64,000 nt of DNA from NCBI RefSeq assembly GCF_000008185.1, contig NC_002967.9, positions 2,294,001-2,358,000 on the forward strand. The letters are read 5' to 3'. The position numbers and the translations under genes are program-made. Within the stretch, counting starts at the first letter, position 1; every line of letters starts with the position of its first letter. Source of the stretch: Treponema denticola ATCC 35405 (GTDB lineage Bacteria > Spirochaetota > Spirochaetia > Treponematales > Treponemataceae). Below, in pieces: positions 1 through 64,000 of this stretch. The notes below the pieces were generated by a model that did not search any database, was not told the origin of the DNA, and worked only from the letters and a program-made list of their open reading frames with translations.

Positions 1-1194
1 GCCTGCTGCAAGGGTTCGGCGTAAGCCTCCTCCGTTTTGAATGGCTATATCGGCCTTTCCCAATTGGCGCTGAACTTCAGCTGCCCATGCACCCAAAAGG
101 GTGTTGCTTCCCTTTTCACTTCTTTCATGGGTAAACTCTCCCTCAGCAACACCGATTACTTCACCCATAATAGGTTTCAGTTCCGTGTCATATTTTGTAA
201 AGAGAGCCTTGCCTTTTTCATCCTCGATAAGAGAATCTTTATGCTTGTAGATTTCATCAACCGCCGATTCAATCTTTGCAATCTTGTTCTCGCTTCCGAA
301 GGTGATGCTGAGTTTACCTACAGCCCTGCCGTAACAATAGGCTTGAAGTATGGGAATACCGTTTACATTTCCTGAAACTGTTCGATGGCTGTGAGCCGAA
401 AGAACAGCATCCAAACCCTTAATTTCGGTGAGTTTAACGGCATTTCCGCTGATTTTTCCATCTTCTTGGAATGAGTCGATATGGGTTAAGGCGATAATTG
501 CATCGGGCTTGCCTTCTTTAGCCTTTCCTGCCAATAGATAGTTTACCCATTCTTGGCCTGTTTTTACCGGATCGGTAAATTCCAAACCGCTTACATGTTC
601 AGCACTTGTCAACACAGCCGTATCGGGGTGAGCCAAGCCGATAAAGGCAATCTTATAGTTTCCTTTTTTGATGATTGCATAGGGTTTTGCCCAGGACACA
701 GGCTTTCCCGTCTTCTTTTCGACAATGTTTGCAGCCAAGAAGGTAAAGTTTCCGTCCTTTTGCCACTTTGTCATGCGGTTTGAACCCCAGTCAAATTCAT
801 GGTTACCTACGGCACAGACCTTTACATCCATAGCCCTCATCATAGCCGAAACGGGAGCTCCATAGGTAAGATTGGATATGGCTGTTCCCTGATAGTTATC
901 GCCTCCTGCAACCACAATTGTGTTAGGATTTTCCATTCCGGCAGTGCGGACATAGCCTATCATCTTAGCCATACCGGCATTCTTTCCCTTTCCGGGACGG
1001 GTATCTTCTGCAACGTTTCCGTGGAAGTCGTTAAAAAGAAGAATATCTATCCTGTTTGCAGGGGCATTTGCCTCAATTCCTGCATACTGACCGCTTACAT
1101 CATGGGATTCGGTTTCACATCCTGTAAAGGCGGCAGCCAGGATGAGAACGATTACAACAAAGCCGACGGCTTTAAAAAATTTGCTGTTCTTCAT
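1..1194 (-). CDS. 5'-nucleotidase / metallophosphatase lipoprotein (3' end outside window)
   Basis: Partial gene reading leftwards off the window edge. The visible ~398 residues start with a lipoprotein signal (MKNSKFFKAVGF..., lipobox ending AAFTGC) and then the calcineurin-like metallophosphatase core of the UshA/CpdB family: FNDFHGN near residue 55, GGDNYQG, GNHEFDWG, and ALTHIDS / SAHSHR further on. It then enters the C-terminal 5'-nucleotidase domain (IQNGGGLR near the edge). Known family members release nucleosides from extracellular nucleotides in the periplasm or at the surface. ATG at 1194 is preferred over the in-frame ATG at 1200, because AGGAG ends only one base before 1200 but sits 7 nt before 1194. 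The missing C-terminus cannot be assessed. Confidence 0.88.
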   Translation of the reverse strand, partial: MKNSKFFKAVGFVVIVLILAAAFTGCETESHDVSGQYAGIEANAPANRIDILLFNDFHGNVAEDTRPGKGKNAGMAKMIGYVRTAGMENPNTIVVAGGDNYQGTAISNLTYGAPVSAMMRAMDVKVCAVGNHEFDWGSNRMTKWQKDGNFTFLAANIVEKKTGKPVSWAKPYAIIKKGNYKIAFIGLAHPDTAVLTSAEHVSGLEFTDPVKTGQEWVNYLLAGKAKEGKPDAIIALTHIDSFQEDGKISGNAVKLTEIKGLDAVLSAHSHRTVSGNVNGIPILQAYCYGRAVGKLSITFGSENKIAKIESAVDEIYKHKDSLIEDEKGKALFTKYDTELKPIMGEVIGVAEGEFTHERSEKGSNTLLGAWAAEVQRQLGKADIAIQNGGGLRRTLAAG

Positions 1195-1357
1195 AAGCAT
1201 ACTCCTATAAAAACTTCTAATAATTTTATAATAAAATTATACACCAGTACAAGAAAAATTACAAGTTTTTTTGGAAATACTAGTATAATGTCATCCAAAA
1301 TAAAACTAAGACGGCCGCTCCAATATAAAAATAACAGCCCTATTCTCGAATTGTGTA

Positions 1358-1396
1358 GAAAAACCTGCCGTTCCCCTTATTTTGGGAAACGGCAGT
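1358..1396 (-). terminator. Intrinsic terminator after the LRR lipoprotein gene
   Basis: A near-perfect 12-bp inverted repeat (CTGCCGTTcCCC / GGGAAACGGCAG, 1365-1395) lies just past the stop at 1424. On the minus strand it is followed by a T-run. Confidence 0.75.
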
Positions 1397-1423
1397 AAAG
1401 TTTAAACCTATATATTTTTCCTT

Positions 1424-2491
1424 CTAGTTTTTCTTCCAGTATTTATCGCAATAACCGCCCTCATCGGTTTCTTCGCGTAAATACTTGGCAGCTGTTGCGG
1501 CAGTATTCAAATCGCTTGAATTTATAGATGTCGATGTGCCGCTATAGGAGTCATCATCATACACTTTCCAGTAGTTTTTGTCTTCAAAGACGGCACTCGC
1601 TAAGCCCCCACAGCCGTAAAAAGCATACTGGTCTATTGTAGTAAGGCTTGCAGGCAAATGTACACTTGTTAAGCCCTTACAGTCGTAAAAAGCATACTCG
1701 CCTATTTGGGTAAGATTTGCAGGCAGGGTTATACTTGTTAAGCCTGTACAGTCGGAAAAAGTATACTTGTCTATTTTGGTAAGATTTGCAGGCAGGGTTA
1801 TACTCGTTAAGCTCTTACAGCCTTCAAAAGCGCCCTCGCCTATTGTAGTAAGGCTTGTGCTGGCGGATAGGTCTATACTTGTTAAGCCCGTACAGCCTGC
1901 AAAAGCACCCTCGCCTATTGTAGTAAGGTTTGCAGGCAGGCTTATACTTGTTAAGCCCGTACAGCCCTCAAAAGCATACTCGCCTATTGTAGTAAGGCTT
2001 GTGCAAGCGGATAGGTCTAAACTTGTTAAGCCTGTACAGTCGTAAAAAGCAAACTCGCCTATTTCGGTAAGATTTGCAGGCAAACTTATACTTGTTAAGC
2101 CCGTACAGCCTCTAAAAGCTTTCTCGTCTATTTGGGTAAGGCTTGCAGGCAGGGTTACATTTCTTAAGCCCGTACAGCCATCAAAAACCCATGCGCCTAT
2201 CTCTTTAATTTCCTCATCCCCGATTTTTGCCGGTATAACCAGATGTGCGGGCAATTCCTCTTTTGCACACTTGTAGCCTATTATTTTGCCGTTCCCGTCG
2301 GTTTTCAAAATAGCAGCCGGATCTACGGGCACCGAAGGTGTGCCGCCGCCTGCGGTACCGGGACAGCCTGTCAAAAGCCCTGTAAATAATAACGATGCGG
2401 CAAGTACACTAACTGCCGCCCAAGATGTTAAGAGCCTCGCTCTTAATTTTGAAACAGAGCTTACTCTTGATTTTGTGTTTGCATTTTTCAT
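1424..2491 (-). CDS. BspA-like leucine-rich-repeat surface lipoprotein
   Basis: 355 residues. The N-terminus is a lipoprotein signal with lipobox GLLTGC at about residue 43. From about residue 95 there are eight or nine repeats of ~23-25 residues with the pattern LTSIxLPxNLTxIGxxAFxxCTG, the treponemal/BspA type (LRR_5). Proteins of this family in oral bacteria are surface-exposed and bind host matrix proteins or other bacteria; that role is inferred here. AGGAGG stands 7 nt before the ATG. The repeat units are nearly identical at DNA level, so copy number could change by recombination. It follows the HU/Ig-like gene on the same strand, separated by a palindrome array. Its N-terminus resembles that of the DGR target lipoprotein (MKN..., ...LLTGCP). 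Confidence 0.9.
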   Translation of the reverse strand: MKNANTKSRVSSVSKLRARLLTSWAAVSVLAASLLFTGLLTGCPGTAGGGTPSVPVDPAAILKTDGNGKIIGYKCAKEELPAHLVIPAKIGDEEIKEIGAWVFDGCTGLRNVTLPASLTQIDEKAFRGCTGLTSISLPANLTEIGEFAFYDCTGLTSLDLSACTSLTTIGEYAFEGCTGLTSISLPANLTTIGEGAFAGCTGLTSIDLSASTSLTTIGEGAFEGCKSLTSITLPANLTKIDKYTFSDCTGLTSITLPANLTQIGEYAFYDCKGLTSVHLPASLTTIDQYAFYGCGGLASAVFEDKNYWKVYDDDSYSGTSTSINSSDLNTAATAAKYLREETDEGGYCDKYWKKN

Positions 2492-2518
2492 GTCAAACCT
2501 CCTTAAAGATTTATTTTG

Positions 2519-2612
2519 CTTACCCTGTGCGGTAAGCCGGTGTTACCTTACAGGGTAAGTGCGGCTTACCTTATGCAGTAAGCTTGACTTACCCTATAGG
2601 GTAAGTTACAGT
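2519..2612. repeat. Tandem array of short palindromes upstream of the LRR gene
   Basis: Four or five consecutive palindromic units share the core CTTACC...GGTAAG. 2519-2538 has 7-bp arms (GCTTACC/GGTAAGC). 2588-2607 is a perfect 20-bp palindrome (ACTTACCCTA and its complement). Imperfect units lie between them, and a last degenerate one runs into the end of the HU/Ig-like gene. It fills the gap between two same-strand genes. Confidence 0.8.
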
Positions 2613-2616
2613 TACC

Positions 2617-3327
2617 TTATGAATTACGGGTAAGAGCTTTGCCGAATCTGCCGGCTTTTAGCGTTTTAAGCTGTTTTGTCGCATTTGCATATTTTGTCCT
2701 CACTTCGATATACCAGCTGCCGGCCGCCAAATCGGCAGGGATTATTGCCATAAGGCGGGCGGGTTTGTTTTCGGCAATGACCGTTGCCTGTACCGCTTCT
2801 CCCGTTTCGGGAATAAAAAAGATGCCTTGGGCGGTATCTTTGGCATCGAACTTAAGCCGGCTTCCTACCAGCTGTATGATTCCGCCTGCGGTCAGTACCT
2901 CGTTTACCTTACCCGTTACTATGTCGGTTACTTCGGTAATGTAGGGGTTTGTATCCGCCGCTTCGGTTTTTTCGCACTTGATTTTACTTAAGGCTTCTTT
3001 AAGAACGGGTCCTGCCGTAAGATTTAAGTTTACCGAATGCCGTTTTTTGTCAAAGCTGTCGGTTGCCCCGATAAATACGCCCGATATGCTTAAAGAGGTA
3101 TTCATCAGCGGTGTGTTGACGGCCGCTCCGTCTTTGATAAGGGCACTTACTACCTCGCCGTAAACTTGTAAGGCAGCCTTTGTGTCCGCCTTGGTAAGAG
3201 TCGAACCTTTTTGCATCATAAGGTCAATGATTTCGTCTAAAGAAAACGAACGCACATCGGCTGTTTGAGCCATATAGTCGTTTTCGTCCGGTGTGAGAAG
3301 ATTCTCACGCAAACAATACTTTAGCAT
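2617..3327 (-). CDS. HU-like DNA-binding domain protein with C-terminal Ig-like (DUF4469) domain
   Basis: 236 residues, no signal peptide. Residues ~1-120 (MLKYCLRENLLTPDENDYMA...SLDEIIDLMMQKGSTLTKADTKAAL...) resemble the HU-related DNA-binding domain seen in Bacteroidetes and spirochaete proteins. Residues ~130-225 (NPYITEVTDIVTGKVNE...GGIIQLVGSRLKF...GIFFIPE...) match the DUF4469 Ig-fold domain that often follows it. The function of this family is not established. GGAGAG precedes the ATG at a good distance. It is on the same strand as the LRR lipoprotein downstream; I cannot tell whether they share a transcript across the palindrome array. Confidence 0.8.
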   Translation of the reverse strand: MLKYCLRENLLTPDENDYMAQTADVRSFSLDEIIDLMMQKGSTLTKADTKAALQVYGEVVSALIKDGAAVNTPLMNTSLSISGVFIGATDSFDKKRHSVNLNLTAGPVLKEALSKIKCEKTEAADTNPYITEVTDIVTGKVNEVLTAGGIIQLVGSRLKFDAKDTAQGIFFIPETGEAVQATVIAENKPARLMAIIPADLAAGSWYIEVRTKYANATKQLKTLKAGRFGKALTRNS

Positions 3328-3497
3328 ACTACTCTCCTTTTTAGGGGAAGGGAGGAACCCCCGTTCCCTTACGGGCTTTTCAAGTCAGAGCGGTGGTTGT
3401 TTCCCTCCCCCTATGACCCCCTCTTTTGACCTCGAAGCTCCGCTGGTTGTACTCGCGCTGCCAAAGGGGACACCCCTTTGGAAACCCCGTTTTTAAA
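3328..3497 (-). repeat. Dispersed intergenic repeat, copy A
   Basis: On the minus strand this stretch contains the same blocks as 8255-8370 and 54690-54780: a CCAAAGGGGTGTCCCCTTTGG hairpin followed by CAGCGCGAG, a GGGAAGGG-type block, and ACCACCGCTCTG. It also carries one degenerate unit of the GCGGAGCTTCGAGG repeat found as tandem arrays near 54.2 and 55.1 kb. No credible gene. Confidence 0.65.
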
Positions 3498-3565
3498 AGC
3501 CAAGGGTCTTGTTTTTTTGATTGAATTGTCTCAATCCGTAGGACATGCCGATTATTGCTTTGCGA

Positions 3566-3606
3566 AGTTGAGCGAAGCTCAATGCTTGGCGGGCGTTGCG
3601 GTTTTT
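3566..3606 (-). repeat. Fragment of the AACCGC dispersed element
   Basis: On the minus strand this reads AACCGCAACGCCC... then TTGAGCTTCGCTCAA and CTTCGCAAAG. It matches the left part of the elements at 54356 and 58260, including the small TTGAGC/GCTCAA hairpin. Confidence 0.6.
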
Positions 3607-3672
3607 TATGTGAGTAAATTTGTTTGTGTTTGATTGTAAATTTATTGGGGCGGAGCGGGAATTTATGCCGCT

Positions 3673-3770
3673 TTGTTGCTTGTTGCTTGTTGCTTGTTGC
3701 TTGTTGCTTGTTGCTTGTTGCTTGTTGCTTGTTGCTTGTTGCTTGTTGCTTGTTGCTTGTTGCTTGTTGC
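3673..3770. repeat. Heptanucleotide VNTR, 14 perfect copies of TTGTTGC
   Basis: 98 bp of uninterrupted 7-mer repeat. Any frame through it gives a 7-residue periodic peptide (SNKQQAT on the minus strand, LLVACC on the plus strand). The open frames here result from the repeat and have no credible start or homology. The stretch 3498-4122 otherwise holds only dispersed repeats and AT-rich spacer. Confidence 0.95.
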
Positions 3771-3939
3771 TAAAAATTGTGTCAGGCACACTGCTGCGTG
3801 TCAAGTACTTTACTTCACTTTTCGCATTTTTTTGGTGAGAATGTTTGTATTTGGTGTGTTTGCAGCGTTTTCCTATCATTAGTGTACATTATAACATGGT
3901 CTTTTAGATATTTCAATCTTTTTAAGATTTTTTTTATTT

Positions 3940-4028
3940 AACCGCAGGGGGGTGCTAAGAGCGCAAAGGAATTTTTATGATGTTTTGATAACCTATTCTT
4001 TAATTTACCCTTGGCGTTCCTTGCGGTT
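3940..4028 (+). repeat. MITE-like AACCGC...GCGGTT element
   Basis: 89 bp bounded by AACCGC and GCGGTT, with GCGCAAAGG near one end and CCTTGGCGTTCCTTGCGG near the other. The same architecture is seen at 58260-58376. No coding capacity. Confidence 0.6.
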
Positions 4029-4122
4029 TTTTATGTGAGTAAATTTGTCTGTGTTTGATTGTAAATTTATTTGGGCACAGGAAAGCCTCTGCTGCAGTTT
4101 CATTTTAAATCTTGTGATGCTA

Positions 4123-5367
4123 TTACTCCTTACACCTTACCAAGAATTTTTCGGCTATGGGTTTATCGGTTTTGATGATACAGGGATGACCGTAGCAGAC
4201 CCAATCCATTTTTTCTTTTGTGTCGGGTTTAAGAAGGGTGTAATCCAAGTCCTCGATAGAACAAATATCGGGGCCTACATATTCGAGCGGAATACCTGAA
4301 TCTATCTTATTCATCGAAATAAATTCATATTCATTTTCCGAAAGCCTTTTGCCGATTTTGCCTGCAAGCATGTATGGAGACTTTGACTCGCCTGCTGTGG
4401 TCTTGTTTGCTTCAGCACTCGAAAAATAAAAGCCTGTAGAAAACTCCCTGTGGGCCGTATTATACAATTCTTCTACAAAGGGAGCCGCTTCAGCGGCGCT
4501 TATTTTTCCGTTTAAAAAATCTATTTTTTTGCGGTAGGCCCTTGCGGTTAAGGCCGTATAGTAAATGCTTTTCATGCGGCCTTCTATTTTTAAAGAATCG
4601 ACCCCGGCTTCTTTCATCTTATCGAGGTAGTCTATCATACATAAATCTTTTGAAGAAAAAAGAGCCGTATAGTTTTCGCCTTCTTCTACGGGAAAAAACT
4701 CGCCCTTCCGCTCGGATTCTTCGACAAAGAAGTGTCCGCCTTTTTCAGAATACATCTTATAATTCCAGCGGCAAGAATGGGTACAGGCACCTGCGTTTGC
4801 GCTTCGGTCGGTGAGATAGGCACTTATAAGGCAGCGTCCCGAATAAGAAATACACATCGCCCCATGCACAAAACATTCAAGCTCTATTTCGGGAACTCTT
4901 TGTTTTATTTCACGCACATCCTCAAGGCTTGCTTCCCTTCCCAAAACCACGCGGGAAAAGCCTAAGTCCTTGTACACCCTTACGGCCTCATAGTTTATGC
5001 AGTTTGCCTGCGTACTTAAATGAAGCGAAATCTCGGGAAAGCTTTCTTTTAAAATTCGGGCAGCTCCCAAATCTTGAACTATAAAAGCATCGAAGGGATA
5101 TTGCTTAAAATATTTTACCTCTTCTAAAAGTTTTTTTAAGTCCTCATTATGAAACGAAATATTTATCGCACAATAAAGCTTTTTTGTTAAGCCGCGTTTT
5201 TTGTATTCTTCTTTTAAAAGAGAAATATTTTTATATTCTTCTCCCGAAAAATTATCGGCCTTAGCTCTAAGCGAAAAGTTTTTTAATCCTATATAGGCTG
5301 CATCGGCTCCGTACTCCCATGCATAATCCAATTTTTCAAAATTGCCCGCAGGCGAAAGAAGTTCCAT
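4123..5367 (-). CDS. Peptidase U32 family protein (RNA hydroxylation type)
   Basis: 414 residues. The N-terminus ELLSPAGNFEKLDYAWEYGADAAYIG and the signature FVHGAMCISYSGRC at residues ~160-185, followed by GACTHSCRW, are hallmarks of the U32 family (YegQ/TrhP, YdcP/RlhA, UbiU). The conserved cysteines of the signature probably bind an Fe-S cluster, as in characterised members, several of which hydroxylate tRNA or rRNA bases rather than acting as proteases. The substrate cannot be assigned. The start codon shares its A with the stop of the upstream hydrolase gene (TAATG), so the two are translationally coupled. Confidence 0.88.
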   Translation of the reverse strand: MELLSPAGNFEKLDYAWEYGADAAYIGLKNFSLRAKADNFSGEEYKNISLLKEEYKKRGLTKKLYCAINISFHNEDLKKLLEEVKYFKQYPFDAFIVQDLGAARILKESFPEISLHLSTQANCINYEAVRVYKDLGFSRVVLGREASLEDVREIKQRVPEIELECFVHGAMCISYSGRCLISAYLTDRSANAGACTHSCRWNYKMYSEKGGHFFVEESERKGEFFPVEEGENYTALFSSKDLCMIDYLDKMKEAGVDSLKIEGRMKSIYYTALTARAYRKKIDFLNGKISAAEAAPFVEELYNTAHREFSTGFYFSSAEANKTTAGESKSPYMLAGKIGKRLSENEYEFISMNKIDSGIPLEYVGPDICSIEDLDYTLLKPDTKEKMDWVCYGHPCIIKTDKPIAEKFLVRCKE

Positions 5368-6281
5368 TATTTTGTATCTCCGCTTAAAATAAACTCACTT
5401 ATTTTTTTCCCGACAGCTTCAACTGCAAGGTGGGCATTGGAAAAATAATCGGGAACGGCCTGAAACAAATGAGGCATATCATCAATTTTATCGAGTACGG
5501 CCCTTCCTCCGGCCTTTTCTATTTTTTCGCAAAGCCTGATTGAGTCATCTAAAAGAATCTCATTACTGCCGCATTGAATAAAAACAGGCGGGAAATTTTC
5601 AAAGTTTCCAAAAATAGGAGAAACAAGTTCGTTGGTAAGATTTTTTTCTTCCGTGTATAATTGGGCTGCTCCTAAGAGAGCTTCTTGAGAAAAAACAAAA
5701 TCTTTTTTGCGGTTTACACTTAAGCCCTCACTTGAACAGCTTAAATCAGCCCACGGTGAAAATAAAACCAGCAAGGCCGGCAGCGGAAGACGCTTATTTT
5801 TTAAATAATGAATAAGAGACAAAATTAAGCCGCCCCCTGCCCCGTCCCCTGCAAGAATCAGATTTGCAGGTTCAGCCGTGCGCGACTCTATAAGTTTTGC
5901 ATAGACCTTGTAAACATCTTCAAGGGCTGCAGGAAAGGGATATTCGGGAGCCGTCTTGTACTCGGGTAAATACAGATCGGCAGAAGCTTCATGAGCAAGT
6001 CCCGCACAAAAAGAGCGGTAAGCTTTTTTTGTACCGCTTATAAAAGAGCCTCCATGAGCATATAGGATTACCCTGCCGGAAACAGCCATCTCAGGCTTTA
6101 AGACATCCGTACTTACCCCCCTCAATTCGGTTTCGGATAAGTCTACATTGTTCGGCACATGGGGAGAATAAAGAATATCATCATAGGCAAGTCTTATCTC
6201 GTCTATAGTATGTTTTCGAGAAAGAACGGCTTTTTTAAATTTCTTTTTTAATTCGCGTAAATCCTTCAATTCGTTTTGCAC
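5367..6281 (-). CDS. HSL-type alpha/beta hydrolase fold protein, nucleophile serine replaced
   Basis: 304 residues. Family marks of the hormone-sensitive-lipase group are present: the oxyanion-hole HGG motif (YAHGGSF, ~residue 75), an acid in GSNEILLDDS (~238) and the histidine in DMPHLF (~269). The nucleophile elbow, normally GDSAGG, reads GDGAGG (~residues 144-149; codons GGG GAC GGG GCA GGG GGC), so the catalytic serine is glycine. The fold is sound, but ordinary esterase activity is doubtful. It could be a non-catalytic binding protein or use another residue. It is coupled to the downstream U32 gene. Confidence 0.82.
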   Translation of the reverse strand: MQNELKDLRELKKKFKKAVLSRKHTIDEIRLAYDDILYSPHVPNNVDLSETELRGVSTDVLKPEMAVSGRVILYAHGGSFISGTKKAYRSFCAGLAHEASADLYLPEYKTAPEYPFPAALEDVYKVYAKLIESRTAEPANLILAGDGAGGGLILSLIHYLKNKRLPLPALLVLFSPWADLSCSSEGLSVNRKKDFVFSQEALLGAAQLYTEEKNLTNELVSPIFGNFENFPPVFIQCGSNEILLDDSIRLCEKIEKAGGRAVLDKIDDMPHLFQAVPDYFSNAHLAVEAVGKKISEFILSGDTK

Positions 6282-6332
6282 CTAAATGTCTCCATTTAAT
6301 TAGTTTTTGATTAATTAGTTTTGAGGTATCGA

Positions 6333-8123
6333 TTAAAACTCATCAAGCTTGCGTAAATTTGCATAGATACCGTTTAAACTTAAAAGTTCCTCGTGAGTAC
6401 CGCTTTCCATAATTCCTTCATCGGTAACCACCAAAATCCTATCGGCATTTCTTATTGTAGAAAGACGATGGGCTATAACTATTGTAGTCCTTTCCTCAGA
6501 AAGTTCCTCAATTGCCTTTTGAATTAAAATTTCGTTTTCGGTATCGAGAGCTGAAGTCGCTTCATCCAAAATCAAAATCGGGGGATTTTTTAAAAAGACT
6601 CTGGCAATGGAAATCCTTTGCTTTTGACCGCCTGAAAGCATAACGCCACGCTCTCCCACATAGGAATCATAACCGTCTTCCAAGCTCATAATAAAATCAT
6701 GAATGTGGGCATTTTTAGCGGCTTCAATAATTTCCTCATCGGAAGCCTTAGGTTTTCCATAGGCTATATTTTCTTTTATGGTTCCGCCGAAAAGATAAAC
6801 GTCCTGCTGCACAATTCCGATATTTGCCCTCAATGACTTTAATGTCAAGTCCCGAATGTCTTTACCGTCTATGCTTATCTTTCCGTTTACTACATCATAA
6901 AAACGGGGAAGAAGAGAACAAATAGTAGTCTTTCCGCCGCCTGAAGGACCTACAAGAGCAAGGGTTTTTCCTGCAGGAATATCGATGGAAATATTTTTTA
7001 AGATTGTTGTAGTTTCATTATAACTGAAATCGACATTTTCGTATTTTATGTTTCCTTTTACGTCTTTTAACTCGACGGCATCTTCTTTTTCGGTAATGTC
7101 CGGAGCCGTTTCTATAATCTGTAAAAAACGCTTAAAACCGGCGGCTCCTTTTTGGAACATCTCGGTAAAATTAATAAGCACATTTATAGGAGCGATATAA
7201 ATATTTATGTACAAAACATAGATGGTCAAATCGGGAATAGTCAGTTCATTCTTTGCGACAAAAAAACTTCCCGCTAGAACAGTTACTATAAAAAACAAGC
7301 CCTGCAAAAGACCGTTTATGCCGACAAACTGCCCCATCTGCCTGTAGTTTATATATTTAGAATGAACAAAGGCCTCGTTTGCTATATCGAATTTTTTACT
7401 TTCCAATTCTTCGTTTGCAAAGGACTGCACCACCCTTATCCCCGAGAGAGTGTCCTGCACTTGGGAATTTATTCCGGCTATGGTTTTCCGGTTGAGCATA
7501 AAGATTTTACGCATCTTTTTATTTTGAAAAAAAGTAAAGATGAACATAAGGGATGTAACCGAAGCTAAAATAAGGGTAAGCCTTACATTGATAAAACAAA
7601 GGAGCGAAAAAGAACCTATTATTTTTAAAAAGGAAATAAAAAGGTTTTCGGGGCCGTGATGGGCCAGCTCCGATATATCGAAAAGGTCTGAAACAATCCT
7701 CGAAATCATATCGCCCGTCTTGTTTTTATCGTAATATGAAAAGGAAAGACGCTGCATGTGGTTAAAAAGGTCATTTCTCATATCCCTTTCCATTCGGGCA
7801 CCCATTATATGTCCCCATGAAGTTATAAAATATTGGGTAAAGTATCTTATTATATAAAGCCCCAACAGGATGGCCGAAATTATAAGCCCAAGATATATAA
7901 TGGCCGAGGCTTGCACATCAAAGCTGAAAATAGTCTTATCCGAAAAGAGCAAAACCTCGCCGCTTCTTATTTTTGGGATTACCCTTGTTAGGTATCTTAT
8001 CACCTGAGGAAAAACCAAGTCCACCGCTGAAACTATAAGAGCGCAAAAAAGATCAAAGAAAAACAAGAATTTATAAGGCTTGTAATAGGCCGCAAATTTT
8101 AAAAAGGTGCTTTTTTTATGCAT
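6333..8123 (-). CDS. ABC exporter, fused membrane and ATPase domains (MsbA-like)
   Basis: 596 residues, a half-transporter. Six hydrophobic segments lie in residues ~18-310. The nucleotide-binding domain follows, with Walker A GPSGGGKTT (~392), Q-loop VQQDVYLF, signature LSGGQKQR (~497), Walker B ILILDEATSALD (~518) and switch IAHRLST. It probably works as a homodimer exporting a lipid or drug-like substrate from the inner membrane; the substrate is unknown. It is on the same strand as the hydrolase gene 51 bp downstream, but probably has its own promoter in the AT-rich upstream region. Confidence 0.92.
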   Translation of the reverse strand: MHKKSTFLKFAAYYKPYKFLFFFDLFCALIVSAVDLVFPQVIRYLTRVIPKIRSGEVLLFSDKTIFSFDVQASAIIYLGLIISAILLGLYIIRYFTQYFITSWGHIMGARMERDMRNDLFNHMQRLSFSYYDKNKTGDMISRIVSDLFDISELAHHGPENLFISFLKIIGSFSLLCFINVRLTLILASVTSLMFIFTFFQNKKMRKIFMLNRKTIAGINSQVQDTLSGIRVVQSFANEELESKKFDIANEAFVHSKYINYRQMGQFVGINGLLQGLFFIVTVLAGSFFVAKNELTIPDLTIYVLYINIYIAPINVLINFTEMFQKGAAGFKRFLQIIETAPDITEKEDAVELKDVKGNIKYENVDFSYNETTTILKNISIDIPAGKTLALVGPSGGGKTTICSLLPRFYDVVNGKISIDGKDIRDLTLKSLRANIGIVQQDVYLFGGTIKENIAYGKPKASDEEIIEAAKNAHIHDFIMSLEDGYDSYVGERGVMLSGGQKQRISIARVFLKNPPILILDEATSALDTENEILIQKAIEELSEERTTIVIAHRLSTIRNADRILVVTDEGIMESGTHEELLSLNGIYANLRKLDEF

Positions 8124-8254
8124 ATTTTCGATAATATATGATAATCAAAAAAAAGTAAATAGGCATTTTAAAAGGCCGTGTTTAATTTAACCGCAAGAGG
8201 TGCAAAGAACGCTAAATATTATCTATAACTTATCTACAACTTATCTTTACCCAT

Positions 8255-8370
8255 AAATCGGGGTTTCCAAAGGGGTATCCCCTTTGGCAGCGCGAGGAAA
8301 AGGGATGGGGTTAAAGGGGAAGGGAAAAACCACCGCTCTGAACGGGGGGTTGTCCCTTCCCCTTTTAGAG
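8255..8370 (+). repeat. Dispersed intergenic repeat, copy B, fused to nuclease remnant
   Basis: Contains the CCAAAGGGG/CCCCTTTGG hairpin, GGCAGCGCGAGG, a purine-rich block and ACCACCGCTCTGAACGGGG. The end is abutted to the C-terminal part of an Rpn-type gene, exactly as in the copy near 54.7 kb. Confidence 0.7.
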
Positions 8371-8694
8371 GTTATAATAAATGCAGAGGCCTTTAAAGAC
8401 ACTGAAAACAAAGAATTAAAGGAATTTTTAGAATATCTTAAAACCGGCAAAACAAAGAGTGAATTTACAAGGAGGATAGAAGAAATGATACAAACAGTAA
8501 AACAAAATGAACAAGCAAGACAAGAATATAGATTAATGTCAACCTTTGAGATGGATGCTAGGTATAAGGGTTTTTCAGAAGGGACTTATAATAATAAATG
8601 CGAAACCGCAAAACTTATGAAGCGAAAAAACTTTGATATCGCTTTAATTAAAGAAATAACCGGACTTCCCGAATCGGAGATTGAGGAACTGTAA
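8371..8694 (+). pseudogene. C-terminal remnant of an Rpn-family (PD-(D/E)XK) nuclease/transposase
   Basis: The open frame runs from repeat DNA into a ~107-residue tail: VIINAEAFKDTENKELKEF, then EFTRRIEEMIQTVKQNEQARQEY, RLMSTFEMDARYKGFSEGTY and ITGLPESEIEEL. This is the C-terminal region of the Rpn/PDDEXK family transposases that are numerous in treponemes. The N-terminal catalytic domain is absent, so it should be inactive. A sister remnant at 54492-55109 has the same junction with the same repeat. Confidence 0.75.
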
Positions 8695-8704
8695 ATTAGG
8701 GGAT

Positions 8705-8728
8705 GTATAGCCGGCGGAGCTTCAAGGC
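8705..8728 (+). repeat. Single unit of the 24-bp GTACAGCC repeat
   Basis: One diverged copy (GTATAGCCGGCGGAGCTTC...) right after the nuclease remnant, as in the tandem array at 55120. Confidence 0.7.
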
Positions 8729-8798
8729 TAAGGCATTTTTTCGGATAAAAGATTTCTTGACCTCGAAACTTCGTTGGTTGTTAGCCTCCCCTATGACC

Positions 8799-8895
8799 GA
8801 TGAAAAATGTACATCCAAAGTACATTTTTCATCTTCGAGTGTTTTTGCTTACGCAAAAAACTCGTACAGCTTATACAGGCGGACATCCTGTCCGC
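8799..8895. repeat. Three consecutive hairpins in a gene-free stretch
   Basis: 8799-8833 is a perfect 14-bp inverted repeat (GATGAAAAATGTAC) with a 7-nt loop. 8836-8864 pairs CGAGTgTTTTTGC with GCAAAAAACTCG. 8879-8895 pairs GCGGACA with TGTCCGC over a 3-nt loop. The first stem is nearly the same as the hairpin at 60041-60074. The remainder of 8729-9131 shows no gene. Confidence 0.75.
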
Positions 8896-9131
8896 TTTGA
8901 TAACCAAAATTCCGCTTAGTGCATCCGCCCCTAAGAACCCCCTTGTTTTTCCAAAAATTTATTCAGATTATTTTCACTTTTAGCTGAAATAAATTCAATA
9001 GATTTTAATTTTTTAAATTCAAAATGAACTGTTCTAAAAGAAAGGATGATAATACAAAGAAGGGGAAGTACTAAAGGATGCTAAAGTCGCGGTTTGAGCT
9101 TCTTAAATTGGGAATTTAGCGGTTATGATAA

Positions 9132-10118
9132 TCAAGTTAAAAGGTATTTGTTACAGTAAGCCCTACAACGGCTTATTGCAATATGGGCAAATACGGGAGT
9201 AATGTGTAAAGCAAATTCTTCCTCGGTCCAGTAAGCTATTTTAAATTTATGAACATAATCTTTTATTTTTTTCTTTAATCGTTTTTTCTTTTTTTGTGAA
9301 AGATAAATACCTTGCGGTTTTACTAAAAACCCCAAAAAAGGGATACCGTTTTTTACCATACCTATAATTTCTTCTTTTAATGTTAAGTCTAGCTCACAGC
9401 TTAAAAAGTTTTTTGCTTTTTTTTGTATAAGTTTTATATCTTTAAGATTATCGGAAAAAAGTAACACATCATCCATATAGCGTATATATCCTCTTACATT
9501 CATCTTTTCTTTTGCATAATGATCAAAAAAACTTAGATAAAAGTTTGCAAAATATTGACTGGTTAAATTGCCGATTGGTACCCCCCATCCTTCCGTCACA
9601 GAGTAAGAAGCTATCAGTTTATTAAATAAATGCAGCAAGGCTTTATCCTTAAACTTACAGGTTAACAATAAGCTAAGTTTGCTGTGCGGGATGGAGTCAA
9701 AGTATTTTTTCATATCCAGCTTTAAAAAATATTTAAAACGGCGTGAAAAATATAGGGCTCGCAATAAAGCAGCTTGTGTTCCTTTATTTTTTCGGCAGGC
9801 ATAGCTGTCATAAATCTGGAATTTTTCAAAAACAGATTCAGTGATATTTATAATTGCATGATGAAGCACCCGTTCATTAAACGGAGCTGCACAGATAATT
9901 CTTTCTTTGGGGTCGTATATTTTGAAGAACCGATAACTGCCGAGTAAGACGGTTTGATTAATAAGATAGTTTTGTAATGTTTTTAAGTTCGTATAAAGAT
10001 TTTTTTCATATAAAAGAACATCCGGCTTTAACCTCTTACCACGGGAAGCATTATAAAAAGCGGCGATAAGATTATTCCATTCGGTTATCTTGTGATATAG
10101 ATTGCCTTTTCTTTTCAT
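9132..10118 (-). CDS. DGR reverse transcriptase
   Basis: 328 residues from the ATG at 10118. Reverse-transcriptase motifs are in order: KLDMKKYFDSI (motif 3 with catalytic Asp), VPIGNLTSQ (~179, the DGR-type motif 4), YMDD (~213) and FLGF (motif 7). There is no maturase/X or HNH domain, so it is not a group II intron RT. Known DGR RTs make cDNA from the template repeat RNA with errors at adenines. The longest frame could start at 10226, but that would overlap the HRDC gene by 155 nt; ATG 10118 leaves a 47-nt overlap and fits the family N-terminus. Last gene of the tvpA-TR-HRDC-RT cassette. Confidence 0.93.
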   Translation of the reverse strand: MKRKGNLYHKITEWNNLIAAFYNASRGKRLKPDVLLYEKNLYTNLKTLQNYLINQTVLLGSYRFFKIYDPKERIICAAPFNERVLHHAIINITESVFEKFQIYDSYACRKNKGTQAALLRALYFSRRFKYFLKLDMKKYFDSIPHSKLSLLLTCKFKDKALLHLFNKLIASYSVTEGWGVPIGNLTSQYFANFYLSFFDHYAKEKMNVRGYIRYMDDVLLFSDNLKDIKLIQKKAKNFLSCELDLTLKEEIIGMVKNGIPFLGFLVKPQGIYLSQKKKKRLKKKIKDYVHKFKIAYWTEEEFALHITPVFAHIAISRCRAYCNKYLLT

Positions 10119-10554
10119 AGTTATGCACCGCTTGTAAAAACGCTTCGCCGAATTTTTCACATTTTCCCTGTCCGATTCCTTCAATTTTAGATAATTCGGA
10201 TATGCTTTTAGGTTTTTCGACTGCAATTTGAGAAAGTTGAGCGTTGTTTAATACCGCATAAATCGGTATACCTGCTTGTTCTGCAAGTTTTTTGCGTTCA
10301 TCTCGTAGATAGGGAAAAAAAGCAAACTCTTCAGGCTTTAAGATATCTTTATAATCGATCGATGATTTTTCTTTATCAGCTGCAGAAATAGGGGAATCAA
10401 GGTATTCTACAAGTATGGAATAAAAACTGTTTTCCCCTGAATTAACGAATTCTTTTGTATGAGTGATAATTTTATGGGAACGCAAAAAAATATTCATTTC
10501 ATCTATGGTTTTTAAATAGTTAGATATTGGAATAACAAATAATTTAAACTGCAT
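10072..10554 (-). CDS. DGR accessory protein with HRDC domain
   Basis: 160 residues. Residues ~1-65 have no recognised fold. Residues ~70-150 form an HRDC domain (FFPYLRDERKKLAEQAGIPIY, then SISELSKIEGIGQGKCEKFG), the nucleic-acid-binding module of RecQ helicases and RNase D. It sits between TR and RT, where many DGRs encode Avd; HRDC-containing accessory genes are a known alternative. It probably binds RT or the TR RNA during cDNA synthesis (inference). GGGAG lies just before the ATG. A 9-bp inverted repeat (10571-10579 / 10619-10627) lies in its leader. Confidence 0.88.
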   Translation of the reverse strand: MQFKLFVIPISNYLKTIDEMNIFLRSHKIITHTKEFVNSGENSFYSILVEYLDSPISAADKEKSSIDYKDILKPEEFAFFPYLRDERKKLAEQAGIPIYAVLNNAQLSQIAVEKPKSISELSKIEGIGQGKCEKFGEAFLQAVHNYEKKRQSISQDNRME

Positions 10555-10666
10555 ATCTCCCTCAAAAAAACTCTCCTTAAGCTTTCCTAATTCTTTTATT
10601 TAAGATACGGTACTTACATAAGGAGAGCACTCTTTATTTGTACTTACTGTACACGATATGGATGGT

Positions 10667-10683
10667 TCACACAATTTGTGTGA
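10667..10683. repeat. Perfect hairpin just past the 3' end of TR
   Basis: TCACACAATTTGTGTGA is an 8-bp perfect inverted repeat with a 1-nt centre. In the coding orientation it starts about 10 nt after the aligned TR/VR block. The TGTGTGA half also occurs beside VR at 11012-11018. Confidence 0.75.
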
Positions 10684-10692
10684 GCTCAAGGG

Positions 10693-10826
10693 CCGACAAG
10701 CCAAGCGGAAGCCAAGATTGTTGTTCCTGTTGTCAGGACTGTTGTTATTCCGTTTGCCTACAGTGCAGTTGTTCGCGTTGTTGTTCCAGCTGCCGCCGCG
10801 TTTAACACGGTTAGAGCCTGACGCGG
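10693..10826 (-). other. DGR template repeat (TR)
   Basis: 134 bp align gap-free with VR at 11027-11160 (constant offset 334). Read on the minus strand in the VR frame it contains 13 asparagine codons (AAC/AAT), including two NNN runs, the arrangement that lets adenine mutagenesis sample many residues. It is non-coding here and must be transcribed leftwards to serve as template. Beyond its 3' side the homology to VR continues with a 1-nt indel and two mismatches, which marks IMH* versus IMH. Confidence 0.95.
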
Positions 10827-10853
10827 CACCTTATACGGTCCATACCGTTTTTT

Positions 10854-10885
10854 AGCCAAAAAATTTTCGAGCCGCTAAAGCGGCT
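10854..10885 (-). terminator. Putative terminator between the variable gene and TR
   Basis: On the minus strand the palindrome AGCCGCTTTAGCGGCT (7-bp arms, 2-nt loop) is followed within 6 nt by TTTTTT. It would end the variable lipoprotein transcript before TR, or attenuate read-through into TR-HRDC-RT. Confidence 0.5.
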
Positions 10886-10933
10886 GACATAGTGCAGGTT
10901 AATCATTATTTTCAAAAATTTACTGCACCACAC

Positions 10934-11017
10934 CACACATTTTGCCTGTTCGGTTTCACCGCTTCGGGCGGCTTCCGCTGCGCCCTGCGCTGCTCAACCT
11001 CTCCGGCAAAATGTGTG
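10934..11017. repeat. Inverted repeat beside VR
   Basis: Perfect 13-bp arms CACACATTTTGCC (10934-10946) and GGCAAAATGTGTG (11005-11017), 58 nt apart, directly after the stop codon of the variable gene in its reading direction. In other DGRs a hairpin or cruciform just past VR is needed for efficient retrohoming; this is the obvious candidate here. Confidence 0.75.
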
Positions 11018-11020
11018 AAC

Positions 11021-12010
11021 TTAAGGCCGGCAAGCCAGGCGGAAGCCAAGATCGCTGCACCTGACGCCAGGACTGATGTTGACCCGTTCGCCTACAGCGC
11101 AGTAGTCCGCGCTGCCGGCCCAGCTGCCGCCGCGTAAAACACGGCCAGAGCCTGACGCGGGGCCAGGATAGTCTTGAGGGAAAGAGTCCCCGGTATGGAT
11201 ATCGGCACGCCAATCCCAGCACCATTCCGCTACATTTCCCGCAATATCATAAAGACCATACCAATTAGGTTTTTTCTTCTTTACCTCATGGGTTTTTGAT
11301 CCGCTGTTTGAACCGTACCAAGCATAGTTTTTAAGTTCAGCCTCGGTATTTGTTCCTGACCATTTATCATCAGTTCCTCCCTTAGCTGCCCATTCCCATT
11401 CCGCCTCCGTTGGAAGTCTAAAGCCCTTTTTATTTATATCTAGCTCTGCCTTATCCCAATCTGCATTATTACTGTCAGGAATTTGATCAAAGCTAAGAGC
11501 AGCAAAATCAACGGGGTTTCCTCCAACATTTACCGTATAGCAGGGTTCAAGATTTAGTTTTATACTGAGTTTATTACAAAAAGCTATTGCTTGATACCAG
11601 TTTACATTTTCTACAGGACGCTTTCCCTGTGTTTCGCCTACGGCAGGGCTTCCATTAAAATGGCTCGGATTATTGCCCATCACTGCCTGCCACAGCTCCT
11701 GCGTTACTTCTGTCTCCCCTATAAGATAGGCACTTAAACTTACGGTATGCGGCTGGTTAATAGAGTAATCATTATGTCCCAACTGGGCATTCACGGCAGC
11801 TATTCCTTTCATGGTAAATTCGACTGAACCTACAGTATATGTCTTATCAACAGGAGTATTAGGAGTTACTTCAGAAGATTCACCTCCGCCGGATTTTCCC
11901 TGACCTGTAGGACAACCGGTCAATAAGACTCCCGCAGCCAACAACAATGCAGTAATAGATATTGCCCGATTTAAGACCTTAGTCTTCAGTTTGGAATTAG
12001 TGTTTTTCAT
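11021..12010 (-). CDS. tvpA: DGR variable surface lipoprotein, FGE-sulfatase/C-type-lectin fold (TvpA-like)
   Basis: 329 residues. A lipoprotein signal with lipobox VLLTGC ends at about residue 33, followed by a Gly/Ser linker. Residues ~48-329 are a formylglycine-generating-enzyme-like domain: EVTQELWQAVMG, VNWYQAIAFCNKLS, FRLPTEAEWEWAA, YDIAGNVAEWCWD, RVLRGGSW and LGFRLACRP at the very end. The last ~45 residues (from ~284) are the variable repeat. Such DGR targets use the C-type-lectin fold to display 10-20 variable residues for ligand binding, and a T. denticola homologue called TvpA has been characterised. AGGAGGG precedes the ATG by 8-9 nt. It probably sits on the outer surface and binds an unknown ligand. 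Confidence 0.93.
   Translation of the reverse strand: MKNTNSKLKTKVLNRAISITALLLAAGVLLTGCPTGQGKSGGGESSEVTPNTPVDKTYTVGSVEFTMKGIAAVNAQLGHNDYSINQPHTVSLSAYLIGETEVTQELWQAVMGNNPSHFNGSPAVGETQGKRPVENVNWYQAIAFCNKLSIKLNLEPCYTVNVGGNPVDFAALSFDQIPDSNNADWDKAELDINKKGFRLPTEAEWEWAAKGGTDDKWSGTNTEAELKNYAWYGSNSGSKTHEVKKKKPNWYGLYDIAGNVAEWCWDWRADIHTGDSFPQDYPGPASGSGRVLRGGSWAGSADYCAVGERVNISPGVRCSDLGFRLACRP
11027..11160 (-). other. DGR variable repeat (VR)
   Basis: The 3' end of the variable lipoprotein gene. Against TR, 26 positions differ by my hand alignment. 23 of these are adenines in the TR coding strand, changed to G, T or C; the others are T-to-C, two of them close to the IMH end. At protein level TR asparagines become G, A, G, S, D, Y, V, I, V, C, S and D, and one is unchanged. 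The conserved GC-rich tail encoding LGFRLACR serves as IMH. Confidence 0.95.
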
Positions 12011-12148
12011 AGCTAATCCCTCCTTACAAAATAATTTAATTTATACAAAAAACTGCAAAGCCGAATAAATTCAACCCTGCGGTTTTTAGATTGAGAAAAA
12101 TAAGTATTAACAGCTTTAATTAGAGATATTTTACTTAATAGAGAAAAT

Positions 12149-12157
12149 GGGGGGGGG
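12149..12157. repeat. G9 homopolymer tract upstream of the variable lipoprotein gene
   Basis: Nine consecutive G on the plus strand (C9 on the coding strand), about 140 bp before the tvpA ATG. On the minus strand a weak -35-like TTTACC overlaps the tract and TATTAA follows about 15 nt later, so tract length could set promoter spacing. The rest of 12011-12369 is AT-rich with no gene. Confidence 0.6.
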
Positions 12158-12308
12158 TAAACCTAGGCTAACATTTTTCAAGTCATTTTTATTCCGTAAA
12201 TATCGGGAAAGAGAAAATTGTAAATCGACAAAAAATTTCGTTACCATGGCTTAATTATAGCATAAAATATAGAAAAACTCACGTATCAATTATCAAATTT
12301 ACAATAGG

Positions 12309-12340
12309 AAACCTCTAAAAACTTCAATTTTTAGAGGTTT
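12309..12340 (-). terminator. Terminator after the chemotaxis receptor gene
   Basis: AAACCTCTAAAAA and TTTTTAGAGGTTT form a perfect 13-bp stem with a 6-nt loop, 30 bp beyond the receptor stop codon. The T-rich arm itself serves as the U tract on either strand. Confidence 0.7.
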
Positions 12341-12369
12341 CATTTGATTTTAATTCGAGATGCTTCCTT

Positions 12370-14469
12370 TTAAATCTTAAACTTTTTAACCTCATCCGCA
12401 AGGTTTTCTATGCTTATCTTATTTTTTTGAGTAATTTCGTTTACTTCCTGTACCGCATTGTTTATCTCGATAACGCCGGCAGCCATTTCGTTCATTCCGT
12501 CGGTAATAACCCGCGTAAGACCGTCCAGTTTTTGCATTTCTTCGGCAGTTTGCTCGCCGCCTCTTAACATTTCGGCGGAACCTTCTTTTACTTCTACCGT
12601 TACGGCATTGATGTCTCGGATAGCGGCAAGCACTTCTTTACTTCCGTTTTCCTGTTCCCTCATTGCTTCGGTTAAAGTATTACTCATCGTCTTTACTTCT
12701 TCGGAAAGCGAGAAGATGGTATTAAATTTTTCTTCAACGGTTTTGGAAGAAGACGACAAGACTTCAATTTCGTTGCTTAAGGTTTTTAATACGGCGGTAA
12801 TGGTCTTACCTTGAGCAGCGGAATCCTCAGCGAGTTTTCTTATTTCATCGGCTACGACAGCAAAACCTTTTCCGGCTTCGCCTGCGTGGGCAGCCTCAAT
12901 TGCGGCGTTCATCGCAAGGAGGTTTGTCTGGCTTGCAATGTGCTGAATAACACTTGAAGCTTCCAAAAGGCTGCCCGATTCTTCGGCTATTTTTTGTGTA
13001 ATCGTATTCGAGTTTAACACTGTATCTTTTCCGTCGGCGGTTGCCGTTGCAAGATTTTTAATGGCATCGTCGCTTTTTTCAAGGGTTTGAGTAATTGAGC
13101 CGATGTTTGCAACCATCTCTTCCACCGAAGCAGAAGAACGGGCAACGCTGGATGCCTGAAGTTCTATTCTCTCATCAAGTTTTTTTATCGTATTGATAAT
13201 TTCTTCTACGGTTGCCGATGTCTGGCTGACACTTGCGGCCTGTGTAATAGCTTGCTGCTTAATACCTTCAACGTTTGCACTTATTTGGTTTACTGCGCTT
13301 GCAGTTTCCGTCATATTACCCGCAAGCTCGTCACCGATATTCTGCATTGTTCCGGCATTTAAATCAACAGATTTAATGGAAAGACGTATTTTTTCGATTG
13401 TTTCGTTAAAATATTCCGACAGCTGAGTAACCTCATCATTTCCGATAAGAGGAAGCTGAACGGTTAGGTCTCCTTCGCCTTGGGCAATATCCCTAAGCAC
13501 ATTCATGGCAGTCTTCACGGGCCCTACCATCTTTGTAGAAATAATAAACGCAATAATTATTGTTACAAGCAGTATTATAATAACTGAAATTATGATTGCG
13601 CGGGTCAGCGTATTAAGCGAAATTAAGAATTCGTTTACAGGAGCCCGTATAACGATCGTCCATCCGTTCTTTTCCATTTTTGCATAAGCGCCGATATTTT
13701 TTTCTCCGTCAAGAGTGTAATAACCTACTCCCGGCTCTTCATCCTGCAAGGCTTTTTTCTGAAATTCCGCTACCGATTTCAATTCGGCATCATTTTCCGC
13801 AAGTTTTTGATAATTGACAAAACCGGAAACAAGCTTATTGTCCCTATGTGCAATAATGGTACCGTCTTTACCCATCATGTAGCAGTAACCTGTTTTACCT
13901 ATAATAAGATCTTTAATATCTTCCGACAAAATAAGCCCTTGAAGCCCTGCGCACATAACACCCGAAATTTCACCGTCTGTGTTGTAAATCGGCAAAGAAA
14001 AAACGACGTGAATCTTACCCGTGTCCGGAGAAAGATAGGGCTCCGAAATAAAATAGTTTCCTTCAAGAGCCGTCTTATACCAATATCTGTCTGCAACCGA
14101 AACTACTCTTCCGTCCATATAATATGTATTGCCGTTTAAGTCGCATATATTTAAAAAAGCACCGTCATTGTCTGAGGAGAGCTCCTGCTGCAGCCGTGCA
14201 GATTTTTGAGGATACGACAAACTGTCGTCATTTAAATCGGGAATACGAGCCACACCTCTTAAATACTCAAAATCGACATCTATTATGCTTTCCACAAGGA
14301 TAGCAATATCGGCAGCCTTATCCGTTAAGCGTTCTTCGACATCTTTAATCATTGTCTTTCTAAAGGTATACCACGATACGGAGCCCTGTATAACTCCGCC
14401 CAATATAATCAATAATCCGAAAACAATCAATAATTTTTTTCGTATTGAAAAATGCTTTTTATTTTTCAT
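12370..14469 (-). CDS. Methyl-accepting chemotaxis protein
   Basis: 699 residues. TM1 lies at ~12-33, a periplasmic Cache-type sensor at ~35-285 ([38 protein letters not shown]), TM2 at ~289-312 and a HAMP domain at ~313-367. The cytoplasmic signalling domain carries the conserved hairpin tip ([20 protein letters not shown], centred at ~523). dCache sensors of this form often bind amino acids or other small ligands; the ligand is unknown. The protein would signal through CheW/CheA to the periplasmic flagella. It is transcribed alone, with a terminator behind it. Confidence 0.94.
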
Positions 14470-14570
14470 ATAACCTCTATATCCTATTCAATATTTTATT
14501 GGTTTAAATATATACAAAAATGTAAAATATATCAATATATCCAATATCCCTTTATTAAAAAAAATAGCTG

Positions 14571-15155
14571 TTAAGACCCCTTTATAAATCTTGAAATTGA
14601 AAAAAGAGCTCTGCCCCTATGCGAAATGGAATTTTTTTGTTCAGAAGTAAGTTCGGCAAAGGTTTTGCCGAACTTTTCTACAAAGAATATGGGATCGTAG
14701 CCGAAACCGCCCGAACCTGACGGAGCTTCGGTTATATGACCTTCACATGTTTCCTGCACCGAATAAAAACGGTTTTCGTCCAAAAGGCAAACCATGCAGC
14801 AAGCAAAACGGGCACTTCGGTCTTTTACGCCCTTTAATTCTGAAAGGACCTTGTTAATACCTGCTTCAGCCGAAACATGCTCTCCTTCAATAGAACCGTA
14901 TCGTGCGGAATGAATACCGGGAGCTCCGTTTAAAAAGTCGACACAAAGACCGGAATCATCTGCAAGAACAGGAGCTTTTACAATATGGTAAAGAGCCTTT
15001 GCCTTTATCATAGCATTTTCAAAAAAAGTACTTCCCGTTTCTTCAGGATCAAATTCTATGCCCTCATCTTTAGGCAAAACGATCGTATGAGACGGAAGAA
15101 GCTCCTGCACTTCCCTTTTTTTGTTTACATTTCCGGATGCCAGATATATTTTCAT
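14571..15155 (-). CDS. rdgB: XTP/dITP diphosphatase (HAM1/RdgB)
   Basis: 194 residues, usual length for the family. Motifs: SGNVNKKREVQELL (N-terminal SxNxxK type), ADDSGLCVDFLNGAPGIHSARY, GGFGYDPIFF, and SHRGRA at the C-terminus. The enzyme removes non-canonical purine nucleotides (ITP, dITP, XTP) from the cytoplasmic pool. The start overlaps the 3' end of the upstream sigma-like gene by 86 nt in another frame. A promoter lies inside that gene and its -10 is only 7 nt before the ATG, suggesting a leaderless mRNA. Confidence 0.93.
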   Translation of the reverse strand: MKIYLASGNVNKKREVQELLPSHTIVLPKDEGIEFDPEETGSTFFENAMIKAKALYHIVKAPVLADDSGLCVDFLNGAPGIHSARYGSIEGEHVSAEAGINKVLSELKGVKDRSARFACCMVCLLDENRFYSVQETCEGHITEAPSGSGGFGYDPIFFVEKFGKTFAELTSEQKNSISHRGRALFSISRFIKGS

Positions 15156-16098
15156 GCTGTTGAGTATACCAAATTTTTAAACTCTTTGCAATATTTTTGT
15201 CGATTGTACCCTTATATACATTTATATACTTTCCTATATCGGTACTGCTTGGAGCCTTTATCTGCCTTCTATTTATTTTTTTTGTTTTATCCCATAAATG
15301 ACGGTTATGTTTTAGTGAAAAACAAATTTTTTTAAGCTGACTTCTTGTATTATAAGTATGAAGTAAAAGATATTTAAAAAGTTGAGCCTTTACGTAATAC
15401 CTGTTTCTATTACCGACACAATAATTTATTTTTTCGTAACGGTTAAAACAGGCAGCCTTTAAATCATGAAGAATAGAACATAGAAACCATGAATCCATTT
15501 TAATTTCGGCAGCTATTTTATCGATCAAATCATCATCAAGAAAAAAACAAGCCTTGCACGCAAGCAAGAAAATTCGTCTATGTTTGCAAGGCATACTAAA
15601 ATAAAGCTCTCTCATATGCATCGATTCTTTTGAGAAATTTTTGTCATATTTCAAACCCAAATCCCCTGTTTTTACATTGCAGTATTCCGGTTCAGACTCG
15701 GCTACATAAAAATTAAAATTTTCCTCTAAATCATACTCCCCCATAAGATACTCCCATCTTGCTCCTTCTTGATCGGCAAGAACGGTATCATTTATCTCGT
15801 GCCTTACGGTTTTGCATTTAAACGTTAAATAATAAAAACGAATATGATTTGTTAAATAAGTATAAAAACTTGACAGTGAAGAATTATAATTTTCCAAAAT
15901 CCTAGGAAGCTTATAATAAAATTTGAGTAAAAAATCACTGCGTAAATCTTCGTCCGCAAAATACACACCGAAACTTTCCAAATTGACATAAATCATCTCA
16001 AAGATAGACATTAAAACTTTTTGTCGTCTTGACGGATTTGTCTTATCGTTATTGTAGGCCTTGACAAATTCCTCTCCTTTTTCTAAACTGAAATTCAC
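15070..16098 (-). CDS. Sigma-factor-like conserved hypothetical protein
   Basis: 342 residues from the GTG at 16098. Residues ~15-100 look like sigma-70 region 2 (DEDLRSDFLLKFYYKLPRIL, then NSSLSSFYTYLTNHIRFYYL), but no convincing region 4 is visible. The C-terminal part is rich in basic and aromatic residues. The GTG start is chosen because AAAGGAGG lies 5-6 nt before it. The upstream in-frame ATG (16116) overlaps a TATAAT -10 (16115-16120), so it would not be in the message. The 3' end overlaps rdgB by 86 nt. It may be a divergent sigma or DNA-binding protein; low certainty. Confidence 0.6.
   Translation of the reverse strand: MNFSLEKGEEFVKAYNNDKTNPSRRQKVLMSIFEMIYVNLESFGVYFADEDLRSDFLLKFYYKLPRILENYNSSLSSFYTYLTNHIRFYYLTFKCKTVRHEINDTVLADQEGARWEYLMGEYDLEENFNFYVAESEPEYCNVKTGDLGLKYDKNFSKESMHMRELYFSMPCKHRRIFLLACKACFFLDDDLIDKIAAEIKMDSWFLCSILHDLKAACFNRYEKINYCVGNRNRYYVKAQLFKYLLLHTYNTRSQLKKICFSLKHNRHLWDKTKKINRRQIKAPSSTDIGKYINVYKGTIDKNIAKSLKIWYTQQHENISGIRKCKQKKGSAGASSVSYDRFA
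15163..15191 (-). promoter_or_regulatory. rdgB promoter (leaderless type)
   Basis: TTGCAA, 17-bp spacer, TATACT. Only 7 nt (CAACAGC) separate the -10 hexamer from the ATG and no Shine-Dalgarno sequence is present. Confidence 0.6.
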
Positions 16099-16340
16099 TT
16101 TTACCTCCTTTAACATTATATGTTTTATGGAAGCAAAAAGAGTGCAAAACAGCAGCTTGAAAAAAGCTTATTAGTTTGGATATTTTTTAGTTTTTATAAT
16201 CTTGAAAAATGAGTTTTTCAATTTTTTTATAAGAGCTTAAAAAATTATCAATAAAAAAATGAGATTTTCCATAAAAAGACTGAGCTTATCGGTCTTCAAA
16301 ACACAAAAAATGCCGATAATCAAAAGCGGAGAAGAAAATT

Positions 16341-17216
16341 ATGATAAGAAAACAAGCAGAAAAGGAATCCCGTACAGGAAGTATAACTTTTTACTCAAAG
16401 GAACAAGTACAGTGCCCCGTGTGCAGTACAAAATTTAAAAGAGAAGAACTGCACTCAGGCGGAGGACGCTTAATTGCCGGAGACCTTACCGATGAATTAC
16501 GCAGACTTTATGAACCTTCGGCAAAATACGGAGAAATATTTCCTACAGTGTACAATTTAACGGTCTGTCACAAATGTCTTTATACAGCCTTTCCGCAAGA
16601 TTTTGCCATTCCTTCCCGTCCGGTCATAGAAAAACTTTTTGAAAATACCGAAGCAAGATATGAGGCCGTAAAAGGTCTTTTCCATAACGTTGATTTTACA
16701 AAATCCCGCGGTTTAAATGAAGGAGCAGCCTCATATTACCTTGCCATTTTATGTTACGAACTTTTTGAAGAAAAATTTTCGCCCACGATAAAACAGGCTA
16801 TCTGTGCCATAAGAGCGGCATGGCTCTTTGACGAACTTGGTAAAAAATACCCTGAAGAAAATTATAAATATGTTTCAGACCTTTTTTATCGAAAGGCAAC
16901 CTTTCTTTACCGCCGTGCTCTTGAATTGGAATCGACAGGAACGGAAATAATTGCAGGCTTAAAATCTTTCGGCCCTGATGTAGATAAAAACTACGGTTAT
17001 GACGGTATAATCTATCTTTCAGCCCTCCTTGAATATAAGTATGGCCAAAAGATCGACATGGACATGCGCCTAAAACGCTTGGATTATCACAAATTTGCCC
17101 TTGCAAAAATGTTCGGTCTAGGAAAATCAAGTAAAAATAAGCCGGGCCCGATTTTGGAAGCGGCAAGAAGCCTTTACGACACTCTCAAGGTAGAGCTAAA
17201 GGATGTAGAAGATTAA
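16341..17216 (+). CDS. DUF2225 protein with N-terminal zinc-ribbon cysteines
   Basis: 291 residues. Two cysteine pairs, VQCPVCSTKF (~27-36) and LTVCHKCLYTAFP (~73-85), match the DUF2225 family and probably bind a metal. The rest is helical and TPR-like (AICAIRAAWLFDELGKKY). Function unknown. GGAG lies ~8 nt before the ATG. Its stop codon overlaps the truA start (taATG), so it is coupled to truA. It is divergent from the sigma-like gene across a 240-bp AT-rich region in which I see no gene. Confidence 0.8.
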   Translation: MIRKQAEKESRTGSITFYSKEQVQCPVCSTKFKREELHSGGGRLIAGDLTDELRRLYEPSAKYGEIFPTVYNLTVCHKCLYTAFPQDFAIPSRPVIEKLFENTEARYEAVKGLFHNVDFTKSRGLNEGAASYYLAILCYELFEEKFSPTIKQAICAIRAAWLFDELGKKYPEENYKYVSDLFYRKATFLYRRALELESTGTEIIAGLKSFGPDVDKNYGYDGIIYLSALLEYKYGQKIDMDMRLKRLDYHKFALAKMFGLGKSSKNKPGPILEAARSLYDTLKVELKDVED

Positions 17217-18022
17217 TGGAAATCTCCCAAAATCAAAAAAACATACTCCTTACCATTTCCTATGACGGTACGAATTTTTGCGGATGGCAAAAACAAACCA
17301 AGGAAGGAGCTGAAACCTTCCGGACGGTTCAAGGAGAATTGGAAAAAGCCTTAACCAAAATTCATAAACATCCTATAGAAACAAACGGCTCAGGCCGTAC
17401 GGATTCAGGTGTACACGCAGCCCGCCAGGCCGTAAACTTTTTTTGCGATATAAAAAGCATGAGGGCCTCAAATTTTTTACCGGCACTTAACTCAATCCTG
17501 CCTAAGGATATAAGGGTGATGGATGCAGCTGAAGTGTCCCCCCTCCTGCATGCACGCTTTAATGCTCTTTCAAGAACCTACCGCTATAAGATCAAATGCG
17601 GCAAAACAATCTTCGCCCACGAGCAGCCCTATACTTGGCACATAAGAAGATACCCCGACATAGCCGCCTTAAACGAAATGGCCTCCTGCCTTTCAGGAGA
17701 ATTGGATTGTACCGCTTTTTCTGCAGCCGGAGATCAAAGTATAAGTAAATCCCGCTATATCAAAAAAGCAGTTTTTTTTATCGAAAACGATTATCTTATT
17801 TTTGAAATTTGTGCAAATGCCTTTTTATGGAAGATGGTACGCTCAATAGTAGGAACTCTTTTGCATTTAGACGAAATCGGAGCTTCCAAAAAAGATTTTA
17901 AAGATATCTTAGAATCAAAGATGAGGGAAAAGGCAGGCCCCACAGCACCGCCCCAAGGCCTTTTTTTATGGTCGATAGAATATCCTGAAGACCTGCTTAA
18001 AGCACCGCCGGAAACCTTTTAA
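17216..18022 (+). CDS. truA: tRNA pseudouridine(38-40) synthase TruA
   Basis: 268 residues. YDGTNFCGWQKQ at the N-terminus, the catalytic-Asp motif GSGRTDSGVHA (~60-70), ALNSILPKDIRV, HARFNALSRTYRY and FLWKMVRSIVG are TruA marks. It modifies uridines 38-40 in the anticodon stem-loop. It overlaps the DUF2225 gene by one base and converges with the PrsW gene 12 bp downstream. Confidence 0.95.
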   Translation: MEISQNQKNILLTISYDGTNFCGWQKQTKEGAETFRTVQGELEKALTKIHKHPIETNGSGRTDSGVHAARQAVNFFCDIKSMRASNFLPALNSILPKDIRVMDAAEVSPLLHARFNALSRTYRYKIKCGKTIFAHEQPYTWHIRRYPDIAALNEMASCLSGELDCTAFSAAGDQSISKSRYIKKAVFFIENDYLIFEICANAFLWKMVRSIVGTLLHLDEIGASKKDFKDILESKMREKAGPTAPPQGLFLWSIEYPEDLLKAPPETF

Positions 18023-18034
18023 TAGACAGTAAAC

Positions 18035-18766
18035 TTAATTACTCTTAAAGCGGTCATATCTGCTTACCGCATTAGAAATAACAAAAAACACAATAACTAT
18101 TCCGAAGATTACAAAATAAGAGCCTATGGAAAAAAACATATTATATAGGCCGTGTATACCCCAAGTAAAAAGAAAAGGCTTTATAATATTCCTCGTCTTT
18201 TGCACCATGCTTATTTCAAGATAGTATACACCCAAACACGCATGTAAGATATTTGAAGTAAAAGATCTAAGCCAGATTGCCTCCGGATAACGTATTGCAT
18301 AAGCAAGATTCTCAAAAGAGGCAAAAATTAAGCCGTAAAACACCGATAAAAGCATCAGAATCCTTATATTCGCCCTGTTTTGAGCCGGAGTAATCTCATC
18401 CATATTTTTCATCTTATCCGACCAAAGCAATTTTACAAAAATAGAAAAAAGCAGTGCCTTAACGGTTTCTTCCGGCAGAGAAGAATGAATAAAACAGTCA
18501 AAAAGAATGCCGTAAGCATATCCCGTAGTTTTTAAAAAATCCTGCGACAAAAAGTATACAATAGTCTGCATTAAAATCGAAATAAGGACTGCAAAAAATG
18601 AAAACAAAAAAATATATAATAATGGTTTAACCGATAAATTTTCTTTTCTTATAACAATAAAAGCCCAAATAATTGCAAGTGCAAAAGAAAGAAACATTAG
18701 TGCTGCAATCTGCATATTTGTAAGCATACATTGAAAAAGAATTAAATTCAAGAGGTTTACCGACAA
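18035..18766 (-). CDS. PrsW-family intramembrane metalloprotease
   Basis: 243 residues with about seven hydrophobic segments. The PrsW/CAAX-like motifs are present: HSSLPEETVKAL (~95, paired glutamates), GLIFASFENLAYA, HACLGVYY and WGIHGLYN (zinc-ligand histidines). PrsW of Bacillus cleaves an anti-sigma factor; the target here is unknown. The listed start is a TTG at 18766; an ATG at 18727 is possible and neither has a clear ribosome binding site. It is divergent from the sirtuin gene. Confidence 0.8.
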   Translation of the reverse strand: MSVNLLNLILFQCMLTNMQIAALMFLSFALAIIWAFIVIRKENLSVKPLLYIFLFSFFAVLISILMQTIVYFLSQDFLKTTGYAYGILFDCFIHSSLPEETVKALLFSIFVKLLWSDKMKNMDEITPAQNRANIRILMLLSVFYGLIFASFENLAYAIRYPEAIWLRSFTSNILHACLGVYYLEISMVQKTRNIIKPFLFTWGIHGLYNMFFSIGSYFVIFGIVIVFFVISNAVSRYDRFKSN

Positions 18767-18819
18767 GGTCTTTATTTTGAAAGGAAAATGCCTTATAATA
18801 TTTATATGGGGTTAAGACT

Positions 18820-19575
18820 ATGGATAAAGAAAAAAACGATTATGACAAACTTTTTTCGGAAATTACAAAAGCAAGGCACCTCGTAGCCTTCACGGGAGCC
18901 GGAATAAGCACCCTTGCAGGAATCAAGGACTTTAGAGGAAAAGACGGCCTTTATAAACAGCCGAACACGGAGAAAATGTTCGATATAGACGTCTTTTATC
19001 GGGATCCTTCGGTTTATTACGGAATGGCCAAGGAATTTATCTACGGATTGGAAGAAAAGCAGCCTGCAATCGTGCATACCGTCCTTGCCGACCTTGAAAA
19101 AAGGGGCATCCTAAAAGCCGTAATAACCCAAAACATTGATTTACTCCATCAAAAGGCTGGAAGCAAAAATGTAATTGAGGTACACGGCTCTCCATCGGTT
19201 CACTATTGTATAAACTGCTCTTACACCGAAACCTTTGAAGAAACCGCAAAAACGGCTAAAACGGGAGAAGTACCAAGGTGCCCTAAATGCGGAAGTCCTA
19301 TAAAACCGGCAATAACTTTTTTTGGAGAAGCCCTTCCTCAAAAAGCCCTAATGAAGGCAGAAACGGAAGCTTCCAAGTCGGATTTTATGCTGGTTTTAGG
19401 TACAAGTCTTTTGGTTTATCCCGCAGCAGCTCTTCCGGCTTATACTTTAAGAAACGGAGGTAAGATAGCGATAGTAAACAATCAGCCTACCCAATTTGAC
19501 TCCTATACGGACCTTTTATTTGAAGATTTGGAAGAAACTTTCGAAGAAATAGACAAAAGATTAAAGAAAGTTTAA
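18820..19575 (+). CDS. Sir2-family NAD-dependent protein deacylase
   Basis: 251 residues. [17 protein letters not shown] (NAD binding), [12 protein letters not shown], the catalytic histidine in EVHGS, a four-cysteine zinc site (CINC ... CPKC), [22 protein letters not shown] and IVNNQPT are all canonical. It removes acyl groups from lysines in the cytoplasm. A TATAAT (18794-18799) lies about 20 nt before the ATG. It is monocistronic, followed by the candidate small RNA region. Confidence 0.93.
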
Positions 19576-19593
19576 TTTTTTATCTAAATTCAC

Positions 19594-19622
19594 TTGACAA
19601 AAAAGTAAGAATATGGTAACTT
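19594..19622 (+). promoter_or_regulatory. Promoter for the candidate small RNA
   Basis: A consensus TTGACA, 17-bp spacer and TAACTT (weak -10; TATGGT overlaps slightly upstream) follow the sirtuin stop and face an RNA-like segment with no open frame. Confidence 0.5.
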
Positions 19623-19627
19623 ACATT

Positions 19628-19753
19628 TAGGCACAGATTGCGGGTAATTATCCTAAATTACCTGCGTAAAGCGTTCATAAAAGTATTTATATGTGAATGG
19701 TTTATACTCTATTTTAATCGCCCCGGTCCGCATACTCCCGGGGCGATTTTTTT
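19628..19753 (+). ncRNA. Candidate small RNA or terminated leader
   Basis: About 126 nt between a TTGACA promoter and a strong terminator. It contains a 10-bp stem (GCGGGTAATT at 19640-19649 with AATTACCTGC at 19656-19665, one G-U pair) and ends in the GC-rich hairpin at 19717-19747. I see no convincing coding frame. It could be a free-standing sRNA or an attenuator leader for the HDOD gene starting 126 bp further on. It does not match a class I can name. Confidence 0.45.
19717..19753 (+). terminator. Strong intrinsic terminator
   Basis: ATCGCCCCGG pairs perfectly with CCGGGGCGAT, followed by a run of seven or more T. Confidence 0.85.
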
Positions 19754-19879
19754 ATATATAGTGCAAAACAAGCATTCAAGATTTAAGGTTTTAATGCCAA
19801 TAAATAAATTGAAAAAGATTTACAGTAAATTACTAAAAAGGTATTTATTTTTTTTTATTTATGTGTTAGGATGTGTCTC

Positions 19880-21361
19880 ATGGAAAAAGATAAAAGAATA
19901 ATCGTTGATTCGGAAAAAATTGAAACAGCCATACGTTTGGGTGTTCCTATCGTTATAACTTCATATACTTTGCCTAAAGAAACTGAAGTTTATATTACGG
20001 ATGTTATATCGGAATTTTTAAGGCAGCTGCATTGTACCGATATTACAGATTATATCGTATATTACACAAATGAGCTCACAACAAACGCAAAAAAAGCCAA
20101 TACAAAAAGAGTATATTTTAAAGAAAGAGGCTTAAATATTTCCGATGCCGAAGACTATGAACAGGGAATGAAGGATTTTAAAGAAGATACAATCTCAAAC
20201 ATGGATCATTATCTGGAACTTCAAAAAAAGGCAGGTCTTTATATCAAACTGTCCCTTCAACTTAAAAATGACAATATAGTCCTTGAAGTAAGCAATAACT
20301 CGGCCCTAACCCGCCAAGAATTTAAGAGAATTTTTGACAAAATAGTCAGAGCAAGACAATTTTCATCATTGGATGAAGCCTTTACTCAAGTTTTAGACAA
20401 TACCGAAGGAGCCGGTTTAGGTCTTGTAATAATGGTTCTAATGCTCAAAAAAATGGGTCTGGATGAAAAGTCATACACAATTGATGTTGTAGACGGAGTA
20501 ACATTAAACCGTGTTATTATTCCCCTAAGATTGAAGCTAAAAAAAGAGGCTGTACCTCTTACAAAGGCTATTGTAGAATATATCAACGAAATACCGCAAT
20601 TCCCCGAAAATATTATGCAGATACAGAGGGCTATTAACGATCCGGAATCAAAGATGCAAAAAATTGCCCAGCTTATAAGCAGCGATATAGGATTGGCAAC
20701 AGACCTTCTAAAACATGTAAACTCCGTAGCTTTCGGTCTTTCAAAACCCTGTATGAACATTGTCGAAGCTGTCAAGTTCGTAGGCTTGAGAGGAATACAA
20801 AACCTGCTTTACTCTATGGGAACCATCAAAATATTGGAAACAACGGAAAAAGAGCAAAAGGAAATTTGGGAAAATGCTTACAGGCTGGCCTTTTTCTCCT
20901 TAAATGTTGCAAAACTTACCGGCAAACGCACTATAGTTGATGATGCATATATTTGCGGTCTTCTCCATGACCTTGGAAAGATTATCCTTGGTTCAATGTA
21001 CCCTGAGCTGCTTGTAAAACTGGCAGAAATTCAAGCCGAAAGGAACATACCGCCTCAGGTTATGGACATGATTATGAGCGGAATGGCTCAAGCAGAAATA
21101 GGAGCTACCCTTGCAGAAAAGTGGAACTTCCCCGAACCCATAGTAGTAACGATAAGATATCAGGATAATTTTGAAAATGCACCCGAAGAACATCGAGAAT
21201 TGGTTGAAAGCGTTTGCTTTGCAGACTTTATGCTTAATTTTTCACAAGGGAAAATAGATTACTATCAGATCCCTGAAGCCTTGCTAAAAAGATTCAAAAT
21301 AAAGTCGGAAGAACAACTTAAAAAACTCTGTGAACGCTTTGAATTTGCTTTTTCAAAGTAA
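19880..21361 (+). CDS. HDOD-domain regulator with N-terminal HATPase-like domain
   Basis: 493 residues from the ATG at 19880, preceded by AGGATG. Residues ~45-220 look like a histidine-kinase-type ATPase fold: YYTNELTTNAKKANTKRV (N-box-like) and NTEGAGLGLVIMVLMLKKMG (G-box-like), without a visible phospho-acceptor histidine. Residues ~225-435 are an HDOD domain (EIPQFPENIMQIQRAINDP, VKFVGLRGIQNLL, CGLLHDLGKIILG). HDOD proteins act in signalling, often with cyclic dinucleotides or chemotaxis. The combination suggests a regulatory ATP sensor; function unknown. It converges with the transglycosylase gene. Confidence 0.82.
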   Translation: MEKDKRIIVDSEKIETAIRLGVPIVITSYTLPKETEVYITDVISEFLRQLHCTDITDYIVYYTNELTTNAKKANTKRVYFKERGLNISDAEDYEQGMKDFKEDTISNMDHYLELQKKAGLYIKLSLQLKNDNIVLEVSNNSALTRQEFKRIFDKIVRARQFSSLDEAFTQVLDNTEGAGLGLVIMVLMLKKMGLDEKSYTIDVVDGVTLNRVIIPLRLKLKKEAVPLTKAIVEYINEIPQFPENIMQIQRAINDPESKMQKIAQLISSDIGLATDLLKHVNSVAFGLSKPCMNIVEAVKFVGLRGIQNLLYSMGTIKILETTEKEQKEIWENAYRLAFFSLNVAKLTGKRTIVDDAYICGLLHDLGKIILGSMYPELLVKLAEIQAERNIPPQVMDMIMSGMAQAEIGATLAEKWNFPEPIVVTIRYQDNFENAPEEHRELVESVCFADFMLNFSQGKIDYYQIPEALLKRFKIKSEEQLKKLCERFEFAFSK

Positions 21362-21381
21362 GAAATGCAAGAATCCCAGTG

Positions 21382-23490
21382 TTAAATATCCGGAAAAAGC
21401 TCTTTTATAATTTCGCGGTAGGTTTTATTGTAATATAAATGCCCGTAGATAATCGCGGCGGCAAGCACATTTCTACCGTAGCCCCTTGTTTCCGCATAAG
21501 CAAGGCTTTCTAAAAATAAGTCGGTCGGCAAATCACCGGCCTGCCTTACCCAGCGTTTGACTGCATTGGGACCTGCATTATAAGAAAAAAGGGCATGCAT
21601 AATTTTTCCGCCGTTACGGTTTACCATATCCGAAAGATAGAAGGCTCCGAAACGGATATTTGTATCGGGATTGTTAAGGTCATAAGTTTCCAGCTTCAGA
21701 CGGCGGGCAATATCGGCAGCAGTAGGCTTCATCAGCTGGGCAAGTCCTATCGCACCCGCATGAGAAACAACCTCAGGCTTAAAATAACTTTCGCTTCTAA
21801 GCAAGGCGTATAAAAGATATTCAGGTAAATTGTATTCTGCCGCATATCTTTTAACCGACTCAAGCCAAGGACGGGGATAAATCAACTTTAAGTGTTCATC
21901 TCCAAATTCGGCACCTTCGGAGTTGACCGCAAAGGTCATAATTCTCATGGAGTCGGCATAATAGCCGTTTTCCGATAAAGCTTGCGAAAAAAAAGCGGCT
22001 TCTTCCGTACTGATCTGAGGATATAAAACGGTAATTTTATTGTACACTTGGGAATAAAGTTTATATTTTACAAAACCTTTTAAAATCCGAACAGTCTCTT
22101 CATCCGAAAAGCCGCTGCTGCCTTTTCTTTTATAATTTTTTCCGTATGGAGAAGAGGAAATAGGAAGCCCAAGCTGATAAGCAGCCATAAGCCTGTAATA
22201 AAAGGAATTATGATCTTTTTCATAAGCTTCACGGTAAAGCTTTTGAGACTCTGCATCCAATGATTTTTTAGAACGTGCAAGAATATAAGCAAGACGGGCT
22301 CGTGCCGTCAGAAGATTTGTTTTTTGAACGGCTTTTTGAAGTTTTTCAAGTCCTTTCCAATCCCGGGAAAGAACCAGCTTCATACAGGCATGAGCTGTCA
22401 GTTCTTCATAAACCGAAGGATTCTTCCATGAGGGAACAGACAGGCAAAGCTCATCAAAAAACACCTTAAACGATCTGCTTTTTTCTATATCGAGGATGTA
22501 CCAAAGGGCAACATCATAATCGTAGGATTGGGGCGGATAGGTCTTTGCCTTTTTAAAAAGTAAAAGAGCCTTTTCGGTATTTTCCTTTCCGCCCATCTTT
22601 AGACGCAGGCGGGCAGCATAAAAAGCATACATGTATTTTTGAACAATGTAGTCGGAATTTTTTACGGATTTTTTTTCATAAAAATCAAGCCGATTTTCAA
22701 AAAGGAGGGCATCCGCAGCATTGTCGGAGGAGCCTGCTAAGGCAGCCTTTCCCGCATCAGAGAGAACAATTCTATGTTCAAAGCATGGATTATCCCCGGC
22801 TTCCATTAAACTTTTAAAAATAATCCACGCATCTTCAAACCGAGATTCAAAGTTTAGCTTTCTTGCTTTTAAAATATTAAAAAAATCGTCTCCGCAGTCT
22901 TTTAATTCATTCTGCTTTTTTTCGATATTTTTTAGGCCTTCAATAATTTCCGCATCAAATTTTTGTGTGTTAAGGTAATCAGGCAAAGACTGATCCATTC
23001 TTGTAAAATTTCCCGATAAAAATAGCAGCCTTTGGATTTCGGATCTTATTGTTTGATTGTCTAATTTATTGTCTAATTGAATAGCTTCGGGTAAAGCAAG
23101 TTTTTCTTCAAGCCGCTTAAGTTTTTCTTCATTGGATAAAAGAGAATAAAGAGCATCATCGGCCAGTTTTTTATAGGGCATGGGAGCATTTTTTACTGCG
23201 TACTCAAAATAAGCCCTAGCCGATGCATCATAGATTTTTTTATCCGAAGCCCCCACCTTCGCCTTTTGGAGGGCAAGACCTATATAGTACAAGGATGAAG
23301 GATCGGTATTATACAGCTTCTTCAATTCCAAAGCTTGAGGTTTTAAAAAACGGTAAAAATTTTCCGAATAAAGGTCCTCAATCAGGCGGGCTTCTCCCGT
23401 TTTATCGTAAGAGCCCGCACAGGAAACGCTGCAAAGACAAACGCACAAAAAGAACCATATTAAAGCGATGCGGGTAAATTTGGATGTTAT
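21382..23490 (-). CDS. Soluble lytic murein transglycosylase (Slt family)
   Basis: About 700 residues. A long helical TPR-like superhelix (~30-540) precedes the transglycosylase domain: YLLYALLRSESYFKP (catalytic Glu ~565), SHAGAIGLAQLMKPTA, NIRFGAFYLSDM, FSYNAGPNAVKRW and AETRGYGRNV. It cleaves glycan strands in the periplasm. The only ATG/GTG/TTG-type start in frame is TTG 23448, which would cut the signal peptide in half. The frame is open back to a stop at 23503-23505 and encodes a good signal (TSKFTRIALIWFFLCVCLC). AAGAGGAT lies 6 nt before an ATA at 23490, chosen here as a probable non-canonical start. Confidence 0.85.
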   Translation of the reverse strand: MTSKFTRIALIWFFLCVCLCSVSCAGSYDKTGEARLIEDLYSENFYRFLKPQALELKKLYNTDPSSLYYIGLALQKAKVGASDKKIYDASARAYFEYAVKNAPMPYKKLADDALYSLLSNEEKLKRLEEKLALPEAIQLDNKLDNQTIRSEIQRLLFLSGNFTRMDQSLPDYLNTQKFDAEIIEGLKNIEKKQNELKDCGDDFFNILKARKLNFESRFEDAWIIFKSLMEAGDNPCFEHRIVLSDAGKAALAGSSDNAADALLFENRLDFYEKKSVKNSDYIVQKYMYAFYAARLRLKMGGKENTEKALLLFKKAKTYPPQSYDYDVALWYILDIEKSRSFKVFFDELCLSVPSWKNPSVYEELTAHACMKLVLSRDWKGLEKLQKAVQKTNLLTARARLAYILARSKKSLDAESQKLYREAYEKDHNSFYYRLMAAYQLGLPISSSPYGKNYKRKGSSGFSDEETVRILKGFVKYKLYSQVYNKITVLYPQISTEEAAFFSQALSENGYYADSMRIMTFAVNSEGAEFGDEHLKLIYPRPWLESVKRYAAEYNLPEYLLYALLRSESYFKPEVVSHAGAIGLAQLMKPTAADIARRLKLETYDLNNPDTNIRFGAFYLSDMVNRNGGKIMHALFSYNAGPNAVKRWVRQAGDLPTDLFLESLAYAETRGYGRNVLAAAIIYGHLYYNKTYREIIKELFPDI

Positions 23491-23509
23491 AAGGCTATCC
23501 TCTTAAAAA

Positions 23510-24583
23510 TTATTTAGGCGGAATATCTATATAAGTTCCTGCTATAATAAGATTAGGATTTTTAATCTTGTTGTAATCCGCTATCTTTTTGTAAAGCCAA
23601 GGCGTTTTATAATAGGTCTCGGATAGATCCCACAGAGTATCTCCCCATTTGATCTTGTACCGTACTGCGCCATTTGAATTTGTATTCGATTTTTGTTGAG
23701 TTTCAGCCTTTTTCTTGGCCTCTGCTTTTTGTTTAGCTTCTTCTTCAGCCTTCTTTTTAGCCTGGGCTTCAGCCTTTTGCTTGGCTTCTTCCTCGGCTTT
23801 TTTCTTGGCTTCAGCTTCAGCCTTTTGTTTGGCCTCTTCTTCAGCTTTTCGCTTGGCTTCAGCGGCAGCTTTTTCTGCGGTATTTTCTTTAGGAACATTA
23901 GAGGTTGTCGCATTTACATCTTTTTTTGACTCTTGCACCTGTTCAACTTTTTCAGGAACCGAAGCTATCTTATCTTTATCGGCAAAGGGCATTTTTTTTG
24001 TCAAAAGAAGAATGGCAAATACCAAGGCTGTTATACAAAGAATTATTATTATAATTATAAGCCACAAAGGCATCTTTTTCTTTTTTTCAGGTTTTTCTTC
24101 ATTATCGTAAAGTTGAGAATCAGCCTGAGATTCAAGCGATTCATCAAACGAAAGATCATCACTTTCTTTTATAAAATAATCGTCATCACCACTTGTAAAC
24201 CCGGATGAGGAATCAAGGGAAGCAAAATCAAAATCCATACCTTCAAGGCTTGCCTCATCAAGATTTTTTAAAGATACTCTTAGCGATTGATGAGATCCGG
24301 AGCCCTCATCGACGGCTTCTGCAGAAAGATTTTTTTCTTCATCAAGCTTTATTTTTAAATTTATAGTGGGATCACCGGCACGCCCCGTTGAAATATCTTC
24401 TACAATAAGGGAGCCTATATATTCGGGCTCTGCCCCGTCAACTTGTTTAAATAAATTTATTTGAACACTTTCCTGATCATCCCTAACCGTAGTCAATTCC
24501 AAAGATTGCTCGGAAAGTGCACTTTCATCCAAAATCGGGAAAAATGTCCCGTCTGCAAGTTTTATTCCTATTTTTGAAGCCAT
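23510..24583 (-). CDS. LysM protein with internal membrane span and charged repeat stalk
   Basis: 357 residues from ATG 24583 (AGGAGG 6 nt upstream; the longer frame starts before this site). The N-terminal ~150 residues are acidic and of no recognised family. A membrane span follows at ~170-193 (LWLIIIIIILCITALVFAILL), then a coiled, charged stalk of repeated KAEEEAKQKAEA units (~225-300), and a LysM domain at the C-terminus (YKIKWGDTLWDLSETYY, IKNPNLIIAGTYIDIP). The layout suggests a cytoplasmic N-terminus and a peptidoglycan-binding periplasmic end. It is followed 20 bp later by the lytic transglycosylase, so cell-wall genes are paired. Confidence 0.85.
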   Translation of the reverse strand: MASKIGIKLADGTFFPILDESALSEQSLELTTVRDDQESVQINLFKQVDGAEPEYIGSLIVEDISTGRAGDPTINLKIKLDEEKNLSAEAVDEGSGSHQSLRVSLKNLDEASLEGMDFDFASLDSSSGFTSGDDDYFIKESDDLSFDESLESQADSQLYDNEEKPEKKKKMPLWLIIIIIILCITALVFAILLLTKKMPFADKDKIASVPEKVEQVQESKKDVNATTSNVPKENTAEKAAAEAKRKAEEEAKQKAEAEAKKKAEEEAKQKAEAQAKKKAEEEAKQKAEAKKKAETQQKSNTNSNGAVRYKIKWGDTLWDLSETYYKTPWLYKKIADYNKIKNPNLIIAGTYIDIPPK

Positions 24584-24717
24584 AATATCCTCCTGCAAAA
24601 TTCAAAATTTAATAATTGCTTCTAGACATCTATAACCATTTTAAACGCAAAACAGGTTCTTGTCAATGAATTTAAAACGAAAATCCCAATAAAGTTGCAT
24701 AATACTTATATCCGGAT

Positions 24718-25755
24718 TTAAAAATTATTACGATAAATTATAGGACTAAGAGTTTTTTTTCCTGCCAAGAGCATGATAAGGCGGTCGAAGCCCATGGCAA
24801 CACCTGAGCATGGCGACATCTTAGAGCAAGTCTCCCCGAAGTTTTTTACCGGCGGATGAGGAACGAGAGCGTTTTTTTGCTTTAATTCGTTTTCGTTTTT
24901 AAAATAAGAATTTATTTTGCTTTTATTCCTTTCTTCGGTATAGCAGTTTGCAAGCTCAACCCCGTTTAAATAAACTTCCCATCGCTCGACGGTCTTCCAT
25001 TCAAGAGCTTCATTTTTTTTATTTAAAACCCTTTTGGAATTTTCTGCGGCAAGGCAGGGCACGAAGGCGGGATAATCCAAAATAGCTATGAGTCTGTTTT
25101 TAGGAAGATTGGGCTCAACTGCATGGACTAAAATAAGCTCATATAAATCGTCCTCTTTCCAATCCGAATAGTTTTCAGCTTCTCCGAGCCCTAACTTTTC
25201 GGCATAATAAGCAAGCTCCTCCGGTGAATGTTCCGTACTTAAAGGCACTCCTGCGTATTTTCTAAAGGCTTCGTCCATAGTCAGGCACTCAAATCCCTTT
25301 GATAAGGTTTTTAAGACCTCCCTGTCAACAAGAGGATTTTCTTTTACCCTATCGGAAACATGGCTTAAAAATTCTTCGCTTATCTTTACGGAATCTTTAT
25401 AGTTTGCGTTTACCGTATAATATTCGAGCATGGTAAATTCGGGGCTATGGATATTGCCTATCGATTCTGCATTGCGGTAGCATTTTGAAATTTGAAAAAC
25501 CGAGCGGGAAGTTTGGGCTATTATCGGCTTAATATAAACTTCGGGAGAAGGGACCAAAAAAAGGGCTTTTCCTGTAGGGCTTTTTTTTAACAAGGACGGA
25601 CTTAGATATTCCGTTTTAAAAACCTCCAAACAGGTTTCAGGGATTAGCTCTCCCGAAAGAGCCGGCGTATCCAATTCCAAATAATTTTTTTTAATAAAAA
25701 ATTCCCTTGCGGCCTGAATACTAAGGGCACGCAATTCTAAAGCTTCAATATCCAT
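24718..25755 (-). CDS. epmA: EF-P lysine lysyltransferase (PoxA/GenX)
   Basis: 345 residues, the size of EpmA, lacking the anticodon-binding domain of lysyl-tRNA synthetase. Class II motifs: ELDTPALSGELIPETCLEVF, FQISKCYRNAESIGNIHSPE (motif 2), ELANCYTEE, and GVAMGFDRLIMLLAG (motif 3). It attaches lysine to elongation factor P so that ribosomes pass polyproline stretches. No efp or epmB lies in the window. It follows the permease gene by 13 bp and is probably co-transcribed. Confidence 0.9.
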   Translation of the reverse strand: MDIEALELRALSIQAAREFFIKKNYLELDTPALSGELIPETCLEVFKTEYLSPSLLKKSPTGKALFLVPSPEVYIKPIIAQTSRSVFQISKCYRNAESIGNIHSPEFTMLEYYTVNANYKDSVKISEEFLSHVSDRVKENPLVDREVLKTLSKGFECLTMDEAFRKYAGVPLSTEHSPEELAYYAEKLGLGEAENYSDWKEDDLYELILVHAVEPNLPKNRLIAILDYPAFVPCLAAENSKRVLNKKNEALEWKTVERWEVYLNGVELANCYTEERNKSKINSYFKNENELKQKNALVPHPPVKNFGETCSKMSPCSGVAMGFDRLIMLLAGKKTLSPIIYRNNF

Positions 25756-25768
25756 AAGAAAACCTCAT

Positions 25769-27007
25769 TTATTCTGCAAGGGCTAGGACGGGATCAAGCC
25801 TTGCAGCCTTGATAGCAGGATGAAGGCCGAAAAATATTCCCGTACATACGCTTACCGAAAAGGCTATCAGCGAGCCCGAAAAATTGGGTAAAAAGATTAT
25901 TTCGGGAGGGAAGAAGACGTTTACAATCAGCTTACTGATTAGAAGCCCTAAAACTATACCTATGAGCCCGCCTGTAAGAGTAAGAGAAGCCGATTCTATT
26001 AAAAACTGCATTCTTATGGCTCCGCCCGTGGCTCCGAGAGCCTTTCTTATACCTATCTCCCTTCGGCGCTCGGTAACGGTAACAAGCATTATATTCATAA
26101 TGCCTATACCCCCGACAAGCAAGGATATTCCGGCTATGGCAGAAAGCACAAGACTTACCATTCCTGTAATCTTAGTCATTTGCTCAAACTGCTGACGGGC
26201 AGAGTAAACCCACAGAGCAAAGCGGTTACCGCCCGACAGTTCTTCAGAAAAATCTTGAATCTTTACTTCAACCTTGGAGGAGACCTTAGGGTCCGAGATA
26301 GCAACTTCGGCTGCCCAAACAGCCTCAGATACCTTTCCCGGAAGCCTACTCAGAGCAAATTTTCTTGGAACAAAGACGGCATCAGAGGTGCGGATCACCC
26401 AGGTATTTTTGGGTTTTACAACGCCTATGACCTGAAGACGCACAATAAGGGGAGGAGACTTTTCGCTGCTTGACGGAATCTGCAAAGTAATAAATTTACC
26501 TACAGCCCTGCCCTCGGGAAAAAGCTGAAAAGCTATCCTTTCGCCTATAATAGCCTTTTCAGCTCCCGTAGAATAATCGGAAGAAGAAAAAAAACTGCCG
26601 TAATCCATAACCACTCGGTGAGATTCAAGCCTTTCAGCTTCAATTCCTTCTATATCGCTAATTTCAATCCGCAAATCATTCCTTATAATTGAGGCTTGAA
26701 AAGTGTTGGAATAAAAAACATGCTTTATCTCGGGGATTTTTTGCATCAGCTTTTTACGGAAAGCCTCATCAAATTTTATGATTTTACCTTCACCTGCGAA
26801 TTCGGGATTATCCGCCTGAGTTCCTATGTTGATTATATCCATACTGAACTCTTCAAATTCTTTTATCATGCTGTTTGAAAGAGAACTTGCAAGGCTTGTA
26901 ACAATTATAACCGAGGTAACGCCAATCACTATGCCCAATAAGGAAAGAAGGGTCCGCATCTTGTTTGTTCTAAAATTATGAAGGGCATTTATAAAATCTT
27001 CAAACAT
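25769..27007 (-). CDS. MacB/FtsX-type ABC transporter permease
   Basis: 412 residues. TM1 (~22-45, LLSLLGIVIGVTSVIIVTSL), a large periplasmic MacB_PCD domain, then three TMs in the FtsX domain (~285-400; LLVGGIGIMNIMLVTVTERRREIGIRKALGA is characteristic). No ATPase domain is fused. With the adaptor and outer-membrane genes upstream it forms a MacA-MacB-TolC-like tripartite machine exporting from the periplasm. The matching ATPase is not found in the cluster. Confidence 0.92.
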   Translation of the reverse strand: MFEDFINALHNFRTNKMRTLLSLLGIVIGVTSVIIVTSLASSLSNSMIKEFEEFSMDIINIGTQADNPEFAGEGKIIKFDEAFRKKLMQKIPEIKHVFYSNTFQASIIRNDLRIEISDIEGIEAERLESHRVVMDYGSFFSSSDYSTGAEKAIIGERIAFQLFPEGRAVGKFITLQIPSSSEKSPPLIVRLQVIGVVKPKNTWVIRTSDAVFVPRKFALSRLPGKVSEAVWAAEVAISDPKVSSKVEVKIQDFSEELSGGNRFALWVYSARQQFEQMTKITGMVSLVLSAIAGISLLVGGIGIMNIMLVTVTERRREIGIRKALGATGGAIRMQFLIESASLTLTGGLIGIVLGLLISKLIVNVFFPPEIIFLPNFSGSLIAFSVSVCTGIFFGLHPAIKAARLDPVLALAE

Positions 27008-27014
27008 TTTTCTC

Positions 27015-27986
27015 TTACCACTTAGGAGGCTTTACTCTCAAGGTATCGCCTTCCTTTAAGCCGGATAAAACTTTTACGGTGCCCTGAGTATAGGCTTCAA
27101 CCTCGACATTAACCCTTTCAATCTTGCCGTTTTCAAGAAGCCTTTCAACGTATGGTTCGCCCTTATCGTAGGAAAGAGCCGTTTGATCCAAAAGCAAAAC
27201 TTCTTCATCTTCACCGGCAATAATGTTTCCGCTAAAAGAATAACCGGGTAAAACATTTTCGGGGAGCTTATCGACAACTATCTTTGTTTCTATCACAGTA
27301 GCACCCCTTTGGCTGCCGGACTTAGCGATTGAAGAGTGATAGGTAACACGGCCTTCCACTTTTTCATCGCCGAGAGCTTGAAAGCTGAGTAAAACTTTTT
27401 GCCCTACTTTTAACCTAGGAACATCTCCTTCTGAAACATCGACAGTAGACTTAAAAAAGGAGCGGTCTATAATCACCCCGAAATTATCCTTGGGCATAAC
27501 ATATGAACCTTCGGTAAGATCAAAAGAAACGACTATACCGTCAAACTTTGCATAAACGCTTCTATCCCGTAAGGCCCTCTTTAAAGATTCAAGCTCCAGT
27601 TTCATAAGTTCAAGGTTTTTAGAATAGCCTTGCAATTTTTCTTTTTCGATAAGAAATTCCTGCTTTGCAACTTGAAAAGCCTGATAGGTATTGTCAAGAG
27701 CAAAGATAAGGTCGCCTTTTTTTACGGTATCGCCTTCTTTAACCGCAACTTTTTTTATAAGGCCCTCGCCGGGAGAGTGAAGGTTTTGCTGTTGAGCAGG
27801 CTGGATATAGCCTGAAACTTGAATAACATCCTGTATTACTTCTTTAGTTACCGTAACCGTTTGAGAAATCTCCTCAGTTCCCTTCTTGGGTAAAAAAAGA
27901 ATCCAAACTATCAAAAGTATAATTATTGCGGCAGCAACCATTAAAATAATCTTTTTATTTTTATTTTTTTGCTTTGTATCCTGCAT
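27015..27986 (-). CDS. Membrane-fusion (periplasmic adaptor) protein, MacA/HlyD type
   Basis: 323 residues. One N-terminal TM (~12-31) after a lysine-rich start. Biotinyl-lipoyl-like halves are visible (NLHSPGEGLIKKVAVKEGDTVKKGDLIFALD; then AKFDGIVVSFDLTEGSYV), with a short coiled-coil hairpin between them and a beta-barrel and membrane-proximal domain (GLKEGDTLRVKPP at the end). It bridges the permease and the outer-membrane channel. It lies between those two genes with 0-7 bp gaps, so one operon. Confidence 0.92.
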   Translation of the reverse strand: MQDTKQKNKNKKIILMVAAAIIILLIVWILFLPKKGTEEISQTVTVTKEVIQDVIQVSGYIQPAQQQNLHSPGEGLIKKVAVKEGDTVKKGDLIFALDNTYQAFQVAKQEFLIEKEKLQGYSKNLELMKLELESLKRALRDRSVYAKFDGIVVSFDLTEGSYVMPKDNFGVIIDRSFFKSTVDVSEGDVPRLKVGQKVLLSFQALGDEKVEGRVTYHSSIAKSGSQRGATVIETKIVVDKLPENVLPGYSFSGNIIAGEDEEVLLLDQTALSYDKGEPYVERLLENGKIERVNVEVEAYTQGTVKVLSGLKEGDTLRVKPPKW

Positions 27987-29399
27987 TTATTTTTCCTCTA
28001 TATCGAAAGCTTCTTTTAATTCGGCATTGAAAATATGTACGGCAATATTCGAATCGGCTGAACCTAAAAGAGCGGTAATATATTGCAAAGAAGCCTGCTT
28101 ATTTTCCAAAGCGTTTATAAGTCCCCTTTGGAACCATTTAGCATGTTCCTCGGCATTTTCTTTATAAATATCCAGTTCTTCGGCATAGCGGATTTGCTGC
28201 CATTCAAGCTGTTCCCATTTAAGTTTAAAGGTATTAAACTCTTTAGCAAAATTATTTCTAGTGTTTCCCAGCTTTATCTTTTCGCCCGCTTCTTTTAAGG
28301 AAACATTCTTTTTATTAAGATAATAATCATAAATTGCAAGCGGATTTATCGAAAAAGACACCTGCATGGCCGGAACGGAAGCGGAGTCCAGACTTAAGCT
28401 AAGGCCCGTATCAAGCCTTACCCCGGGAAACATCAGCTGCAGCCCCGAACTTATGTTCTTATTTTGGTTCATAGTATAAGAATATCCCAAACTTGCAGAA
28501 GCCGAAAATGGGCTTAAATCCATTTTATTTTTTTCGAGAAGTTTTTTATAATCATTTTCCGCTTTTAAAAGAGGCTTATAGTTTTCGGCCTTCAGGTTTT
28601 CCATAGAAATCAGCTTTTGTTTAGGGAGGCTCTTTGCAAGCCTTATAAAAAATTCATCCTCATCTTTTTTTGGAATATCAAGACCGCAGGACTCAAAAAA
28701 AAGACGGGCAGAAACCTCAAAAGAAAATTCCGTTTCTTTTTCTGTCCTTTCGGAGCTTATCAAATTAAGCCTTGCCGTTCTTAACTTTGAAGATGTTTCG
28801 GAATAGCCTTCTGCAAGAATCTGTTTGTAGTTAATATCGGCCTGAATACCTGAAAGTCTTTTTGCAAGAAGAGCCGAATATTCGCTTAATATTTTTTGAA
28901 TATCGGTTAAAAGTTTTTTTTCGGCAAGCTCTTTAACGCTCTTTACTTTTTTTTCGGCCTCTTTAAGAGCTTCCAAGGAAGTTTCAATTTCCTGCTTTTT
29001 TCTTTTGCGGGCTTGGCTGTAAATATCGCCCGAAAGCCCCAGCGAAAAATCTTGAGAGCTTTTTCCCATCTTATAGGAATAAGGGGCTGACAGCTTGAGT
29101 CCCAGATTATTATAAAGAGGCATACCTGCCGAAACCGAGGGCTGTACGGAAAATCCCGATTTATCCTTTTCGGAACTAAGATTAAAATTTAAGGTAGAAC
29201 TAAAGTCAAAGGCAAAGATGGAATTAAGCCTTACGGATTTATAATTATTTAGAGCTATCGCCGCTTCGTTTTCTATCAAAACAATATCGGTATCGTTTTT
29301 GCAGCGGTACTCCAAAATTTTGTCATAAATATTTTCTTGAGCAAAAAGAACATTTAATGAAATGAAGAGATAAATAAAAAAAGAATTATGTTTAAGCAT
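27987..29399 (-). CDS. TolC-like outer-membrane efflux protein
   Basis: 470 residues from ATG 29399. A signal peptide (FFIYLFISLNVLFAQ) is followed by alternating long coiled-coil helices (ARKRKKQEIETSLEALKEAEKKV; ERTEKETEFSFEVSARLF) and beta segments, the TolC layout in two halves. Annotated from overall pattern and position before the adaptor gene. The stop is immediately followed by the adaptor start. A promoter with TTGACT-17-TAATCT lies just upstream. Confidence 0.8.
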   Translation of the reverse strand: MLKHNSFFIYLFISLNVLFAQENIYDKILEYRCKNDTDIVLIENEAAIALNNYKSVRLNSIFAFDFSSTLNFNLSSEKDKSGFSVQPSVSAGMPLYNNLGLKLSAPYSYKMGKSSQDFSLGLSGDIYSQARKRKKQEIETSLEALKEAEKKVKSVKELAEKKLLTDIQKILSEYSALLAKRLSGIQADINYKQILAEGYSETSSKLRTARLNLISSERTEKETEFSFEVSARLFFESCGLDIPKKDEDEFFIRLAKSLPKQKLISMENLKAENYKPLLKAENDYKKLLEKNKMDLSPFSASASLGYSYTMNQNKNISSGLQLMFPGVRLDTGLSLSLDSASVPAMQVSFSINPLAIYDYYLNKKNVSLKEAGEKIKLGNTRNNFAKEFNTFKLKWEQLEWQQIRYAEELDIYKENAEEHAKWFQRGLINALENKQASLQYITALLGSADSNIAVHIFNAELKEAFDIEEK

Positions 29400-29412
29400 T
29401 TTTGACACTTGT

Positions 29413-29441
29413 AAGATTACAAAAAAAGAATAAAAAAGTCA
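29413..29441 (-). promoter_or_regulatory. Promoter of the TolC-MacA-MacB-like operon
   Basis: TTGACT, 17-bp T-rich spacer, TAATCT. The -10 is 13-14 nt from the ATG, so the leader would be very short. Confidence 0.55.
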
Positions 29442-29456
29442 AGGAATTATCGACTC

Positions 29457-29486
29457 TTGAACTAGCTAAGATATTTTTGCTATAAT
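29457..29486 (+). promoter_or_regulatory. mazG promoter (leaderless type)
   Basis: TTGAAC, 18-bp spacer, TATAAT. Only 7 nt (ACAACAC) lie between the -10 and the ATG; no Shine-Dalgarno is possible in between. Confidence 0.7.
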
Positions 29487-29493
29487 ACAACAC

Positions 29494-30339
29494 ATGGAAA
29501 ATTCACAACTGATTGAGAGCTTTGAAGCTCTTTTTAATGTAATTAAAAGATTAAGGGGGCCGGGAGGCTGTCCATGGGATATAGCCCAAACCCCTATGAG
29601 TATGCGCAAGTCCCTTTTGGAAGAAGCTTACGAGGCAGCTGACGCAATAGAAGAACACCATAATACCGGACAAAACGCCGAGCATGTAAAAGAAGAACTC
29701 GGCGATATTCTTTTAAATGTACTGATGATTTCGTATATGTATGAACAAGAAGGCCTTTTTTCAACTGCCGATATTATGAAAAATCTTACCGAAAAGCTGA
29801 TAAGAAGGCATCCTCATGTTTTCGGGGAAACGGAAGGCTATGAAGGGCCTGAAAGCGATAAAAAAGCTTCGACTCCCGAATCCGTTTTAAACCAATGGGA
29901 AAACATAAAAGAAAAAATTGAAAGACCTAAGGCCGAATCAATTTTGGATTCCATCCCTAAAAATTTTCCGCCGATGCTGCGGGCCTTAAAGATTTCAAAA
30001 AAGGCAGCAAAGGCCGGTTTTGAGTGGACTGAAATAGGCGGCCTTATCGAAAAGATGGAAGAAGAAACGGCAGAATTTGCCGAAGCCGTTAAATCAGGAT
30101 CCGAGGCCGCGATGGAAGATGAGATAGGAGATGTATTCTTTGTTGCCGTCAATGCCGCCCGTTTTTTAAAGATAGATCCCGAAATGGCTTTGATGCATGC
30201 AAACAAAAAATTTGAAAGGCGGTTCCGGTTTGTTGAGGCCGAAATGAAAAAAAACGGCCTTGAGCTTTTACCCGAAAATGGGGAAAAGATGGAAGAATTT
30301 TGGAATAAGGCAAAACTTAAAGAAAGGTCTAAAAATTAA
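29494..30339 (+). CDS. mazG: Nucleoside triphosphate pyrophosphohydrolase MazG
   Basis: 281 residues, a two-domain MazG. The first domain has GPGGCPWDIAQTPMSMRKSLLEEAYEA and EELGDILLNVLM; the second has EEETAEFAEAVK and EDEIGDVFFVAVNAAR. The paired ExxE and ExxD metal-binding motifs are intact. It hydrolyses NTPs to NMPs, linked to nucleotide-pool sanitation and stress. It is monocistronic, between its own promoter and a shared terminator. Confidence 0.94.
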   Translation: MENSQLIESFEALFNVIKRLRGPGGCPWDIAQTPMSMRKSLLEEAYEAADAIEEHHNTGQNAEHVKEELGDILLNVLMISYMYEQEGLFSTADIMKNLTEKLIRRHPHVFGETEGYEGPESDKKASTPESVLNQWENIKEKIERPKAESILDSIPKNFPPMLRALKISKKAAKAGFEWTEIGGLIEKMEEETAEFAEAVKSGSEAAMEDEIGDVFFVAVNAARFLKIDPEMALMHANKKFERRFRFVEAEMKKNGLELLPENGEKMEEFWNKAKLKERSKN

Positions 30340-30347
30340 CAAAGCAT

Positions 30348-30385
30348 AAAAAAAGAGTTTTGCTTAAACACAAAACTCTTTTTTT
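30348..30385. terminator. Bidirectional terminator between mazG and the FKBP gene
   Basis: A 15-bp perfect stem (AAAAAAAGAGTTTTG / CAAAACTCTTTTTTT) with an 8-nt loop lies between converging genes and gives a T-run on both strands. Confidence 0.85.
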
Positions 30386-30398
30386 CTTTTACCGGTTA

Positions 30399-31148
30399 CT
30401 ACTTTTGGGGTAAGATATTTACCAACTCAATGTCAAAAATCAAAACAGCATTGGGGGGAATTATAACCGTATTGCCCTGAGTAATACCCTGTTCTCCGTA
30501 AGCCAATGCCGGCGGAACATAAAGTCTGAATTTTGCATCCTGGCTCATCAACTGTAAGCCTTCTTTCCAGCCGGGGATCACCCTTGATAACTGGATTTTT
30601 ACGCTTGAACCGCTTTTATATGAATCGTCAAAAACACTTTCGTCTATAAGTTTTCCGATATAGTTGACTTCAACTTCATCATTTGCTGTAGGATAGAAAT
30701 CTTCCTTCCCCTTTGAAAGCACCTCATACTGCAAACCGGATTCGGTAACTACAACACCCTCTTTAGCCTTGTTTTTTTCCAAAAAGGCATTAGCTTCTTC
30801 AAGAGCCTTTGCAGCCTTTTCTATCTGAGCCATTTTAAAGGCCTTATTTAAAACCGTCTGAGCATCCTGAAGTCCTGTTTCTTTAAAATCCTTAGCCATT
30901 GCTTCATTATAGCCCTTTAAAATGTGCTTGGGGTTGAGTTTTATACCGTCTTGCTTTGCACTTTGTGCGATGATAACGCCGAAGGCATAGCCTACCTCTT
31001 CCTCGGTTACCGAAATTTTTTCCTTTTCATCGGCTGCATTGTTTTCGGAAGGAACTTCCGTTTCCGCTTTTTTGTCCTTACAGGATGTAAACGCAAAAAA
31101 CAAGCAGGCACAACATAAAATAAGAGTAAAATTTTTAATAAATTTCAT
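30399..31148 (-). CDS. FKBP-type peptidyl-prolyl isomerase lipoprotein (Mip/FkpA-like)
   Basis: 249 residues. A lipoprotein signal (LILCCACLFFAFTSC), a Lys/Glu-rich linker, an N-terminal helical dimerisation region (~50-135; VGYAFGVIIAQSAKQDGI) and a C-terminal FKBP domain (~145-247; VNYIGKLIDESVFDDSYKSG, VIPGWKEGLQLM, YVPPALAYGEQG, VLIFDIELVNI). It assists protein folding in the periplasm. Its own gene unit is followed by a terminator. Confidence 0.93.
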   Translation of the reverse strand: MKFIKNFTLILCCACLFFAFTSCKDKKAETEVPSENNAADEKEKISVTEEEVGYAFGVIIAQSAKQDGIKLNPKHILKGYNEAMAKDFKETGLQDAQTVLNKAFKMAQIEKAAKALEEANAFLEKNKAKEGVVVTESGLQYEVLSKGKEDFYPTANDEVEVNYIGKLIDESVFDDSYKSGSSVKIQLSRVIPGWKEGLQLMSQDAKFRLYVPPALAYGEQGITQGNTVIIPPNAVLIFDIELVNILPQK

Positions 31149-31251
31149 AGAATAAATCCTTATAAATATAAAATATATAGAAGGCGTAAGAATATCAGTC
31201 TTTTAAAAAACAGTCAATAGCCGGACTTTTACATTCTTTCCCAAATAGGCT

Positions 31252-31734
31252 TTATATTACGCCTTTATAGTCGGCTTTTGTGTTAAAGGCTGAGACCATT
31301 ATTAATATTCTTTTTGAAGAACTATCATATCCGCCCAAAAAAGCATAGACTCCTATTTTTTCACCTTTTTTTACATCATTTTTTAAGTGCTGAGCAATGC
31401 TGTTTTGAAATACCATAACCAGTTCATATCCATTTGGAAGTTTATTTGTAATAACACTCCCAAAAAAATTTTCAGGCATTTCAAACCAATATGTAAACAT
31501 ACGAATTTCTTGTTCATATTTTTTATCTTTTTCGGCACTTGGATACTCATCCAATGTAACAGGGAGACCTATAAAGCTGTTAAATATAGTAAGCCCTCCA
31601 TCTTCATTTTCTTTAGCAGCAGACTCTACCATTTTTACTAAGTCGTTAATAGACATTTCCTGATAGTTTTCATACTTAAAAGAATATGCAAAAACCGTAA
31701 CAAATAAAAATAAGACAACTAAAAATTTCTTCAT
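31252..31734 (-). CDS. Secreted hypothetical protein
   Basis: 160 residues with a clear signal peptide (KKFLVVLFLFVTVFAYS). The mature part has no family I recognise. It contains alternating hydrophobic strands (YELVMVFQNSIAQHL; KIGVYAFLGGY; RILIMVSAFN) that suggest a small beta domain. It stands alone between the FKBP gene and the divergent nucleoside kinase gene. Confidence 0.6.
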   Translation of the reverse strand: MKKFLVVLFLFVTVFAYSFKYENYQEMSINDLVKMVESAAKENEDGGLTIFNSFIGLPVTLDEYPSAEKDKKYEQEIRMFTYWFEMPENFFGSVITNKLPNGYELVMVFQNSIAQHLKNDVKKGEKIGVYAFLGGYDSSSKRILIMVSAFNTKADYKGVI

Positions 31735-31903
31735 TTTTCCTCCATAGAGAAAGCTATATCTCTTAAAATTTATCTTAACTTAAAGTTTATTTGAGAAAAA
31801 AAATTTTGTCAAGACTGCGAACCTGTCAAACTATACGTAAATAGCTGGACTTTTATAAAAAATATGGTATAATTAAAGATAGAAAAATAAAGAGGAGAGT
31901 CTT

Positions 31904-33556
31904 ATGGCTTCATTTAAAATAACTTTTCCTGACGGAACTCAAAAAGAATTTGTTAATCCGGTGTCGGCGCGTGAGCTGGTACAATATTTTCCGGCCTGCC
32001 CTGCTCCTATAGTAGGCATAAAGGTAAACAATTTGGTAGTACCCTTAAATAAAACCATCGATGTACAATCCAATATAGAACCGGTAACCTTAGCCGACCG
32101 AGAAGGCTCAAATTTTTACCGAAGAACTCTCTGCCTGATTTTAGCTGCTGCAGCAAAAGAACTCTACCCCGGCTTAAGGCTTTTAATGGGACACAGCCTG
32201 GATTACGGCTATTATTACACCCTTGAAGGAAAAAATTCAAGTAAGGTGGATTTTAAGGCTATAAAGGCAAAAATGGATGAAATGGTAGCTCAAGACATGC
32301 CTATCGATACCCGCTGGCTTTCCTACGAGGAAGCCTTGGAAAAATTCGAACACTCAAATCAACCCGAAACCCATAGACTTTTAAACTACACGAGTAAACC
32401 CCGAATTTTAATAAACCGTTTAGGCAGCTATGAAGATCTCTATTTTCAACCCCTTATGGATAGAATAGGTGAAGTCAAGGTCTTTGATGTAATGCCCTAT
32501 GAAGACGGCTTTTTACTCAGGTTTCCGAGGACATCATCTCCTACAAAGCTCTCGGAATTTAAAGACATTCCCCATCTTTTTGAAATTTATAAAGAATATA
32601 AACAATGGGGAAAACTTGTAGGCGTTTCATCGGTGGGTCAGTTGAACGACTTAATTACCTCAAGAAAAATAAAAGACTATGTAGAAATTACCGAGATACT
32701 TCAAAACAATAAACTTGCCGAAATAGCAAAAAAAATAACGGCTAAAAAAACCGCAAGGGTAATACTGATAGCAGGCCCTTCAAGTTCCGGAAAAACCACT
32801 TCGGCTAAAAAACTTTCAATGCAGCTTAAGGTTCTTGGGTATGTACCTAAGGTTATAAGCCTTGACGATTTTTATCTGGGTATTGCTAAAGCACCGAAAA
32901 AAGAAGACGGAAGGCCCGACTTTGAATGTGTTGAGGCTCTGGACATTGAGCTCTTAAACGATGTCCTTCTCCGTCTATTCAATGGTGAAACAGTCGAAAT
33001 GCCTTCCTACGATTTTAAGGTAAGTGCCCGCAGACCTGAAGGTAAGATGTTTACCCCTGAACAAAACACAATCTTTATACTTGAAGGAATCCATGCTCTG
33101 AACAATAAGCTTACGGCAAAAATAGACGAGTCATTAAAATTTAAGGTCTACCTTTCGGCTCTCACCCAGCTTAATTTGGATGACCATAACCGCATCCCTA
33201 CATCGGATAACAGACTTATAAGACGCATAGTCCGAGATGCCCAGTTTAGAGGAAGCCCTGCAGCAAGAACAATAGGAATGTGGGGCGACGTAAGAAGCGG
33301 AGAATCAAAATATATTTTCCCATTCCAAGGAAATGCCGATGCTGTCTTTAACACGGCCCTGGACTATGAGCTTTCAGTCTTAAAGGTTTATGCAGAACCG
33401 CTTTTAAAGGCGGTAAAGCCGAACCAAAAGGAATACAACGAAGCGTCGAGGCTGTTAACCTTTTTAGGAAACTTTCTACCGCTTCCGGCCAGCTTTGTAC
33501 ACGGACAATCCATATTGCGCGAATTTATCGGAGACAGCGACTTTTCGTACAGCTAA
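31904..33556 (+). CDS. TGS-domain nucleoside (uridine) kinase family protein
   Basis: 550 residues. Residues ~1-60 form a TGS domain and ~65-270 a threonyl-tRNA-synthetase-like second domain. A P-loop kinase of the uridine kinase/PRK type follows (LIAGPSSSGKTTSAKKLS at ~290; VISLDDFYLG; ILEGIHALN; DNRLIRRIVRDAQFRG). This fused architecture is widespread in anaerobes and spirochaetes; substrate not established, probably a nucleoside. AGAGGAGAG precedes the ATG, and TATAAT lies ~30 bp upstream. Confidence 0.9.
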   Translation: MASFKITFPDGTQKEFVNPVSARELVQYFPACPAPIVGIKVNNLVVPLNKTIDVQSNIEPVTLADREGSNFYRRTLCLILAAAAKELYPGLRLLMGHSLDYGYYYTLEGKNSSKVDFKAIKAKMDEMVAQDMPIDTRWLSYEEALEKFEHSNQPETHRLLNYTSKPRILINRLGSYEDLYFQPLMDRIGEVKVFDVMPYEDGFLLRFPRTSSPTKLSEFKDIPHLFEIYKEYKQWGKLVGVSSVGQLNDLITSRKIKDYVEITEILQNNKLAEIAKKITAKKTARVILIAGPSSSGKTTSAKKLSMQLKVLGYVPKVISLDDFYLGIAKAPKKEDGRPDFECVEALDIELLNDVLLRLFNGETVEMPSYDFKVSARRPEGKMFTPEQNTIFILEGIHALNNKLTAKIDESLKFKVYLSALTQLNLDDHNRIPTSDNRLIRRIVRDAQFRGSPAARTIGMWGDVRSGESKYIFPFQGNADAVFNTALDYELSVLKVYAEPLLKAVKPNQKEYNEASRLLTFLGNFLPLPASFVHGQSILREFIGDSDFSYS

Positions 33557-33616
33557 ACTCAGCTAAATTAGGCCTCGTAGACTAAAAAAGATATTTATGC
33601 TATAATACTCAAACAT

Positions 33617-34243
33617 ATGAGTAAGAAATTTGTTTTTTCAGCAAAAGAAGTTGTCGTTTACCCGGGTCAGGGCGTCGGTACTATCACGGATATTACCAAA
33701 AAAGAGATAGCCGGAGAAGTCATTGACTATTATGTTATTTATCTGTCCGATTCGGATATGACGGTCTTAGTCCCTATTACCGGAATCGATAATCTGGGAA
33801 TAAGGCGTATAGTAACAAAGGCAGAAGCTGAAGCCGCCCTCAAATTCCTATCCGAAGATTTTGAACCTATCCCGATAGATTGGAAGGCCCGCTATCAAAT
33901 GAATATGGACCTATTTAAAAGCGGAAAAATCTTGGACACAGGCTCGGTCGTACGCTCCCTCTACCAACGCAGCAAAACAAAGGAGCTTCCCATTCAGGAA
34001 AGAAAGCTCTATGACTCAGCCTATAGAATTTTTCAAGACGAAATAGCAGCGGCATTAAAGATGACAAAAACCGAAGTAGAGGCAGCTATACACTTACACC
34101 TTGAACCGCTAGGCGGCCCAATCGAAAAATTCAAGGATGACTATGACGACGACGATTTAATCGCAAATGATGATGAAAGACTTGATGATGACGATATGGA
34201 TGAAGACGACATAGAAGACTCGGATATGTATGAGGACGATTAA
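33617..34243 (+). CDS. CarD/CdnL-family transcriptional regulator
   Basis: 208 residues. The N-terminal CarD RNA-polymerase-interacting domain (FSAKEVVVYPGQGVGTITDI) is followed by the helical C-terminal domain and an unusual acidic tail (~180-208, mostly Asp/Glu). CarD proteins bind the RNAP beta subunit and stabilise open promoter complexes. TATAAT ends 10 nt before the ATG. The 3' end overlaps ispD by 14 nt, so a transcription regulator heads an isoprenoid operon. Confidence 0.9.
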   Translation: MSKKFVFSAKEVVVYPGQGVGTITDITKKEIAGEVIDYYVIYLSDSDMTVLVPITGIDNLGIRRIVTKAEAEAALKFLSEDFEPIPIDWKARYQMNMDLFKSGKILDTGSVVRSLYQRSKTKELPIQERKLYDSAYRIFQDEIAAALKMTKTEVEAAIHLHLEPLGGPIEKFKDDYDDDDLIANDDERLDDDDMDEDDIEDSDMYEDD

Positions 34244-34961
34244 AAGTTTAGGCTTTGCCGCCGTAATAACTGCAGCAGGCAAATCCCAACGAATGAATTT
34301 AGATACAAAAAAAGAATATTTAAGATTACCTGAATACGGAGAGGGCGTTACGGTTCTCTCCGAATGCCTTTTAAAATTTTTACAAACAAAGCTGTTTGAA
34401 GTCATAGTTGTTACTGTTCCTGCCAAAGATATTTCGGACGCAAATAATTTAATCTTCAACGATAAAAGAATTGAAAAAGCTCTGCTTAAAAAAAATACAA
34501 AAATAATCTTTACGGCAGGTGCCGATACAAGACAGACTTCCGTCTTTAAAGCCCTTGCTAAACTCGGCGAGCTTAAAGAAAAAAAAGAAGCCGATTTTAA
34601 CTTTGTATTAATCCATGACGGAGCCCGCCCCTGGGTCAGCCCTGAGCTTATAAAACGAGTCTCCGATGAGGTAAGCAAGCGGGAGGCGGTAATCCCCGGC
34701 TACCAAGCCGTTGATACACAAAAAATCGCCGATAAATCCGGTAAAATAACCCAACACTTAAAAAGGAGTTCCGTATATTCGGTACAGACCCCTCAAGGAT
34801 TCGACTTTGAAAAGATACTGGCAGCTCATAAACAAGCCCTAGAAAACGGAAAAGAATATACAGACGACAGCGAAATTTATGGAGAATTTGCCGGAGACGT
34901 TTTTATCTGCACGGGAGAAGTATCCAACAAAAAAATAACTTTTAAGGAAGATATAAAATGA
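34230..34961 (+). CDS. ispD: 2-C-methyl-D-erythritol 4-phosphate cytidylyltransferase
   Basis: 243 residues. VITAAGKSQRM (CTP loop), FEVIVVTVP, TAGADTRQTSVFKAL, VLIHDGARPWV, AVDTQKIAD and YSVQTPQGF are diagnostic. It makes CDP-methylerythritol in the MEP pathway. It overlaps carD by 14 nt and shares ATGA with ispF. Confidence 0.94.
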   Translation: MRTIKSLGFAAVITAAGKSQRMNLDTKKEYLRLPEYGEGVTVLSECLLKFLQTKLFEVIVVTVPAKDISDANNLIFNDKRIEKALLKKNTKIIFTAGADTRQTSVFKALAKLGELKEKKEADFNFVLIHDGARPWVSPELIKRVSDEVSKREAVIPGYQAVDTQKIADKSGKITQHLKRSSVYSVQTPQGFDFEKILAAHKQALENGKEYTDDSEIYGEFAGDVFICTGEVSNKKITFKEDIK

Positions 34962-35443
34962 GAACAGGCCTAGGCTACGACTTACACCGCTTAGTCAGAG
35001 GAAAAAAACTTATGATGGGAGGCGTTCATATTCCTTTTAAAAAAGGTGAAAAAGCCCACTCGGATGGAGATGTCCTCCTTCATGCTATTACAGATGCCCT
35101 CCTTGGAGCCTGCGGAATGGGAGACATAGGAGAATTTTTCCCGCCGAGCGATAAAAAGTGGAAAGATGCAAATTCGTCAGAACTTTTATCAACAGTATGG
35201 GAAAGAATAAGCGAAGCAGGATGGAAGATTCAAAACATTGACTGCGTAATAATAATCGAAGAACCAAAGATTCTCCCCTTCAGAGAAGAAATAAGAAAAT
35301 CGATAGCCGGAATTTTAAAAATAGAAAAAGAGCAAATTTTTATAAAAGCAAAAACCGGAGAAGGCATAGGAATAATAGGAAGAGGCAAGGCCGTTGCCGC
35401 CCTTGCCTCATGCCTTATCTTTTGTCGGCATACTCAAGAATAA
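34958..35443 (+). CDS. ispF: 2-C-methyl-D-erythritol 2,4-cyclodiphosphate synthase
   Basis: 161 residues. The metal-binding TGLGYDLHRL at the N-terminus, then HSDGDVLLHAITDALLGA, DIGEFFPPSD, NIDCVIIIEEPKI and KAKTGEGIGIIGRGKAVAA. It acts two steps after IspD in the MEP pathway. Its 3' end overlaps the 3' end of the convergent coiled-coil gene by 29 bp; no terminator is evident between them. Confidence 0.95.
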   Translation: MRTGLGYDLHRLVRGKKLMMGGVHIPFKKGEKAHSDGDVLLHAITDALLGACGMGDIGEFFPPSDKKWKDANSSELLSTVWERISEAGWKIQNIDCVIIIEEPKILPFREEIRKSIAGILKIEKEQIFIKAKTGEGIGIIGRGKAVAALASCLIFCRHTQE

Positions 35444-38400
35444 GATCTACTTCGCCGAGGGATAAGTTTAAAGCCTTTGCAATCTCGTTGTTTTTCCAAC
35501 CTTGGCGTGACAGTTTTAGTACGTTTTCTTGCACATTTAATGACGGACTTCCGCTTTCGTTCCTTTCGGGTTTTTCTCCCTTAAAGAGATCTGCCATCAG
35601 CTTTAGCTGAGCTTCCGATTCGCTCGAAATTTCTTTTAATCTGGTTTCGGTGGCGGCAAGCCAGCTTCTGGCCTGCTTTAGGTTATCCATCTTGGAGTTC
35701 AAATCTTCCAATGTAGAATCGACGCTCTCAATCTTTTCGCAAACAGCTTCTGCCCTTCCCTGATTTGATAAAAGAGTTTCAAGCGTTACCTTTATCTTTT
35801 CCATCTCGGGAGGAATTACACTTACCTCAGTTTTAAATTGTTTAATATCCGATTCAAGAGTCTTTAAATTTTCAAAAGCGGAATCAATGCTTTCAAGAGT
35901 TTGATTTAATACGGCTTCTTTTTTCTCAAGCCTTTCATAGCGGGTGTTTACATCACCGATACCTTCTTCCAATCTTCTAATTTGAACTTGGTATTGCTGT
36001 AAGTCATCATTTACGGCAGTAAGCTCGATGATTTTTTTGTCCATAGAGTCGGAAAGAGCATTAAGTTTTATAAACTCGCCTTCAAGAAGCTCAATGTTTT
36101 TGCGCTCATTCATAAAGCGGCTGACTTTTTGTTTTGCTTCCTCTTCCAAATGAGTAACCTTATCATATTGAAGGGTGAGATCATCCATTGCATTTTTATA
36201 AACCTCAAATTTAGTAACCTCATTTTTAAGAGAAGCAATATCTTTTTCCAAACCTTCTTTTAATTCATCAGCCCTTTCAAAGACCTTGGTTTGTGTAATA
36301 AAGTCATTTTGTTTTTTATCTATTTCTTCTATAAGCGAATTTAGGCGGTCTGCATCAGCCTCTATCTTTTCGCGAACCTTCTCTTGGGTTTCATCAAGGC
36401 GGTTACGAACTTCAAGAATCATATCATTGATGCCCTGTACGGACAGCGCAGCCTCAGAAGCGGCTTCCTTAATTCTTTTATTGATTACCTCATTTAGTTT
36501 TTCTGCTTCGGTATTAAAGCGGTTTGTAACTTCTGAAGCATGCTCATCAATGGCCTTGTTTGCAGATGCAACCTTAGTATCAACGGAATTAAGCTTCGCC
36601 TGAATACCGTTAAAGGCGTCTCCGCTCTTTGCTACAAAGTCTTTGTACTGGGCATTATACTTGGCATCAAGATTTTTAATTGCATTTTCCGTTAAGCCGG
36701 CAAAGTTTGTAATCTTCTCGTCAAAGAATGAACGGGCATCCGTAAACTGCTGATCCGTGCGGTTCTTCCAAGTTTCAAAATCCTTTTTAATAGTTTCAAA
36801 CTTGGCTTCCGATTCTTCCCGAATTGAAAGGAGTTTTTCTTGCATGCCCTTTGAAGTATTTTCAAGCTCTGCATTTTGATTGGATACAGCCTCTCGAACC
36901 TGCTCCTTATATGAGGCAAGTTCAGTTTCAAGCTGCTGAGATGCCTTTGCTTTTATCTGATCTACGTCTGCACGGAAAGATTCTATATACTGCTCTACAG
37001 TGCCGTCCATTGCAGAAACCCGTGAATTTAAACCGGCTTCAACATCTTTAACCTTTTCATCCAGTTTGGTAAAAAGAGCTTTATATTCTTCGGCTGCCTG
37101 ACCAAGCCTTACCCGCAGCTCTGCCTTATATTTTTCTTCCAAATCCTTCCGTGCCGATTCGTTTTCAGAAGCAAGAAGGGTCATGTTGGCAGAAACATCA
37201 TCTTTCCACTGATCGAAGCTTAGATTAATAGCCTCGCTCCTCTTTGCAAGGTCTGCAAAGAAGTCGTCTTCAAACATTTTTAATTTTTCCGAAACGTTTG
37301 TATAGGCCTTAGCTTTTAGATCATCGATACCTGCATCTATGGCCTTCATGCGTTCACGGATTTTTTCCGAATTATTCGTAAACTCGTTAAAAAAGTTTTG
37401 CTGACTTTGTTTGGTCGAATTTACGTAAGAAGAGAAGTCGGCTATAATCTCATTTTTAATAAGGTCTTGAGATTTTTCGATTTCTTCTTTTAAGCTGTCA
37501 ACGTTTTCAATAGCCTTTTCAAATTTGGTAAATCTTTCTTCAGTCTGAATCTTAAACTCATTTAACTTTTTATCCGTAAATTTAGAAAGAGAATTTACGT
37601 TATCTTGGAAGTTAGAAGCAAGGCTGTTAAACTGAGACCTCATTGTAGCTTCGGTTTGGTTTAAATCGGCAGCAATCGCATCAGAACGTACCGAAACGGC
37701 ATCCTCAGTTTCCTTCAATTTTTCGGATATGGAATTTATACGTAACGAAATATTTTCTTCGGTCCGGGAAAAATCCGACTGCATTTGAGCAAGATAGTCC
37801 TTTGCCTGAGTTTCCCATTCTGCCTTAAAATCCGAAGCCATCTGCCTTGTCCGGTTTAAATTGTCATCCATTTGGGTTTCTATCTCTGCAGCTGTTTCTT
37901 CAAATTCTTTGCGGTAGCTTTGAACCCTTTCTGCAGTTTCTTCCTTTAACTTAGCAAAGGCAGCTTCCTGAAGAGCTCCCGCCTTGTCTGCTGCAGAATT
38001 ATATGCTTCTTTATATAAGTCTTGAAGTTTAATTGATGTTACTTCCAAGAGTTCGCCCGTATCTCTTTGGGCCGAGGCAAGGCGGTTTTCAACATCGTTG
38101 ATTACAAGGCCCATTTCATCCAATATTTTGCTTTTATATTCGCTTAATTTGGCATCGGCTTCGGCTGCAAAATTTTGTTTTAATTCCGGAATACTTTCGG
38201 TGAGATTATTAAGCTGAGCCCTTGCAGCGTTAATCGATTTTGCAAGAGAATCTACAAAATCCGCTTCCCTTGTAATTTCCATTAAATTTTTTTCTGCCAA
38301 GGCCGTCATATCCATAAGTTTTTGAATGGTTTGCCCGGATTCGGTAATATATCTATCAATATCCTGAATGGCGGCAGAGCGTGCTTCTACCGTTTCGGTT

Positions 38401-38660
38401 TGTTCTAAAAACATGGCACGGAGGTCATCAAGCCGTTTTACTGTAGCAATAGCCTTACTTTGCTGCACTCCCAATTCCGTGGAAAGATCGCTTAAAGTAG
38501 AATTCTTTTCGTTTACAAAAGCTTCCAGATCTTCCTTTATTTTATCCCCGTATTTTTTTGCTTTTTCGATGGATCGGTTATTTTTATCGCTTTGTCTAAA
38601 AGCAATAATAATACCTATACAAATTACCAATGTTATAAGATTGAATAAAATATCATTCAT
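35415..38660 (-). CDS. SpiroCoCo-type giant coiled-coil protein
   Basis: 1081 residues. A single N-terminal membrane segment (LFNLITLVICIGIIIAF, ~5-22) is followed by about 1000 residues of heptad-rich coiled coil with almost no Pro or Cys. The C-terminus (~1040-1081) is a small helix-turn-helix-like motif (VLKLSRQGWKNNEIAKALNL) resembling those of RNAP-associated regulators. It resembles the long coiled-coil proteins of spirochaetes; a structural role at the cytoplasmic membrane is inferred. No close relative of known function comes to mind. It is probably transcribed with the HAD gene upstream. Confidence 0.85.
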   Translation of the reverse strand: MNDILFNLITLVICIGIIIAFRQSDKNNRSIEKAKKYGDKIKEDLEAFVNEKNSTLSDLSTELGVQQSKAIATVKRLDDLRAMFLEQTETVEARSAAIQDIDRYITESGQTIQKLMDMTALAEKNLMEITREADFVDSLAKSINAARAQLNNLTESIPELKQNFAAEADAKLSEYKSKILDEMGLVINDVENRLASAQRDTGELLEVTSIKLQDLYKEAYNSAADKAGALQEAAFAKLKEETAERVQSYRKEFEETAAEIETQMDDNLNRTRQMASDFKAEWETQAKDYLAQMQSDFSRTEENISLRINSISEKLKETEDAVSVRSDAIAADLNQTEATMRSQFNSLASNFQDNVNSLSKFTDKKLNEFKIQTEERFTKFEKAIENVDSLKEEIEKSQDLIKNEIIADFSSYVNSTKQSQQNFFNEFTNNSEKIRERMKAIDAGIDDLKAKAYTNVSEKLKMFEDDFFADLAKRSEAINLSFDQWKDDVSANMTLLASENESARKDLEEKYKAELRVRLGQAAEEYKALFTKLDEKVKDVEAGLNSRVSAMDGTVEQYIESFRADVDQIKAKASQQLETELASYKEQVREAVSNQNAELENTSKGMQEKLLSIREESEAKFETIKKDFETWKNRTDQQFTDARSFFDEKITNFAGLTENAIKNLDAKYNAQYKDFVAKSGDAFNGIQAKLNSVDTKVASANKAIDEHASEVTNRFNTEAEKLNEVINKRIKEAASEAALSVQGINDMILEVRNRLDETQEKVREKIEADADRLNSLIEEIDKKQNDFITQTKVFERADELKEGLEKDIASLKNEVTKFEVYKNAMDDLTLQYDKVTHLEEEAKQKVSRFMNERKNIELLEGEFIKLNALSDSMDKKIIELTAVNDDLQQYQVQIRRLEEGIGDVNTRYERLEKKEAVLNQTLESIDSAFENLKTLESDIKQFKTEVSVIPPEMEKIKVTLETLLSNQGRAEAVCEKIESVDSTLEDLNSKMDNLKQARSWLAATETRLKEISSESEAQLKLMADLFKGEKPERNESGSPSLNVQENVLKLSRQGWKNNEIAKALNLSLGEVDLILEYADKR

Positions 38661-38698
38661 TATAAATTCCCACCCTTTTTTACGCTTATAATATCAAA

Positions 38699-39400
38699 TT
38701 ATATCATAAATTTCAATAATTGGCGATAGTTTGAAAAATAAATATCCGGTTTTTCATTATCTTTTTGAGCAAAAACTTTTTTAAGTAAGATAAATAACCT
38801 GCTCTTTATGCAGGCAGTGTGCATTCCTGCTGCCTTGGCCCCTGCAACATCGTACCTGAGATTGTTTCCCACATAGAGAATCTTATCGCAAGGCAGATCA
38901 AGGGCTTCTGCCAACCGTTTAAAGGGGAGAGGAGAAGGTTTTAAGGCCCCTATAGCCTCTGTCCCGAAAGCGGCATCACAGAGGGGTAAAATACCCCACA
39001 CATCATTTTTTTGTTCCGGTAAAAAGTCCGAAAGAAGGGCTATTTTAAGCCCGCATCTTTTAAATTCCTCTATAGATTCCCTTGCAAAAAAGTAAGGTTT
39101 TATCCTTGCAAAACGCTTTTTCCAGCCCTCATAAATTTCCGTCTCCAAAAAGTTTTTAACATCTTCCTTATTTTTTCCTGCGTGTTTTGCCAAGATTTCG
39201 GCTTGAAAATCAAAAAAGTTGCTTAAAACTTTATCGGGATTCTTTTCCTGCCAAAGTCTTATATCTTTTCGGGTCTTGTTAAAAGCAGACATAAAATTAA
39301 AATTTTTTAACAGAAATGGAATTATACGTAAATTAAAGCGCCATGAAGGATAAAGCGTACCGTCAATGTCAAATGCTATAGCAGAAATACCGTACTTCAT
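38699..39400 (-). CDS. HAD-superfamily hydrolase
   Basis: 233 residues. Motif I FDIDGTLYPS (nucleophile Asp ~10), motif II LLSDF (~125), motif III Lys in ALKPSPLPFK and motif IV VGNNLRYDVAGAKAAG. A helical cap lies between motifs I and II. Probably a small-molecule phosphatase; substrate unknown. It lies 38 bp before the coiled-coil gene on the same strand and is divergent from the mscS gene. Confidence 0.88.
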   Translation of the reverse strand: MKYGISAIAFDIDGTLYPSWRFNLRIIPFLLKNFNFMSAFNKTRKDIRLWQEKNPDKVLSNFFDFQAEILAKHAGKNKEDVKNFLETEIYEGWKKRFARIKPYFFARESIEEFKRCGLKIALLSDFLPEQKNDVWGILPLCDAAFGTEAIGALKPSPLPFKRLAEALDLPCDKILYVGNNLRYDVAGAKAAGMHTACIKSRLFILLKKVFAQKDNEKPDIYFSNYRQLLKFMI

Positions 39401-39473
39401 ATGATTTTATACTATAAATGTAAGGCTTTGTCTACCTCTTGGAAGTTTACAAAAAATTTGATAGATTAAAAAA

Positions 39474-40343
39474 ATGAACATAAACTTAGAACAAATACAA
39501 ACTTTTGTTAAGGAAAACTTTACCCTTCCCTCTTTTATATCCATATTGTCTTTCTTGGGGATAGTTTTAATAACATACATCTTTTTTAAAATTATAATTA
39601 AATCGCTTAAAAAATTTACGGAGAACAAGGTAAGCCCTGCAATTCAAAACCTTATAACAAAGATTCTCCAATACACCTGTCTGGCCGTTATCTTGATGAC
39701 GATATTCAAAAAGCTCGGTATAAACATAAATGCCTTTGTAGGAGCCGCAGGTATTGCCGGTGTTGCCATAGGTTTTGCAGCCCAAACCTCGGTGTCAAAT
39801 ATAATTTCAGGCTTCTTTGTCCTTGCAGAAAAAGCCTTTAAGGTAGGCGACCGTATCCAGCTTGGCGACATAACCGGAAATGTAGAATCGATTGACTTTA
39901 TGGCTATCAGGGTAAAAACCCTTGACGGAAACATAGTGCGTATTCCGAACGAGGTAGTCATAAAGGGAAACCTCATAAACTACTCAAGCCTCCCGATAAG
40001 GAGAATCGAAACAAAGATAAGCGTTGCATACGGAAGCGACATGGAAAAGGTAGAATCCGTTTTAATGGAAATCCCGAACCGAGTGCCTCAAATTCTAAAA
40101 AGCCCCGAACCCTTTGTTTTCTGGTCGGCTTATGCAGATTCCGGTATTGAAGTTGCATTCTATGCTTGGGGAAAAAATGAAGATTTTCTTGTTATAAAGA
40201 ATTCTATTTTTAAACTTATAGCCGAACTCTTTGAAGAAGCCGAAATAAATATTCCCTTCCCGCAAATGGACGTTTATATCAATCCGGAAAGAACAAAAAA
40301 GGAACCTGTTTTTTATGAAAGCGCAGAAAATAAGCCGATATAA
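39474..40343 (+). CDS. MscS-family mechanosensitive channel
   Basis: 289 residues. Three hydrophobic segments come first (~15-40, 60-80, 86-110), the last being the pore helix (AAGIAGVAIGFAAQTSVSNIISG). The beta domain follows (KVGDRIQLGDITGNVESIDFMAIRVKT, VRIPNEVVIKGNLINYS), then the C-terminal alpha/beta vestibule. It opens under membrane tension during hypo-osmotic shock. No Shine-Dalgarno is visible before the ATG. Confidence 0.93.
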   Translation: MNINLEQIQTFVKENFTLPSFISILSFLGIVLITYIFFKIIIKSLKKFTENKVSPAIQNLITKILQYTCLAVILMTIFKKLGININAFVGAAGIAGVAIGFAAQTSVSNIISGFFVLAEKAFKVGDRIQLGDITGNVESIDFMAIRVKTLDGNIVRIPNEVVIKGNLINYSSLPIRRIETKISVAYGSDMEKVESVLMEIPNRVPQILKSPEPFVFWSAYADSGIEVAFYAWGKNEDFLVIKNSIFKLIAELFEEAEINIPFPQMDVYINPERTKKEPVFYESAENKPI

Positions 40344-40372
40344 CAACTAATAAGACAGTTGCCCTATGATTT

Positions 40373-42427
40373 CTACTCCAATGGAGCAAAGTATCCTATT
40401 TCATCTCGGCCTGATCTTTCCAAAAGCTGAACCTCTACTTCTACGGGTAAAAATGACCTACCGAAGTCGGTGGACATGGTAGAAGTATATTTCAGCTGGT
40501 ACATTCCCAAAGGCTTTTCGATAATATCGTCAATAAGAGGTTTTAAGCCCCTTTCGGCATAGATGTATGAGGTCTTACCGCCCGTCTTTTTTGCAAGATA
40601 GCTCATTTCGGAAGCAGGAGCTCCCTTTTTTAAACTAATCGGATAAAAACGTATATTATTATTTTTCATGTATGAAGCAAGGTCGTTTAAATTATACTGC
40701 TTAAAATTATCCGAATTAGGATCGCTGAAATTCAAAAAAAGAACGGCTCTTTTTTGTTCGGCATTTATCAGCTCCCCGACGGCAAGCCTCAAAGCAAGAT
40801 CTAATTTCCAGTCGGACGAGGCCGGAGTCTTTATGCGGTTAGGCAGGGTTATCAAATCGGCAGGAGAGAATTTTCCCTCAAGAGCGGGAATAGATGAGGC
40901 TGAAATAAGGCTTATCTTTCCCCTGCCCTGCATTGCTTCTGCAATTTCCTTTAAGGCAGCCTCTATTAAGGCTTTTTCCTTTAAGGAATTGGGAGATCTT
41001 TCAACAATGACGGCTATATCGCAAGTTTTATTAAGATAGGAAGAACCGGTCAAAGAATAATCGGCAACAGGCCTGTTTCCCTCCGTGATTATAAAGTTAT
41101 CCTGAGTCAAACCTACAATTTGTTTGCCGTCGCGGTTTTGTACGCTTACTTCAACCAAGACTTCAGGGAATTTATCTGAATAAACTTTTTTTATCAATAC
41201 AAAAAGGCCGCCTGCAAGTTCATTTATTCTTGAAGTTATTTCTACCGTTTGATTTTTATGGTCTATTAAAAGAAGACTTCCGTTCACATCGGGAACCGCA
41301 GCCGTAATCTTTGTAGGAACATTTCCCAGACTCGTCAACTCGCTTACAGTCGAAAAAGCAATATCGATAAGGTAAGCCTTATTCCCTGCAGAAGCAACCA
41401 AATTGCCGTTCCATTCCCTAAGGGATTCTATTTGCTTTAAGGTGCCTTCAGGCAGGAGGGATTGAACAAAGTTGCCGGCCGTATCGAAGGTATAAACAGC
41501 GCCCTTTATTGCATCGGCAATATAGACAAGCCCGTCAACTACAGCTATCCCCGCAGGAGCCGTAAAGCCCCCGAAAAGGCCGCTTTTTTTTCCAAAGGTA
41601 AAAAGAGGTTCTCCTGCAGAAGAAAAAACAACGATTCTTGCATTTCCAAAATCGCAAACATAGATATTGCCGTACTCGTCTTCAGCTAAAAACTGAGGGC
41701 CTATAAATTCTCCGTTTCCCCTTCCTCTTGTTCCGAAAGATTTTATAAACGAACCGTTTTTATCGAGGAGAGAAATCCTGTCGGCAGCAAATTCCGAAAC
41801 CAAGAGATTTCCGTCCGATAGGGCTATAACATCGAAAGGCCTGTCAAAACCTTGAATAGGCCCCTTTGTTCTGTCCAAGATAATACCGTTTACATTAAAG
41901 TGCAAAAGCTCGTTTGATCCGTAAGCCGTCATCCAAAAGGAGCCGTCGGAAACAGCTGCTATCGAAAGAGGTTGGCGGAAAAGCTCTACAGTGCCGTTCT
42001 TTGAGCTAAAGGAAGAGTTTTCCACATACTTTATGTTATCTGAAGAATAGGGAGTAAGGCTCCTCGATTCTTTTAGAATTTCTATCTTGTTTTTTAAAAG
42101 CATTCCGCCGTAACCTGCTGCCTCGGCCAATTCCCACTGAGTCAGGGCTGCACCTTCAACACCGGAGCTGTAATAGGCCTTTCCAAGCCAATCTAAAATT
42201 AAGGACTCATCGGGCAGATAAGAAAGAGCTTTTTCGAATAAAAGGATGGCCTCATTAAAGGTTCCTCGATAATAGGCTTGAACACCCCGCCTAAATTCTT
42301 CGGAAGCAACCCTCTTATCCGACGAGGACGGCTTATCGGTAAAATTCTTATCTTGTGAAAAAACAGGAAAAGTAAATAAGACTAAGCTTATAAAAACAAT
42401 TATACGACATTTTCTACCGAATTTCAT
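40373..42427 (-). CDS. Secreted TPR / NHL-propeller / VWA-like protein
   Basis: 684 residues from ATG 42427, which follows the TPR gene's stop by one base (TAG G ATG) with GGGAGG just upstream. A signal peptide (IIVFISLVLFTFPVFSQ), a TPR-like unit (~45-100), a beta-propeller of NHL repeats (~130-390; FDRPFDVIALSDGNLLVSE, GNGEFIGPQFLAEDEYGNIYVCDFGNARIVVF) and a C-terminal VWA-like region (~455-640; DIAVIVERSPNS, RAVLFLNFSDPNSDNFKQ). It should be periplasmic or outer-membrane-bound and mediate protein contacts. Related proteins are found in other treponemes; function unknown. Confidence 0.82.
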   Translation of the reverse strand: MKFGRKCRIIVFISLVLFTFPVFSQDKNFTDKPSSSDKRVASEEFRRGVQAYYRGTFNEAILLFEKALSYLPDESLILDWLGKAYYSSGVEGAALTQWELAEAAGYGGMLLKNKIEILKESRSLTPYSSDNIKYVENSSFSSKNGTVELFRQPLSIAAVSDGSFWMTAYGSNELLHFNVNGIILDRTKGPIQGFDRPFDVIALSDGNLLVSEFAADRISLLDKNGSFIKSFGTRGRGNGEFIGPQFLAEDEYGNIYVCDFGNARIVVFSSAGEPLFTFGKKSGLFGGFTAPAGIAVVDGLVYIADAIKGAVYTFDTAGNFVQSLLPEGTLKQIESLREWNGNLVASAGNKAYLIDIAFSTVSELTSLGNVPTKITAAVPDVNGSLLLIDHKNQTVEITSRINELAGGLFVLIKKVYSDKFPEVLVEVSVQNRDGKQIVGLTQDNFIITEGNRPVADYSLTGSSYLNKTCDIAVIVERSPNSLKEKALIEAALKEIAEAMQGRGKISLISASSIPALEGKFSPADLITLPNRIKTPASSDWKLDLALRLAVGELINAEQKRAVLFLNFSDPNSDNFKQYNLNDLASYMKNNNIRFYPISLKKGAPASEMSYLAKKTGGKTSYIYAERGLKPLIDDIIEKPLGMYQLKYTSTMSTDFGRSFLPVEVEVQLLERSGRDEIGYFAPLE

Positions 42428-42428
42428 C

Positions 42429-43109
42429 CTAAGCCTCCCGTGCATCAGAACTTATCATTTCAAAGTGTTTGAGTATAATCTTATTATCGGGTAATTTTTC
42501 TTTAGCTCGAGTAATATAGGATTTAGCTTCCGAAGGGAGGTTCATCTTATGGTAGATTAAAGCCATCGAATCCAAATAAGCCGGATTTTCGGGCTGTTTT
42601 TCTACGGCTTTTTTGCAGAGGAGCAAGGAGCGTGTCAGATCTCTATCCGTTTCGGCCAAGATATAGGCCAGGCCGTTTAAGGCCGTGCTGTTTTCGGGAG
42701 CGGTTTTTAAGGCTTTTTCATAATAGTCGATGGCCTTTTCGATTTCGTGGTGTTCATAATAAACATAAGCCAATGAAGAAAAAACCTGTACCGACTCATA
42801 ACCGGCTTCGATAAGTTTTGAAAGCTCAAACTCTGCAAGTCTGGTTCGGCCCGTATTTGCATAGATAAAGGCTAATATCAATCTGCATTGATAAACTTTT
42901 GCAATATCCTTGCTTGCAGTTACTACCTGCTCAAGGTATTCAAGAGCCTGTTCATACTCCGACAAGCGGGAATATATTAGTCCTATATAATAGTTTATTT
43001 CGATTTTTATAAGAACATCTTCAGTGCTTACACTTAAAAAGAAAACTAAAGCTTCTTGATAGTCTTTTTTGTTATATAGGTTTACACCCTCTTTTAATTC
43101 GGAATACAT
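42429..43109 (-). CDS. TPR-repeat protein
   Basis: 226 residues, almost entirely tetratricopeptide repeats (LIKIEINYYIGLIYSRLSEYEQALEYLEQV; AIDYYEKALKTAPENSTALNGLAYIL; NPAYLDSMALIYHKMNLPSEAKSYI). No signal peptide, so probably cytoplasmic. It is translationally coupled to the NHL/VWA protein gene. Confidence 0.85.
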   Translation of the reverse strand: MYSELKEGVNLYNKKDYQEALVFFLSVSTEDVLIKIEINYYIGLIYSRLSEYEQALEYLEQVVTASKDIAKVYQCRLILAFIYANTGRTRLAEFELSKLIEAGYESVQVFSSLAYVYYEHHEIEKAIDYYEKALKTAPENSTALNGLAYILAETDRDLTRSLLLCKKAVEKQPENPAYLDSMALIYHKMNLPSEAKSYITRAKEKLPDNKIILKHFEMISSDAREA

Positions 43110-43202
43110 GAAAACCCTCCCTTTTTCAAATTATACAGAAAAAAAACTTTTTACACAATAGCAGAGAAAGACACTTAAAAATTCACCAATCGTAAGCCCT
43201 TA

Positions 43203-44357
43203 TTAAAATGTTCTTGCAGAGCCTGTAGGCTTAGCCTTGTATATCAAAGGTTTAAATCCGAAAATTCTTTCGTAATCTCCAACTTTTTCTATATAAGCTT
43301 TTGCATCTTCATCTCTAAGAATAGTATAAGTACAACCGCCAAAGCCCTTTCCCGTCATTCGTGAACACACAAGATTAGTTACCGAAGGCTCCATAAACTC
43401 AAGGGAGCGCTTGACCAGCCAATCCAATTCGGGGCAGGAAATTTCAAAGCGGTCTCTAAGCCCGTCATGCGAGCGGTTTAAGATACGTGAAAGCATTATA
43501 TTATCTTTGCGCTTTAGGGCATCCACAGCTTCATCAACACTTAAAGATTCTCTTATGATATAGGTAACCCTTCTCCTCACCGATTCGGGGATATCGATTT
43601 CTTCAAGCATTTTTTCGGTCAAATGCATCATATTTTTCGGCATATCCGGCTGTTTTTTTACCAACTCATAGGCTTCGACACATTCGTCCAATCTGGCTGT
43701 CAATTCTTCGCGGGCAATTATGCGCGGGACACGGGAATCCGTTAATATAATGGAATGCCCCTCAATTGGAAAAGGATAAATATCCGCAGTTTTTTTTCGA
43801 TGGTCGGTACGCACACAGTGATTGGATTTTGCAAAAAGAGCACATAAAATATCCGCTCTATGTGCATAAGTATTTAAATGTTGAACATTAGCATGTTCAA
43901 GAATATCTACCAAATCGCTTTTGGTAAGTTTTGGGGCAAACATCTTCCTCAATATGAGGGCTGTTGCCGTTTTAAGAGCGTTGGGCGTTCCCAAGCCCGC
44001 ATCCGCAGGTATTTCGGACAAAATAGTAAAATTTAAGCCGGAAACATGATGTCCGAAGTCGTTAAATGCCGAAATAACGGCCTTAACCGCATTAGCCCAT
44101 CTGTCTTCCCTCTTATATCTGAGACCTGAATAAGATATTTTTTTCCGCTCATTAAGCGAAATTGAAAACAGCCTAAAGTTATTATCACTGCGCCTGGATG
44201 CACAAGCATATAAATAGTGATTAATGCTCATGGAAAGAGTATTTCCCTGTGCAAACCATGTATGTTCACCTAGAAGATGAAACCGCCCCGGAGCGGCAGC
44301 ACATACTTCAGGTTCATCTCCATATTCGTCAATATGAAATGTAACTATTTTTTGCAT
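43203..44357 (-). CDS. GHMP kinase, galactokinase-like with altered sugar-binding motif
   Basis: 384 residues, galactokinase length. Motif 1 is APGRFHLLGEHTWFAQG, where true GalK has GEHTDY; the Asp that contacts galactose is Trp. Motif 2 (usually PxGAGLSSSA) reads IPADAGLGTPNAL. Motif 3 is intact-like: MTGKGFGGCTYT. RADILCALF may supply the catalytic Asp. The GHMP fold is clear but the substrate may not be galactose. The -10 lies 6 nt before the ATG. It is divergent from lnt. Confidence 0.8.
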   Translation of the reverse strand: MQKIVTFHIDEYGDEPEVCAAAPGRFHLLGEHTWFAQGNTLSMSINHYLYACASRRSDNNFRLFSISLNERKKISYSGLRYKREDRWANAVKAVISAFNDFGHHVSGLNFTILSEIPADAGLGTPNALKTATALILRKMFAPKLTKSDLVDILEHANVQHLNTYAHRADILCALFAKSNHCVRTDHRKKTADIYPFPIEGHSIILTDSRVPRIIAREELTARLDECVEAYELVKKQPDMPKNMMHLTEKMLEEIDIPESVRRRVTYIIRESLSVDEAVDALKRKDNIMLSRILNRSHDGLRDRFEISCPELDWLVKRSLEFMEPSVTNLVCSRMTGKGFGGCTYTILRDEDAKAYIEKVGDYERIFGFKPLIYKAKPTGSARTF

Positions 44358-44363
44358 AAATAT

Positions 44364-44392
44364 ATAATACTCGTTATATTGAAATTTTTCAA
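44364..44392 (-). promoter_or_regulatory. Promoter of the galactokinase-like gene (leaderless type)
   Basis: TTGAAA, 17-bp spacer, TATTAT, then 6 nt (ATATTT) and ATG. No ribosome binding site. Confidence 0.6.
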
Positions 44393-44419
44393 TAAAAATG
44401 ATTAAATAGATGTGTAAAT

Positions 44420-45997
44420 ATGCGATTTTTTTTATCTTTTTTTATTATTTTTATCTCTTCGGTCCTATTTTCTTTCGGAATCCCCAATGAAATTTTAAAT
44501 TTCGGCTCTGCTATTGCAGGTTTTTCAGGATTAGTTTTAGTATACTATGCACTTCTTAACTGCGGCTCACATAAAAGAGCGGCATTTTTGTACGGTTTTT
44601 TTGTTTCTTTTGTACATTTGATGTCAAGTTTTTGGCTTGCATTTTTTGAAGATTTTGCAATATTTACGCTTGGAGCCAGCACCCTTGCATATTTTTTTAT
44701 AGCAATGCCTTTCGGCTTTTTACTTTATCATAGTCTTCAAAAAAGGGAAAATTTACGCCCCTTTTTCTTTGCCGCCATTTGGCTCCTCTGGGAATTTGCA
44801 AAATCGACAGGCTTTTTAGCCTATCCTTGGGGAACGGCCCCGATGATCTGCTTTAATTTAAAGCCTTTTATTCAGTTTGTAGATATAACGGGAGTTTGGG
44901 GACTTTCTTTTATTGTCCCCCTCATTGCAGCCTGCTTAGGCGAAGCCTTACAAACGTATGCGTATTCGGCAAATTCAAAGGCCTTTTTTAAAGGTTTAAC
45001 CGAAATTAAAAGCCCCCTGATTTTTACAGCCTTTTTGGTTTTAATTATAAACATTTACGGAATAACAATTCTGTCGATAGAAATGAAGCCTGCAACCTTT
45101 TTAAATACCGTAATTGTCCAGCAAAACACCGACCCATGGGATAACTCCCAATTTGAAGAAAATATAAAAACCTCTCAAGCTTTAAGCCGTAAGGCGATAT
45201 TTTCTGCAAACAAAAAGCCGGATCTTATAGTTTGGAGCGAGTCATCCCTTATAGTTCCTTACAAGGACAACGAGGATTTTTACGGAATTCTTCCTTATGA
45301 TGACCCATTTACCCGTTTTTTAGCCGATACGGATACCCCGATCATAGTAGGCTCCCCATATATAGACGGAAAAAAACAATATAACGCAGCCTATCTTTTA
45401 TCTCCTGAAGGGAAAATTTTAGATATTTATTCAAAAATCCAACTCGTCCCCTTTGCCGAGTACATTCCCTTTATAGACAACCCCCTCGTTGTCCGTTTTT
45501 TTGATAAGCTGGTCGGCTTTTCTTCAGGCTGGAATCCGGGAACCGAATATAAGGTATTCGGTATTAAAAATTCGGAAGGAAAGACGGTCAATTTTACTGT
45601 TCCCATATGCTTTGAAGATGCTTTTCCTGCAGTCTGCCTTAATTTACACAATGCGGGAAGCGAAGTGCTTATAAACATAACAAACGATTCTTGGTCTAAA
45701 ACAAAGAGTGCCGAGTATCAGCATTTTGTAGTGGCTCATTTTAGAGCCATAGAGCTTAGAACGACCTTGGTACGCTCAACCAATTCAGGCTACTCCGTAG
45801 TTGTAGACCCTAAAGGAAAAATTATTTCGGACATGCCCCTCTTCGAGGCAGAATCCGTTTATACGGAAGTCCCTGTTTACGGACACAAAAAAACATTTTA
45901 TGCCTCGTATAAGGATTGGTTACCTATTATGATGTTTTTAATATTGATTTTTAATATCTTTTTGGAAAAAAGGAGGGCTAAAACAGCACGGTTTTAA
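44420..45997 (+). CDS. lnt: Apolipoprotein N-acyltransferase
   Basis: 525 residues. About six N-terminal membrane segments (to ~225), then a nitrilase-like domain with the Glu-Lys-Cys triad: WSESS (~273), KIQLVPFAEYIP (~338) and VPICFEDAFPAV (~396), spaced as in E. coli Lnt. A final TM lies near 500. It adds the third acyl chain to lipoproteins, fitting the many lipoproteins in the window. Confidence 0.92.
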   Translation: MRFFLSFFIIFISSVLFSFGIPNEILNFGSAIAGFSGLVLVYYALLNCGSHKRAAFLYGFFVSFVHLMSSFWLAFFEDFAIFTLGASTLAYFFIAMPFGFLLYHSLQKRENLRPFFFAAIWLLWEFAKSTGFLAYPWGTAPMICFNLKPFIQFVDITGVWGLSFIVPLIAACLGEALQTYAYSANSKAFFKGLTEIKSPLIFTAFLVLIINIYGITILSIEMKPATFLNTVIVQQNTDPWDNSQFEENIKTSQALSRKAIFSANKKPDLIVWSESSLIVPYKDNEDFYGILPYDDPFTRFLADTDTPIIVGSPYIDGKKQYNAAYLLSPEGKILDIYSKIQLVPFAEYIPFIDNPLVVRFFDKLVGFSSGWNPGTEYKVFGIKNSEGKTVNFTVPICFEDAFPAVCLNLHNAGSEVLINITNDSWSKTKSAEYQHFVVAHFRAIELRTTLVRSTNSGYSVVVDPKGKIISDMPLFEAESVYTEVPVYGHKKTFYASYKDWLPIMMFLILIFNIFLEKRRAKTARF

Positions 45998-46042
45998 GTA
46001 TGCCGCCTTAGCCCAAAAAGGAGGTAAAATTATTTAAAGATT

Positions 46043-47524
46043 TTATCTTTTAATCTTTGGGGTAACCAAATTGTGGCCTTCTCTTATAAAGTCAAACCAA
46101 ATCTCGCCCTTTGCGTTTGAAAGCTCATCATAAAAGCTCAAAACATCTTTTACATCTTTTCCGTTAACCTTTACTATAAGGTCGCCCGGCTGTAAACTCA
46201 TAACGGCAGCAGGGCTCTTAGCCTGTAAACTTGTTACCAAAACGCCGTTTTGACCTTTTTTAAGCTCCAGTTGTTTTATAATTTCTTCAGTTAAAGGAGA
46301 CGGAACAAAACCGGGCCAAAGTTTGGAAGAATCGGCTACATTTTTTTCATCTCTTTCTTCTATTTTTACGGTTGCGGAGATTTCTTTTCCTTTTCGTAAA
46401 ATCTTAAAGGATGAAGATTCTCCCGGCTTTAAGTCGGCGATAACACGCAGTATATCGTCAACACTTTTAACCTTTGTCGAATTTACCTCGGTAATATAAT
46501 CACCGGGCTTTATACCGCCCTTATCCGCAGGAGAACCTAAAAATACCTGTCCTGCAAAAGCACCTTCAATATCCTTTAAGTTTAAGCTTTCTCTAAACTT
46601 ATCGTTTATTTCAAGAAGCTGAACACCAAGCCAACCGTATTTGATTTCACCCGAAGTAATAAAATCATCGATAGCTTTTTTGAGGTTGTTTATAGGAATC
46701 GAAAAGGCAAGACCTTGAGACCCGCCGCTTGATGAAACAATCCAGTTATTTATGCCTATAACCTCACCATAGATATTGACCAAGGGACCGCCTGAGTTGC
46801 CTTGATTTATCGCTGCATCCGTTTGGATAAAATCGTTTATATTATTTCTGTTCGGTCCGCCTGAACGGCCTACCGCACTTACAATACCGCTTGTAACGGT
46901 AGACACATAACCCATAGGAGCACCGATTGCATATGTAAGGTCTCCTACCTGTACGGTATTTGAGTCTCCCAACACGGCAACCCTTAAATCCTTATCATAA
47001 TCGAAGGAAACAAGGGCAACGTCCTTCCTCTGATCAGAACCGATTAACTTACCTTGAACCTTATCACCGTTATAAAGCATAACGGAAATTGTCTTGGCAT
47101 TGCCTGTAACATGCTGGTTTGTCAGAACATAATATGTTTTTCCCGTCTTTCTTACGATAACACCTGAGCCCATACCTTCGGCTTCATATTCCCTTTCCCC
47201 CTGACCGTCTTTTTGATCTTGAGGGCGGTTAAAGAAAAACCAAGGAAAACCGTCTATATTGTTTTGAACCTTTCTTGTTTCTACAACATCAAGGGTAACT
47301 ACCGAGGGTAAAATCATGGAAGTAAGCTCTCGATTTGCTTTTTGAAGAGATTCAAGAGCCGAAACAGACTCTTTACTCAGCTCGGTCTTTAACCCCGGAT
47401 CGGCATACACTGTAGAAGCATTTTCGGGATTACTTGAACATCGGGCTGAAAGAAAAACAACCGAAACAAGCATAATCAATAAAATTCCGGCCATCGCTGA
47501 AAGCGGATTTTTTAATTTACGCAT
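46043..47524 (-). CDS. HtrA/Deg-family serine protease with two PDZ domains
   Basis: 493 residues. N-terminal hydrophobic anchor (~10-27, ending LSARCSS, possibly a lipobox). The trypsin-like domain has its triad at TNQHVTG (His ~133), KDVALVSFD (Asp ~168) and INQGNSGGPLVN (Ser ~244). PDZ1 lies at ~275-375 and PDZ2 at ~400-485. It degrades or refolds damaged periplasmic proteins. It is monocistronic and convergent with lnt. Confidence 0.93.
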   Translation of the reverse strand: MRKLKNPLSAMAGILLIMLVSVVFLSARCSSNPENASTVYADPGLKTELSKESVSALESLQKANRELTSMILPSVVTLDVVETRKVQNNIDGFPWFFFNRPQDQKDGQGEREYEAEGMGSGVIVRKTGKTYYVLTNQHVTGNAKTISVMLYNGDKVQGKLIGSDQRKDVALVSFDYDKDLRVAVLGDSNTVQVGDLTYAIGAPMGYVSTVTSGIVSAVGRSGGPNRNNINDFIQTDAAINQGNSGGPLVNIYGEVIGINNWIVSSSGGSQGLAFSIPINNLKKAIDDFITSGEIKYGWLGVQLLEINDKFRESLNLKDIEGAFAGQVFLGSPADKGGIKPGDYITEVNSTKVKSVDDILRVIADLKPGESSSFKILRKGKEISATVKIEERDEKNVADSSKLWPGFVPSPLTEEIIKQLELKKGQNGVLVTSLQAKSPAAVMSLQPGDLIVKVNGKDVKDVLSFYDELSNAKGEIWFDFIREGHNLVTPKIKR

Positions 47525-47614
47525 ATATCTAACCTCACTACATAATTATAATACTAAAACAATGACTTTTAAGTCAAGTTACATAGAAAAAAATTTGAAA
47601 ATTTATTTGTTTCC

Positions 47615-47642
47615 TTGTTTTTTTTTATATTTGTGATATAAT
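47615..47642 (+). promoter_or_regulatory. Promoter of the FlhB-C-like gene (leaderless type)
   Basis: TTGTTT, 16-bp spacer, TATAAT, then GGAGTT and ATG. The GGAG lies upstream of the expected transcription start, so it may not be in the mRNA. Confidence 0.5.
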
Positions 47643-47648
47643 GGAGTT

Positions 47649-47912
47649 ATGACAAAAACAGATAAAAAGAAAGTTGATTGTGCAGTAGCCCTTAGCTATG
47701 CTTTAGAGGCAAAAGCGCCGATAATTACGGCATCAGGAAGGGGTCTGACGGCAAAAAGAATTAAAGAGGCAGCAGAACGCAACAAAATTAAAATTGTAGA
47801 AGATGAAACCTTGGCAAACATTCTTATCCACCACGAAATAGGTTCATGTATTCCTGAGTATACATATAAAGCTGTTGCCGCTATCTTTGCCTTTTTGCTG
47901 AAAAAGGATTAA
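47649..47912 (+). CDS. Free-standing FlhB/EscU C-terminal domain protein (FlhX-like)
   Basis: 87 residues matching the cytoplasmic domain of the flagellar export switch FlhB (VDCAVALSYALEAKAPIITASGRG, IKIVEDETLANILI, IGSCIPEYTYKAVAAIFAFLLKK). It lacks the membrane part and the self-cleaving NPTH site. Such single-domain FlhB homologues can substitute for the FlhB C-terminal fragment in other bacteria. It lies 17 bp before the HD-GYP gene. Confidence 0.88.
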   Translation: MTKTDKKKVDCAVALSYALEAKAPIITASGRGLTAKRIKEAAERNKIKIVEDETLANILIHHEIGSCIPEYTYKAVAAIFAFLLKKD

Positions 47913-47929
47913 CTTAAAGGGGATTTGGA

Positions 47930-49195
47930 ATGTTAAAAAAAATTAAAACGGCTGATTTAAAGATTGGAGAGCGTTTTTCGGCTCCCGTATTTTTTGATGA
48001 CGGGAAAAACATGTTTCTTTTAAAAGGTATGGCATTAAGCGAAAATGAATTGAACACTTTAAAAAGATGGAAAGTTCAATATGTTGTTACTGCCGGCGAT
48101 CCTGTACCTGATGGAGAGACCATGAATGACGAAATAGCAGAGCTTGATGAAGTTGATGAGATTGAAGATCTTGAAGATCCGGGAGAAATAGAGGAAGTTG
48201 AAGAAGACTATCCCATCAGCGGAACCAAAATTAAAAGATCCGAAATTGAAGAAATTTCTGCCGATTGCATTCTAAAGCTTACACAAGATTCCCGCTCAAT
48301 GCAGCTCCATACCGAATATCTGGAAATTATAAAGAGCCTTGAAAAAGTATTTGAAAATTTCAAAGCCAGAAAACCGGTGGATAATATGCCCGTAAACTAT
48401 CATGCAACAAGATTGATAGAACTGGTCAGAAAAAATCCTCCTCTTTGCGTAGGTTTTATATTGGGAACCGAGCTTGAAGAAGATAATTTGGCCCGCTCGT
48501 CCGTAAATACGGCTATCTTAGCCATCATTTTAAGCGAGGCTCTCGAGCTTCCCAAAAATAGAATTAACGAAATAACTATCGCAGCCCTCTTACACGATGT
48601 CGGAATGATGAAAATACCTCAAAAAATCCTCAATAAAACCGAAACCCTGACTGATATTGAAAAGCAGGCTGTTGCAGCTCACACTGCCTATGGCTACAAG
48701 ACAGCTATGAGTGAACTCATGTACACACGGGAAATTGCCTTGAGCATTATGCAACACCACGAAAGATGGGATGGAAAGGGCTATCCTAACGGTCTTTCAG
48801 GAAAGGATATAGATATAGGAGCAAGAATTATAACCGTAGCCGATGCCTTTGTTGCAATGATAACGCCCAAGCCATACAGGGATTTAATGCTGGGATATCA
48901 AGCCATGAAAAACCTTCTTTCAGATAATGCCCGCATTTTCGATCCCGAAATAATAAAGGCCATGATTAGAAGTGTGGGAATTTATCCTATAGGCTCCATC
49001 GTTTTAATGAATGATGCTTCTCTTGCCAGAGTAATTAAAAGCTCACCGGAAGCACCGATGCGCCCCTTCATCCGTATATTAATTGACTCAACAGGAGAGA
49101 TTTTGGATGAGAATTCAGAGCTTGTAGATTTAAAGAAAAATAAAAATCTTTTTATAGTTCGGGCAATAGATCCGCGAACTTACAGAAATAAATAA
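47930..49195 (+). CDS. HD-GYP domain cyclic-di-GMP phosphodiesterase
   Basis: 421 residues. The N-terminal ~65 residues resemble a DUF3391-like sensor part. An acidic linker follows (~67-95), then a helical segment and the HD-GYP domain: LLHDVGMMKIP (HD ~222), HTAYGYK, QHHERWDGKGYPNGLSG (GYP ~284) and RIITVADAFVAM. Intact motifs predict cleavage of c-di-GMP, which controls motility and attachment in spirochaetes. It stands between the FlhB-like gene and yraN; its stop overlaps the yraN start. Confidence 0.93.
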   Translation: MLKKIKTADLKIGERFSAPVFFDDGKNMFLLKGMALSENELNTLKRWKVQYVVTAGDPVPDGETMNDEIAELDEVDEIEDLEDPGEIEEVEEDYPISGTKIKRSEIEEISADCILKLTQDSRSMQLHTEYLEIIKSLEKVFENFKARKPVDNMPVNYHATRLIELVRKNPPLCVGFILGTELEEDNLARSSVNTAILAIILSEALELPKNRINEITIAALLHDVGMMKIPQKILNKTETLTDIEKQAVAAHTAYGYKTAMSELMYTREIALSIMQHHERWDGKGYPNGLSGKDIDIGARIITVADAFVAMITPKPYRDLMLGYQAMKNLLSDNARIFDPEIIKAMIRSVGIYPIGSIVLMNDASLARVIKSSPEAPMRPFIRILIDSTGEILDENSELVDLKKNKNLFIVRAIDPRTYRNK

Positions 49196-49587
49196 TGGAT
49201 TCTCTGGGCTCAAAAGGAGAAAGTCGAATAGCCGAGTGGCTGACCGATAAGGACTATCTTATCTTGGAAAAAAATTGGAGAACACGCACCGGAGAGATAG
49301 ATATAATCGCTTTAGATAAAACGGAGCAAACATCATCCGGAGGGATTCTGGTTTTTATAGAAGTAAAAACCTTATTAAAAACTGAACTATCAGATTTAGA
49401 TCTTATTATCAATAAAAAAAAACAAGAGAGGATTATAAAAACCGCTAAACATTTTCTCGCAAACAATCGAAAATATAATAAGATGTATATAAGATTTGAT
49501 GTGATTGTATTACGATCAAACCCTTTTTTGGAACAGCCGCTTGAGATATTACATTTAAAAGACGCCTTTGGAGATTGCTATGACTAG
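49195..49587 (+). CDS. YraN / UPF0102 family endonuclease-like protein
   Basis: 130 residues. GSKGESRIAEWLTDKDYLILEKNWRTRTGEIDIIA followed by VFIEVKT is the PD-(D/E)XK-like core (E, D and ExK). Role uncertain, probably in DNA processing. It overlaps the HD-GYP stop by one base and the next small gene by 8 bases. Confidence 0.9.
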   Translation: MDSLGSKGESRIAEWLTDKDYLILEKNWRTRTGEIDIIALDKTEQTSSGGILVFIEVKTLLKTELSDLDLIINKKKQERIIKTAKHFLANNRKYNKMYIRFDVIVLRSNPFLEQPLEILHLKDAFGDCYD

Positions 49588-49795
49588 TGTGAATTTATTT
49601 CCACCTAAAAAAAACACCTCTACCCATAATACCGTACTAACGGATGAGGAAATTCATGCAATGGAATTAAAACTTGAAGACCCCGAGTACATAAATGCCG
49701 CTATTTATAGACTGGCTTCAATTATAACGGAAAGAGTGCTGAACGGCGGACTCGATTACGAAAATATGGATTGCAAAAAGAGGATAAGAATATGA
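49580..49795 (+). CDS. Small hypothetical protein
   Basis: 71 residues from ATG 49580, which has GGAG 7 nt upstream within yraN. The sequence (MTSVNLFPPKKNTS, EEIHAMELKLEDPEYINAAIYRLASII) matches no family I recognise. Overlaps with both neighbours (8 nt with yraN, ATGA with the next gene) support it as a real coupled gene. Confidence 0.6.
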   Translation: MTSVNLFPPKKNTSTHNTVLTDEEIHAMELKLEDPEYINAAIYRLASIITERVLNGGLDYENMDCKKRIRI

Positions 49796-50244
49796 GTAAA
49801 AGAAGGTTTAAACCTATGAGAAGTCAAAGGACGGAAAAACGGGAAGATGATACCCCGCAAAAACGCCCCCTTGACGGACAAATAAAAAAAGCTAAAACTT
49901 TTCAAGGCCAAAACAGAGAACCGGCTTTTAAAAAAATAGAATATCCCAAATACAAATGCACAAAGTGCGGCGAAATTATACAGGACTTAAGCTCGGCCAT
50001 TGCCGATAAGGAAAGCGGCCTGCCTGTACACTTTGACTGCGTTATCGAATTTTTAAAAAAAGCGGAAGAATTAAAAGAAGGCGAAGAAATCATTTACATA
50101 GGAAACGGGAACTTTGCCGTCGCCTATTTTGAAAATCCTAAAGTTCGTAAAAACTTTAAAATCATAAAACTAATTGAATGGGAAGATAAAAATAAGCTCT
50201 ACCAATGGAAAAAAGATATTTCGGAGCTTACATCAACAACATAA
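49792..50244 (+). CDS. Small protein with zinc-ribbon-like cysteines
   Basis: 150 residues from ATG 49792 (AAGAGGATAAGAAT upstream). A basic, Arg/Lys/Gln-rich N-terminus precedes a CxxC (YKCTKCGEII, ~63) with a later HFDC (~88), a possible metal site. The C-terminal half is mixed alpha/beta. Function unknown. Last gene of the FlhB-C/HD-GYP/YraN cluster before a terminator. Confidence 0.65.
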   Translation: MSKRRFKPMRSQRTEKREDDTPQKRPLDGQIKKAKTFQGQNREPAFKKIEYPKYKCTKCGEIIQDLSSAIADKESGLPVHFDCVIEFLKKAEELKEGEEIIYIGNGNFAVAYFENPKVRKNFKIIKLIEWEDKNKLYQWKKDISELTSTT

Positions 50245-50278
50245 AAAAAGCCGGACAATGCTCCGGCCTTTTTTTTTC
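50243..50278. terminator. Bidirectional terminator before serS
   Basis: AAAAAAAGCCGGA / TCCGGCCTTTTTTT hairpin with a T-run on both strands, between converging genes. Confidence 0.85.
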
Positions 50279-50324
50279 TACACAAACCTGATATCTAAAA
50301 CTATCAAAAAGTTTATCGGCCGGT

Positions 50325-51593
50325 TTAACCGATTCTATCAAAACCGCAATAAGGAACAAGAGCTTCCGGTATCTTAATGGAACCGTCAGCTTGCTGATAA
50401 TTTTCCAAGACGGCTATCATAGCCCTCGACATCGCCAAAGCAGTTCCGTTTAGAGTATGAAGAAATTTGTTTTTACCGTCATCGTCCTTGTAGCGTATAT
50501 TTAAGCGGCGTGCCTGATAATCGGTACAGTTTGAAGTAGAGGTAACCTCGCCCCATTCGCCTCCGTTTCTTCCGGGCATCCATGCTTCCAAGTCCCACTT
50601 TCGGTAGGCAGGAGCTCCAAGGTCTCCGGTGCAGGTATCGACAACCCTGAACGGAATTCCCAAACCGTTGAAGATTTCTTCTTCAATTAAGCGGAGCTCT
50701 TCATGAAGGGCATCCGATTCTTCAGGTGTACAATAAACAAACATTTCGAGTTTTGAAAACTGATGAACCCTGTAAAGCCCCTTTGAAAACTGTCCGGCGG
50801 CTCCCGCTTCACGTCTAAAGCAATGAGAAAGACCGCAGTATTTTAACGGCAAGCTTTCTTTTTTGATAATCTCGTCCGAGTGATAGCCGCCCAGAGTAAT
50901 CTCGGCAGTTGCAACCAAGCAAGTGCCCTCGCCTTCAAGAGAATAGACGTTTGATTCTTCGCCTCGTGGATTAAAGCCTATACCGTATAAGATTTCTTCT
51001 TTTGCAATGTCCGGAGTTATAAAGGGTTTAAACCCGTGTTTCCGCAATATGTTAAGACCGTACATCGTAAGAGCTTGCTCCAAAAATACGGCTTCGTTTT
51101 TTAAAAAATAGAATTTAACGCCTGAAACCTTTGTGCCGGCTTCAAAGTCGATAAGATCCAAATCTTGGCCCAACTGAACATGGTCTTTGGGCTCAAAGTC
51201 AAACTTGGGCACAGTTCCGCAGCGCTTAACTTCCAAATTGTCGGAATCTTCTTTGCCGACGGGGGCTTCGGGATGAGCCATATTCGGAATTTTACTTACG
51301 GCCTCATGCAGGGCTTTTTCGGCCTCGGCCAGTTCGGCTTCAACTTGGGCGATTTTTTCTTTTATAGCTTTCCCTTGGTCGACCAGTTTTTGTCTTTCTT
51401 CGGGACTTAATTTTTGCTTCATTGACTGTGAGTTATCGTTTCGATCTTTTTGCAGGTTCTGCAAAGAAGTAACGAGGGCAGTACGCTTATCATATAGTTC
51501 TACTGCCTTATCGGCATCCGCATTCATGTGCCGGTTTTTAATATTTTGTTTTACGGCTTCAACATTTTCTTTAATAAATTTATAGTCTAACAT
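50325..51593 (-). CDS. serS: Seryl-tRNA synthetase
   Basis: 422 residues from ATG 51593 (MLDYKFIKENVEAVKQNI, the normal SerRS N-terminus; the frame continues 25 codons further upstream without family similarity). The N-terminal antiparallel coiled coil (~25-105) binds the tRNA-Ser long arm. Class II motifs: FKPFITPD, FRREAGAAGQFSKGLYRVHQF (motif 2) and TLNGTALAMSRAMIAVLEN (motif 3). Confidence 0.95.
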   Translation of the reverse strand: MLDYKFIKENVEAVKQNIKNRHMNADADKAVELYDKRTALVTSLQNLQKDRNDNSQSMKQKLSPEERQKLVDQGKAIKEKIAQVEAELAEAEKALHEAVSKIPNMAHPEAPVGKEDSDNLEVKRCGTVPKFDFEPKDHVQLGQDLDLIDFEAGTKVSGVKFYFLKNEAVFLEQALTMYGLNILRKHGFKPFITPDIAKEEILYGIGFNPRGEESNVYSLEGEGTCLVATAEITLGGYHSDEIIKKESLPLKYCGLSHCFRREAGAAGQFSKGLYRVHQFSKLEMFVYCTPEESDALHEELRLIEEEIFNGLGIPFRVVDTCTGDLGAPAYRKWDLEAWMPGRNGGEWGEVTSTSNCTDYQARRLNIRYKDDDGKNKFLHTLNGTALAMSRAMIAVLENYQQADGSIKIPEALVPYCGFDRIG

Positions 51594-51661
51594 AGCAAAA
51601 TTGTACTTTTTATTTTGAATTCTGTCAAGACTAAAATTTAACGATACATTTAACGGACAGC

Positions 51662-51690
51662 TTGACAATTTTTGAGAATTATCGGATACT
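51662..51690 (+). promoter_or_regulatory. Promoter of the beta-barrel protein gene
   Basis: Consensus TTGACA, 17-bp spacer, GATACT. A second TATAAT lies closer to the gene; GGAGGAATTTT precedes the ATG. Confidence 0.6.
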
Positions 51691-51743
51691 CAAGTACAAT
51701 ATAAGTATTTTATAATACAATTTTACTCATTTGGAGGAATTTT

Positions 51744-52373
51744 ATGAACAGAAAATTATTTTTTGTTTGTCTTGTTTTTGCCTTGGTTTTTACAGGTATG
51801 CTGACGGCAAAATCGATAGGTTTGGATTTGGAAGTCGGAGGGGCTTATAACAACCACCAATTACATAAAATCGATAACAACTATGGTTATAACGGTTTTA
51901 AATACCATGGAATAAGGTCAAAAAGCTTGGGAGGCGTCAATATAGGTATTTCCTACCCTCTTCCCAAAAACTGGGCTGTCTTTGCAAATACTACATTTAC
52001 ATTTAACAATATATTTGTAAACGATACAATGCTTGGAGTAGGCTATATATTTAAGCCCGGAAAAGGTTTTGAGCTCTTGTTAGGCGGAGCTTTTGCATTC
52101 GGCGGTTCCGCTTTTCAGTGGGCAACCGGAGGTGCTATAGTAACCGAAAGTTACTTTAACCTAGGCGGAGGAATAAATTTTACCGCTTCTTATATGTTTA
52201 CAGGAAAATTCGGAATATATGCAGGAGCTTCGGCACTATACTATAAACCCCTATCAGGAAATCGAGAAACAAAAATCGGTAACTCCAGCAGTTCAGTAAG
52301 TATACAGCCCAGCTTGCTTCCCAATTTAGCAAAATCGATAGGTTTAAAGCTTGGATTAAAAATCAAATTATAA
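51744..52373 (+). CDS. Putative outer-membrane beta-barrel protein
   Basis: 209 residues. A signal peptide (KLFFVCLVFALVFTGMLTA) is followed by alternating amphipathic strands rich in Gly and aromatics (FKPGKGFELLLGGAFAFGGS; FNLGGGINFTASYMFTGKFGIYAGAS). The C-terminus SIGLKLGLKIKL ends without a terminal Phe. It looks like an 8-10-strand barrel; family not recognised. It has its own promoter and precedes the tRNA pair. Confidence 0.7.
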   Translation: MNRKLFFVCLVFALVFTGMLTAKSIGLDLEVGGAYNNHQLHKIDNNYGYNGFKYHGIRSKSLGGVNIGISYPLPKNWAVFANTTFTFNNIFVNDTMLGVGYIFKPGKGFELLLGGAFAFGGSAFQWATGGAIVTESYFNLGGGINFTASYMFTGKFGIYAGASALYYKPLSGNRETKIGNSSSSVSIQPSLLPNLAKSIGLKLGLKIKL

Positions 52374-52392
52374 AAACCTTTGCTCCTAGGTC

Positions 52393-52421
52393 TTGACATT
52401 CATTCCCGTTTTGCGTATTAT
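52393..52421 (+). promoter_or_regulatory. tRNA-Pro/tRNA-Arg promoter
   Basis: Perfect TTGACA, 17-bp spacer, TATTAT, 12 nt before the first tRNA. Confidence 0.8.
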
Positions 52422-52433
52422 GTTCACTCGCAT

Positions 52434-52506
52434 CGGGATGTAGCCTAGGGGCTAAGGCGTCTGGTTTGGGACCAGAAGATCGGGGGTTCAAATCCCTCCA
52501 TCCCGA
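52434..52506 (+). tRNA. tRNA-Pro (TGG)
   Basis: Acceptor CGGGATG pairs with CATCCCG. The anticodon stem TCTGG/CCAGA holds the loop TTTGGGA (anticodon TGG), and the T-arm is GGGGG-TTCAAAT-CCCTC. The 5' C is typical of tRNA-Pro. CCA is not encoded. Confidence 0.93.
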
Positions 52507-52519
52507 TCCTTAAAACCTT

Positions 52520-52593
52520 GGGATCGTAGCTCATCAGGATAGAGCAACTGCCTTCTAAGCAGTAGGTAGGGGGTTCGAGTCCCTCCGGTCCCG
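52520..52593 (+). tRNA. tRNA-Arg (TCT)
   Basis: Acceptor GGGATCG pairs with CGGTCCC (one G-T pair). The anticodon stem ACTGC/GCAGT holds the loop CTTCTAA (anticodon TCT), and the T-arm carries TTCGAGT. CCA is not encoded. Co-transcribed with tRNA-Pro. Confidence 0.93.
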
Positions 52594-52595
52594 CT

Positions 52596-52650
52596 AAAAG
52601 CCGATTAAGTAGTCTTGTACGTTAACAAGATAACTTAATCGGCTTTTTTA
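52596..52650 (+). terminator. Terminator of the tRNA operon
   Basis: Long stem AAAAGCCGATTAAGT / ACTTAATCGGCTTTTTT with an inner TCTTGT/ACAAGA pairing. The T-run ends just beyond the convergent activator gene's stop. Confidence 0.85.
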
Positions 52651-54189
52651 GTACTTAATGCCCAGTTTTTTCATCTTACTTTGAAGGGTTCCCGGTTTTA
52701 AGTTTAAAAGAGCGGCAGCTCCGTCTTTGCCGTAAATTTTTCCGTTTGAGGCTAAAAGAGCTTTTTGAATAATCTCGGTTTGAGCCTCATCAAAGGGTTT
52801 AATATCTTCAGGCAAAACCTTATCTTTTTCAGTCTCCTTATTTACGGCAGGCTTTAGGGGCTTTTTTTTAGCAGCGTTTGAAATATAGAATTCTCTTGTT
52901 CCCGGCACCAAGTGCTCGGCAGGGATTTCTCCGCCTTGCGAAAGAATTGCAGCCCGCTCTACAACGTTTTTAAGCTCGCGGACATTTCCATGCCAAGGCA
53001 TAGACATAAGTTTTTCGATTGCAGCCATCGAAAGGCTCGTGTTTTCAAAGCCCTTCCGTTTGCGTATATCCGAAATAAAATGTTCGGCTAAAAGAGCCGT
53101 ATCGTCATCGCGTTCCCTCAAAGGCGGAAGCCTTAGCGGGAAAACATCCAGCCTGTAAAGCAGGTCTTCACGGAAGCGTCCCATCGAAACGGCCTCGGCC
53201 AAATCGACATTGGTTGCGGCTATTATGCGCACATCCACAGAAACGGGTTTTTCCCCGCCGACACGCTCGAATTTTCCGTCTTGAAGAACACGCAAAAGTT
53301 TGGGCTGTAAATCAAAGGGCAAGTCCCCCACTTCGTCCAAAAAGAGGGTGCCGCCATCGGCAAGTTCAAACCGTCCCTTCCGCAAGGCCGCAGCCCCCGA
53401 AAAGGCGCCTTTCTCATGCCCGAAGATTTCACTTTCGGCAAGGCTCTGCACAAGGGCAGAACAGTTTACGGGCACAAAGGGTTTTTCGGCCCTGTTGGAA
53501 AGCCTGTGAATGGTGCGGGCTGCCTGTTCTTTTCCCGTTCCCGTTTCTCCCGAAATTAAAACCGGCACATCAGAGGCCGCAACCAGCTTTATCGAATCTA
53601 AAACCGTAGTCCAAGCCCGGGAAGAACCGACCATATCCTTAAAAACATTTGTCGAAGCGGTGAGCAAAACATTTCTTTCGAGAAGGAGGCTTTCGGTTTT
53701 TTGAATGAGGGATTGGGATGCATCCGTTTGGACCAAGGCAACCGAAATAAGTTTTGAAATTGTAGATATAAAACGGACGATTTCAGGCGTAAAGCGGGAA
53801 CACATACTGTGATCCAAGGTCATCATTCCGATAGCCTTGTCTCCTATGTAAAGGGGAGCCACCAAACAAGAATGATTTTCGGGCAGCTTCATTATTTCGT
53901 CATAGGTATCGACGTGGGGAATATTTTCATCAAACAAAAAAGCCTTTCTTTCATCTAAAATTCGGGCAATGTCTTTCCGTTTGTTTAAGTTAATCGTAAA
54001 ATCGTCCAATAATTTTGAAGAAAGCGGGCCTATGGCCTTTCTTACCTTTAGAACATTTTTATCTTCAAAGCCCATCACAACGGCAAGCTCGTAATCGACC
54101 AGTTCTCTTAAAGCCTCAAGAATAAGCTCCAATGCCTGCTCGGCCGAGATGGGATTTGTTTTATTTAAAACGGATATAGCCTTGTTCAT
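52648..54189 (-). CDS. Sigma-54-dependent activator with N-terminal GAF domain
   Basis: 513 residues. GAF sensor ~15-155, AAA+ domain ~180-420 with Walker A GETGTGKE (~211), GAFSGA sigma-54 loop (~261; consensus GAFTGA), Walker B LFLDEVGDL (~283) and R-finger region, and a C-terminal Fis-type HTH (KDGAAALLNLKPGTLQSKMKKLG). It activates sigma-54 RNA polymerase at unknown promoters in response to a ligand of the GAF domain. The T-to-S change in GAFSGA is conservative. There is no receiver domain, so no partner kinase is implied. Confidence 0.92.
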   Translation of the reverse strand: MNKAISVLNKTNPISAEQALELILEALRELVDYELAVVMGFEDKNVLKVRKAIGPLSSKLLDDFTINLNKRKDIARILDERKAFLFDENIPHVDTYDEIMKLPENHSCLVAPLYIGDKAIGMMTLDHSMCSRFTPEIVRFISTISKLISVALVQTDASQSLIQKTESLLLERNVLLTASTNVFKDMVGSSRAWTTVLDSIKLVAASDVPVLISGETGTGKEQAARTIHRLSNRAEKPFVPVNCSALVQSLAESEIFGHEKGAFSGAAALRKGRFELADGGTLFLDEVGDLPFDLQPKLLRVLQDGKFERVGGEKPVSVDVRIIAATNVDLAEAVSMGRFREDLLYRLDVFPLRLPPLRERDDDTALLAEHFISDIRKRKGFENTSLSMAAIEKLMSMPWHGNVRELKNVVERAAILSQGGEIPAEHLVPGTREFYISNAAKKKPLKPAVNKETEKDKVLPEDIKPFDEAQTEIIQKALLASNGKIYGKDGAAALLNLKPGTLQSKMKKLGIKY

Positions 54190-54242
54190 ACCCTGCGATT
54201 ATACCCGCATTATAAATTTTTGTCAAAAGGAGTCAGGGGGAA

Positions 54243-54313
54243 GTACAGCCGGCGAAGCTTCGAGGCGTACAGCCAGCGAAGCTTCAAGGCGTACAGCGGC
54301 GAAGCTTCGAGGC
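54243..54313 (+). repeat. Tandem array of the 24-bp GTACAGCC repeat, three units
   Basis: Units at 54243-54266, 54267-54290 and 54291-54313 (the last lacks one base). Each contains GTACAGC...GCGAAGCTTC...AGGC and is followed by TAAACCCCTTTTTCG, as at 55192. Confidence 0.9.
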
Positions 54314-54355
54314 TAAACCCCTTTTTCGTACCATTGCGGTTTATATTCTTTTATT

Positions 54356-54402
54356 TAACCGCAGCGAGCGCAAAGCGTTGAGCTCACGCTCAACTTCGCA
54401 AA
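54356..54402 (+). repeat. AACCGC element fragment with GTTGAGC/GCTCAAC hairpin
   Basis: Nearly identical to 58260-58306 for about 46 bp, then diverges. Confidence 0.7.
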
Positions 54403-54491
54403 TGAATTTTTTACCGATTTACTATTTTTTTCAAATAATTCCTACAAATATAATGGGGAGGGAAAATATGAAAAAATTAGGAGAAAATAAA

Positions 54492-55109
54492 TGGTAAAAA
54501 GATTTGAAGATTTAACATTTACAAAACTCTCGAAGTAGGAACCACCGCCATCCATGGCGAACTGTTAACATCTTATCCTATAACCTATCTTTGCGTAGAC
54601 AACCTTTAAATTTCGCTCAGAATTTTTGTTTCCTAACTCAACCAACGGATTGCCAGAAACTTTGTAACAATGCGGGATTCCAAAGGACTGCAAAACCTTT
54701 GGCAGCGCGAGGAAAAGAGATGGGGTCAAAGGGGAAGGGAAAAACCACCGCTCTGAACGGGGGGTTGTCCTTTCCCCTTTCAAAGATTATAATAAATGCA
54801 GATGCCTTTAATAACACTAAAAACAAAGCATTAAAAGGATTTTTAGAATACCTTAAAACAGGTAAAACAAAGAATGAATTTACAAGGAGGATAGAAGAAA
54901 TGATACAAACAGTAAAACAAAATGAACAAGCAAGACAAGAATATAGATTAATGTCTACTTTTGAAATGGACGCTAGGTATAAAGGCTTTACGGAAGGTAC
55001 TTATAACAACAAGAAAGAAACAGCTAAAATCTTAAAACAGTTGGGAGATTCGATACAAAAAATTATGCAGGTTACAGGCCTTCCCGAAGAAGAGATTGAA
55101 AAACTGTAA
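54492..55109 (+). pseudogene. Broken Rpn-family nuclease: N-terminal stub, repeat insertion, C-terminal tail
   Basis: The start survives as MVKRFEDLTFTK (ATG 54492) but hits a stop at 54537-54539. Repeat DNA at ~54690-54780 (copy C of the dispersed repeat) occupies the place of the catalytic core. The tail resumes at about 54780 (IIINADAFNNTKNKALKGF ... VTGLPEEEIEKL) and ends at 55109. The tail is a close paralogue of 8371-8694, and the junction with the repeat is at the same residue in both. Inactive. Confidence 0.75.
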
Positions 55110-55119
55110 ATTAGGGGAA

Positions 55120-55191
55120 GTACAGCCGGCGGAGCTTCAAGGCGTACAGCCGGCAAAGCTTCGAGGCGTACAGCCAGCGGAGCTTCAAGGC
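55120..55191 (+). repeat. Tandem array of the 24-bp GTACAGCC repeat, three units
   Basis: Units at 55120-55143, 55144-55167 and 55168-55191, directly after the nuclease remnant. Confidence 0.9.
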
Positions 55192-55358
55192 TAAACCCCT
55201 TTTTCGGAAGAAAGGTGTTTGACCTTGAAACTGCGTTGGTTGTTACCCTCCCCTATAACCCCTCCTTTCTCCAAAATTCCGCTTATGGGCTGCGCCCCTA
55301 AGAACCCGCATTGTTATCAAATTTTTAGTTTAATCCAATTTATAAAAATATTTTTCTA

Positions 55359-55399
55359 ATTTACTATTTTTTTCAAATAATTCCTACAAATATAATGGT
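55359..55399 (+). repeat. Second copy of a ~40-bp leader repeat
   Basis: TTTACTATTTTTTTCAAATAATTCC... is identical to 54416-54456, which leads into the nuclease stub. Here it leads into another nuclease scrap. Confidence 0.8.
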
Positions 55400-55410
55400 A
55401 TAAAGGTTTT

Positions 55411-55473
55411 TATGAAACTAAGAAAGAAACAGCCAAACTTATGAAGCTAAAAAACTTTAATATAGCCCAGCTG
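55411..55473 (+). pseudogene. Third nuclease scrap
   Basis: About 20 codons (YETKKETAKLMKLKNFNIAQ) match the C-terminal region of the Rpn remnants (NNKCETAKLMKRKNFDIALI); the sequence then diverges. Confidence 0.6.
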
Positions 55474-55595
55474 CCCATTATCTACGGCTTTTTTTTGCGG
55501 CGTTCTGCTTATGATGATGATAAACATGAAACAGTGCGACAGCAGCAAAAGGCCTCTCATCAAAAAAGAGCAGTTTTCAAACAATTATCCATCAT

Positions 55596-58103
55596 TTACG
55601 ATGCCCTTTTCAATATCAGCTCGGTACCGGCATCATTTTTCTTTAATTCCCATGTTTGTCCTGATGGCATTTCCACTAACTCGAAAAGGGTTTCCCAGTT
55701 GTCCGGTTTTGTACCGGCAGCTTTTACAAGCGGCTTATTTATCTGGGCATCATAGACCTCCGGCCGAATTTTGATATCAGATGCAGCATCTAAATTGTGT
55801 GCGGTAACAAAAGCCGGATAACCAGGATTGTTTCCTATCATGAGATGATTGCCTGTAATATTGACCTTTTCCTCTAATGTAAGTTTTGCCGTGTTGTCAC
55901 TTGCTCCATGCAGCCATATGCCAGATTCTCCTATGCTAGCCGTATTATTTTGTATATTTACCTTTCTTACGGTACACGTTCCTCTGTAAACACAAATACC
56001 GCCGCCCTTTGAGGATGCCGTATTAGCATTAGATGCACTATCTCCGATTACACTGTCGTTAATAATGACATTGCAGTCATCACTAGTATTACCTATATGC
56101 AAAGCACCGCCGGATTCGCTAGCACTATTTTTGATAAAAGTACAGTTTTCTATATTAGCTTTACCAGTTTCAATATAGAATGCACCGCCTTGATTTGCTT
56201 TACAGCTCTTAAAGGTACAGTCTTTAATAGATGCCTCTGCCCCGTTTCGTAGACAAATGCCTCCGCCCTGTTTTTGGGCTAACGTATTGCCGCCGCTTTC
56301 ATCAAACTCACAGCCGGATAGTTCTACCGATGACAAAAGCACATCTCCTTTTCCGTAGACAGAAATACCTGCACCGTTCGCTTTTTTGTTGTCGGAGTCG
56401 ACAGCCTTGACCGTACAACTCCAGATTTTTACTCTGTGTATTTTCAGCTTGCCGGGTTTGTCTGTATCCCAAAGGCAGTATATGCCGCCGCCGCTATTGC
56501 CTTCTCCGCCAGAAGCTTTAAGGGCATTAATTCCTATTTCTGTTTTAGTACTAGGGTTATCAGGGTTCCCGTTTTCATCCGTGTTGATATACAGACTTCC
56601 GCGGGTAATATTGATAGCACCGCCTGATATGTGCCCTGTGTTATTTTCGATTTTCCCGCCTTTAATGCGGACAATCGGCTGCTTGCCGAGACTAGCGCCG
56701 GCATAAATTGCCCCTCCGCCTGCACCTGTCGTTTGACAGCCCGTAATGGTACATCTTTCAAGTACTGCCTCTACACCGCCGTTCAAATATATACCGCCTC
56801 CGCCGTATGCTGTACAGGCCTCAATAACGCAGTTTTTAAGCGTCAATGTTTTTATTTGACTTGCAGAAATGGCACCGCCGTACTCAGAGGCGACCCCTTC
56901 AATACCATTCTTAAGTTTCAGGTCTTCGAGCGTGAGTTCCGTCTTATCTCCCGTTACGGTAAAGATGCGGTGAGCATTTGAACCTAACATACTTTGATTT
57001 GCATCGAGCTCAGCTCCGTTTTTACCCTTTATCGTGAGGCTTTTGTTTACTTCGATCGCACCGAAGTTGCCGGGGGCATTTGTTGCTTTAACATTACCCA
57101 TGACGGTTATAACGCCGCCTTCCTGTGCGCCCTCGACGGCTTGTTTTAACTTTTTCCATGCCTTCGTATTGTCGCTTATATCGGGGATAGAGCCTAAGGT
57201 CTTCGCTTCTTTTGGCTCCGAAGAAAGGCCTTTTTTATCGGTCAGCCATACCTTGTATTTTTTGGGGAGAGCACCATCTTCTGCCAGTTCTGTGTACGTT
57301 TTAACATAGACTGTCCAGCTTCCAGGGCTAGGAGGTACGTCAAAAAGCTGATCAACCGATGATAAAAGACCGTCCGGTGGAGTTGGAGGTATATTAAATC
57401 CGGACCCATCATCCTTTACGGTAAGAGGAATTGTTTCTTCTGAGCCGCCTTCTTCCTGTATGTGAATCGCTTTGATGTCTTTATGCAAACGCTTTCCGTT
57501 CAATATAGGTGTCATGCCCACGGTTTCATCAAAACACAGTGCGTAGAACCCGCCGACTTGCGTTTTCGCTATCTTTACATCGCCGATTTCGGGCGGCGGA
57601 GTATTCACTTCAATATTTAAGCTGAACTTTTTACTGAATTTTCTGCCGTCTGTTGAAGTAAGGGTAATTTCGGGGCCTATGCCGCCGTTACTCCACTCGT
57701 GCGCCTTTAAAAATGCCTCTTTGTATGTGAGTTCGAGCATATCGCCTGTCTGTTTAAAGGTGTAGTCAGTGTTGTATCTAGGCTGCTGATCTGAAGGAAA
57801 CCCGGGGAAATTGATAACTTTCCCCGCATCTAAGACGGATGTCGGCATAATGAGGGTAAAGTTTCTCGGATTACGCAGTTTTATCTTAAGCGTTACATCG
57901 TATGCAGACGGTATGCATAGTGCTCCGTCATTACTCATTTGATAGGGCTTATTGATGCTGAAGTCAATAGGAACAACTTCGCTGGACCAGTAGCTTAAAA
58001 AATCTTCAGGGTCATCCCTAAATTGTTTACAAGTTGCAAATACAACGGCAGTTGTAAGCACTGCCGCAATTGTTGTTAAAATCTTTAAAAGTTTTTTCAT
58101 CAC
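55596..58103 (-). CDS. Large parallel beta-helix surface lipoprotein
   Basis: About 835 residues. A signal peptide ends VVFATC (lipobox-like). The N-terminal region (~30-330) has beta-rich, probably Ig-like segments (EITLTSTDGRKFSKKFSLNI; VYVKTYTELAEDGALPKKYKVWLTD). From ~340 to ~790 there are right-handed beta-helix repeats with GGAI/GGGIY motifs (EYGGAISASQIKTLTLKNCVIEAC; GGGIYLNGG; GGAFYIETGKANIENCTF), like chlamydial Pmp and treponemal surface proteins. Probably an adhesin. The start is GTG 58103 or ATG 58100, with AAGGAG 6-9 nt upstream. It is surrounded by dispersed repeats. Confidence 0.85.
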   Translation of the reverse strand: MMKKLLKILTTIAAVLTTAVVFATCKQFRDDPEDFLSYWSSEVVPIDFSINKPYQMSNDGALCIPSAYDVTLKIKLRNPRNFTLIMPTSVLDAGKVINFPGFPSDQQPRYNTDYTFKQTGDMLELTYKEAFLKAHEWSNGGIGPEITLTSTDGRKFSKKFSLNIEVNTPPPEIGDVKIAKTQVGGFYALCFDETVGMTPILNGKRLHKDIKAIHIQEEGGSEETIPLTVKDDGSGFNIPPTPPDGLLSSVDQLFDVPPSPGSWTVYVKTYTELAEDGALPKKYKVWLTDKKGLSSEPKEAKTLGSIPDISDNTKAWKKLKQAVEGAQEGGVITVMGNVKATNAPGNFGAIEVNKSLTIKGKNGAELDANQSMLGSNAHRIFTVTGDKTELTLEDLKLKNGIEGVASEYGGAISASQIKTLTLKNCVIEACTAYGGGGIYLNGGVEAVLERCTITGCQTTGAGGGAIYAGASLGKQPIVRIKGGKIENNTGHISGGAINITRGSLYINTDENGNPDNPSTKTEIGINALKASGGEGNSGGGIYCLWDTDKPGKLKIHRVKIWSCTVKAVDSDNKKANGAGISVYGKGDVLLSSVELSGCEFDESGGNTLAQKQGGGICLRNGAEASIKDCTFKSCKANQGGAFYIETGKANIENCTFIKNSASESGGALHIGNTSDDCNVIINDSVIGDSASNANTASSKGGGICVYRGTCTVRKVNIQNNTASIGESGIWLHGASDNTAKLTLEEKVNITGNHLMIGNNPGYPAFVTAHNLDAASDIKIRPEVYDAQINKPLVKAAGTKPDNWETLFELVEMPSGQTWELKKNDAGTELILKRAS

Positions 58104-58259
58104 TTATTACTCCTTCTTAGGGGATTTTGTTTTTTGGATTGAATTGTTCCAATCTGAAAACATATTTTTTGTAACTGCTATCGGTGCGTTTGTATGTCAT
58201 TATGGTACAGTATAGCACTTTTCGCCGTAAATTACAACTTTTTGGGATTTTTTTTGTTT

Positions 58260-58376
58260 AACCGCAGCGAGCGCAAAGCGTTGAGCTTACGCTCAACTTC
58301 GCAAAGATGTTTTGATTCTATCTTAAATAATACATTTTTAAATTTACCCTTGGCGTTCCTTGCGGGCTTGGCGGTT
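58260..58376 (+). repeat. MITE-like AACCGC...GCGGTT element, full copy
   Basis: 117 bp with AACCGC / GCGGTT ends, an internal GTTGAGC/GCTCAAC hairpin on the left and CCCTTGGCGTTCCTTGCGG on the right. It lies in the 395-bp gap between the beta-helix gene and yggS; nothing else is seen in that gap. Confidence 0.65.
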
Positions 58377-58498
58377 TTATTTTATATCTTCAAAAATTAC
58401 AGTACTTTCACTTGGAAAAGGCTGCACAATGTGTTATAATCAGCTATTGTCTATATTTTAAACCTGATTATATCATAGACAAATGTGAGGTAATTTAT

Positions 58499-59239
58499 AT
58501 GAAGGACGATATTAAAATAAATTTGGAAGAGGTGCATAGACGGATGGAAAAGGCTTGTAAGGCCTGCGGAAGGGATCTTAAAGAGGTAAGGCTTCTTATG
58601 GCAACAAAGACCGTTACACCGGAGAGAATCTTAAAGGCCTTTGAATACGGGGAACTTTTAATAGGAGAAAACAAGGTTCAGGAGCTATGCGAAAAGTATG
58701 AGCCTCTTTCATCGGTAAAACACGAGACCCATTTTATAGGGCACCTACAAACCAATAAGATTAAGGACGTAATAAAATATGCCGACTGCATTGAGTCTGT
58801 CGACAGGCTTGACCTAGCCGAAAAGCTTAGCAAAAGACTTGAATCCGAGGGGAAGACCATGGATATTTTAATTCAGGTAAACACCTCTCAAGAAGAAAGC
58901 AAATTCGGATGTAAGCCTGAAGAAGCACTTGCTCTAACCGAAAAAATTGCAAAACTTCCCTGCTTAAAAATAAAAGGCCTTATGACAATAGGGCTTTTTT
59001 CCGATGATATGGATAAGGTGAGACTTTGTTTTAAGCTCCTGCAAAAAATTCGAAAAGAAATAACCGAAAAAAATATTCCCAATGTTTCGATGGAGGTTGT
59101 TTCTATGGGAATGACGGGAGATCTTGAAGTTGCTATCGAAGAAGGCTCAACCCTAATAAGAGTAGGTACGGCAATTTTCGGCAAAAGAAATTATCCCGAT
59201 TCCTATTATTGGAACGAAAATGCAAAAATTGAAGGTTAA
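58499..59239 (+). CDS. YggS-family pyridoxal-phosphate homeostasis protein
   Basis: 246 residues from ATG 58499 (GTGAGGT upstream; the frame extends earlier without similarity). PLP lysine in LLMATKTV (~37), FIGHLQTNKIKDV, IDRL-type segment, QVNTSQEESKFG, and VSMGMTGDLEVAIEEGSTLIRVGTAIFG are diagnostic. It buffers PLP in the cytoplasm. It overlaps the next gene by 20 nt. Confidence 0.94.
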   Translation: MKDDIKINLEEVHRRMEKACKACGRDLKEVRLLMATKTVTPERILKAFEYGELLIGENKVQELCEKYEPLSSVKHETHFIGHLQTNKIKDVIKYADCIESVDRLDLAEKLSKRLESEGKTMDILIQVNTSQEESKFGCKPEEALALTEKIAKLPCLKIKGLMTIGLFSDDMDKVRLCFKLLQKIRKEITEKNIPNVSMEVVSMGMTGDLEVAIEEGSTLIRVGTAIFGKRNYPDSYYWNENAKIEG

Positions 59240-60038
59240 ACTTTTTGGTTTATGTTTTTTTTCTCTTTTTCTATTTTACTCCCCTGCCCTCTTTTCCCAA
59301 GATTTTGACGCATTGACAAGGGTTCAAAAGAGGGTTGTAAACATAGAAGCTGCCGTGTCGGAAGTCGATATTTTTATAAGTGCCTATGACGGGGACACAA
59401 TAGCCTATAAAGCGGAGCTCAGTGCGGGCACAAAACTTTCGATAGTTGAACATAAAAAGAAGTTAAGGTTTACCGAGATAAAACCGGCAAGCGGAAAACT
59501 TTTTATCTATGTCCCAAAATATTTTTTACTTGAATCATGCAGAATTCTTGCAAGCCATTCTTCAATAAAAATTGAAGGCATAAAGGCCGTTCATTTTTCG
59601 GTTTCGGGGAATTTTAATCGGGCTGAAATTACAGGCTCCCGTCTAAAAAACAGCCTGATTGCACTTTCAAACGGCAGCCTGACCTTTAATAGCGGGATTG
59701 TAACTGCGGCCGATTTTTGCTTAAACACCTCAACGGCAAAGATTCAAATAGCCGAAGAAAAGGCGGATTGCAACCTTTTTGTAACAAAACAAAAATGTGA
59801 AAAATTCTTATATGAGGGAGAAGCGTATACCGATAAAATTTTAGCCCTTTCGCCGTCCAAACCTAAAAAATTTATCTCGATGAGTGCTTCTTTTTCTGAC
59901 ATAGACTTGGGCTTTTCGGCACCTTTAAAAGAACCGGCAGAAAAATTCGATAAATACGGAGTCAGCGAATTCGGCCCCAAACCCTCTCCCAACTTGGTAA
60001 ACAACGAAGCAAATTTTTTACCGAAAACCGGCAAATAA
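59220..60038 (+). CDS. Secreted hypothetical protein, DUF4097-like
   Basis: 272 residues. A signal peptide (LFGLCFFSLFLFYSPALFS) and a mature part with short beta repeats (FIYVPKYFLLESCRILASHSS...IKIEG; AEITGSRLKNSLIALSNGSLTF), resembling DUF4097-type beta-helical putative adhesins. No function known. It starts inside yggS, so it is coupled to it. Confidence 0.65.
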   Translation: MQKLKVKLFGLCFFSLFLFYSPALFSQDFDALTRVQKRVVNIEAAVSEVDIFISAYDGDTIAYKAELSAGTKLSIVEHKKKLRFTEIKPASGKLFIYVPKYFLLESCRILASHSSIKIEGIKAVHFSVSGNFNRAEITGSRLKNSLIALSNGSLTFNSGIVTAADFCLNTSTAKIQIAEEKADCNLFVTKQKCEKFLYEGEAYTDKILALSPSKPKKFISMSASFSDIDLGFSAPLKEPAEKFDKYGVSEFGPKPSPNLVNNEANFLPKTGK

Positions 60039-60040
60039 GC

Positions 60041-60074
60041 GATGAAAAATATACACGGACGTATATTTTTCATC
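60041..60074. terminator. Perfect 14-bp hairpin, likely terminator
   Basis: GATGAAAAATATAC / GTATATTTTTCATC with a 6-nt loop, right after the stop of the secreted-protein gene. The stem nearly equals that at 8799-8833. Confidence 0.65.
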
Positions 60075-60080
60075 AACCGA

Positions 60081-60109
60081 TTGACAAGTTTTAAAGTTTT
60101 TGATATACT
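60081..60109 (+). promoter_or_regulatory. tRNA-Ile(CAT) promoter
   Basis: TTGACA, 17-bp spacer, TATACT, 14 nt before the tRNA. Confidence 0.8.
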
Positions 60110-60123
60110 CAAAACTCTTTTAA

Positions 60124-60197
<74 letters not shown>

Positions 60198-60207
60198 CTT
60201 TTCTTTT

Positions 60208-60861
60208 TTAAAGACTGTAATAAAGCGAAAAAAAATGCATTATACTCCCGCCTATAACAAAGAGGTGCCAGATGCTGTGTGCCCATTTTACCTTCTTCAT
60301 TGCATAAAAAATACAACCGGCAGTATAAATAATTCCGCCTATAATTAAAAACTTAAAGCTTAAAAGCGGCAGCTGTTCTTTTAAGGGCTTTGCCGCAAAG
60401 ATGATGAGCCAACCCATGGGGATATAGGTAATAACAGACAAAATCCTTGCCCTGCTTCCGAATATCGAGTATAAAACTATGCCCAGGACAGCCAATCCCC
60501 AGATAATACCGAAGATTGTCCAGCCGACAGCTCCGTGAAGGGCCGAAAGGCAGTAGGCCGTGTAGGTTCCTGCTATCAGTATGTAGATTGAACAGTGATC
60601 GAAGATTCCGAATACCTTTTTTGCCTTTAGCGGAAGAGCATGGTATAGGGTCGAAAAAAGATAGAGGATTATTAAGGAAGCTCCGAAAATGGCAAAGCCT
60701 ACTACGTAACCGGCCTTTAAATCCGGCGGAGCATAACGGGCAGCCCTTATAACTAAAAGCACGAGGGCTGCAATCGAAAGACCTACCCCTATGCCGTGAG
60801 TTACGGCATTTGCAATTTCTTCACCTATAGAATATCTGCGTTTAATTTTTTCTTCTTTCAT
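60208..60861 (-). CDS. Hemolysin III family membrane protein (PAQR-like)
   Basis: 217 residues with seven hydrophobic segments. Motifs [12 protein letters not shown] (~12), [20 protein letters not shown] and the C-terminal [12 protein letters not shown] supply the conserved His/Asp of the YqfA/hemolysin III/PAQR group. The biochemical role in bacteria is unsettled. It converges with the tRNA. Confidence 0.9.
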
Positions 60862-61004
60862 AACTATTTAGACAGTTTAAAAGGTTTAAGGTTGCCTATT
60901 ACCTTGCAATTTTTTTTGTTTTTTATTATAATTCTATCCGAAAAGAGTGAATAAATTCCGCTTTTTTGCCGATAATTAAATGGAAAAAGTTTTGCAGGTT
61001 CATA

Positions 61005-61928
61005 ATGAAAAAAACTAACTATTTGTTTGCAGGTATAATCGTTTTTCTCTTGGTGCTAGGTACAGCCTATTTCGCCTTAGATATATCCACTCCCATTGGT
61101 ACTTCCCAAACCGTATTGGATGACGGAATGGGCGGAGGAGATACAAGATTGCCGACTTTTAGACCTGATAAGGAAATTTCGGAAATAACACTACCGCCTC
61201 TCGACTACATAGTCTATTCCGTAAAAAAAGGCGATATGGTAGGAGAAATAGCCTCCCGCTATGGGGTAAGTCAGGATGCGATTATAAGCTTAAACAAACT
61301 TAGAAACACAAGAACCCTCCAAATAGGACAGTTGTTAAAGATTCCCTCAATGGACGGAATTGTTTATACCCCGAAAAAAGGCGATACCCCTGAAAAATTG
61401 GCCGACACCTATAAAATCTCACTTGAAAAATTAGCTCTGGTTAATAACATTTCGGATAACAACGTACTAAAAGCAGGAGCTGCCATCTTTCTGCCTGATG
61501 CAAAACTTGACTGGGTAACCCTTCAAGAAATAAACGGAGACCTCTTTAAGTCTCCTATACGCGGAGGATACAGGGTAACTTCCCGTTACGGCTGGAGACG
61601 GGATCCCTTTACGGGAAAGAGGAGCTTTCATAACGGAATAGACCTTGCAACATACCGCGGCGCCCCCATCTATGCAGCCCTTCCGGGAACCATAGCCGCA
61701 ACAGGTTACAGTAATGTATACGGCAATTATGTAATAATAAGGCATCACTCAGGCTATCAAACCCTTTACGGGCATATGAATTCCATTCTAACCTCACGCG
61801 GAAAATATGTTACCGCTCAAAGCAAGATAGGAACCGTAGGCACAACAGGAAGAAGCACCGGCCCTCACGTTCATTTTACTGTTTACAAAAACGGAGCAAC
61901 GATAAATCCTGTCGCCGTATGGCACTAA
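61005..61928 (+). CDS. LysM-M23 family cell-wall endopeptidase
   Basis: 307 residues from ATG 61005. N-terminal signal anchor (LFAGIIVFLLVLGTAYF), two LysM modules (YSVKKGDMVGEIASRYG ~70; YTPKKGDTPEKLADTYK ~122) and a peptidase M23 domain with zinc ligands in HNGIDLA (~209), the Asp of that motif, and HVHF (~288). It binds and cuts peptidoglycan cross-links in the periplasm. The stop overlaps that of the convergent anti-sigma gene by 4 bp. Confidence 0.93.
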   Translation: MKKTNYLFAGIIVFLLVLGTAYFALDISTPIGTSQTVLDDGMGGGDTRLPTFRPDKEISEITLPPLDYIVYSVKKGDMVGEIASRYGVSQDAIISLNKLRNTRTLQIGQLLKIPSMDGIVYTPKKGDTPEKLADTYKISLEKLALVNNISDNNVLKAGAAIFLPDAKLDWVTLQEINGDLFKSPIRGGYRVTSRYGWRRDPFTGKRSFHNGIDLATYRGAPIYAALPGTIAATGYSNVYGNYVIIRHHSGYQTLYGHMNSILTSRGKYVTAQSKIGTVGTTGRSTGPHVHFTVYKNGATINPVAVWH

Positions 61929-62410
61929 GCCTTCTCTTTTTTTAGATCGAATTTTTTTACAAAAAAGTCAAGATTACGGTAAACAAAGATAGCCGAATAA
62001 ACGCTCACAAATACTGAAAACACAAGGGCAAAGGGAATAACAAAACGAAGCTTAAAATTCTCTGCAGCCCATTTACCTATCTCTGTAAACGGCATGTAGG
62101 CAAGGCCGACAATCATCAATATGCCTACGACGGCCCAAGGCAAAATACTTACATTGGGCAGCCGGTATTTTTCTGCCTGCAGGCTTAAAAGATTGGGAAT
62201 TGCAGCCTGAATTTTTACCATTGTTTTTTCCGTAAGCGCATCATCTGCCTTGGTCTGAAAAGAAGAAGTATATAGATTTGAAGCTTGCGTAAGAGCACGG
62301 ACAAGGCTTCGGCATTTTTTACAACGCAAAAGATGAAAGGTAACTGCAAAAGGAACAGTCTCATGCTTATCAAGAATCATATAACGGTTAATAGCTTCAT
62401 TACATGTCAT
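61925..62410 (-). CDS. Anti-sigma factor, zf-HC2 type, membrane-anchored
   Basis: 161 residues. An N-terminal zinc-finger motif HLLRCKKC (H-x3-C-x2-C, ~26-33) typical of ZAS-domain anti-sigma factors, and two membrane segments (~92-107, ~122-145). Its start overlaps the end of the ECF sigma gene by 11 nt. It should hold that sigma factor at the membrane until an envelope signal arrives. Confidence 0.82.
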   Translation of the reverse strand: MTCNEAINRYMILDKHETVPFAVTFHLLRCKKCRSLVRALTQASNLYTSSFQTKADDALTEKTMVKIQAAIPNLLSLQAEKYRLPNVSILPWAVVGILMIVGLAYMPFTEIGKWAAENFKLRFVIPFALVFSVFVSVYSAIFVYRNLDFFVKKFDLKKEKA

Positions 62411-63041
62411 AGGCCAAATTCAATTTAAATAAAACGGGATATTCGGGGCTTTCCTCTTGTCCGTAAATTCCTTGATTTTCAAGCTCGGTTTTTAATATTT
62501 TTTTTGAGCGGAAAATATGGGACTTAATCGTATTTACGGGTATACCGGTAATGGATTCTATATCGGCATAGGGCATATCATAAAAGAAATAAAGGTCGAT
62601 ACATATTCTGTATTTTTCGGGAAGATCGTTTACAGCCCGCCTGATTGCATTTTTTACACAGTTTTGTATTTGCCTTTCTTCGGGAGTTAAATCGTTTGTT
62701 TTTATCTCAAAATCGTCAAAGGCGGAAACGAATTCTCTTTTACGCTTAACCGAGTTTATCGCCGAATTATAGGCAATCCTCATAAGCCACGTAGAAAAAG
62801 AAGACTCTCCGCGGAATTTAGGCAGGGCCGAAAAAGTTTTAAGCATTATGTCCTGCACAAAATCTTCCGAGTCATCATGGTTTTTAAAAAAACTCATTCC
62901 CAAAGAATAGACACGCTTTTGATACTTTGCAGCAATTAGGCTGAAGGCTTCTGTATTTCCCGCAAGGACGGCCTTACATAAGAGGCGGTCTTGCACGGCT
63001 TCAGGAGATTCTTTTCTGAGTAAATTTGAAAATTTAATCAT
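62400..63041 (-). CDS. ECF-type RNA polymerase sigma factor
   Basis: 213 residues. Region 2 (~35-100; YQKRVYSLGMSFFKNHDDSEDFVQD, STWLMRIAYNSAI) and region 4 (~135-195; PEKYRICIDLYFFYDMPYADI, GIPVNTIKSHIFRSKKIL). Resembles the RpoE group. It forms an operon with the FliL-like and small membrane-protein genes upstream and the anti-sigma gene downstream. Confidence 0.93.
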   Translation of the reverse strand: MIKFSNLLRKESPEAVQDRLLCKAVLAGNTEAFSLIAAKYQKRVYSLGMSFFKNHDDSEDFVQDIMLKTFSALPKFRGESSFSTWLMRIAYNSAINSVKRKREFVSAFDDFEIKTNDLTPEERQIQNCVKNAIRRAVNDLPEKYRICIDLYFFYDMPYADIESITGIPVNTIKSHIFRSKKILKTELENQGIYGQEESPEYPVLFKLNLAYDM

Positions 63042-63391
63042 CTTTCAGCATCCCCTTTTTTGCCCTTAGATGAAATAAAATAGTAGAGCAAAAGGCCTAT
63101 ACCGCAGCTTAAGGGTACAAGACCTCCTAAAAGTACGTAGCTCAGTCCGTCTATGACAGAAAATAAAATGGTCAATACGCTTCCTATCATCAGCAAAAGA
63201 ATGCCCGAAATAAGGCAAAAACCCGACAAATTAAATTTTATCGGAATATATGTTTTAGTTTGAATTTGACAGATTATCTGCTTGTTACGCCAAAATAAGT
63301 AGAAAAAAATTAAAACGCCGGCCATAACAATACCGACTATAGGAACAACAGCTATAATAACTTGCGCAGCCGCAACGGGTTGTCCGTTCAT
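63038..63391 (-). CDS. Small membrane protein
   Basis: 117 residues with three hydrophobic segments (~11-32, ~52-75, ~82-105) and a basic C-terminus (SSKGKKGDAER). No family recognised. It overlaps the sigma gene by ATGA, so it may take part in the envelope-signal system. Confidence 0.7.
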   Translation of the reverse strand: MNGQPVAAAQVIIAVVPIVGIVMAGVLIFFYLFWRNKQIICQIQTKTYIPIKFNLSGFCLISGILLLMIGSVLTILFSVIDGLSYVLLGGLVPLSCGIGLLLYYFISSKGKKGDAER

Positions 63392-63423
63392 TTCAATTCC
63401 TCCAAAATATGATTCTATAAACC

Positions 63424-63894
63424 TTATTCCAAAATAACGAAGTCCTTAAAATATATGCGTTTTATACGGGATAAATTTAGAATAGAATTTATCTCGGCCA
63501 ACACTTCTTTTTTAACCTCGTTTTCAGGCATGGTATAAAGCTCATATACGGTTTTTTGCGAAAACCAGTCAATAAGGCTTTTTCGGATATCTTCCTTCTT
63601 TTGGACAAGTTCTTCCTCAAAGGCCTTATCTTCAGAATTATACTCCAAAACGGGAAAAACTACAAGGGTTCCCGTGTGGATATCGGCTGTAGGAATCCTA
63701 AGCCGGCCCAAGTCGGAATAAAGGGCCTTTTTTCCGCGTATCTCCGAAGGACTTTCAGATCTTAAAACCTCATCGGTGTTTTTTTTCTTAAAAAGAGAAA
63801 AAACGGAACCTACAATTATAATAAGTACTACTGCAAAAAGCACATATTTAAGGAATTTATATAATTTTAAGCTCTTCCGGTTATTTTTAAGCAT
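63424..63894 (-). CDS. FliL-like protein
   Basis: 156 residues from ATG 63894. A basic N-terminus, one TM (~15-33), a linker, then a FliL-type periplasmic domain (EELVQKKEDIRKSLIDWFSQKT, LAEINSILNLSRIKRIYFKDFVI). FliL homologues assist stators of the flagellar motor; this copy lies away from flagellar genes and heads the sigma operon. The -10 ends 5 nt before the ATG. Confidence 0.75.
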   Translation of the reverse strand: MLKNNRKSLKLYKFLKYVLFAVVLIIIVGSVFSLFKKKNTDEVLRSESPSEIRGKKALYSDLGRLRIPTADIHTGTLVVFPVLEYNSEDKAFEEELVQKKEDIRKSLIDWFSQKTVYELYTMPENEVKKEVLAEINSILNLSRIKRIYFKDFVILE

Positions 63895-63899
63895 ACTCA

Positions 63900-63928
63900 A
63901 TTATACAAAATGGGAGCCGAATATTCAA
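63900..63928 (-). promoter_or_regulatory. Promoter of the FliL-like/ECF sigma operon (leaderless type)
   Basis: TTGAAT, 17-bp spacer, TATAAT, then TGAGT and ATG. No room for a ribosome binding site. Confidence 0.65.
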
Positions 63929-64000
63929 TAGAGACTTTAGATTATTTGCTCTGTTACTTGTTTGGTAAAAAGCCGCCTACAGGATATTGGAAAATTCTAA

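Follow-up and report, generated by a model that had tools for sequence, protein, structure and literature searches.

A chromosomal HRDC-type retroelement of Treponema denticola ATCC 35405, its probable rewriting of several lipoprotein genes, and candidate noncoding structures beside its template and targets

Introduction

Treponema denticola is an oral spirochaete linked to periodontitis, and a structure paper by Le Coq and Ghosh from 2011 is said to deal with its TvpA diversity-generating retroelement (DGR).

The DGR of T. denticola ATCC 35405 (or the near-identical ATCC 35404) was published with the TR at 2304692-2304822, TDE2269 at 2305021-2306010, an HRDC gene at 2304072-2304554 and a reverse transcriptase (RT) gene at 2303132-2304118, the latter two overlapping by 47 nt (PMC4891356). 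The same paper listed seven target genes round the chromosome, reported several TR types and proposed an IMH, with no mention of hairpins. In the DGR of Bordetella phage BPP-1, homing requires a hairpin or cruciform directly after the VR (PMC3240598), and the spacer in the position equivalent to that between TR and HRDC gene in T. denticola recruits the RT-Avd complex (PMC12875486). No description of a post-VR hairpin or a structured spacer in Treponema was found in the literature covered, Le Coq and Ghosh 2011 being outside this scope, and no paper on the Rfam family TD-2 was found in the literature search.

Here, we analyzed a window of 64,000 nt (C1:2294001-2358000) from the genome of T. 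denticola ATCC 35405, a single contig of 2,843,201 bp, in which a preliminary description had reported a complete DGR. Positions are given within the window unless preceded by C1.

Results

All parts of the element were located on the minus strand and were arranged, in agreement with the preliminary description, 5' to 3' as tvpA with its VR, TR, HRDC gene and RT gene. The variable lipoprotein gene tvpA (TDE2269, 11021..12010) is an ORF of 329 aa with the lipobox LLTGC and an FGE-type C-type-lectin fold (Pfam FGE-sulfatase, 4.9e-39), and residues 36-329 of its product matched PDB 2Y3C with E 2e-206. The VR (11026..11156) forms the 3' end of tvpA and ends at the stop codon, while the TR is located at 10692..10822; without gaps, the repeat extended over 10691-10826 and 11025-11160 (136 nt, 81% identical, spacing 334). 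The HRDC-domain accessory gene (10072..10554, 160 aa) was confirmed by Pfam HRDC (3.7e-19) and is followed by the RT gene (9132..10118, 328 aa from ATG), which matched RVT_1 (2.5e-17) and the PHROG reverse transcriptase (2e-81), with 8ub7 as the best solved relative (1.2e-45). The two genes overlap by 47 nt, and an alternative 364-aa TTG start at 10226 was not needed. By eye, both the DGR-type motif 4 (PIGNLTSQ) and YMDD were intact and no stop codon interrupted the gene, so that no inactivating RT mutation was seen; with RT, HRDC gene, TR and spacer all intact, the earlier judgement that this copy looks intact was upheld. The locus combines a DGR-type RT, a TR/VR pair at a coding 3' end, differences concentrated on template adenines and an HRDC accessory gene. 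PADLOC matches were generic RT models and DpdF HRDC domains, not a defence system, and a defence role was rejected.

The coordinates of TR, tvpA, HRDC gene and RT gene were equal to those published (PMC4891356) and the protein matched PDB 2Y3C; therefore, the element is the known TvpA DGR of ATCC 35405 itself. The preliminary description was right that the class is not new and that the locus matches the TvpA type, which is here narrowed to the published element at its published coordinates. On the same identity of coordinates, we rejected the idea of a novel DGR related to that of T. denticola.

Compared with the TR, the tvpA VR was changed at 23/39 template adenines and 3/92 non-adenine sites, which bears out the expectation that differences would be biased to template adenines. 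The other six published VRs showed the same bias, with Fisher p from 4.5e-7 to 7e-11, and in each of the seven 3-7 of ~92 non-adenine sites were changed; changes favoured adenines in every VR of the genome. The 3' end of the tvpA VR (11026..11051, span approximate) is IMH-like and differs from its TR counterpart at TR positions 119 and 127; at one or both of these positions, all nine VRs of the genome departed from the TR.

Fourfold synonymous sites were then compared between VRs and gene bodies. At non-adenine VR positions of the seven targets, 320/351 (91%) of these sites were identical, compared with 1011/1592 (63%) in the gene bodies, and for tvpA versus the six others the identity was 33-54% in the body and 82-100% in the VR. 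Because synonymous non-adenine identity is so much higher in the VRs than in the bodies, the VRs are, as read from these sites, overwritten from TRs. Pairwise sharing of adenine-site states between VRs showed no excess over column composition (p 0.78), as expected of independent rewriting; such homogenisation together with unshared adenine states fits rewriting from TRs, not plain duplication. Non-adenine mismatches were considered as decay and this was mostly rejected, since 27 of 38 carried the base of another TR at the same site (TRs of the congeners G002, G004 and G007, plus G071 and G065; this figure is approximate because the alignment is poor towards the 3' ends of two of these TRs). 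The mismatches thus seem to be marks of other TR lineages, several of which seem to have written VRs, consistent with the several TR types reported (PMC4891356). Several VRs, among them those of TDE2515 and TDE1056 with A84/C85, bear the marks of TRs that differ from the present one, and part of the VR diversity may predate the present TR. We dropped the idea that T76 dates recent homing events, because VRs with T76 also have A84/C85, which are absent from the present TR.

A whole-genome search with the TR recovered all seven published targets plus two genes that also end in a VR-like sequence and that are missing from the published list for this strain (PMC4891356). The gene at C1:1000555-1001700 encodes 381 aa with a lipobox, and its VR contains a 15-nt in-frame insertion and is changed at 18/39 adenine and 12/90 other sites; that at C1:853132-854157 encodes 341 aa, with 23/39 adenine and 19/92 other sites changed. 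Both encode FGE-fold proteins. Their larger numbers of non-adenine changes (12 and 19) suggest that rewriting of the two genes has apparently ceased. The targets are all members of a single family of FGE-fold lipoproteins, and some have downstream sequence in common. The preliminary description had the element aiming at a surface receptor: this agrees with the adjacent tvpA, a putative receptor judged by its lipobox and C-type-lectin fold, but instead of one, at least seven targets spread round the chromosome were found. Downstream of the remote target TDE2515, a 33-nt copy of the sequence immediately upstream of the TR was observed (C1:2540797-2540829, in the ATCC 35405 genome, G000), which suggests that TDE2515 arose from a target-spacer-TR cassette. 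In congener G004, an FGE-fold gene ending GFRLACRP abuts a TD-2 copy (L104, G004:C1:1603431); no VR was found there by DNA search, and the gene is probably a former target.

The spacer between TR and HRDC gene (10555..10690) folded better than shuffled sequences (z -3.2) and was conserved in G007 and in G071, a member of another genus (cmsearch E 6e-36 and 5e-29, respectively, both spacers being in the training set of the model). One compensatory pair change was observed by eye. By analogy with BPP-1, the spacer is a candidate RT-recruiting RNA. A widely conserved spacer RNA was unsupported beyond G000, G007 and G071, as matches at more distant HRDC-type loci were weak (best E 0.9).

A candidate hairpin or cruciform follows the tvpA VR at 10934..11017 (minus strand). 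It is an inverted repeat with a 13-bp outer stem (10934-10946 with 11005-11017) that encloses a GC hairpin with a GGAA loop (10966-10985), the latter seen by eye. The same outer stem was present in G002, G004 and G071, and at C1:1001697 it was kept through four compensatory double changes. Perfect stems of at least 12 bp within 200 nt after the VR were found at 18/22 targets and in none of the shuffles, compared with downstream stems of that length at 6/45 control ORFs, one of which is tvpA itself (Fisher p 6e-8); the targets are paralogous, and their stem and TD-2 counts are accordingly non-independent. At many other targets, TD-2 (RF03162) occupies the post-VR place in antisense, 0-22 nt past the stop codon and in two fixed registers of 0-1 or 21-22 nt. 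Measured against the BPP-1 type (inverted repeat 4-34 nt after the VR, GC-rich stem of 7-10 bp, 4-nt loop 5'GRNA), most targets had stems of 12-15 bp starting 8-30 nt after the VR, TD-2 stems were AT-rich with TCCG-like loops, and the GC hairpin with GGAA loop of the core copy was located ~40 nt after the VR, just beyond the 4-34 nt range. Within the window, a further TD-2 (78 bits) was detected at 8795-8895 (minus strand), ~100 nt past the ORF 8284-8694.

For the site comparison, seven congeneric genomes (one genome per species) were used, and a full-length RT match was found in none of the seven. Therefore the DGR is, on this genomic comparison, dispensable. G007 kept an element that has lost most of the RT and a portion of the HRDC gene, G006 contained a different partial RT match, and G002, G004 and G007 carried TR-like copies with nearly all adenines retained. 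The site itself (8176-12369), located between an ABC transporter gene and a chemotaxis gene, was variable among congeners: G001 was empty, missing 8177..12360 and joining 8176 to 12361 with ~11-20 nt between; G002 had a tvpA orthologue with another VR and no TR, HRDC or RT gene; and G004 had ~7.5 kb of other genes. In the wider family, RT matches at E 1e-40 or better occurred in 27/195 genomes, an HRDC ORF accompanied the RT at 17/19 related loci examined, and G071 had the full architecture of target-VR, TR, HRDC and RT. In G065, an insertion of ~260 nt (L101, 6286-6551), which by eye includes a TD-2-like sequence, interrupts the RT gene, and an apparent TD-2-like insertion was also seen by eye in the TR spacer of this locus. 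The ORF at 8284-8694 (plus strand) is a truncated gene whose product matched the C-terminal part of a transposase of the PD-(D/E)XK nuclease family (PDDEXK_2); in G002 the transposase gene is present at full length (L073:4510-5286). This fragment was found repeatedly 3' of DGR targets, and L076 and L078 shared the same junction, window 8793 to 10812-10814.

Discussion

We consider it highly probable (about 95%) that the locus is a chromosomal HRDC-type DGR which rewrites tvpA and at least six remote FGE-fold lipoprotein genes. Transcription would yield the TR RNA, whose structured 3' spacer may recruit the RT as in BPP-1, and the RT would place random bases opposite the adenines when it copies the TR. 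The resulting cDNA would then replace the 3' ends of tvpA and the at least six remote genes, the VRs being chosen by the IMH-like 3' sequence and probably also by the hairpin just past the VR. The outcome would be a repertoire of surface-exposed C-type-lectin domains with differing binding faces. Intact parts, adenine-specific difference, VR overwriting, multiple targets and conserved noncoding structures are all read from the sequence itself; from them we infer that the element is probably active at present, as the preliminary description had also judged, and HRDC, spacer and hairpin would have the roles given here, with ligand binding as the putative purpose.

The targets could instead be ordinary paralogues, their common 3' ends derived from duplication or gene conversion among themselves and not from the TR. 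Their membership in one lipoprotein family and the downstream sequence held in common by some of them would agree with this. However, the differences fall on TR adenines, which in our view already refutes it, the synonymous homogenisation is restricted to the VR with adenine sites spared, and adenine states are unshared between VR pairs, and we regard this origin as very improbable. An intact but dormant element is harder to dismiss: the VRs would be frozen products of earlier rounds, with no retrohoming today, as the marks of other TR lineages in VRs and the congeners in which TRs or VRs persist although no full-length RT match was found would allow. The intactness of RT, HRDC gene, TR and spacer argues against dormancy, as does the closeness of the seven published VRs to the TR when set against the 12 and 19 changes in the decayed copies, so that dormancy appears rather unlikely.

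For the post-VR structures, a possible but less likely reading is that homing at Treponema DGR targets depends on a DNA hairpin module downstream of the VR, which takes either of two interchangeable shapes, a stem-loop of 12-13 bp or TD-2 in fixed antisense register. It stands at about even odds that hairpins and TD-2 are transcription terminators or mobile repeats that ride on duplicated targets and have no homing role. TD-2 is present at ~61 copies per genome, most of them away from VRs, a TD-2-like sequence lies inside the RT gene of G065, and stems of at least 12 bp also follow 5/44 other window ORFs of at least 200 aa. Against this stand the excess of stems after VRs over control ORFs and the outer-stem pairing preserved through double changes; in addition, at 24 sampled TD-2 loci, every ORF of at least 100 aa that runs antisense to TD-2 and stops no more than 25 nt from its 3' end was a target, in one of the two fixed registers, and at the G002 tvpA orthologue TD-2 takes the place of the other hairpin type, which is found in ATCC 35405. 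If the homing module is real, TD-2, catalogued as a small RNA, would be a recognition structure for retrohoming at DGR target sites.

In principle, at least seven surface lipoproteins could have their binding faces rewritten from one template. The synonymous-site test separates overwriting from duplication, the comparison of congeners shows the frequency with which targets outlast the RT, and the TR spacer and the post-VR hairpin or TD-2 open the homing mechanism of HRDC-type DGRs to tests outside phage BPP-1. The window holds no new element; what makes it of interest is the overwriting test across several targets, together with the noncoding structures, and not the existence of the element.

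Compared with the published DGR of ATCC 35405 (PMC4891356), there is no difference in the element itself, which has the same TR, tvpA, HRDC and RT coordinates, 47-nt overlap, seven targets and PDB 2Y3C; the two extra genes with decayed VRs, the post-VR hairpins and TD-2, the structured spacer and the empty site go beyond that description, and the post-VR hairpin, often formed by TD-2, is possibly a new detail. The HRDC-linked DGR of G071 (Treponemataceae, another genus) has the same order of parts, an RT 73% and a TR 79% identical, and the post-VR stem and spacer structure in common with T. denticola, whereas its target gene body differs (~33% identical to TvpA). With the BPP-1 DGR (PMC3240598, PMC12875486), the element shares TR/VR, DGR-type RT, adenine mutagenesis, IMH-like ends, a folded spacer after the TR and a candidate hairpin after the VR. 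Unlike BPP-1, it is chromosomal, has an HRDC gene instead of avd and many targets, which are FGE-fold lipoproteins and not Mtd, and its hairpin stems are longer (12-15 bp), with loops that at most targets differ from the 5'GRNA seen in phage DGRs.
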